Shown: one piece after another, positions 1 through 29,920 of the stretch
Layout: the number at the start of each line of letters is the position of its first letter
Position numbering within the stretch: the stretch's first letter is position 1
Source of the DNA: a virus
Virus record (IMG/VR): IMGVR_UViG_3300020203_000838
Coordinates: 1 to 29,920 of that record
DNA length: 29,920 nucleotides
Reading direction: 5' to 3' (one strand)
Notes under the pieces: generated by a model
Told to the model about the DNA's origin: nothing
Seen by the model: the letters and a program-made list of their open reading frames with translations, nothing else
Databases searched by the model: none
Position numbers and translations under genes: made by a program

Positions 1-442
1 CGGCGACCTTCATCAAAACTTGTTCGATCAGATCATCAACCCGCGCATCTTCAAATATAAATATTTCAGAATTTGATTTATTTATATTATCCATGTCCTC
101 ATTTATATTAACAGCTTCTTGATTTATTTCTTTTGAATATCTAGACAGATCCCTGACATCATCAGTATTGTAGAATGCCAATAATAATTCTTTTATATTT
201 TGAAGACGTTTACTAATTCCAGATACGGTAAAGAAGAGCTGAGGAGTGTCTTCCTGAAGTTCTTCCATTTCGTCACTTTTAAGATAATCACTATTAAAAC
301 GTTCCAGGAAACGTCCAAGCTGCGAAATAAACAGCGGAAGATCCTGTACGGCCGCGGCAGCCAATTTATTAATTAACTTGGCATGACCGTTACAAGCCCT
401 CTTTCTAAATAGCTCAGCTTGAATTGATATGCATGACATCAT
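1..442 (-). CDS. Unrecognised phage protein, 3' end cut off by the window
   Basis: An open frame runs from an ATG at 440-442 to the left edge without a stop, giving about 147 residues (MMSCISIQAELFRKRACNGH at the N-terminus). An in-frame TAA at 461-463 closes the frame upstream, so the start lies in the short gap after the large terminase. A weak Shine-Dalgarno-like AGGGA lies about 10 nt before the ATG. The protein looks mainly helical, with an Ala-rich stretch around residues 29-33 and an Asn/Glu/Asp-rich part near residues 100-120. I recognise no domain. Its place directly after the terminase makes a packaging or head-assembly role (for example portal-associated) possible, but that is inference from position only. 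Confidence 0.7.
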   Translation of the reverse strand, partial: MMSCISIQAELFRKRACNGHAKLINKLAAAAVQDLPLFISQLGRFLERFNSDYLKSDEMEELQEDTPQLFFTVSGISKRLQNIKELLLAFYNTDDVRDLSRYSKEINQEAVNINEDMDNINKSNSEIFIFEDARVDDLIEQVLMKVA

Positions 443-485
443 GACTGATGATATCCCTAATTATCCGGGAATCGATGCTGTCACG

Positions 486-2798
486 TCAGCGCATTTTTGG
501 TAAATAACCTAAAACCGCCGGAACTTGTTGACGTGAAGACTGCTTACTGAACTGCTTACTGAACGGATCATTAAATAATAAAGGATTCTTTACAGTAAAC
601 CCTTTTGTTAGCCAAAATTTGTACGCCAGATATGCATTCAAAAGAGCCATAAATCCATCGTTTGGAGTCGAACCTTTTACATAATGCGGCGTAACTTCAC
701 CGGCGCGACTCAAGGAAGGCTTGATCTCCATACTAGAACAATGCTGAATCAACCATCCGATCTTGTCGTAATCACCATATGGAAATCTTATATTTCCCTT
801 TTTCATCTGATCGTACAGCTCAGCTACATAATAATCTCTCTCAAACGTAATGGTCTTGGGAAAAATTTCTTTATTGTATTTTATATGCTCATTAACCCGA
901 GCCGAAGCCTGAGACACTAAGAACCTATCACCGTACTCATTCTGCATGATCTCAGAGAAGTCATTCGTATATCCGATATCGCACACAGCGATATTTACAC
1001 TGTAGATTCTCATGATATGATCCAAGAACTCTTTTTTGGATGCATAATCGTTACGCTTGAATTTCCATGCGTACTCGATACTCAATCGTCCCTGGCTGCC
1101 CACGGTCATGATGACGACGCAGCTGTAGCTCTGACCTTGTCTCTTTATTTTATCCGAATCTAATAGCTGTTCCATATCGGCCTTCGCGCCGATATCGATC
1201 CCCGCGACGACACATTCTTCGGATCCTTGTGGAATCGATCCTCGGAATTTTCTCTGATCTCCACATTTGGCCCGAATGGCTTCGGGAGTCATCACGCCAA
1301 CTTCACCGTTGAAAAACTCTCCCAAAACCTCGTTCATATAAACGCGTTCCGTATTGATCGGATGGATGCCCGATTTTTCGCTGAGAATCTTCTCTTTTTG
1401 AAATGTTGGAATGAATAATTGGCTCATATGAAAGCCAACAAACTTACATTGTGCCGGGTCCTTCAGCGGAACCCACTTTCCAGACTCGGCAGCTTTTCTT
1501 TTATCCTGAAGATGATCACAAAAAGGGCACTTTACAGTAAATCCGGTTATCCAGGTTTTTTCCCATTCGTCAGATCCGGGTGTGTAGAGCGGGAAGAATT
1601 TGTCACATCCGGCACAATGAAGATGGTAATATTGTTGAGAAGACTGATTCCACATCTCAAAAAATTCAGATCCGCGTTGTTTCGGTGTACCGAAAAATAC
1701 CTGAACACCATCACCGCTTTTTCCATAACGTGACTGAGATAGAATCTTGGTCGCGTTACCCAGAGCAGCTGGTAAAAAATCCTGGCAATTATGTGCGATC
1801 GGCCCACCTAAACTTTTAACTTTTATATCAGGGCAAATAATAAAATTATGATTATCCTGAACACCGATATCGTAGACGTTTTCTTGTTTTTTTAGCGCTA
1901 CGATGCTTTCAACTGCTCTAAGATGAAGATTAGTTCCGACTGATGTTTTTAGTAATGTTCCGATTGTTAGTTGATCAGTCCTCAACCAGCCAGATTCAGT
2001 TAGAAACCTGTGGTCTGGAGTACATTTTATTTTTATATGCCCGCATTTTATTTGCAATAATTTTCTTTTTCCACGTAACCATACTTTATTTATTTTTTTA
2101 TATTCAAATTCATTAGTCTGCTCATTGAAAGTTTTAACTAACGGCAGTGTCTTTCCAGCAGCAAAATCATCATACAATTTACCAATCTGTTCTTTACCAT
2201 CAATAGTTTCGATGCATTGTTTATATGGAAAACACTCGTCGAAGATCATTACATCCGCAGAACGGCCACGAATCCGGTCCGCCGTATCTCCGGTGGATTC
2301 GATCCAGATATGATTTCCACCAATGAATTGTTTGAAATTTAATGAATCATTCGTAGGACTGGTCGGATCAAGAATAGACTGAAAATATGATTTTGGCTTG
2401 GCAGTTTTTTTGCCAGTCTCGATCATAATAGAATTAGATATTAATGGATTAAGCTTTGTTTTGGAATACGCGTATGCCAATTCCAATTGAGGAAAGCAAT
2501 GCATGATCCTAATGGGTGGCTTGCCTCCGGTTCCGAAAAGCCCACAGCCCATGAAATACATTTCCAGCGCCGAAGCCATGGTGGTGGCTCCGACCTGACG
2601 ACCCTTAACAATGATTACGGGCTTGGAATCGTTCTCAAGCGCTTTGATCGCAATGTATCGATAAATATCCGCGAAAGGTTTGTAACCATTGCCGCTAAGA
2701 CTGAAGGGCTTTCCTTCAAGAGTTAGAAACTTTTCACAAAACCAGACCGGGTCAAGACTTAGAAGTTTATTTTTAAATGTTTCGAACTCGGTCGACAA
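486..2798 (-). CDS. terL: Terminase large subunit (TerL), interrupted by an in-frame mini-intein
   Basis: Motor and nuclease that packages phage DNA into the prohead. The ATPase part shows a Walker A-like motif GRQVGATT (residues 66-73), Walker B VMIFDE (183-188) and the coupling motif FGTP (369-372). Two CxxC pairs (C395/C398, C424/C427) suggest a zinc-binding insert like that of GpA-type terminases. The RNase H-fold nuclease has acidic residues D535 (GIDIG), D607 (VCDIG) and D714 (PNDGF). Residues 189-337 are an intein; the spliced protein would be 621 residues, normal for the family. The start is a TTG preceded by GTAGG; the frame upstream is closed by TAA and no in-frame ATG is nearby. 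Gene function is certain by motif; the exact TerL family (GpA-like) is less so. Confidence 0.93.
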   Translation of the reverse strand: MSTEFETFKNKLLSLDPVWFCEKFLTLEGKPFSLSGNGYKPFADIYRYIAIKALENDSKPVIIVKGRQVGATTMASALEMYFMGCGLFGTGGKPPIRIMHCFPQLELAYAYSKTKLNPLISNSIMIETGKKTAKPKSYFQSILDPTSPTNDSLNFKQFIGGNHIWIESTGDTADRIRGRSADVMIFDECFPYKQCIETIDGKEQIGKLYDDFAAGKTLPLVKTFNEQTNEFEYKKINKVWLRGKRKLLQIKCGHIKIKCTPDHRFLTESGWLRTDQLTIGTLLKTSVGTNLHLRAVESIVALKKQENVYDIGVQDNHNFIICPDIKVKSLGGPIAHNCQDFLPAALGNATKILSQSRYGKSGDGVQVFFGTPKQRGSEFFEMWNQSSQQYYHLHCAGCDKFFPLYTPGSDEWEKTWITGFTVKCPFCDHLQDKRKAAESGKWVPLKDPAQCKFVGFHMSQLFIPTFQKEKILSEKSGIHPINTERVYMNEVLGEFFNGEVGVMTPEAIRAKCGDQRKFRGSIPQGSEECVVAGIDIGAKADMEQLLDSDKIKRQGQSYSCVVIMTVGSQGRLSIEYAWKFKRNDYASKKEFLDHIMRIYSVNIAVCDIGYTNDFSEIMQNEYGDRFLVSQASARVNEHIKYNKEIFPKTITFERDYYVAELYDQMKKGNIRFPYGDYDKIGWLIQHCSSMEIKPSLSRAGEVTPHYVKGSTPNDGFMALLNAYLAYKFWLTKGFTVKNPLLFNDPFSKQFSKQSSRQQVPAVLGYLPKMR
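541..564 (-). repeat. Perfect 12-bp tandem duplication in the terL 3' end
   Basis: TGCTTACTGAAC occurs twice in direct tandem on the plus strand. On the coding strand it encodes the repeated residues FSKQ-FSKQ just before the C-terminus of the terminase, in a Gln/Ser-rich tail beyond the nuclease domain. It is in frame and likely harmless. Confidence 0.9.
1788..2234 (-). other. Mini-intein (149 residues) in the TerL Walker B site
   Basis: The frame stays open through a segment that starts with Cys189 and ends with His336-Asn337, followed by Cys338: the hallmarks of a class 1 intein. Block B is CTPDH (T260, H263), block F is VYDIGVQDNHNFII (about 308-321), and block G is GGPIAHN before the +1 Cys. 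Only about 45 residues separate blocks B and F, so there is no room for a LAGLIDADG or HNH homing endonuclease. Removing it joins MIFDE to CQDFLPAALG and restores a continuous terminase Walker B region. A hand count over 1801-2220 gives about 33% G+C, against roughly 50% over sampled flanking rows, which suggests separate origin. Confidence 0.93.
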
Positions 2799-2830
2799 AT
2801 AACCTACTTATCATTATAACTGCTGAGCGT

Positions 2831-3466
2831 TTACGTTGTTTTGGCTGGAGTTAAAAATTCAAATATTCCTTGATTATCTTCAGTGTTCGAAATATCTACT
2901 TTTCCAAAATCAGGATGCGTTTGCTGTTGAGACGCATGCTGTTTTTTTTCATCACTAATCAGTATATCAACGTATTTTTTCAAATTATCAGAATCCAAAT
3001 CAGCCGTACTGAGTCCAGCTCTTAAAAATGAATGCGGAATATCATTCAGTACGGCAGCCGTATCGATACTACCTTTTCTTGATTGTATAAAGTTCCGAAG
3101 CCACAGATCCAGTCCATTAACTTTCTGTAAAATAGCCCTGATACCATTCATCATTTCTGCATTTTGCATGGCTTCGGGCTCATTTTTACTTTCCGCTCTC
3201 GAACATAACGACTTCTCGGCATTAAGAAATTTATCCAGACCAGTTCTGGTATGCATGTCCCGAACCGCATCCTCAACAGTTGAAAATTTGGATTTTGGTG
3301 ATCCCAGAATATCACCGATCTGGTTATAAAGAGCCTGATCGGTTTCGTGAGAATTGACGCTATTTTTCTCTAATCGGTTCGCAAATTCCGCAAACCAATC
3401 AGGTTCACGATCATTTTTGATGGAATTATCTCGCGCGAATCCCGCACCTGAACGATTATGTTTCAT
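2831..3466 (-). CDS. Unrecognised phage protein in the packaging region
   Basis: A 211-residue, hydrophilic, probably helical protein with no domain I recognise. The frame can begin at 3511, overlapping the upstream gene by 32 nt, but I chose the ATG at 3464-3466 because it follows the upstream stop and has a good ribosome site (GAGAG, about 6 nt before the ATG), whereas the 3511 ATG has none. The protein ends with a PDFGKVDIS segment that resembles the GKVDLTSS near the C-terminus of the neighbouring upstream gene product, which may be a shared tail motif. It lies directly upstream of terL, so a head or packaging role is plausible from position alone. Confidence 0.75.
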   Translation of the reverse strand: MKHNRSGAGFARDNSIKNDREPDWFAEFANRLEKNSVNSHETDQALYNQIGDILGSPKSKFSTVEDAVRDMHTRTGLDKFLNAEKSLCSRAESKNEPEAMQNAEMMNGIRAILQKVNGLDLWLRNFIQSRKGSIDTAAVLNDIPHSFLRAGLSTADLDSDNLKKYVDILISDEKKQHASQQQTHPDFGKVDISNTEDNQGIFEFLTPAKTT

Positions 3467-3479
3467 TAAATCTCTCAAT

Positions 3480-4466
3480 TCATGCTGGATAATTGGCCGC
3501 ATAATCACCATTATCAGATGATGTCAAGTCTACTTTTCCTTCTGACGTCTCTTCAAAATCATAAAGACGATCCATTCTTAATGGATAATTCATATCATAA
3601 AGAAGCTGTAACAGTTCTGCCTGTTCACGATCCGACAGGGCAAACTTTTTAACCTGTTTGCGATACAAATCTTCAATTTCATGCCCGGCACTTACGTGCC
3701 CATTTATACAAATTCTTGCAAGTCTACTGATGAGTAGCGGAACCGTAACAATTATTCCGCCTACATGTGTGGCTTTCTGCCCTTCCTTAATTAAGGAATG
3801 TTGATCATGAGCTTTCTTTTTCTTCTTTTTAGTATATTTCTCGTTTACCTGTTCAAGGCGCTCTTCCAGACGTTCTATGCCGTTATGAATTTCATCAAAT
3901 ACTTTATCAACAATCGAGATATCTATCTTTCCATCAAAATCAGAACGAACGAGTCTTGAAAGTTCAGATTTGAATTTTTGTAAATATGCAATCGCGCGTT
4001 CAAGTCCCGCCGGAGCTTTACCTGAATGTTTCGGAACTTCGTTAAGGCGACCTTCTACCCACGCTGCAAAATCATCCGATGCAGAGTAATCCCATGGTGA
4101 TTTGTTATCGTGCTCGTCAATCTCAACCTTCTCAACCGGCTCTCCCGTATCCTCTTCGGCTCCAGGAATCGCAGAAAGAGTAAGAGTCAACGAAGCAACT
4201 GGGATTTCTTCTTCCGGAGCTGATTCTGATTCCGGCTCTTCCTGAACAGATAGCTGCTCTTCTGGCTCATCATAAATTTCGATTTCATGACCCTCTTCAG
4301 GCTCCTGATCATGATCGTCTTGGTAAACTTCCAATACCTGCTCATAGTCCGGAAGCTCATCGTAGACTACCAAATCACCATCCAAATGAACATGAGGGAC
4401 GGTTTCCGGATCTTCCGGATGATTCTGAGCCATGTTAATATCTTGAGCGTTAATGATTAATGACAT
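3480..4466 (-). CDS. Unrecognised protein with a long acidic N-terminal region
   Basis: 328 residues. About residues 17-130 are very rich in Glu and Asp with few predicted structural elements; residues 197-215 look like a short coiled coil and end in a run of six lysines (213-218). The C-terminal third (about 225-300) is more hydrophobic and likely folded. No enzyme motif is visible. The ATG is preceded by a clear AGAGGA ribosome site. Highly charged, low-complexity proteins of this kind are common among virion or scaffold-like proteins of large phages, but I cannot assign a role. The gap of 58 nt upstream is among the larger ones here. Confidence 0.8.
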   Translation of the reverse strand: MSLIINAQDINMAQNHPEDPETVPHVHLDGDLVVYDELPDYEQVLEVYQDDHDQEPEEGHEIEIYDEPEEQLSVQEEPESESAPEEEIPVASLTLTLSAIPGAEEDTGEPVEKVEIDEHDNKSPWDYSASDDFAAWVEGRLNEVPKHSGKAPAGLERAIAYLQKFKSELSRLVRSDFDGKIDISIVDKVFDEIHNGIERLEERLEQVNEKYTKKKKKKAHDQHSLIKEGQKATHVGGIIVTVPLLISRLARICINGHVSAGHEIEDLYRKQVKKFALSDREQAELLQLLYDMNYPLRMDRLYDFEETSEGKVDLTSSDNGDYAANYPA

Positions 4467-4524
4467 TTATTCCTCTAAGCAACTCTATCAATATAGGGTA
4501 ATATTAACCGCGTAAAACAAATTA

Positions 4525-4737
4525 TTACTCGGAAATACCTGGAAACATCTTCTTTAGACGCTTTTTTCTTCTATCTCGCATTTTCCTACGCCATTCATCA
4601 ACAGATTTTACTTGATCCATTTGTCTATAAACGGATGTTCCGGGACCTTCGCCGCTTCCATCATCAATATAATCATAATTACTGTAAAATAATCCACGTG
4701 ATTGATCGTGAGCTTGATCATCATCTTTTTTAGACAT
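4525..4737 (-). CDS. Small unrecognised protein with a basic C-terminus
   Basis: 70 residues: an acidic, Ser/Gly-rich first half and a strongly basic segment (RRKMRDRRKKRLKK, about residues 50-63). The start codon overlaps the stop of the upstream nucleotidyltransferase gene by one base (TAATG), so the two are probably translationally coupled. The basic stretch could bind nucleic acid, but nothing else identifies the protein. Confidence 0.7.
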   Translation of the reverse strand: MSKKDDDQAHDQSRGLFYSNYDYIDDGSGEGPGTSVYRQMDQVKSVDEWRRKMRDRRKKRLKKMFPGISE

Positions 4738-5462
4738 TATAATCTCCCGTCTAAATAATTAGATAATTTACATTTATTCAAAAGATCAAGTACACGTAAA
4801 CGATCCATTTCTAATGCCGTACCGATCTTAGTATCCCAGTAATTACGCTTAATCTTTTTAACGTATTCAGTATTATTGCTGACCCATTCAATAATATTCG
4901 GATCAACATCAAAACCAGTCTTCGCGGCAAGGTAAAACATTCTTGCAATTCTGTTTACACTGTAAGTAAACGTAGTATGACTATCCAAACATGGCCTGAT
5001 TATTTTATTCTTAATATCTTTTAATCCGTGTCCAGTGGGGTCGAGGACAGTTTTTAGATTCAGCGGTAACAATAAAGCATTGCACGTAAAATCACGACTA
5101 AACATCTCTTTCTGTAGAGGAGCTGGGTTCTGGATACCTAGTTTTGATAGTTTTTCTTCAATCTGCGGTACAACAAAATTGGTTGAAAAATCAACTTTAA
5201 AATTACCAAGTTTAACTGAAACGTGACCATCATCGCCAATTATTGTCTTGACGGTAAACCTGTCCGACATAGCCGCGGCAAAATTATCAGCCAGGAATCT
5301 TACGCTGGCATCACCGGTCATGATATCAAGATCTTTATAAGAGAATTTGAAATCAGCAATGCATTTGTCTCTTGGAATGCCTCCGCAAATATACGGCTCA
5401 GATATGTTGCCGTTTTTGACGTGAATCTCCCAAATAGACAGCAGTATATCTTTCAGTTTCAT
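4737..5462 (-). CDS. CCA-adding enzyme / poly(A) polymerase-like nucleotidyltransferase
   Basis: 241 residues with the signature order of class II tRNA nucleotidyltransferases and bacterial poly(A) polymerases. Seen: GGIPRD (residues 27-32), the catalytic pair D44-x-D46 in KDLDIMTGD, a third candidate carboxylate D91 in KVDFST, RDFTCNAL (123-130), DPTGHGLKDIKNKIIR (141-156), and the neck helix RIARMFYLAAKTGF (171-184). Family members in bacteria usually exceed 400 residues, so this enzyme has only the head and neck and lacks the body and tail that bind tRNA. Which nucleotide it adds, and to what, cannot be told. The start overlaps the stop of the upstream gene by ATGA. It lies among probable packaging genes, an unusual place. 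Confidence 0.87.
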   Translation of the reverse strand: MKLKDILLSIWEIHVKNGNISEPYICGGIPRDKCIADFKFSYKDLDIMTGDASVRFLADNFAAAMSDRFTVKTIIGDDGHVSVKLGNFKVDFSTNFVVPQIEEKLSKLGIQNPAPLQKEMFSRDFTCNALLLPLNLKTVLDPTGHGLKDIKNKIIRPCLDSHTTFTYSVNRIARMFYLAAKTGFDVDPNIIEWVSNNTEYVKKIKRNYWDTKIGTALEMDRLRVLDLLNKCKLSNYLDGRL

Positions 5463-7183
5463 CCTGTCCGCCCGTCAGGCTTTGGAGTCGCCGGAGCTGG
5501 TGGAATGGCTGGATTGGGTGCCGGAGCTGGGGACGCAGGAATGGTTGTCTTGGGCGCCGGAGCAGGAGTTGGCATGTTCATCAGATCTTCCTGAACGTTC
5601 TCAACCACCGGAGTTTCTTTCTTATTTTCTAAAAGATTTTCTTCTTGCTGCTGTCTACGCAGTTCCTTCTTCATTTTAGCTTTCGCCTCTTCTGTTTCAA
5701 GATTTTCTTTTACTTTATTTAAAAGAGGATCTTTACTATCAACGTCTTTCCCTGTTAAATCAATCATATTTTGCTGATTTCGAATGGAATGCTCTTGTCC
5801 CATATCGTGAAGAGATGTTCCGGTAGCATCGACCGCTCCACTCAAACGAGACTTCACCTCATCAATACGAACCAAACAATATTGATTTGACTCAAGTGCC
5901 GAACGTGTAGCTTCTGCCATTGAAGGGAAAAATGAAGATAATCCTAACTTATCCATCATCATGTCGACAATGCTGAGTTGTTTGGCAATTTCACGATTCT
6001 TAAATATTCGACTCAATTCATCCAATCGGTTTATTATGTCCTGAACCTTAAGATTAGAGAATGCCATTCCGATCAGTGAATCGAAGTCTTTCGTAGTTTC
6101 GGATGTTGAATCATCCGGAATAAGCTTTTTATCTTTAAGTGGAAGAATCGGCTGTTTGGTTGGGGCGCTGACCGGAGCAGTCGGACCGGCAGGCTGAACA
6201 GGAGTCGTTTGGGCCTCTTGCGCCATCACAACCAATCCTGCATATCTATCAAACGGATCAATCCCGGTTGTTTCGTCGGACTCATTCACTTCAATCTCAG
6301 ACTCGTCTGACTCATCCGATTCATCCACTTCTACATCTGAATCATCAACATCTGAATCATCAACTTCTGAATCATCAAAATATTCACCATTAAACGCATC
6401 CAGAACTTTTTTGATCCCCTCTTCTGAATCTTTCGGAGCATCGTTCGGATCGAGCGAAGGATTATTATTTTCCATCCCTCCACCTTGTGGAATGGAAGCG
6501 GAAGGATCCGGAATCGAACCTGGTCCCAAAGCTTGAGCCATTCGCTTCAAAACAATTGCGGTGTTGGCCCCGCTACGTTCCAAACGATTGGCTTGACGAA
6601 GAATAAGATCACAATAAAAATCATTACGAGCTGATTTATTTACCGTATGTATCTGTTTTTCTAAATCATTAAGTGCATCTAGAAGTTTTTCCCAACCCGG
6701 TCCGGCGAACATTTTACCTTTATCATCTGTGAGAAGCTTCCTTGCTGCATGGATCCTTCCGACAATTTTTCTCCGATGATTTTCTATCTGAATGCGTTTT
6801 TCTTCTTCACTTACTTTATTTCGCTCAGCTTCTTGTTTCAAGGCTGTTGGATCGGGAGTCGTGACGATTGGATCCGGAATAATAGGTTTTTCTTTTTGAT
6901 AAGGTAAAAAGTACCCAGTGGAATCTTCACCTTCATAATAATTAGCGGTTTTATATTTCATATGATTATTTTCTTCGTAAAATCTAATCCATTTCATAAA
7001 ATCACGAATTTCTTTCTCGTGCCAACCATTCGTGACTATTCGGATTGATTCCGAACGATCCGTTCCGACCCTCATACGATAATAGATATCCCTCAGTGCA
7101 ACCTTCCACTTTTCAACATCATAAGTGTATCCGGCAGGTGTTACTGAAAATGCTATATTAGGATAAGCGTTCTTTTGGCTCAT
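5459..7183 (-). CDS. Large unrecognised protein with acidic repeat and Pro/Ala-rich tail
   Basis: 574 residues. The N-terminal 220 residues look folded and helical; residues 270-304 are an Asp/Ser/Glu/Val repeat (DDSEVDDSDVDDSDV and similar); residues 310-350 are Pro/Ala/Thr-rich; about 365-470 look helical; about 500-535 are charged and coiled-coil-like; the last 40 residues are dominated by Pro and Ala. No catalytic motif is visible. The low-complexity linkers suggest a multidomain virion or assembly protein, but that is inference. The downstream gene starts inside its stop codon (ATGA). I see no convincing ribosome site before the ATG. Confidence 0.8.
   Translation of the reverse strand: MSQKNAYPNIAFSVTPAGYTYDVEKWKVALRDIYYRMRVGTDRSESIRIVTNGWHEKEIRDFMKWIRFYEENNHMKYKTANYYEGEDSTGYFLPYQKEKPIIPDPIVTTPDPTALKQEAERNKVSEEEKRIQIENHRRKIVGRIHAARKLLTDDKGKMFAGPGWEKLLDALNDLEKQIHTVNKSARNDFYCDLILRQANRLERSGANTAIVLKRMAQALGPGSIPDPSASIPQGGGMENNNPSLDPNDAPKDSEEGIKKVLDAFNGEYFDDSEVDDSDVDDSDVEVDESDESDESEIEVNESDETTGIDPFDRYAGLVVMAQEAQTTPVQPAGPTAPVSAPTKQPILPLKDKKLIPDDSTSETTKDFDSLIGMAFSNLKVQDIINRLDELSRIFKNREIAKQLSIVDMMMDKLGLSSFFPSMAEATRSALESNQYCLVRIDEVKSRLSGAVDATGTSLHDMGQEHSIRNQQNMIDLTGKDVDSKDPLLNKVKENLETEEAKAKMKKELRRQQQEENLLENKKETPVVENVQEDLMNMPTPAPAPKTTIPASPAPAPNPAIPPAPATPKPDGRTG
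6333..6377 (-). repeat. 15-bp tandem repeat (three copies) coding for an acidic tract
   Basis: The unit ACATCTGAATCATCA is present at 6333-6347 and 6348-6362, and with one substitution (ACTTCTGAATCATCA) at 6363-6377. It codes for Asp-Asp-Ser-Asp/Glu-Val repeats on the minus strand. Because the unit is a multiple of three, copy number can change without a frameshift. Confidence 0.9.
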
Positions 7184-7219
7184 TCAATGCAATATCATTT
7201 TAATGATTGAATCAATAAT

Positions 7220-7963
7220 TTATAATTTAGGTATATTTTTTTCAAAATCATTAGATATGATCTTTGCCTCCGCTAATCGTTTCTCTGTAGGTATTAGCTT
7301 AGCCTCTTCCGGAGGTTGCAGTACAGCCAAATACTCTTTATAACGATCCATGAAGTATAATGAATGCTCATAGTCCATATTTTTCAATACATCCTTAATC
7401 GCATCAACAATCGCTGATGTATGCTGTTCCGTAACCTGAACGGTATGGTTATGTTGGATAACCTGATCTGGAGCATTATTAACAAGTTTATTACATTTTT
7501 CTAATGTTGCGGCCAAAACATTAAAATATTGAATCAATACGTTATCTATTTTGAAATTTTCAGGGTTTTCTTGCATGTAATCAAATACTTGTTCAGCTCG
7601 GGCCTCAATCGCCACAACTAGGTTCCTAACCGATTGTTTTATATCAATCTCTTGGCCAGCCAGATCCAACAGTCGCTCTTTATATTTTTTATTTTTCTTA
7701 ATAGACCCGGTAAGCTGTTCTTCCGGGGATCCGCTCTTAATCAGCGCAATATCGTCCCTCAAAACAACATAAACATCAAGATATTTATCCTGAAATGTCT
7801 TCAATGAATCAGTCGAAAGTGCAAACTTATTATTCGCAACATCTTTGTATTTATCTTTCAACGACGCAGAAATATCAGCCGGACTCTCTCCAGATACCAA
7901 TCGGCTGATTATTTCTTCTTTTTCAGGATGCTCTACTATCTTTTTTACTAAAGCCTTGCTCAT
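7220..7963 (-). CDS. Unrecognised protein, possible terminase small subunit
   Basis: 247 residues, helical. An N-terminal segment around residues 18-37 (ISRLVSGESPADISASLKDK) reads like a helix-turn-helix of the kind found in phage small terminases; the middle and C-terminal parts are long helices that could form the oligomerisation and TerL-contact regions. The gene lies in the same block as terL, four to five genes upstream of it. AAGG lies about 6 nt before the ATG. The small-terminase call is an inference from one weak motif and position; a general DNA-binding or structural protein is equally possible. Confidence 0.75.
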   Translation of the reverse strand: MSKALVKKIVEHPEKEEIISRLVSGESPADISASLKDKYKDVANNKFALSTDSLKTFQDKYLDVYVVLRDDIALIKSGSPEEQLTGSIKKNKKYKERLLDLAGQEIDIKQSVRNLVVAIEARAEQVFDYMQENPENFKIDNVLIQYFNVLAATLEKCNKLVNNAPDQVIQHNHTVQVTEQHTSAIVDAIKDVLKNMDYEHSLYFMDRYKEYLAVLQPPEEAKLIPTEKRLAEAKIISNDFEKNIPKL

Positions 7964-7980
7964 ACGTGCCTTAAATGCAA

Positions 7981-8013
7981 ATCGGACCGGGCCTGTTTGC
8001 GCGCCGGTCCGAT
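7981..8013 (-). terminator. Strong hairpin, probable terminator or mRNA 3'-end signal
   Basis: Perfect 10-bp stem ATCGGACCGG (7981-7990) / CCGGTCCGAT (8004-8013) with a 13-nt loop, just downstream of the stop of the 345-residue gene. On the minus-strand transcript it is followed by TTTGCATTTAA, a broken rather than continuous U-tract, so termination may be partial. Confidence 0.6.
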
Positions 8014-8035
8014 CTTGACTGCTGTTTTTACTATA

Positions 8036-9073
8036 TTATCTACTCAGTCTTGATTCTCGCGTTTCGAAATTGTTCTCTCCGGAAGGAAATTCCATCTGTG
8101 ACTGATTCTCAACGGAAGTTCCCGGTACTATTTTCCCCTTGTCCGTCTTGAATCCAACCGCATAATTATAGGTCTTTCCATCCAATTCACATTGGTACGT
8201 ATCTTCGGCAATACGACTCGCCATCACTCCCGCATGATCAGGACAATATCGCGTCTTTAACGGCGCCTCTAAAGGTCTGTACTGCTTGTACATTGGACTC
8301 TTCTTGACCGCTTCGATGGAATCACCAAGCTTGCTTTTCAAATCAGTATTTGTCTGATTGTACTTTTTTTTAAGCTCTTCAATTCTTGAATTCTCAATCC
8401 GGGCTGCTTGAGCCTTCAAGCCTGAAGGCGCGGCGATCGTCATGAGTATTTCATCAATTACAGAGGCTTGTTTCTTTAAAAATTCATCACCAGAATCATC
8501 AAACGCCTGAGCCAGGGCCCCAAGCTCATCTATGCTGTCTTCATTAATTACCGACTGATAATCGTTTGCTAAATACTTCTGTAAACTTTCTGTAATCTCT
8601 GTCAAGTCTTCGATATTATCAGTCAATTCCTTATCACTATATCCAGCGAACTGTCTCAAATCCACCTGTCGTCCCTGACGCGAGACCATTACACTCTCAC
8701 CGTTTAGCATTCGTTCCGTCTGACTAAGGTCAGAGGAAAGATTGCCTAGAGCGTCCTCAACAACTTCCTTCTTAGGATATACCTTATTGTCTACATAGAA
8801 TGAGCCAACCGCATACACGGGATCGCCTTGACCACCATGCCAATCCAACATTCGGAACCCAAGATCTCTTCTAGAAAGTATATCTTCGTCGCTGAATTCC
8901 GGCTCTACCGAATCTACTTCTTCGGCAGCTTTTTTTAAAATTTCACTCGCATGCACGCACGCCTGCGTGACAATCTTTAATGAAGGATCGTTATATTCGG
9001 CCAACATGAAAGCTTCATTATGTTCAGATTCTAACCATGAAGCATATACTTTTAGTAATTCTGAAATTCTCAT
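8036..9073 (-). CDS. Unrecognised phage protein with a C-terminal zinc-ribbon-like segment
   Basis: 345 residues. The N-terminal half contains a helical region, then a distinctive DWHGGQGDPVYAVGS segment around residues 78-92. The middle (about 130-250) is helical and partly coiled coil. Near residues 280-300 a CPDH pair followed by a later Cys (CPDHAGVMASR, then YQCELDG) could form part of a metal site, though only three candidate ligands are clear. No known domain is identified. It forms a block with the two following genes upstream (534 and 151 residues), which may be virion proteins; a strong hairpin follows its stop codon. Confidence 0.8.
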   Translation of the reverse strand: MRISELLKVYASWLESEHNEAFMLAEYNDPSLKIVTQACVHASEILKKAAEEVDSVEPEFSDEDILSRRDLGFRMLDWHGGQGDPVYAVGSFYVDNKVYPKKEVVEDALGNLSSDLSQTERMLNGESVMVSRQGRQVDLRQFAGYSDKELTDNIEDLTEITESLQKYLANDYQSVINEDSIDELGALAQAFDDSGDEFLKKQASVIDEILMTIAAPSGLKAQAARIENSRIEELKKKYNQTNTDLKSKLGDSIEAVKKSPMYKQYRPLEAPLKTRYCPDHAGVMASRIAEDTYQCELDGKTYNYAVGFKTDKGKIVPGTSVENQSQMEFPSGENNFETRESRLSR

Positions 9074-9085
9074 ATTGTTGCCAGA

Positions 9086-10690
9086 TTAAAAGAAAATTTT
9101 GTGATTCATGAAGGAAGCTCCTTCATAGGATTCGGACTGAGCCCGGCGATACATTGGGTGACAATCTCCGTTCTGATCCTGATATACTTTATGAATCGGA
9201 AGTCCCGTATGTCCGCATACATCAAAGCTACTAGACGCCGTTTTAACAACCCGACTGCAACGATGCGTCTCTTCCGAGGCGGCTTTATTGCCTAGACCAT
9301 TCATATACACAACCATCGCAGATTCATACGCTTTGGTATCATTTCCACTCGCAAGAACATTCAAAGCATCTTCAGCTTTGGCAAAATTCTTTTCCAGAAC
9401 CGCTTCGCGAACCGTCGTGACCAATTCAGAAGCTTTGATCTCATAAAGAGGAGACGTCACGGCAGCAGCAGCGAAATCTTTAACGTTTCGTTTCATCAGT
9501 GCCGTGATGTTTTCGGGGCTGAACTCCTGCACCGTTCCACCGCAGAACATCACCGGTGCAGTTTCGGTCGAGACCCGTACTGGCAGCATGAATGACGTAT
9601 TATCAACGGATACCGCAAACGTTATTTCGTCTTCTCCACAATCCGTTATCTTGGCCTGAACCTTCTTAAATCCAAGTTGATTCAATTCCGAGACTAACTC
9701 ATTTCTAATCCGGGCTACTTTCCCGCCAAATTTGAATTGGGCACGCCCGGCCGGAGTATCAAAAAGTTCTGCAAATGATGATATTTCTGGATCCTGAATC
9801 TGAGGAACCTGTACATCAGCCTGAATCGGCTGTACTTCTAAACCAGTAATTGAATCAGATGCGTATGATTGCATCGGACCAGATTCCGAGCGAAGCTTTG
9901 CCGCAGCCATCTCAACATTTGAAATTCCGTGACCTTTAGATGCTTGTTTCAGTAAACCCATCACGGTTGATGATTTTGCAATAAGTCCTCTTCCGGGGTT
10001 TTGTGACACAAATGCAATAATTTGTTTATTACCAAAATCCATCAGTCCTGCATCTGTCAGGAAAACGGAAGGTGTTATGACTTTCTCTTCAATAACTTCT
10101 ACCGGAACATAAAAAGAAGTGAATCCTTTTGGAGTATTGACATGCGCGACCAGCAGAATCACGTCCTGGGTTCCGTCTGCAATATCAACTCTTGAATCCA
10201 TTCCGGCACGGGAAAGGCGATCCGAGAGATCTTTCTGGGCAGCCGTAGCGAGTTTGCCTGAATAAAATTTACCGCCCTTGTTCTCAAACATTGAGTCGAG
10301 TGCGGTTTTCAGTACATCATTACCTACAGTTTCGTAGGGATTTAGCTCTGTATTGCTGTAACCATTAAAATTCTGACTTTGAATCTGTGAAGCAGTTTTC
10401 TTAATTGGCGCGGATTCGATTCCAAGTTCTTCAGCAAATATCTCTTTTGCTTTTGAATTTGCCGAATGAAAGTGGTGGTATAATCGCTTAAACTCTCCAC
10501 GAGATATAAAAGACGCCTGATCAGCTCTTCTAGATAGAATGGAAGCCAGACTCTGTAGAGTCATGTCTCCAGGATTGGCTTCGTATCCATTTTTTGCTTT
10601 GGATGCCAGGCGTGGGAGGATAAGCTCAGATGAATCGTTCAAGCTATCCAATACAGATGCAGTAATTTTTTTAATTTTATCTAATGACAT
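9086..10690 (-). CDS. Large unrecognised protein, possibly structural
   Basis: 534 residues with mixed composition and no signal peptide or membrane segment. Residues 130-265 and 310-420 look like alpha/beta folded regions; the stretch around 280-305 is Pro/Gln-rich and linker-like. Near the C-terminus, two cysteines and nearby histidines (HRCSRVVKTASSSF, then VCGHTGLPIH) resemble a small zinc site. I recognise no family. The gene is 12 nt upstream of the 345-residue gene and both have Cys/His pairs near their C-termini, so they may belong to one complex. The palindrome at 10708-10721 lies in its leader. Confidence 0.78.
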   Translation of the reverse strand: MSLDKIKKITASVLDSLNDSSELILPRLASKAKNGYEANPGDMTLQSLASILSRRADQASFISRGEFKRLYHHFHSANSKAKEIFAEELGIESAPIKKTASQIQSQNFNGYSNTELNPYETVGNDVLKTALDSMFENKGGKFYSGKLATAAQKDLSDRLSRAGMDSRVDIADGTQDVILLVAHVNTPKGFTSFYVPVEVIEEKVITPSVFLTDAGLMDFGNKQIIAFVSQNPGRGLIAKSSTVMGLLKQASKGHGISNVEMAAAKLRSESGPMQSYASDSITGLEVQPIQADVQVPQIQDPEISSFAELFDTPAGRAQFKFGGKVARIRNELVSELNQLGFKKVQAKITDCGEDEITFAVSVDNTSFMLPVRVSTETAPVMFCGGTVQEFSPENITALMKRNVKDFAAAAVTSPLYEIKASELVTTVREAVLEKNFAKAEDALNVLASGNDTKAYESAMVVYMNGLGNKAASEETHRCSRVVKTASSSFDVCGHTGLPIHKVYQDQNGDCHPMYRRAQSESYEGASFMNHKIFF

Positions 10691-10707
10691 TTACACACCT
10701 ATTGGAA

Positions 10708-10721
10708 TGCATAATTATGCA
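10708..10721. promoter_or_regulatory. 14-bp perfect palindrome in a gene leader, operator-like
   Basis: TGCATAATTATGCA is a perfect inverted repeat in the 40-nt gap upstream of the 534-residue gene. A second short symmetric element, CCAATTATTGG, lies 6 nt further upstream (10727-10737), at the end of the preceding gene. The sites could bind a dimeric regulator; I see no convincing sigma-70 promoter next to them. Confidence 0.35.
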
Positions 10722-10730
10722 GAAAACCAA

Positions 10731-11186
10731 TTATTGGCCAATCCTACCTGAACCATAATCTTTCAACAATGCCGCAGCTAGTTTTTCATTTTCTGCCAAT
10801 TTTTCAGGCAAATATGCGATCATCATGTCAACATCTTCATCTTTAAAGCCTAATTTACCAGGACTGGCCTTCGCAACCAGTTCGTTTTTGTAATAAAAAT
10901 TAAGCTCAGATGCGATCTTTGATCGCGTGACTTTCCAATCACTTGCTGATTTCAATGAAGCCTGTTTGACATTCATGTCAGACTCAGAATACATCGAAAC
11001 TATATATTCTCCATCTTCAGCAGTCTGGATCTGCCAAAGTTGGTCTGTATCCTGATCTTTAAATTTCACAATATCAAATGCAACTTTTACCAAACGATCC
11101 CGTACTTCGGAAAGTCGGTACTGCTTGACATTAATTTTCTTATCAAATTCCGTAAAATCAAAAGATACTTTTTCAGTTTTAAGCAT
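10731..11186 (-). CDS. Unrecognised protein
   Basis: 151 residues, no recognised domain. The first 60 residues look beta-rich (KVSFDFTEFDKKINVKQYRL) and the rest helical, ending in KDYGSGRIGQ. A very good ribosome site, AGGAGAGG, lies about 4 nt before the ATG, suggesting high expression. It sits between the large putative structural genes downstream and small regulatory-type genes upstream. Confidence 0.78.
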   Translation of the reverse strand: MLKTEKVSFDFTEFDKKINVKQYRLSEVRDRLVKVAFDIVKFKDQDTDQLWQIQTAEDGEYIVSMYSESDMNVKQASLKSASDWKVTRSKIASELNFYYKNELVAKASPGKLGFKDEDVDMMIAYLPEKLAENEKLAAALLKDYGSGRIGQ

Positions 11187-11217
11187 AAAGCCTCTCCTGT
11201 ATCATCCAATATACATA

Positions 11218-11487
11218 TTATTTTATATTGAAAATAATATTTTTCATCTCGTTCTGGTACATAAGGGTACCGATCTGCCCGTCTATACCGATTAGCTGGT
11301 CCAGAACTCTCTGAACCTCTACTTTAAAATTACTTAATATAGCCAACGTCTTGTCATTACTATAAGGATTAAACGTACAATATTGTTTCGCAAGATCTTT
11401 ATATTCTTTATTCCAAAGATTTTTAATTCCCTGCGCTGAACGAATGATTCTTTGTTGATTGTAGTCAAGCTGTGTATCTATAAACAT
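11218..11487 (-). CDS. Small unrecognised protein
   Basis: 89 residues, mainly helical, starting MFIDTQLDYNQQRIIRSAQG and ending in an Asn/Ile-rich tail. No motif recognised. It is flanked by gaps of about 30 nt on both sides and lies just downstream of the sigma-like regulator. Confidence 0.65.
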   Translation of the reverse strand: MFIDTQLDYNQQRIIRSAQGIKNLWNKEYKDLAKQYCTFNPYSNDKTLAILSNFKVEVQRVLDQLIGIDGQIGTLMYQNEMKNIIFNIK

Positions 11488-11515
11488 AATCTATCTGATC
11501 CGATATGTGTCAAAA

Positions 11516-11956
11516 TTAGTAATCTTCATCTCTTAATTCTTGAATTTTAGCTAGGATCTCTTTTACTTTCGGATCCGTCTCAACGATCTTTTTAACTTTT
11601 CTACGGATCCCTCCGTAACTTTTTTTTCCATTTTTATAATCTACGTTACCATTAATAGATTTTGTAATGCTGGATTGGTTCACGTCAAGCATTTTGGCTA
11701 TTTCCATTTGGGTATAGCCATCAGCATAAAGACGAATGACTTCCTTTTGACGGGAAGTCAGTAATGTATTCACGATTCTCCAAAATTCAATCTTTAACTG
11801 ATCCTCAAGTTCCAACACTTCTTCATTATAAGCGAATGGATTGAGTCGTTTATGAAGCGACTCCTCATTTGAGAATGATTGAAGCATTTCATTGCTACAT
11901 GAAAGCTCATGAAATATTGCTTGATACGAAAATGATCTAGTATTCTTCTTTTCCAT
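11516..11956 (-). CDS. Sigma-factor region 4-like helix-turn-helix protein
   Basis: 146 residues. Residues 65-104 match the helix-turn-helix of sigma-70 region 4 and related regulators: LLTSRQKEVIRLYADGYTQM followed by EIAKMLDVNQSSITKSINGN. No region 2 (core-binding and -10 recognition) is visible, so it is not a full sigma factor. After the helix-turn-helix there is a basic stretch (KNGKKSYGGIRRKVKK, about 108-123). In phages such proteins may redirect host RNA polymerase to later promoters or act as simple repressors; which applies here is unknown. Its place between replication genes and the putative virion genes would suit a middle/late switch, which is inference. Confidence 0.8.
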   Translation of the reverse strand: MEKKNTRSFSYQAIFHELSCSNEMLQSFSNEESLHKRLNPFAYNEEVLELEDQLKIEFWRIVNTLLTSRQKEVIRLYADGYTQMEIAKMLDVNQSSITKSINGNVDYKNGKKSYGGIRRKVKKIVETDPKVKEILAKIQELRDEDY

Positions 11957-11989
11957 AATTCATATTTAATATATCAAGCAGCATCACCG

Positions 11990-12757
11990 CTACAACATTG
12001 TTAATGATTGCATGGTCATGGTAGGATTGTCTTTCAGAAAATCAAAAATATCTTTATATCCTGATGGTACTGATTTTGGCCTAAAATCAGCATATTGTTT
12101 AAATTGATGTATAATTCTATCGGTACCGTTTCGGCCCGCATCATCATTATCAAGAAATAGATAAATCGTAGAAGTGTATCTGAGTATCAGGCTCAATTGA
12201 TACATTGTCATACTGGCTGATCCCAACGCCACGACATTCTTTACACCGTGACTATAAGCACCGATGCAGTCAAACTGACCCTCCGTCACCACCACACAAT
12301 CATGTTTAATGATAGATTCTTTCGCCTCATACATACCGAATAAATGATTTCCTTTTCGAAAGGAAGTATTGCGGTATTTTGGGATTCCTATCAGTTTGGC
12401 CTCCCAATCAGGAAGCATGGTTCTACCGACAATAGAAACGATATTCCCATACAGATCTCGATACGGAAGAACTAGATTATGATGTTCGAATGTACTGATG
12501 GCGCGTTTTTTTGAATCGGTCTCGTAATCACACCAATCATAACGTAGCTTTGTCTGGTACAGACTGGCCTCCGGAACCAAAGACAACAATGCTCCTAAAT
12601 GCTCCGATGGAGGAAAATAACCAAATCCAAATACTTCTTGTGTTGATTCGGATGATACTCTAGAATCCAAATACCGACGAACCGGCTCTGCTGCGGGCAA
12701 ATCTTTCAAAAGAGATCTGCATGCAAAACTAATATCCGTCAGAACTGACCCGCTCAT
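11990..12757 (-). CDS. TOPRIM DNA primase (DnaG-type catalytic core)
   Basis: Makes RNA primers at the replication fork. Of 255 residues, 35-145 resemble the N-terminal part of the DnaG polymerase core (FGFGYFPPS, LVLPYRDLYGNIVSIVGRTM), and 152-215 form the TOPRIM domain with the glutamate of VVVTEGQFD (E159) and the acidic triad in LFLDNDDAG (D203, D205, D206). There is no CHC2 zinc domain at the N-terminus and no helicase-interaction domain at the C-terminus, so it is shorter than the roughly 600 residues of bacterial DnaG. The zinc-ribbon protein two genes upstream might supply the template-binding function. The ATG lies two bases after the upstream stop. Confidence 0.88.
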   Translation of the reverse strand: MSGSVLTDISFACRSLLKDLPAAEPVRRYLDSRVSSESTQEVFGFGYFPPSEHLGALLSLVPEASLYQTKLRYDWCDYETDSKKRAISTFEHHNLVLPYRDLYGNIVSIVGRTMLPDWEAKLIGIPKYRNTSFRKGNHLFGMYEAKESIIKHDCVVVTEGQFDCIGAYSHGVKNVVALGSASMTMYQLSLILRYTSTIYLFLDNDDAGRNGTDRIIHQFKQYADFRPKSVPSGYKDIFDFLKDNPTMTMQSLTML

Positions 12758-12759
12758 CC

Positions 12760-13314
12760 TTATAAAACTTTTAGAAGCGTTGAAATGGGCCTCAGATCCT
12801 TTACCTTTACCGCGAATTTTGACTCGTCATAATGAAAACGATCCTTGATATCTTCATTAAAAACCCACCCGGCAAACAATACTTTTTCCACATTCGTTCG
12901 TTCCGGCCCTACCGTGAACGCTGATATGTAGATCATATCTTTATGCAATTCTCGCATCGGAACGATCAAATTAAGCGACCTGATCCTATCAGGATCGATT
13001 ACGTGGGAAGTCTTGATATCAACTTTCCTAGCCTCACCATTTATAATCAACGAATCATCTTCGCCTTCATCGCCCTTTCCGGTATTGGTAAAGGTTTCGT
13101 ATTTATAATCTAATAATGAAGACAACTTCGTAAGACTGCCGTATCTTTGCTGATACCACGCGGATTCCCCATATAATCCCGTGTACTGGAAATCTAGTCT
13201 GGATGCCTTGTTAAGATCGTTTTGACCAAGGTTTGACATTCCGCCGATATCAAATCGTGGCGCCTGAAACTTAACAAAACTACTTATCTGTTCATTTACT
13301 TTGACTGTTAGCAT
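12760..13314 (-). CDS. Putative PD-(D/E)XK-fold nuclease
   Basis: 184 residues. The pattern GLYGESAWYQQRYGS (E50) then GDEGEDDSLI (acidic residues 82-87) then RKVDIKTS (D99-x-K101) matches the order of catalytic elements in restriction-endonuclease-like proteins: a helix Glu, an Asp on one strand and the (D/E)xK on the next. The C-terminal part is beta-rich. Related phage enzymes process branched DNA or degrade host DNA; the substrate here is unknown. It lies between the zinc-ribbon gene, which it overlaps by 23 nt, and the primase, so a replication-linked role is likely. There is no clear ribosome site, so translational coupling is probable. Confidence 0.68.
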   Translation of the reverse strand: MLTVKVNEQISSFVKFQAPRFDIGGMSNLGQNDLNKASRLDFQYTGLYGESAWYQQRYGSLTKLSSLLDYKYETFTNTGKGDEGEDDSLIINGEARKVDIKTSHVIDPDRIRSLNLIVPMRELHKDMIYISAFTVGPERTNVEKVLFAGWVFNEDIKDRFHYDESKFAVKVKDLRPISTLLKVL

Positions 13315-13642
13315 TTGATTTTAAATGATTCAGCACCAATGTCGCGAAACTTGGGCTTAATTGACAGGGTTTTTTACAAGAATAACAAGCCAGAACATCA
13401 TTCGATAACAATACAGGCTGGCCTTCTACTTTACAATCAGGACACTTGATACTAAAACTCTTTTTCTGAGAGCGTTTTGATAAAATATTCCCTGAAGACT
13501 TTAATTGGTTTTTAAATATAGATGTGACGTTCTTGATCACACCTCCACATTCAGAACAAACGACACAATTATTTTGTGTATCGAATAATGCATCTTGCTG
13601 CTTATAACAGCCTTTATTGTCACAAAATATTAAAAATGGCAT
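13292..13642 (-). CDS. Double zinc-ribbon protein
   Basis: 116 residues with two four-cysteine sites: CDNKGC then CVVCSEC (residues 7-33) and CPDC then CYSC with a further Cys (about 69-93). A basic linker (SSGNILSKRSQKKSFSIK) joins them. Such zinc ribbons bind DNA or act as subunits of primases and transcription complexes. The pattern is not the CHC2 finger of DnaG. It starts immediately after the DnaJ stop (TGAATG) with AGGA about 6 nt before the ATG, and overlaps the nuclease gene downstream. Possible partner of the primase, by position only. Confidence 0.78.
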   Translation of the reverse strand: MPFLIFCDNKGCYKQQDALFDTQNNCVVCSECGGVIKNVTSIFKNQLKSSGNILSKRSQKKSFSIKCPDCKVEGQPVLLSNDVLACYSCKKPCQLSPSFATLVLNHLKSNANSQSK

Positions 13643-14623
13643 TCAGTCCTGACTTAGTGTTTGGACCAACGGATCGATGTTTTCTGGATAAGTTACGTTT
13701 AGTCGAAATTTATGATGGCCATTTAAGGCGTCCAGCCTGACTCCGGCGCCCAGTTCTATCAATTCATCTCGATGACGAGATAATTTCGGCACTACAAGAT
13801 CTACCGTTCCGTAGAGTGTAGGCTGTTGGAGAGTAGTTCCGATTATTGCGTCTTTTAATGAAATCGTCACATCCGAAACAACATCCATACCTTCTCGTCT
13901 AAAACGTTCGTGCGGGATAACGGTAATTTGAAGCATCGCATCTAGATAACGAGGCTGCATGAACATTTCGTCATAAATAAAATGTCCAGCTCCCGGGACT
14001 CGAACTTTGGTATCGGCGGTCACACCCTTTGGTATTGATATCGTAATATTTATTTTAGCCTGGTTAGACCCGGCACCTGAACAAGTTTTACAAATCTGCA
14101 CCGCTGCACCACTTCCCATGCATACGTTACATACCTCCGAGACCATAACGTTTTGACCGCGCCTTACTTTATAGCCAGTGCCGGTACATGCGTGACATTT
14201 CTTTTGAGAGTCGACGGTTCTACCTTTACCAGTACAATCATCACACTGTACCTGCTTTTCGTACTTACATTCTTTATCGCATCCAAAGATAGATTCTTCG
14301 AAAGTTAGCGTTACGGGAAGGTAAATTGTTTCCTGAATACGTCTCTGTTGTCTAGAAAAATTCTGAAAACCAATCATATCACGAAACGCTGCTGCAAAAT
14401 CTGGAGATCCTGGATTCCAGGCACCAACATTTACTGGAGACGGTTCGGGTTGTTTCAAAACATCATAAGCTTGATTTATGAGCTTGAATTTGTCGGTAGA
14501 TCCTTGATCTTTCGCAAGATCCGGATGGTATTTTTTTGCAAATTCACGATACCGTTTCTTAATATCATCCTCTGTAGAGGATGGATTCAATTCTAGTATA
14601 TTTAGAGCATCGGAACGATTCAT
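13643..14623 (-). CDS. dnaJ: DnaJ (Hsp40) co-chaperone
   Basis: Stimulates the ATPase of an Hsp70 (DnaK) and delivers substrate proteins to it. Of 326 residues, 1-60 are the J domain with the invariant HPD at 33-35; 61-90 are a short Gly/Phe-containing linker; 127-185 hold four CxxCxGxG zinc motifs (C127, C143, C165, C178 start them); 190-320 are the C-terminal substrate-binding domain. This is the complete class A layout, somewhat shorter than the bacterial average of about 375. The start overlaps the resolvase stop by ATGA. No DnaK is in the window, so it probably works with the host DnaK or one encoded elsewhere. Confidence 0.95.
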   Translation of the reverse strand: MNRSDALNILELNPSSTEDDIKKRYREFAKKYHPDLAKDQGSTDKFKLINQAYDVLKQPEPSPVNVGAWNPGSPDFAAAFRDMIGFQNFSRQQRRIQETIYLPVTLTFEESIFGCDKECKYEKQVQCDDCTGKGRTVDSQKKCHACTGTGYKVRRGQNVMVSEVCNVCMGSGAAVQICKTCSGAGSNQAKINITISIPKGVTADTKVRVPGAGHFIYDEMFMQPRYLDAMLQITVIPHERFRREGMDVVSDVTISLKDAIIGTTLQQPTLYGTVDLVVPKLSRHRDELIELGAGVRLDALNGHHKFRLNVTYPENIDPLVQTLSQD

Positions 14624-15135
14624 TGGTTCTTTTTAAATGTAAAGAGGGCTACGGCGATCCCGTCAGCCATATCCAGATTCTCGTCAACTGGCTTTTTCTT
14701 TTTATTTAAACGGTACGGAAATTGTATATTTAGTAGCTTTGACACTAATTCCGGCATGTCTTCTTTTTTTGGAAGAACTTTGCTTTGTTTTAATCCATGG
14801 CGTATAGCCATTACGTTATACAGTTGAACCGGATATCCAGATCTTGTCGCGGCCAATCCGATCGTTCTATTAAATACCGCTAACGTTACGATGGTATTGG
14901 CACTACTTTTATGCGGGAAATACTTTATTATATCTTCAATCCCTATAACATCGGGTTTGAATCGGTTCATTATTGCTAAGGCTTTGGTTTCCGCATCATG
15001 CAATCGATCGAAAATTGATCCTTTTTTTGTTGGTTTGAAATAACCGCAGTCCAATAATTTGGGCGATGATTGATCTTTTACAAGAGCACACCAACCGATA
15101 GCTGAACTCGAAACATCAAAACCAACAACGATCAC
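14620..15135 (-). CDS. RuvC-like Holliday junction resolvase
   Basis: Cuts four-way junctions formed in recombination and replication before packaging. 171 residues with an RNase H fold signature: D7 in GFDVSSSAIGW, E67 in IGIEDI, and D155/D158 in DMADGIAVAL form the expected acidic cluster. RuvC is about 173 residues, so the length fits. The start is a GTG with no visible ribosome site; the frame upstream contains no ATG, and the DVSSS strand must lie at the N-terminus, so this start is preferred. The leader carries the recurrent motif and an 11-bp hairpin. dnaJ follows with a 4-nt overlap. Confidence 0.85.
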   Translation of the reverse strand: MIVVGFDVSSSAIGWCALVKDQSSPKLLDCGYFKPTKKGSIFDRLHDAETKALAIMNRFKPDVIGIEDIIKYFPHKSSANTIVTLAVFNRTIGLAATRSGYPVQLYNVMAIRHGLKQSKVLPKKEDMPELVSKLLNIQFPYRLNKKKKPVDENLDMADGIAVALFTFKKNQ

Positions 15136-15166
15136 ATGATCAATATATCGAGGCCGAAATAGGTAT

Positions 15167-15191
15167 GGCCGGGATGCATGGCATCCCGGCC
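15167..15191 (-). promoter_or_regulatory. Very stable 11-bp hairpin between ssb and the resolvase gene
   Basis: GGCCGGGATGC (15167-15177) pairs with GCATCCCGGCC (15181-15191) around a 3-nt loop. On the minus-strand transcript it lies after the ssb stop and 31 nt before the resolvase GTG. What follows it (ATACCTATTT) is not a U-tract, so it is not a textbook intrinsic terminator; protection of the ssb mRNA 3' end, RNase processing or translational control of the resolvase are possible. Confidence 0.6.
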
Positions 15192-15205
15192 AAATTAAGA
15201 TAAGT
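15192..15205 (-). promoter_or_regulatory. Recurrent motif ACTTATCTTAATTT, copy before the resolvase gene
   Basis: The minus-strand 14-mer ACTTATCTTAATTT is identical to the copy at 15991-16004 before ssb. Here it ends 56 nt before the GTG start and is directly followed by the stable hairpin. The same arrangement at two genes suggests a phage promoter or regulator site; see the findings. Confidence 0.5.
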
Positions 15206-15227
15206 TGCCGCTGCTACTTACTGCACA

Positions 15228-15932
15228 CTATTTTTGTTCGTAAGCGGGAAACTGAACATCATCCTCATCGTCTGATTGATCGGCAGCCTGACGGGGTGCC
15301 GCGGCAGCGGTGCGTTGATCTCCACCCGAGCCGCCACGGTTGTTGTTGGCATTTCGAGCCGGAACAGGATTATCCGCAAAGAGTCTGTCCATACGCTCCT
15401 GAACCTTTGCAGATGAGGGAGGAGTACAGAGGCGTTTCAGGCCCTCTACATCAACCATGTCCTTGATCTGGATATCATCGGCGCTGAGAGGCTTCGGAAT
15501 TTTCGGAGTAATACTGTAGTAGTTACTCGCGCCTCCATTCGGATCAACCTTGATATCAAGGTCATATCTAGAAGGATCTCCCCATTCATCATCGCGGGTC
15601 AGCCCCTGAATCGACTTGAATACCGAAATACCTACATCAAGAATCTTGTAGGAACGGGTTTTCCGATCAATCACGCCTAGAAACCATCGACGTTTCGCAA
15701 CGTCTCCAAGAGCACAAAGAGGACATGCTCCGTTAACTTTTGAACACATGATTTTGTGCCCAAAGCCGGGATCACCATCCCGCTTGTACCGGTGAACATT
15801 ATATTGGTGCGGTGGGGTTATGATCCGAACGATATTCGAACCCTTCTCCAAACGAAGAAAGGAATCACGTGAGTCATTTTTCTGACCCCCGTCTTGAACA
15901 TCTCCCCAAGCTACTTCGCCATAAACAGTCAT
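15228..15932 (-). CDS. Single-stranded DNA-binding protein (gp32-like)
   Basis: Coats single-stranded DNA in replication and recombination. 234 residues: an N-terminal LEKGSNIVRIITPP strand (about 29-41), a zinc-binding pattern with H47/H59, C63, C70 and C73 (HKIMC, then CPLC), an OB-fold-like body to about residue 180, a Gly/Asn/Ala-rich flexible linker, and a strongly acidic tail (DDEDDVQFPAYEQK). Zinc site plus acidic tail are characteristic of T4 gp32-type proteins, whose tail recruits other replication proteins. A clear GGAG lies about 6 nt before the ATG. The leader contains two copies of the CACTTATCTT element and a hairpin. The stop is TAG. Confidence 0.88.
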   Translation of the reverse strand: MTVYGEVAWGDVQDGGQKNDSRDSFLRLEKGSNIVRIITPPHQYNVHRYKRDGDPGFGHKIMCSKVNGACPLCALGDVAKRRWFLGVIDRKTRSYKILDVGISVFKSIQGLTRDDEWGDPSRYDLDIKVDPNGGASNYYSITPKIPKPLSADDIQIKDMVDVEGLKRLCTPPSSAKVQERMDRLFADNPVPARNANNNRGGSGGDQRTAAAAPRQAADQSDDEDDVQFPAYEQK

Positions 15933-15962
15933 GTATTCTCCATTAAGGAATTAATCGACCAA

Positions 15963-15978
15963 CGATGCACATGCATCG
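15963..15978 (-). promoter_or_regulatory. Short hairpin in the ssb leader
   Basis: CGATGC (15963-15968) and GCATCG (15973-15978) form a 6-bp stem with a 4-nt loop, about 30 nt before the ssb ATG and 12 nt after the recurrent motif. It parallels the hairpin found after the same motif upstream of the resolvase gene. Confidence 0.4.
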
Positions 15979-15990
15979 CCATAAAAGGCT

Positions 15991-16030
15991 AAATTAAGAT
16001 AAGTGCCATAATCACTAAGCAAGATAAGTG
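15991..16030 (-). promoter_or_regulatory. Tandem motif (CACTTATCTT twice, 25-bp spacing) upstream of ssb
   Basis: On the minus strand CACTTATCTT occurs at 16030-16021 and again at 16005-15996, exactly 25 bp apart. The second copy continues as ACTTATCTTAATTT, identical to the copy before the resolvase gene, and ends 58 nt before the ssb ATG. I see no good -35/-10 pair of the host sigma-70 type, so a phage-specific promoter or operator is more likely than a host promoter. Confidence 0.5.
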
Positions 16031-16034
16031 AAAT

Positions 16035-16397
16035 TCACCGCGCAAACAGTACAAAGCGTTTGCGCTGATGATCGGTGGTTCTGCCGAAACTCGTTCGGAC
16101 TCCCAAACGCTTCAATTCCGGAACAAGCGTATCGACAGCTGATCGGAGTTGCCGTGGTGTTGCGGGCCAATTTGAAGGAACCGTGCGGACCGCACGAACC
16201 AGCACCGTGCCCAGATCCGTCATGGATCCCATCCATGATTTACGTTTCGTCAGGACCTTCATAATGCCCTTCAGAACACGCTCCCGGACTACCTGAACAG
16301 GATTTACCTGCACGGCCTTGGTTGTCGTTGCTACTTTTTTAGTAGCAGTGGTGGTTAGACGGACTGACTTCTTTGAAACTGTGCTACGACGTGTCAT
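16035..16397 (-). CDS. Basic winged-helix DNA-binding protein
   Basis: 120 residues. The first 40 are Lys/Thr/Val-rich and very basic, like a histone H1 or HU tail. Residues 52-118 resemble the small winged-helix domain found at the C-terminus of some phage and mobile-element replication proteins: W55 and a GTVL segment, then NWPATPRQLRSAVDTLVPEL, then GVRTSFGR and RKRFVLF. It should bind DNA without obvious catalysis. The region is about 57% G+C by hand count over 16081-16260, well above its neighbours, which suggests recent acquisition. Its start overlaps the upstream stop by ATGA; ssb follows after a 102-nt leader. Confidence 0.75.
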   Translation of the reverse strand: MTRRSTVSKKSVRLTTTATKKVATTTKAVQVNPVQVVRERVLKGIMKVLTKRKSWMGSMTDLGTVLVRAVRTVPSNWPATPRQLRSAVDTLVPELKRLGVRTSFGRTTDHQRKRFVLFAR

Positions 16398-16714
16398 TTA
16401 TTACTGTTACTTTCTTTTCTTTTATAAGTTAAAGATCGTATCTCTACGATCCTATTCCATGGATAAGTTAATTCTTGGATCGGGCCTTTTTCTAGGGTTT
16501 CCAGGACAAACGGAATTGATTTTAAATCGTCCAACGGATATACATATCGGCTTCCAAGAAACGTTACGTATGATTCAGCTTTGTTTATTTGATTCGTTAA
16601 GAAATAAGTTAACCTGCACTCAAGAGGTATTCTGACGGTTACTAAGAAAAGTGCTTTAGTCGGACCCTTTACATCTGGCATTCCGGATGTTTGATTAACG
16701 ATAATATCAGTCAT
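16394..16714 (-). CDS. Unrecognised protein between recA and the winged-helix gene
   Basis: 106 residues from the chosen start. The frame could begin at 16762, overlapping the recombinase gene by 47 nt, but the ATG at 16712-16714 lies one base after the recombinase stop and has AGAAGA about 5 nt before it, so it is the better start. The protein looks beta-rich with an RIPLECRLTYFLTNQINKAE segment and a basic C-terminus (TYKRKESNSNK). No family recognised. Confidence 0.72.
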   Translation of the reverse strand: MTDIIVNQTSGMPDVKGPTKALFLVTVRIPLECRLTYFLTNQINKAESYVTFLGSRYVYPLDDLKSIPFVLETLEKGPIQELTYPWNRIVEIRSLTYKRKESNSNK

Positions 16715-16715
16715 T

Positions 16716-17693
16716 TCAATCTTCTGATTCGGAGTGATCGTCCCAGCCTTTAATATCGTCAAGACTCTTGACGTCTTTGGCCAGTAAGATACCGTCTGCC
16801 GAGACCACTATATCCATTTCAGAAATACATTCATCGCCATCAAATAAGTGGTTCTTCTTAACCTTTGCTCGCGATACGATCCCGTATTTGTACTTCTCTC
16901 CCTGCCGGGTTCGAGTCAGATCTCCCTTCCTGGTCAACTGAATAACTAGACTAGAAAGATAATACAGTTCTCCTCCGCCTTTTTCAGTTTGACCTGGACT
17001 ACCAATATTTGCATAGACCTGATTAATCACGAGAGTTGCGATGGATTGGTCTCCCGTTTCCATATCAACATAACGATTTGCAAGCTTATTAAACTTGCGA
17101 ACCGCAAACGCAACTTCCTTGGCCGTTACACCGGGCTGCTTTGAATAATCCTCATCCTCTTCGCTATCTTCGGTACTGTTGACGCTCGCCCCAACAGAAT
17201 CCCATACAATTAGGATTTTTAATTTTGGATTAATTTCCTTCGCCGCATGAACGATATTAGCAACAGCTTTGCAACCCTGGATGATATTATTGGTATCGAT
17301 GATTGCCAATTCATTTGGCTTGCCACCCATTTTGGTGAACCGATTGGCGGCAAATTTTCGTTCCGAATCCCACATCACAACCAGAACACCCTGTTCCTGG
17401 GCCTCTTTCATAAAAACCGCAGCATGGGTGCTTTTGCCAGAATCGGGCTTTCCTGATATCTGAACGATTCTTCCGAATGGAATTCCTTTTAAGGATGTCA
17501 GACTTTTCCAATGTGGACCACGAGTCCAGACGATGAAATCAGAGTCTTTATCGGAACGTGATATGGTGTCGCCCGTGCTTAACTGTTTAGCTAGACCGGT
17601 TTCCTTTTTTCCATAAGCTTCACGTGCTTTTGCAATGATCTGATCTATATTAATGGCGTCCGAAGCGGCGGTTTTTGTTTGTTTTTTTTCCAT
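16716..17693 (-). CDS. RecA/UvsX-type recombinase
   Basis: Catalyses homologous pairing and strand exchange. 325 residues: Walker A GKPDSGKST (81-89), a MWDSER segment (108-112 region) typical of the strand after it, Walker B LIVWDS (161-166), and VINQVYANIGSPGQTEKGG (222-240), the strand and L2-like DNA-binding loop region. An Asp/Glu-rich insertion (TEDSEEDEDY) lies around 174-183, and the C-terminus is acidic (DDHSESED), both common in RecA proteins. The frame could begin at a TTG at 17705, but the ATG at 17691-17693 is preceded by GGTAGG and lies just past the upstream stop. RecA of bacteria and UvsX of phages cannot be separated by eye; the context favours a phage type. Confidence 0.93.
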   Translation of the reverse strand: MEKKQTKTAASDAINIDQIIAKAREAYGKKETGLAKQLSTGDTISRSDKDSDFIVWTRGPHWKSLTSLKGIPFGRIVQISGKPDSGKSTHAAVFMKEAQEQGVLVVMWDSERKFAANRFTKMGGKPNELAIIDTNNIIQGCKAVANIVHAAKEINPKLKILIVWDSVGASVNSTEDSEEDEDYSKQPGVTAKEVAFAVRKFNKLANRYVDMETGDQSIATLVINQVYANIGSPGQTEKGGGELYYLSSLVIQLTRKGDLTRTRQGEKYKYGIVSRAKVKKNHLFDGDECISEMDIVVSADGILLAKDVKSLDDIKGWDDHSESED

Positions 17694-17698
17694 ATTGC

Positions 17699-18127
17699 CT
17701 ACCAAGTATTTTTATTTTTACCTAAGTTTCTAAAGAAGACATGACCATTATTTAATGAATTTATCTGTACTGACCACTTTTTGGCGGTCGCCTCGGCTTC
17801 TGCGCAGGCTTTTTTTGCCGCCACGACATCTGGATCCGCGGCTACCGTATGGGTCAACATTGTTTCGGTCATTTTTGCTGTTGATAAGGTTTTTTGTTTT
17901 TTATAGGTTTCGGCCTCTACCCTCTCTACATCATGTTTTGATTCTTTTGAACGCAACTCAACGTCATAAAGAATCGTTGATAGTCTGATCACGGCCTCCA
18001 AAAACATTGCCGCGGTACGATCAGCTTTAGACGAATCAAATTCGCCCAAATGAACCAAACGTAGATCATCTAGACATTTTTCGATCAAACCGGAGAGATC
18101 CTCCTCATTCGTTTTATTTTCGGCCAT
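17699..18127 (-). CDS. Unrecognised coiled-coil-like protein
   Basis: 142 residues, almost wholly helical and charged, with a long Lys/Glu/Ala-rich stretch (about 60-120) suited to a coiled coil, and a short C-terminal segment containing NNGHVFFRNLGKNKNTW. No catalytic motif is present. It lies 5 nt upstream of the recombinase start, so a role with the recombinase (for example as mediator or loader) is possible but not shown. Confidence 0.75.
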   Translation of the reverse strand: MAENKTNEEDLSGLIEKCLDDLRLVHLGEFDSSKADRTAAMFLEAVIRLSTILYDVELRSKESKHDVERVEAETYKKQKTLSTAKMTETMLTHTVAADPDVVAAKKACAEAEATAKKWSVQINSLNNGHVFFRNLGKNKNTW

Positions 18128-18137
18128 ACTGGCTAGG

Positions 18138-18476
18138 TCAGGTTGAACCGGTGGTATCGACAGATGCTTTGGCTTCTAATTCTTTTAACTTATCCTCCAA
18201 ACGTTTGTGTAATTTATCTGTTTGATTATGAACTTGTCTCATATGTTGATGAATAAAGAGAGATGTTAGGAATAAAAAAACTTCCATGCTGGTAAATCTT
18301 TGCGATGGAGGTTTAAGGAAAACAATTATGCCTTCGTCGTCTGTTTCGAACAAATCAACAAACAGTTCTTCTCCCTTGTAATTAGGGCGATCGTAAGAAC
18401 GGCATATCTTTTCATACATATCCCATTCATCTGCCGTTACCTCGATCTTCTTATTATCAATAATCCGGATACTCAA
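18138..18476 (-). CDS. Unrecognised protein with a probable TTG start
   Basis: 112 residues if translation begins at the TTG at 18474-18476, which lies one base after the upstream TAA and is preceded by a perfect AGGAGG at 18482-18487. An in-frame ATG at 18512 would add 12 residues but overlaps the upstream gene and has no comparable ribosome site. The protein has an N-terminal beta-type segment (SIRIIDNKKIEVTADEW), a central hydrophobic stretch (SMEVFLFLTSLFIHQHM) that is probably a buried helix, and a charged coiled-coil tail. No family recognised. Confidence 0.72.
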   Translation of the reverse strand: MSIRIIDNKKIEVTADEWDMYEKICRSYDRPNYKGEELFVDLFETDDEGIIVFLKPPSQRFTSMEVFLFLTSLFIHQHMRQVHNQTDKLHKRLEDKLKELEAKASVDTTGST

Positions 18477-18477
18477 C

Positions 18478-19110
18478 TTAACCTCCTGATCTCCGGATAT
18501 TTCCCACGGCACCGCTTCTCCTCAATTCAGACTGAGCTGCCTTCTGTTTTTCTCCCAACATTTTAAATATCGGGTCTTCTTCCTCGGCAGGCTCTTCCGA
18601 ATATTCTTCAGGCAGCTGTTCTTCCTGCTCCCAGGCCAATGCCGCCCAATTTTCCGGAACAGAGGCGGAATTTGATTTTATCTTTTCCGCAAGACTCTTT
18701 ATCTCACTGGCAGTTTTTCCCTTCACACCAGTTCTTGAGAAATAAGTAGTAGAGGGAGTCGTGTCATCTTTAGCTAAGACATTTGCAGATTCGACCTGCT
18801 TGTCCTGGCGTCGTGCCGCGGCAACAGGATGTCTTGGTTTTGACTCGGGACCTTCATCAAGCGTCGGAGAGTAGAACCGCGCCGGTGCCGGGGTCTCATT
18901 ATCAACTTTATTTAAATTATAATTTGAAAGAAGCCATCCTGCGATTCCTTCGGGATTATTTGGCATCTGAACCAAAGCTTCCCTGATTTCTCCAAGAAGC
19001 CTGCGATCCTCTTCTCCCATGATATCTCCACCGCAAGATGGACAGACATTCGAATTCAACGCGTGTGTCCATGTAGGAGGGATATCAGCGCTACAATGCA
19101 TGCATTTCAT
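18478..19110 (-). CDS. Zinc-ribbon protein with a disordered linker and acidic C-terminus
   Basis: 210 residues. The N-terminus has a clear zinc ribbon (CMHC, then CPSCGG, residues 3-27), followed by a short helical domain (about 33-66). Residues 70-120 are Pro/Ser/Thr/Lys-rich and likely disordered; about 160-180 are Glu-rich (EEQLPEEYSEEPAEEED), and the end is basic. It follows the DNA polymerase gene by 28 nt, so it may be a replisome adaptor, but this is inference. No named family recognised. Confidence 0.8.
   Translation of the reverse strand: MKCMHCSADIPPTWTHALNSNVCPSCGGDIMGEEDRRLLGEIREALVQMPNNPEGIAGWLLSNYNLNKVDNETPAPARFYSPTLDEGPESKPRHPVAAARRQDKQVESANVLAKDDTTPSTTYFSRTGVKGKTASEIKSLAEKIKSNSASVPENWAALAWEQEEQLPEEYSEEPAEEEDPIFKMLGEKQKAAQSELRRSGAVGNIRRSGG
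18482..18487 (-). promoter_or_regulatory. Consensus Shine-Dalgarno AGGAGG that decides a TTG start
   Basis: The site AGGAGG lies inside the last codons of the zinc-ribbon gene, followed by the TAA stop and, 5 nt on, a TTG. Full complementarity to the 16S rRNA tail at ideal spacing supports this rare start codon over the upstream ATG. Confidence 0.7.
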
Positions 19111-19138
19111 ACATTATATATAACACAAAATTTATAAT

Positions 19139-22100
19139 CTATTCATTATCAAGGTCGCCAGAATCATCCCATTCTAACAGTCCTTCATCGAAAAGATCGT
19201 CTTCAATTTCTATAAAAAGGTCTTTCGGATCAAGATTTTGTTGTGATGAATTATTTTCCGCTATTGCGGCGGCATCGACTTTGGTCTTTTTTAGGCTAAC
19301 TTGTTTAGCCTTCAAATCTGCCGGGACAGAAGGTGACGGAGCGAAACCAAATACATCTTCCAGGATAATCCCGATTTCATCTTCATATACGTTTGTCGTT
19401 CCGGAAAAATGTATAGCTATACCTTCCTCAAATTTTGCCCTGGATGAAATATCTTTCAATCTTGATTTAAGTTTCGTATATCCTTCAGGAAATATCGTAA
19501 GGGTACATCTTTCTCCCTTGATATCCTCGATCGTTGCCTTGACCATGTCCTGGCCGAAGAATTTTGACTTTTCTTTCTTTACTTTGAATTCAAATACGCT
19601 TTTGATTTCAGCCTTCATAGAAGGAATTCTTGACCGATCCTGGTAAGATCTGATCGTATTGATCAGTCCTGGGTTACGATCTTGGAAAAAAGTCCCGTAT
19701 GCATGACGTTTCGTGCATGAAAATGCCTCCCCTAAATACATCTTCTCAAGGGCATATTTTTCGCTCATAGACCAATCTGGAGTCTCGGGCCAAGGATATT
19801 GGAACTCTTCCTTGGTCGGGTCATGGCGTTTTAACCAGGTTTGTAGCTTTTTTCTATAATCAGAACAATATAAATATATTTGTTTCCTTGATATTCCGAA
19901 CGAATCCAAGCAGCCTGTGGCGGCGAGGGCTTGTATAGTGTTGGCCCGGACAGCTTTTGAATCCACCCGAACCATAAAATCAAAAAATGATCCGAATGGA
20001 CGTTTCTTCAAAATATCAAGAATCGCTTCATCCCCAACGAATTTCAGAGCATCGAACCCAGTAATTAAAGTATTTTCATCGCCAATCGTATATGCGAGAG
20101 TTGAACTGTTGAGATTAGGAGGCAGAATCGTAACGTTATGTTTTCTTATTTCCGACTTTATCTTCTCGATATTGTTTTTAGCAATTTTAGCGCCGGATCT
20201 TACTTCTGACTTCAAATTAGCCAGAAGAAACTCAACCGGATAGTGAGCTTTTAGATAAGCCGTTTGGTACGAAGTAAGTGAATAAAGAATTGAGTGACTG
20301 GCATTGAATCCGTAGCCTGAGAACAGCGCGATGATCTCATCCCAAATTTTGGTTGCCATGGCTTCAGAAATATTCTTATTTTTCTGAGCATCGCTGATAA
20401 AATCAAGGCGCCATTGTGCGGCCTTTTTAGGATTCTTTCCCTTTTCTTTGGTTAATTTACGTAGCCGATCTGCTTCGTGAAGATCCCATCCGGCCACATC
20501 CTGAGCCAGATACATCAAACATTCTTCATATAAGCCAAATCCATAAGTCGCACCGAAGGCACGTTCTAAAGACGAATGGAGAAGTTTTACCTTCTTTTCT
20601 CCATTCTTAGTTTTTACATAGTCTTCACGAATATCTCTCGCAGCAGGTCTGGCAAGAGAATTGATCGCGCTGATATCTTCGATTGATCTGGGTTGAACTT
20701 TTCGACATAAATCAATTGTTCCGCCTGACGTCCCGAGTTGGAATACGCCAAATGTATCGCCTCGGCTCAGAAGGTCATAAGTAGCCTGATCATCTGTTGG
20801 TAAGGGAGAAGGAGGCGGAGTCTTTCCTGATTGTTCAATAAGATCGTAGGTATCTTTAATAATATCAAGAGTTGTGGACCCCAGAAGATCCATCTTGACC
20901 AATCCGATTGCTTCGGCTCGTTCCTTGTCGTATTCAATCGCAACAGTTCCGTCTTTATCTTTTCTGAGCGGGACCAATCCACGCAGAGGTCTCGCCGCAA
21001 TAATCAATCCACCAGCATGGGTTGCCCAGGCTCGATATTTGCTCGAAATGGAGCTATAACGCTTTAATTCCGGATACTTGAGCGCATATTCTGCAAATAA
21101 AGGCGCTTCTATAAAAGCCTTCTCCACAGATTTGATCGTATCCGGAACGGCTCCCGCGATATCATTCCCTTTCTTTACAGCTTCGGCTCTGGAGCCTCCA
21201 AATTCACAAGCCCTAGCAATATCTCTTGCATAGACTTTAGGAGTTATGGTGTTGACGTTGGAAACGTGAGCTATATAATCTTCACCATATTTGGATACAA
21301 TGTACTCCTTTACACGATCTCGGCCAGATGGCGCGAAATCCATATCAATGTCAGGGAAGTCCGTCTTGAACTTATTTAGAAAACGCGCGAAAATTAATTT
21401 GTATTTGATCGGATCTGCCTGGTGGATCCCTACCAGATAGGCAATCAAGCATCCACCGACACTCCCTCGGCCAGCCCCGATCAGGACATCGTTATTTCGG
21501 GCCCATTTAACGAAATCCGAAACAATCAGCATATAACTGCTGAATCCATGGAATTCTAAGACTTCAAATTCTTCTTTAAGACGTTCCCTATACAGGGCTT
21601 CCTCGCCCACTGGAACGAATTTAGAAAATGCCTTATCACAAACGTATCTTAAATAAGATTTATCTTGTGGTAATGTTCTGATCGATTCTTCTTGTAAGAC
21701 TAACCACGCCTGATAGTCAGGTAAATCAAGCTGGTCCTGAACTGGAAATATCGGAAGTTCTTTCCCTGCCGGATTTGAATACTTCAGATCTACCCAATCC
21801 GGTACTTCACACTGATCTGCAAACAATACTGTATTTTGGATCCACTCCTCTACAGATTCAGATGGAAAAGATCTTGATAAGAAATTAAAAACTTCATCGC
21901 CAGTATGGAGGAAGAAGTTCGGAACGTTATATTTTATTCTATTGTTTGAATATCTCGGCTGTCCTGAGCCGATCGCGAGCATTACATCATGCGTATCGTG
22001 GTCTTCTTTTTTTAAATAATGTGCATTGGAAGTCGGAACAATTTTTATATTCAACTTTCCAGCTAGCTGAACCGTATGATAATTTATGAAATATTGATCT

Positions 22101-22693
22101 ATAGAATCACTGTAAGGTGTCCCGAACCGTTTTAGATTATTAGGTTGGATCTCCAGTCCTAAATAAGGCCCAAAGATATCAACGAGTTTCAAAACAGTTT
22201 TTTCTGCTTCATCAAACTTCTTATTCATAAGAAGTTGAGACACGATGCCACTTCCGCATGAAGTCAGGCAGGTCACACCTTCAGAATGTTTCTGAAGCAT
22301 ATCCCAATCAATAACTGGGAAATTTCTTTTACCGATCGGAACCGTATGATCGAATCCTGAACGGTTAAGCAATAAAAGATTTTTATATCCTGTGGCGTTC
22401 CTGGCCAGCAGGATGATGTGGCGAAATGGTGCTGATTCGGTACGATTCTCTTCCCTTACATTATTAACGAAATAGAATTCACAGCCAACTATGTATTTAA
22501 CGCCAGAATCTTTGGCGGCCTTGTAGGCATCCCATACACATGCAAAACTTGCATGATCGGTAATCGCAACGGCTTTTTGGCCAAGCTGTTTGGCTGTACT
22601 GAATAAATCATGAGGAGAGATGAGTGAATCGAGAATTGAAAAATGTGAATGATTATGCAGAGAGACGTAAGGCCGGTTCAATTTCTGCTCCAT
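19139..22693 (-). CDS. dnaE: DnaE-type (family C) DNA polymerase III alpha subunit
   Basis: Replicative DNA polymerase. 1184 residues, close to bacterial DnaE. The N-terminal PHP domain keeps likely metal ligands: H13 and H15 in SLHNHSHFS, D46/H47 in ITDH, E72 in GCEF, so a metal-dependent proofreading activity is possible. The polymerase core has GAGRGS (406-411), PDIDMDF with D450 and D452, HAGGLI (559-564) and the third aspartate D602 in KMDLLG. Later come a helix-hairpin-helix region and an OB-fold-like domain (about 1030-1095). The end is acidic. No clear beta-clamp-binding motif is visible. The start overlaps the peptidase gene by 41 nt; a shorter start would delete the PHP metal site, so the overlap is real. 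Confidence 0.97.
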   Translation of the reverse strand: MEQKLNRPYVSLHNHSHFSILDSLISPHDLFSTAKQLGQKAVAITDHASFACVWDAYKAAKDSGVKYIVGCEFYFVNNVREENRTESAPFRHIILLARNATGYKNLLLLNRSGFDHTVPIGKRNFPVIDWDMLQKHSEGVTCLTSCGSGIVSQLLMNKKFDEAEKTVLKLVDIFGPYLGLEIQPNNLKRFGTPYSDSIDQYFINYHTVQLAGKLNIKIVPTSNAHYLKKEDHDTHDVMLAIGSGQPRYSNNRIKYNVPNFFLHTGDEVFNFLSRSFPSESVEEWIQNTVLFADQCEVPDWVDLKYSNPAGKELPIFPVQDQLDLPDYQAWLVLQEESIRTLPQDKSYLRYVCDKAFSKFVPVGEEALYRERLKEEFEVLEFHGFSSYMLIVSDFVKWARNNDVLIGAGRGSVGGCLIAYLVGIHQADPIKYKLIFARFLNKFKTDFPDIDMDFAPSGRDRVKEYIVSKYGEDYIAHVSNVNTITPKVYARDIARACEFGGSRAEAVKKGNDIAGAVPDTIKSVEKAFIEAPLFAEYALKYPELKRYSSISSKYRAWATHAGGLIIAARPLRGLVPLRKDKDGTVAIEYDKERAEAIGLVKMDLLGSTTLDIIKDTYDLIEQSGKTPPPSPLPTDDQATYDLLSRGDTFGVFQLGTSGGTIDLCRKVQPRSIEDISAINSLARPAARDIREDYVKTKNGEKKVKLLHSSLERAFGATYGFGLYEECLMYLAQDVAGWDLHEADRLRKLTKEKGKNPKKAAQWRLDFISDAQKNKNISEAMATKIWDEIIALFSGYGFNASHSILYSLTSYQTAYLKAHYPVEFLLANLKSEVRSGAKIAKNNIEKIKSEIRKHNVTILPPNLNSSTLAYTIGDENTLITGFDALKFVGDEAILDILKKRPFGSFFDFMVRVDSKAVRANTIQALAATGCLDSFGISRKQIYLYCSDYRKKLQTWLKRHDPTKEEFQYPWPETPDWSMSEKYALEKMYLGEAFSCTKRHAYGTFFQDRNPGLINTIRSYQDRSRIPSMKAEIKSVFEFKVKKEKSKFFGQDMVKATIEDIKGERCTLTIFPEGYTKLKSRLKDISSRAKFEEGIAIHFSGTTNVYEDEIGIILEDVFGFAPSPSVPADLKAKQVSLKKTKVDAAAIAENNSSQQNLDPKDLFIEIEDDLFDEGLLEWDDSGDLDNE

Positions 22694-23294
22694 AGATCGA
22701 CTCTATAACTCTGTAACGTTCTCGCCAAAAACCATCATCGTCATGATCCAGATTAGTCAAAAATAATTTGATCTGATCATATTTTAATGATTTATTACTT
22801 ATTAAGAAGTGTGCCAGGGCTCTTACACAAGACCAATGTTCAGTTAACTTATCAATAATTAAGTTCTGAATGGCTCGTTTGAGCGATTTTCCAACATCAG
22901 CCGGTATTTTGTTTTTCCTTAATAATAAGGAAACTTCTTTAAAGTCTTCTGAAGAAGCTCGGTTTTTTGAGAGATTTATTTCTGAGCCGAAAAGTTCTCT
23001 TATAAGAATTTGTTCTGCTGCCTGACCTGCCAGGAGAACTGATAATTGAGAATGGAAAATTGATTCGTCTAAAGGTGTTGGTTTGTCCGAAACCATAACG
23101 AAGTATTTATATTTTGTAATGCCGTAATTACTATGAATAAGTTTACTGGACTGGATGTAACAAAAATTAAGAATACCGCAAATAATGTGTCCAGCTTCAT
23201 GATAAGCAGTCAGTAAGAGGTCAGAGTTAATTTGTTTAGAGCGTGACTGTCTATTCGGGGCTCGTTTTATTTTTTTATTTAAGCTCGGCTTCAT
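22653..23294 (-). CDS. Stand-alone FtsH-type (M41) zinc metallopeptidase
   Basis: 213 residues. AYHEAGHIICG gives the HExxH zinc site (H32, E33, H36), LLAGQAAEQIL (87-97) matches the conserved GGRAAEE-like helix of FtsH, and D117 in SSEDFKEV is at the place of the third zinc ligand. It has no AAA+ ATPase domain and no membrane segment, both of which precede this domain in FtsH, so the protease either cleaves unfolded substrates alone or borrows an unfoldase. The N-terminus is basic. It overlaps the gene on each side, including 41 nt with dnaE, so it is translated with the polymerase. Substrate unknown. Confidence 0.85.
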   Translation of the reverse strand: MKPSLNKKIKRAPNRQSRSKQINSDLLLTAYHEAGHIICGILNFCYIQSSKLIHSNYGITKYKYFVMVSDKPTPLDESIFHSQLSVLLAGQAAEQILIRELFGSEINLSKNRASSEDFKEVSLLLRKNKIPADVGKSLKRAIQNLIIDKLTEHWSCVRALAHFLISNKSLKYDQIKLFLTNLDHDDDGFWRERYRVIESIYGAEIEPALRLSA

Positions 23295-23574
23295 TCAAGG
23301 AAATGATGACAGATTCGAAGCCAGTCGTCAGGTTATCACAATCCCGAACCTTACATTTTATCGTAACTACACTAGACCCGAATGTACCGGTGGCGGCATA
23401 ACTACCGTTCTCTACATAAAATAATCCAGCCTGAAAGAATACCTTATTTCTCACAAAACCAGCTTCCTCAAATATCGGAACATGCTCTCGCATAATTGGA
23501 AAGTTTAATTGATATGATAAGGTTGAGGCGGAACAGCAAGATTTAGTGCGTTGTTTTGTAAAAATTTCGGACAT
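23275..23574 (-). CDS. Small unrecognised protein
   Basis: 99 residues, predicted beta-rich in its second half (VFFQAGLFYVENGSYAATGT), with a few scattered cysteines that do not form a clear metal site. It overlaps the M41 peptidase start by 20 nt. No ribosome site is visible before the ATG; instead an 8-bp hairpin ends 5 nt upstream of it, which may affect translation. Confidence 0.65.
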   Translation of the reverse strand: MSEIFTKQRTKSCCSASTLSYQLNFPIMREHVPIFEEAGFVRNKVFFQAGLFYVENGSYAATGTFGSSVVTIKCKVRDCDNLTTGFESVIISLNEAELK

Positions 23575-23579
23575 GATAA

Positions 23580-23609
23580 TGGGAGTCGAAACTTACGTTC
23601 TGACTCCCA
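23580..23609 (-). promoter_or_regulatory. Hairpin abutting a start codon
   Basis: TGGGAGTC (23580-23587) pairs with GACTCCCA (23602-23609) across a 14-nt loop. It lies between the 96-residue gene and the ATG at 23572-23574, where a ribosome site would be expected. It has no U-tract after it in the minus-strand transcript, so translational control or transcript processing is likelier than termination. Confidence 0.45.
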
Positions 23610-23626
23610 ATCATATATCGGAGATA

Positions 23627-23917
23627 TTATTTAGAGAAACTAACGCCGCGGCTCTCCAGTACGAAAAAGCAAAACTTGATCTTTGCGGCTTCCGTATCAT
23701 AGGCATCTTTATACGGTGCCTGGATTTCCTTTACCATTTCCTTGGCCTGAGTGAGTTTTTCGTCCTCTTCTTTGGCCCGTTCAATCTCATACGCGTGAGA
23801 TTCAGATTCATAAATTTTCTTCTTTATTTCTTCCAAATCCATTGATTGGACTGCTTCCTCAAAGCCAGTCGGGAGACGTTTTTGAAGGCGTTTTGGAAAT
23901 TCTTTATCTTCGCTCAT
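23627..23917 (-). CDS. Small unrecognised helical protein
   Basis: 96 residues, mostly charged helix (MDLEEIKKKIYESESHAYEI, about 26-45) with a C-terminal ESRGVSFSK. It could form a coiled coil. No motif for function. It starts 15 nt after the trigger factor stop and so is probably co-transcribed with it. Confidence 0.7.
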   Translation of the reverse strand: MSEDKEFPKRLQKRLPTGFEEAVQSMDLEEIKKKIYESESHAYEIERAKEEDEKLTQAKEMVKEIQAPYKDAYDTEAAKIKFCFFVLESRGVSFSK

Positions 23918-23932
23918 TAGAATCTTTCCCTG

Positions 23933-25201
23933 TTAATCTAAAGTTTTACACGTAGAGACGAGATGAGTCAGGGTGTATTGATCCCTGATTTGTCCCTTCA
24001 ACACCTGAAGGACTCCTCTCTCTTTCAGGTTCGAGAGGATCTTATCGACATCCGTTTTCTCTGGATGCTCCTTCACCACCGTCTCTACATTCTGCTGGAT
24101 TTGCGCAAAAACCTCTTCATCGGTCATTTGCGCATCAATCTCTAATTCTCTCACTTTATCCAAAATAAATGTTAATTTGATGGATTTTTCAGAATCTGAC
24201 AAAAGCTTTTCTTTTTGATCATCTGTAATTGATTCCCAATCCAACTTATTGGTCTTATCTGCACGGGCTTTGAATTGAGCTTCCGTCGTGACGAGCCAAT
24301 CCGGAATCTTAAAATCATGGTTCTGAACCAATCGATCCGCAACTTGCTGATGATTATAGTTCTTACGATACTCCTCAACCTTCAATCCAGCAATTCCTAA
24401 TGCTTTTTCTCTCAAATCATCAAAGGATGCCAATCCTACCTTTACCGCGAGACTATCATCGAGCGGAGGTAAGTTCTTTTTGGAACCCATTTTTAATGTG
24501 AATTTGAAATGAAGAGTTTTTCCGCTATATTTTTCCGTAACTTGTTCCGGAACCGCAATATCAAACTCTCTCGTATCTCCCATCTTCATACCCAAAATAT
24601 TATCATCAAAGGCAGGAAGCGGAGCTTCTCCTACCAAAAGAAGCTGATTATTTCCAGATAATTCTGATTGAATATCTCCATCAATAAACGTTTCATAATC
24701 AGCTATAATTGAATCTCCGACCTGGATAAAATCAGAATCCTGGTACGGAAGAGCTTCAGCATGCTGGACTCTTAATTGATGAAGAATCTTCTCCGCCATA
24801 TCTCCGGCACTGATCGGAGCAGGGAATTTTGGAATTTCAAACTCTTTATACTGCTTTAATTCAAATTCAGGCTTCTTTTGAAGTAAAAATTCACATTCAA
24901 ATGAATCATTTTTCAATTCCAAAGAAGTAAATTTGGGATTACCAAGTGGGGTTATTTTTTGTTCAGAAATGGCTTTTTCAAAAGCAAATTGAGCTAATCT
25001 CTGTTTTACCGATTCATCAATTTGCTTTTTGAATCTAATTTTTAGAATTTCATTCGTTGCTTTGCCTGGGCGGAAGCCTGAGACCTTTACGTCCTTCATT
25101 TCATCCAGAACAGCATTGCGCTGAGTCTCGATATCTTCGAGACCCGTTCGGCATTGAATTTGAACTTTACAGTATTCCAGATCATTAACTTGAATTTCCA
25201 T
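23933..25201 (-). CDS. tig: Trigger factor (ribosome-associated chaperone / prolyl isomerase)
   Basis: Binds the ribosome exit tunnel and folds nascent chains. 422 residues, against about 432 in E. coli, with all three parts: the N-terminal domain with the ribosome-docking signature GFRPGK (42-47); the FKBP-like isomerase domain (about 150-245) including DSIIADYETFIDG, LPAFDDNILGMKMGDTREF and the FKFTLKMG strand; and the helical C-terminal chaperone arms. GGAGAAAG precedes the ATG. It is flanked by an Fe-S exonuclease and small unknown genes on the same strand, inside the phage block, so it is not a stray bacterial locus. The gene is intact, with no frameshift. Confidence 0.95.
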   Translation of the reverse strand: MEIQVNDLEYCKVQIQCRTGLEDIETQRNAVLDEMKDVKVSGFRPGKATNEILKIRFKKQIDESVKQRLAQFAFEKAISEQKITPLGNPKFTSLELKNDSFECEFLLQKKPEFELKQYKEFEIPKFPAPISAGDMAEKILHQLRVQHAEALPYQDSDFIQVGDSIIADYETFIDGDIQSELSGNNQLLLVGEAPLPAFDDNILGMKMGDTREFDIAVPEQVTEKYSGKTLHFKFTLKMGSKKNLPPLDDSLAVKVGLASFDDLREKALGIAGLKVEEYRKNYNHQQVADRLVQNHDFKIPDWLVTTEAQFKARADKTNKLDWESITDDQKEKLLSDSEKSIKLTFILDKVRELEIDAQMTDEEVFAQIQQNVETVVKEHPEKTDVDKILSNLKERGVLQVLKGQIRDQYTLTHLVSTCKTLD

Positions 25202-25269
25202 TTACTTTCTCCATCCAGGCAGGATCGCCTTCTTCATACGATATACTATGTTCAGTCGGACTTCACTCA

Positions 25270-26058
25270 CTATGTCCAATCAGTTGGACCGAAAAAATCA
25301 CCCTTATAGACTTGTTTCTTTCCTTCTTCGCACGATTCTAGGAAATCACAGAATTTGCATAAAAAGGTAGGATTGGCCCGCCAAAGCTTTTCTTCGGAGA
25401 TTTCAATCTGATACTGTAAATACTTGTCTTTAATCTTCAATACGTCAGCACGCTTGAACTCTGATGTAATGTATTCAAACCCGTGACGAATCAATACATA
25501 GGATCCGCGTACAGTTTCGATACTGGGATCTTCCAGCATCATCACGTATGCGTACGTGAGCAGCTGAAACCAGTCATTTTTAAGATATTTCTTATCTTTT
25601 GTTGTTTTGTAATCCGCAACATGGATCATTCCATCCGGATCCACTTGAACTCTATCGATCATTCCGTTCAACAATACCGTATCATCTATATTTACGTTGA
25701 ATTGTTTCTCAACCGAGAGAATCGAGCTTCGTATTATTTCTGGATTTGACCAGATATTCAGATATGAATTAAGAGCTTCGTAACCTTCTTTTTTCTGTTC
25801 AGGCGTTAATTCGGCTTTAAATTCTTTAACTGCCTGATTAAAACACCTTCCCATCACGACATGACAGGGATCGTTTCCACTTTCTAGATAATATTGGTGG
25901 AACAATTCTAGTATTCTATGAATGAATTTACCATACGTAAGATGAGCCCAATCTTTTTTTGGAAGCTTATCAATGTAAGAGAATTTGAATTTTCTTTTAC
26001 AATCTACATATGTTTTTGTTTTAGAGACTGATAATTTATATGGAGTTGTTGGTGGCAT
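25270..26058 (-). CDS. Cas4/RecB-like PD-(D/E)XK exonuclease with a probable 4Fe-4S cluster
   Basis: 262 residues. Motifs run in family order: SVSKTKTYVDCKRKF (first cluster Cys, C20), GKFIHRILE (H47), GMIDRV (D135), VADYKT (D149, K151), QLLTY (Q165, Y169), and a C-terminal CKFCDFLESC (C234, C237, C243). One N-terminal plus three C-terminal cysteines is the Fe-S arrangement of Cas4 and AddB-type nucleases, which resect or trim DNA ends. The start is the ATG at 26056-26058, overlapping the upstream stop by one base (TAATG); a longer frame from 26193 would add 45 residues out of family character. No cas1 or cas2 is nearby, so a recombination role fits best. Stop is TAG. Confidence 0.9.
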   Translation of the reverse strand: MPPTTPYKLSVSKTKTYVDCKRKFKFSYIDKLPKKDWAHLTYGKFIHRILELFHQYYLESGNDPCHVVMGRCFNQAVKEFKAELTPEQKKEGYEALNSYLNIWSNPEIIRSSILSVEKQFNVNIDDTVLLNGMIDRVQVDPDGMIHVADYKTTKDKKYLKNDWFQLLTYAYVMMLEDPSIETVRGSYVLIRHGFEYITSEFKRADVLKIKDKYLQYQIEISEEKLWRANPTFLCKFCDFLESCEEGKKQVYKGDFFGPTDWT

Positions 26059-27035
26059 TATATTAAAGCTCTTCTCATAAATGGTCTCCATAGATAGACC
26101 ATTCCGGCGCCTCCACCTCGACCAAATACCATTCCGGATAAATTTGAAACATTTGGATCTTTTAATTGATAAGGCTGCTTCGAAATTATCCAACGATTAA
26201 CTGCATTATCATAATAATAATACGTAATCGTATTATCTCTGGGATTGACATAACTCTTTAAAAAAGAGCCTGTTGATGTGAGGGTATCCGGACCATCGTT
26301 ATAAAGAAGGGCTCCATCACGAACAAATTCAGGGTTTTCAAGAGCGAAAAATTCTCTATTCAGCGCTGTTGGATCATTTCCGGATTCTGTTCTGGAATCT
26401 TGATAAATTACCAGAGCTTTTGGATTAAACACCTTATCCGCACGATCAGAGGATTGAGGAGCTGCTTCTTTTGGAATTATACGAATCTGGCTCGGAATGG
26501 TTCCGATTCCTTTTCCGGTTTGTCCTAGCGCATCCGTGGTCGTATAGATTTGCTTGTATTGATCGAGCGGGAGATCTGTCGCCCCGACCGGGTTACCATT
26601 GGCGTCAAAATAATTCGTCGTAACGTTCGGGACGTCCGGTGCGTCTACGGTGATCCCGGCGTTTCCTGCATTTCCATAATTAAACGTCGTGTTCTGAGCA
26701 TTGCTGGCGAACGGAAAAACCGCTCCCTGACGGTTATCCAGTCCCGTTACGGATGCATGACTCTTTCGTATAGTAGATTGATCAAATCCATAATGATTTA
26801 CAATAACTGAACTTGTGTCGGTACCGTTGGTTGCCAATATCTTTAACAGAACCGTTGGTGCGGTTTTTGGCAGAACTATCGGTGCTAAATACACAAGAGA
26901 GCTTGAATTAGGATCCGTCCCATCAAAAGTATAAAATATTGTGCTGGGAATATTTGCCGTGATGGTTACGGTCTGCGGAATACCCGGAACGACCTGAACA
27001 CTCGATTCAGTTATGGTGAGACTAATTACGGCCAT
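26058..27035 (-). CDS. Probable virion protein with a chitobiase C-terminal-like domain
   Basis: 325 residues. Residues 1-80 resemble the beta-sandwich found at the C-terminus of chitobiases and in many phage surface proteins: TVTITANIPSTIFYTFDGTD then a VYLAPIVLP strand. The rest is rich in Asn, Thr, Gly and Tyr and looks beta-structured, with QGAVFPFASNAQNTTFNYGN and a final Gly-rich MVFGRGGGAGMVYLWRPF. This fits a head-surface, tail-fibre or baseplate accessory protein, but which one is not clear. It is unusual here among replication genes. It overlaps the upstream gene by 14 nt and the nuclease gene by one base. No good ribosome site is seen. Confidence 0.8.
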   Translation of the reverse strand: MAVISLTITESSVQVVPGIPQTVTITANIPSTIFYTFDGTDPNSSSLVYLAPIVLPKTAPTVLLKILATNGTDTSSVIVNHYGFDQSTIRKSHASVTGLDNRQGAVFPFASNAQNTTFNYGNAGNAGITVDAPDVPNVTTNYFDANGNPVGATDLPLDQYKQIYTTTDALGQTGKGIGTIPSQIRIIPKEAAPQSSDRADKVFNPKALVIYQDSRTESGNDPTALNREFFALENPEFVRDGALLYNDGPDTLTSTGSFLKSYVNPRDNTITYYYYDNAVNRWIISKQPYQLKDPNVSNLSGMVFGRGGGAGMVYLWRPFMRRALI

Positions 27036-27402
27036 CAGGTATTAAGTTTAAAAACTTTCCATTTCGTTCAATTATTTTCTGTCTCAGAAGTTCTCTATAG
27101 ATTTTATGAGCCGCTTTTCTGCACAATTTAGCTATCTCCATATATATATCTTCATTTTCCCTACGATAAAACATAAGGAATTTTTCATAATAATCTAATA
27201 GTTCTTGATCCGGAAATCTGAATTGTTTATTTGATTCTTCATTTTCCAATAATAACGATACCTTTACTATCGCCGAAGATAGTAAAAATTTATAAAATTT
27301 ACCGGGTCCGGTTTGGGTATAACGGAGCACGAAATCTTTTTTGAAATTATAAGACATTCGGCTCCTAACTATATAATTAGTTATTCTGTCAATCATAGTC
27401 AT
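27022..27402 (-). CDS. Unrecognised basic helical protein
   Basis: 126 residues, many aromatic and basic, mainly helical. The C-terminal part (LCRKAAHKIYRELLRQKIIE, about 93-112) resembles a helix pair that might bind DNA, but I cannot match a family. The start overlaps the 2H phosphoesterase stop (ATGA); a second Met two codons later could also be used. Confidence 0.72.
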   Translation of the reverse strand: MTMIDRITNYIVRSRMSYNFKKDFVLRYTQTGPGKFYKFLLSSAIVKVSLLLENEESNKQFRFPDQELLDYYEKFLMFYRRENEDIYMEIAKLCRKAAHKIYRELLRQKIIERNGKFLNLIPDGRN

Positions 27403-27977
27403 CTTGAGAATTTAGCAGGAAGTTTATTCGGCCCTTTCAATACTGTTTTGGCGTATTTTGCCTTGGTTCTACCGATCGTAAATGGAAAATGAACGCTCAT
27501 TTCGTCATCCCCATGTTCTCCGCACCACAGAACAACTTCCGGCACGCCAAACACAATTGGTTCCTCCAGCTCTATCTCTTTTATCTTTTTAGGGCTGTAC
27601 GAGAGAGTCAGATGAGGTTTATACGTGGGATATGTTTTGGGATAATCCACACCCGCTTTATCTAGAGCTGATTTGATCAGATCACGAAATTCATGCAATT
27701 CAGGCGAGACTACCGATGCAATTATCGTGTAATCCTTGTCTCCCGATGATACATCGAAACACTTAACTTTATTTATTTTGATTGAAAATGGATACTGATC
27801 TGATGTTACTCTGTAAATATTAGTAATTGCGGTAGCGATGTCTTTTATAGATACGTCGTCTCCCAGATACATAACGGTTACGTGAAGCTCATCCAGAGGA
27901 GTCCTTGTTCCCGGAACTTCAATACTGGAGAAAAGTCTGGCAGTTTCGTGCGGGATATGAATAACTAAACAACTCAT
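27399..27977 (-). CDS. 2H phosphoesterase (LigT / 2',5'-RNA ligase-like)
   Basis: 192 residues with the two HxT motifs that define the family: LHVTVMYLG (H32, T34) and KPHLTLSY (H122, T124), placed about 90 residues apart as expected. Family members cut 2',3'-cyclic or 2'-5' phosphodiester bonds in RNA or cyclic nucleotides. The phage anti-CBASS nuclease Acb1 uses the same motif pair, so this protein may degrade host immune signals; RNA-end repair is the main alternative. The C-terminus is basic. It overlaps the genes on both sides by 4 nt and lies with a dNMP kinase and gp46-like ATPase. Fold is well supported, substrate unknown. Confidence 0.87.
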   Translation of the reverse strand: MSCLVIHIPHETARLFSSIEVPGTRTPLDELHVTVMYLGDDVSIKDIATAITNIYRVTSDQYPFSIKINKVKCFDVSSGDKDYTIIASVVSPELHEFRDLIKSALDKAGVDYPKTYPTYKPHLTLSYSPKKIKEIELEEPIVFGVPEVVLWCGEHGDDEMSVHFPFTIGRTKAKYAKTVLKGPNKLPAKFSR

Positions 27978-28549
27978 TTGTACTTGATTTGATTATAAAT
28001 TTCTTGACATTTTAATGTTAAATGGTCAAGATCATAATCGTTATCTATAATATAATTAAATTCACTGTCAGGAATACTGTCCTGCTGTGTATCACTGATA
28101 TCATCAATAACTATCGATTCTCTTCTTTTTATCCTTATAGTGATGAAATCAAGACTCTTTAATTTATTAAATTCATTAATAAATCTTAGATCCGTAATAA
28201 TATATACATCTTTTCCATAAACAGAAAAATGATCAAGAAAATGATTTATCCATAAGTTATCGTTAAAAGACCTTCCGACTTTACCTATTTCTAAACAAGC
28301 TTTTCTATACGTAATGTCATCAAGACCAGGTATTTTTTCTTTACGAAGGTAAGATTTTCCGTAAAGATGTTCATGAACCGTTTGTTCATGCCCTCTCGGA
28401 ATCATCATCTGAATGATTTCTTTTATCCTGTTAGCAAAAGCATAAATTTCTACCCTTCTGTTATGCTGGCTAAATGCAGCATCCAGCATCATCGCGAGAG
28501 TATTTTTGCCAGAATTTGCCTTTCCGGATATTGCGATCTTCGTTACCAT
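27974..28549 (-). CDS. Deoxynucleoside monophosphate kinase (T4 gp1-like)
   Basis: Phosphorylates dNMPs to dNDPs to supply phage DNA synthesis. 191 residues: P-loop GKANSGKNT (about 9-17), a FANRIKEII helix, a YRKACLEIGKVGR segment followed by LWINHFLD, and ITDLRFINEF (Walker B-like strand with the Asp-Arg pair) all follow the order seen in phage T4 gene 1 kinases. The substrate range cannot be told. The start overlaps the gp46-like gene by 7 nt and the stop overlaps the phosphoesterase by 4 nt, so the three are tightly coupled. Confidence 0.85.
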   Translation of the reverse strand: MVTKIAISGKANSGKNTLAMMLDAAFSQHNRRVEIYAFANRIKEIIQMMIPRGHEQTVHEHLYGKSYLRKEKIPGLDDITYRKACLEIGKVGRSFNDNLWINHFLDHFSVYGKDVYIITDLRFINEFNKLKSLDFITIRIKRRESIVIDDISDTQQDSIPDSEFNYIIDNDYDLDHLTLKCQEIYNQIKYK

Positions 28550-29920
28550 GACTGTACCATCCTGGCTGTACTGTTCATATCTTGGTCCTGTTCAACCAGA
28601 ATAGCATGTTCAAATTTATCTTTAAGAGAATCATTATGTGTTATGATTAGGATCTTAAAACTTTTTTCAAGATATTTAATCATTTCATGAAAAAGTTGAA
28701 GGCTTTCCTTATCTAGGGAAGGATCTACTTCATCCAGCATTAAAAATCTTATATCCAGACCAAGGTTCCTCTGAATAATCACAGATAGGGCGAGCCGTAA
28801 TGATAATATAATAATTAACTTCTGCCCTCCAGATAACTGGCCATACTCGCGATCTCTTCCGTTAATGAAATACATTATAGATAATGTATCGGATGTTTCA
28901 CCTTTGCTATTTTCTTTATCAATTTCAAATTTTAGCTGAAGTCCAGGTTTGATTTGTTCTAAAATAATATTAGCCTCGATCTGAAGATCATCCAGCATAT
29001 TATGAATAATCAGCGTCGGAATACCTTTGGATCCGAAAGCCGTTACGACTTTATTGTAAAGTTTACAATTTTTCTCTTCTTTTTTTAATTCTTCTTTTAT
29101 AATTAAAGAATTTGCCTGAGACTGCATCGCAGCACTTAATCTGTCTTGAATCACCGAAACAGTCGAACATACCTGATTGTATTTATTTTCATAGGAAAGT
29201 AGCGAAGTTTCCTCAGAAGTGATTTGAGCTTTTAATGATGAAATATCATCAACTGCTTTATTGTATGCATCGGAATTAAAATTAAGCAAATCAGTTCTGG
29301 CTAATTCATACTGTTCTGTATGATCAGCCAGGGTCTCTTTTGTTTGTTTTAATTGTGATTTATAATTATCAAATAAAGATCTTGAACCGGCGATGTTCTT
29401 TTCTTTGGTAGCGATGCTCATTTCTAATGAGCTGATTCGTTTTGAATCATTTGATATACTGTTTAGCTGACTATTTGTCAGATTTATCTGCTTTTGTAAT
29501 TCGAGTATCTTTTTATCAGTACTGTCTTTTTTCTCACGTATCGATTCAATGTTTTTGGCAATATCTGCCGCGCAGGCTTGAAGGTGCTCTGGAGTCAATT
29601 CGTGGCGGCAAACTCCACATACGGTTCCGGTGGGGAGCGGAACCAATAAACGACTAAGCTCAGAATCTAGAACTTTAAACTCAACCTTTAAATTTGAATG
29701 TGCCGCAATGGCTTCTTGTTGAATTTTACTGATCTGATCGCCATCTAAAATATTAGCTTTTATATTCTGAATTTGTTGCTTCTGATCAGTAATAGTCTGA
29801 ATATCAGTTTCGATATCTTTCTTTATACTGTTAAGATGTTCAATTAAATTATTTTTAGAAGCTGTTAATTTTTGAATACTTTTATCAAGAGATAAGATTT
29901 TATTATTTAATTGTTCAGCA
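28543..29920 (-). CDS. SbcC/Rad50/gp46-like recombination ATPase, 5' end beyond the window
   Basis: The frame is open without a stop to the right edge, so the N-terminal Walker A domain is missing; about 458 residues are visible. Seen: heptad-rich coiled coil, a zinc hook CGVC (codons near 29608-29619), a second coiled coil, then the C-terminal ATPase lobe with signature LSGGQKLIIILSLRLAL, Walker B FLMLDEVDP, a D-loop SLD and the switch ILIITHND. With a gp47/SbcD nuclease partner (not in the window), such proteins resect double-strand ends to feed the RecA-type recombinase. A TTG at 29646 is an internal codon, not the start. Confidence 0.93.
   Translation of the reverse strand, partial: AEQLNNKILSLDKSIQKLTASKNNLIEHLNSIKKDIETDIQTITDQKQQIQNIKANILDGDQISKIQQEAIAAHSNLKVEFKVLDSELSRLLVPLPTGTVCGVCRHELTPEHLQACAADIAKNIESIREKKDSTDKKILELQKQINLTNSQLNSISNDSKRISSLEMSIATKEKNIAGSRSLFDNYKSQLKQTKETLADHTEQYELARTDLLNFNSDAYNKAVDDISSLKAQITSEETSLLSYENKYNQVCSTVSVIQDRLSAAMQSQANSLIIKEELKKEEKNCKLYNKVVTAFGSKGIPTLIIHNMLDDLQIEANIILEQIKPGLQLKFEIDKENSKGETSDTLSIMYFINGRDREYGQLSGGQKLIIILSLRLALSVIIQRNLGLDIRFLMLDEVDPSLDKESLQLFHEMIKYLEKSFKILIITHNDSLKDKFEHAILVEQDQDMNSTARMVQSW

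Follow-up and report, generated by a model that had tools for sequence, protein, structure and literature searches.

Introduction

In bacteria, a chain arriving at the exit of the ribosomal tunnel is acted on by peptide deformylase, methionine aminopeptidase (MAP) and trigger factor (TF), and next by DnaK with DnaJ. Phages redirect translation initiation and elongation, and borrow chaperonins and DnaK. Huge phages encode initiation factors, elongation factors, ribosomal proteins and peptide deformylase, and the main text of the study reporting these genes names neither trigger factor nor chaperones (Al-Shayeb et al. 2020, PMC7162821). In Moraphages, which encode DnaK/DnaJ, DnaK is found in some members only and was recently acquired from Flavobacteriales, and the full text contains zero occurrences of trigger factor (PMC12619734). 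Phage RB43 encodes a J-domain co-chaperone, Rki, the rest of which is unlike other J-domain proteins (PMC3486835). The main texts of a jumbo-phage survey covering 224 genomes and of a 2026 jumbo-phage review do not mention trigger factor either, and we found no report of a phage-encoded TF in the open-licence papers searched. To our knowledge, and within the literature searched, a tunnel-exit chaperone as a conserved phage core gene is undescribed.

Here, we analyzed a stretch of 29,920 nucleotides (IMG/VR record IMGVR_UViG_3300020203_000838, positions 1 to 29,920; hereafter the window), in which a gene had been proposed from the sequence alone to encode a full-length phage TF.

Results

The window encodes a full-length trigger factor

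TF is a known protein family, and the window protein is a member of it by both sequence and fold. The gene and its parts are as follows:

23933..25201 (-), phage TF gene, matching Trigger_N, Trigger_C and TIGR00115 above cut-off, with an AlphaFold2 model resembling 1w26 and 2vrh
24860..25201 (-), N-terminal ribosome-binding domain (aa 1-114), matched to 1oms, the E. coli TF N domain
25061..25078 (-), GFRPGK signature for ribosome docking (aa 42-47), placed by comparison with E. coli positions 43-48
24473..24742 (-), FKBP-like (PPIase) domain (aa 154-243), fold retained, pocket partly lost (F177 and Y221 equivalents)
23936..24472 (-), most of the C-terminal chaperone domain (aa 244-422), from Trigger_C (aa 274-414) and the AlphaFold2 model

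The open reading frame (minus strand, 23933-25201) encodes 422 aa from an ATG start, is immediately preceded by the purine-rich tract GGAGAAAG, and lies at a locus where the plus-strand frame is riddled with stops; Shine-Dalgarno-like sequences precede the majority of the phage TF genes. The protein matched Pfam Trigger_N (2.6e-23, aa 1-139) and Trigger_C (1.3e-6, aa 274-414), both above gathering score. With the NCBIfam equivalog TIGR00115 (tig, cut-off 180.2 bits), it scored 197 bits over aa 14-414. An AlphaFold2 model built from 17 phage sequences (mean pLDDT 86.5) had full-length trigger factors as its top solved-structure matches, including E. coli TF 1w26 (Foldseek E 1.4e-22) and the ribosome-bound 2vrh (TM 0.71). 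Against full-length 1w26, the model aligned across 400 residues with a VIA Z of 20.6 and an rmsd of 7.4, the latter indicating that the domains are placed differently relative to one another, and the structural alignment was 20-21% identical. The N domain alone superimposed on 1oms over 114 residues (Z 13.7, rmsd 2.1). Family model and fold together confirm that this gene encodes a full-length TF.

The three domains originally predicted were recovered by different routes. The N and C domains were identified by Pfam, the C-terminal arm and chaperone domain being further covered by the full-length alignment to 1w26. The middle domain was recognized by its fold (VIA Z ~11-12 to SlyD and FKBP domains in the model) but not by Pfam FKBP_C, which gave no match at E 1e-3, and this domain is therefore degenerate at the sequence level. 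The GFRxGK motif does sit at the bacterial position, i.e., aa 42-47 compared to 43-48 in E. coli.

An uncultured huge-phage lineage carries TF as a core gene

Using alignments of TF and of the polymerase to scan viral contigs, we detected TF in 49 IMG/VR phage records including the window, reaching up to 481 kb and encoding proteins 27-44% identical to the window TF. Four further, more distant records (L179, L180, L181, and L183, hereafter "deep") encoded TFs 23-25% identical to it. The initial view that no common phage family carries this gene thus holds for characterized phages, but not for this uncultured lineage. The window itself is an IMG/VR record with a terminase large subunit, a DnaE-type DNA polymerase III (PolIII) alpha subunit, primase, RecA and RuvC, and 49 records share both the gene and its surrounding block, which bears out the reading of this TF as phage-encoded. 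The conserved neighbors in the window are:

25270..26193 (-), PD-(D/E)XK exonuclease, conserved upstream neighbor of TF (Pfam PDDEXK_1)
23627..23917 (-), conserved protein of 96 aa, encoded on the same strand as TF and 15 bp downstream of it
23275..23574 (-), conserved 99-aa protein with conserved cysteines
22653..23294 (-), M41-like (FtsH-type) protein with an HEAGH zinc motif, from a match below gathering score and an alignment
19139..22693 (-), PolIII alpha (PHP and DnaE domains), replication core adjoining TF, from domain matches and synteny
13643..14623 (-), DnaJ with a J domain including HPD, a Cys-rich zinc domain, and DnaJ_C, from domain matches

Gene order across the block is SMC, dNMP kinase, CHB, exonuclease, TF, two small ORFs, in some M41, and PolIII alpha, continuing at intervals through RecA, an SSB-like gene, RuvC and DnaJ to primase. 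This order was kept in every core locus reaching it as well as in the deep loci, although some members lack a single gene or carry an inserted one, and the exonuclease was found upstream of TF in all core and deep loci extending that far, in some with inserted genes. Such synteny, repeated across many independent contigs, rules out a chimeric contig at this locus. Among records with a polymerase at least 58% identical to that of the window, only G015 was without TF, and this record ends 204 bp before its polymerase match. Meanwhile, neither TF nor the block was found at 20 loci from distant DnaE-bearing phages, indicating that TF does not simply follow DnaE. The terminase family of the lineage was identified in 28 of 30 records tested, and is at most 26% identical to the terminases of cultured phages.

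Several additional features were observed around these genes. The M41-like protein is free-standing, without an AAA domain, and many members, though not all, encode it between TF and PolIII. In L028, L034, L153, L159, L168-L170, L173, L174, and L178, the PolIII alpha gene is interrupted or occupies two separate ORFs, which suggests inteins or introns. In the window, the ATPase and nuclease parts of the terminase large subunit (486-2798, minus strand) are separated by an insertion resembling an intein (Intein_splicing, 1e-9), and over-long, split terminase matches were likewise obtained in relatives G005, G012, G047, G051, and G053. A PolyA_pol head-domain nucleotidyltransferase close to the terminase (4737-5462, minus strand) is possibly a CCA-adding or tRNA repair enzyme. 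The replication block also includes a conserved protein with a CHB_HEX_C/Fn3-associated domain (26058-27035, minus strand), while a 2H phosphoesterase (27399-27977, minus strand) resembles the anti-CBASS protein Acb1 (Pfam Acb1, 3.5e-8) and was found at the same place in just one relative, L144.

The docking motif is retained while the isomerase pocket looks eroded

Next, we tallied functional residues (E. coli numbering) across 46 core phage TFs, 4 deep TFs and 55 bacterial TFs. The docking residues were near-invariant in core TFs, with G43, R45, and G47 found in 46/46 sequences, F44 in 45/46 (N in the exception), and K48 in 44/46 (H in two), even though pairwise identity between phage TFs drops to about 30%. 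The same residues were retained in the 4 deep TFs and in nearly all 55 bacterial ones, and the GFRxGK loop ranks among the most conserved stretches of the protein. For the isomerase pocket, F198, the residue whose replacement by alanine leaves E. coli TF without PPIase activity (PMC7804408), was retained in 43 of the 46 core TFs. F177, however, was lost in 38 (retained in 8/46), and Y221 was retained in none (0/46), the loop carrying it being mostly deleted. The window TF follows this pattern, with F198 and an aromatic residue at F168 retained and the F177 and Y221 equivalents lost. Deep TFs still display Y221 (4/4) and, in 3 of 4, F177, and F177/Y221-type residues are absent from some bacterial TFs too. 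An intact pocket belongs to the catalysis, and neither the family model nor the fold depends on it. The core clade thus seems to have preserved docking, while its isomerase catalysis seems eroded; judging from these residues, prolyl isomerization is probably weak or lost, and we read the phage TF as a ribosome-docked chaperone rather than an isomerase. Conservation of the docking motif could also reflect some other use of the N domain.

These patterns bear on the two routes originally put forward, i.e., action at the ribosome exit, or in virion assembly through the isomerase domain. The first emerged as the better supported, given the near-invariant docking motif and the occurrence of deformylase, MAP and DnaJ in the same phages, while the second was weakened by the pocket losses and the replication-gene setting. 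A broader version of the second would have the phage TF fold or hold released virion or replisome proteins away from the ribosome. Free bacterial TF can fold or hold proteins after release, and such off-ribosome activity has structural counterparts here, since 3gty and 3gu0, whose titles refer to folding and assembly activities, are among the top matches to the model; huge phages also build large virions. Yet an assembly chaperone is hard to reconcile with a docking loop this conserved, an eroded pocket, and a gene located among replication genes, and we regard this role as unlikely.

Genes for other exit-side factors co-occur with TF

Each of the 38 records searched encoded a DnaJ, identified by its J domain. 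Its distance to TF, measured in ten records, was 11-16 kb, and its HPD motif was intact in 13/13 orthologues read. The window DnaJ scored below the NCBIfam DnaJ_bact whole-protein cut-off (212 vs 377 bits). None of the 38 records searched (0/38) encoded an Hsp70, and GroEL was absent from 37 of them, the lone GroEL being found in a deep-clade record (G057:C1:33774-35279).

Because the window ends 4.7 kb upstream of TF, deformylase and MAP were seen in relatives and not inside the window. Peptide deformylase was identified in 17 of 18 large records, with catalytic motifs present; in ten records for which the distance was measured, it lies 8-11 kb from TF. Every copy or fragment read carried a C-terminal SEC-C-type tail, and the corresponding metal-binding motif CxCGSxKKYKKCC was observed in L195 (6369-6893), L196, L198, L199, L200, L008, L012, and L158. 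This type of tail is known from SecA, and is possibly an added hook for the ribosome or a partner. Family M24 was detected in 11 of the 18 large records, including all 8 of those >320 kb, with measured distances to TF of 138-152 kb; the single M24 protein tested was a type I methionyl aminopeptidase, well above cut-off, and shorter records without M24 may end before the gene. The lineage thus encodes four factors acting on chains as they leave the ribosome, i.e., TF, DnaJ, deformylase and MAP, although shared genome content does not prove that they form one pathway.

Phage TFs form a separate clade under purifying selection

To place the phage TFs, we compared them to bacterial Tig. All 46 distinct core phage TFs grouped in one fully supported clade in a 112-row tree, and in a careful 58-row tree this clade obtained 100/100 support, with core and deep TFs together split from bacteria at 85/98. 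The phage clade sits on a long stem. Support for the core and deep grouping was 58 in the 112-row tree, and a single origin of the two is tentatively favored. Best bacterial matches to the phage TF were only about 21-30% identical and spread across many phyla. A recent transfer from a host, one of the concerns attached to the original prediction, is ruled out by the tree and by this low identity. TF identity matrices correlated with those of PolIII (Spearman rho 0.94) and DnaJ (0.88), indicating that the TF gene has traveled with the phage. RecA (16716-17705 in the window, minus strand) deviates from this pattern: it is 21-68% identical among relatives, its matrix has a rho of 0.12 with that of TF, which suggests replacement at the locus, and it was left out as a lineage marker.

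Other candidate phage TFs were rejected. In a deposited "phages" collection, 23 TF hits were, as far as examined, bacterial in character: one adjoins clpP and clpX, the others opened were unannotated and marked UNVERIFIED, and those placed in trees nested in Pseudomonadota, Lachnospiraceae, other Clostridia, and Staphylococcus. Based on this tig-clpP-clpX context and nesting, we treated them as bacterial DNA. Seven IMG/VR hits (L182, L184-L189) lacked the phage block and grouped among bacterial TFs. The window TF is matched by PHROG 26774, but matches to this PHROG also occur in 12 of 14 control cell genomes, and it is therefore no proof of an earlier phage TF. The window TF does not behave as a host tig, as it nests in no bacterial phylum, has no clpP or clpX neighbors, and belongs to a separate clade within a phage block.

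The phage TFs are under purifying selection, with dN/dS of 0.05-0.19 in six close pairs with computable dS (dS was saturated in two more). This matters for the possibility that the protein is a decoy or inhibitor, acting mainly to the detriment of host proteins and less as a folding aid for phage ones, either by occupying uL23 and excluding host TF or by rewiring other TF partnerships (SRP/SecA access, ClpXP). Conservation of the docking motif would fit such a role, as would the cooperation of TF with ClpXP in E. coli (PMC7804408). A pure blocker, however, would not need the full-length chaperone body that selection maintains here, and the companion DnaJ, deformylase and MAP are productive factors, so that we see little likelihood in either variant, taken jointly. 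Finally, the gene might stem from contamination, contig chimerism or a very recent capture from a host, as hits of the deposited collection do, but this has a negligible probability given 49 records with a common gene order, a separate 100/100 clade on a long stem, and a best bacterial identity of ~21-30%.

Discussion

A proposed role at the host ribosome

Taken together, the best explanation is, in our view, quite probably an old, vertically inherited huge-phage TF acting at the host ribosome. Its identity, fold, docking motif, conservation, vertical inheritance and co-occurrence with the other factors are shown computationally, and its capture by the lineage is read as ancient. We infer that the protein, made after infection, would bind the tunnel exit of host ribosomes through the GFRxGK loop of its N domain, its cradle holding emerging phage nascent chains. 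It would thereby supplement or displace host TF as the ribosome pool switches to phage proteins, competition being implied by the shared docking site. Phage DnaJ would then pass chains on to host DnaK, and in larger relatives phage deformylase and MAP would join TF and DnaJ, so that phage proteins produced in bulk could be processed and folded on phage terms. Because the exit factors of these phages come with neither a ribosome nor an Hsp70, it is economical to suppose that host ribosomes and DnaK are borrowed. We lean, if only slightly, towards the further proposal that SEC-C-tailed deformylase, MAP, TF and DnaJ constitute a nascent-chain kit, i.e., a phage-controlled folding pathway running on host ribosomes and DnaK.

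If the phage TF works as proposed, it would add a new layer to host takeover, namely control over which side receives the emerging chain. By combining conserved docking with an eroded isomerase, it would also be a natural TF in which the two functions can be separated, and phage control of co-translational folding would become a directly testable question.

Comparison with known systems

The phage TF has in common with bacterial Tig (TIGR00115, PF05697/PF05698; 1w26, 2vrh) its three-domain layout, length, GFRxGK motif and fold. Unlike bacterial Tig, it is viral, is 20-21% identical to the E. coli protein, lacks F177/Y221 in the core clade, and is linked to PolIII and DnaJ rather than to clpPX. 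As with RB43 Rki (PMC3486835), the phage would supply a co-chaperone and use host DnaK, which is here a proposal; unlike Rki, the huge-phage DnaJ has J, zinc, and C-terminal domains, and forms with TF a lineage-wide core pair. Moraphages (PMC12619734) are likewise large phages with chaperone genes, but, in contrast to some of them, the TF-bearing lineage had no Hsp70 in the records searched. Finally, the huge phages of Al-Shayeb et al. 2020 (PMC7162821) similarly encode translation-takeover factors including peptide deformylase, and the lineage described here differs in its conserved exit-side set of TF, DnaJ, peptide deformylase, and MAP.
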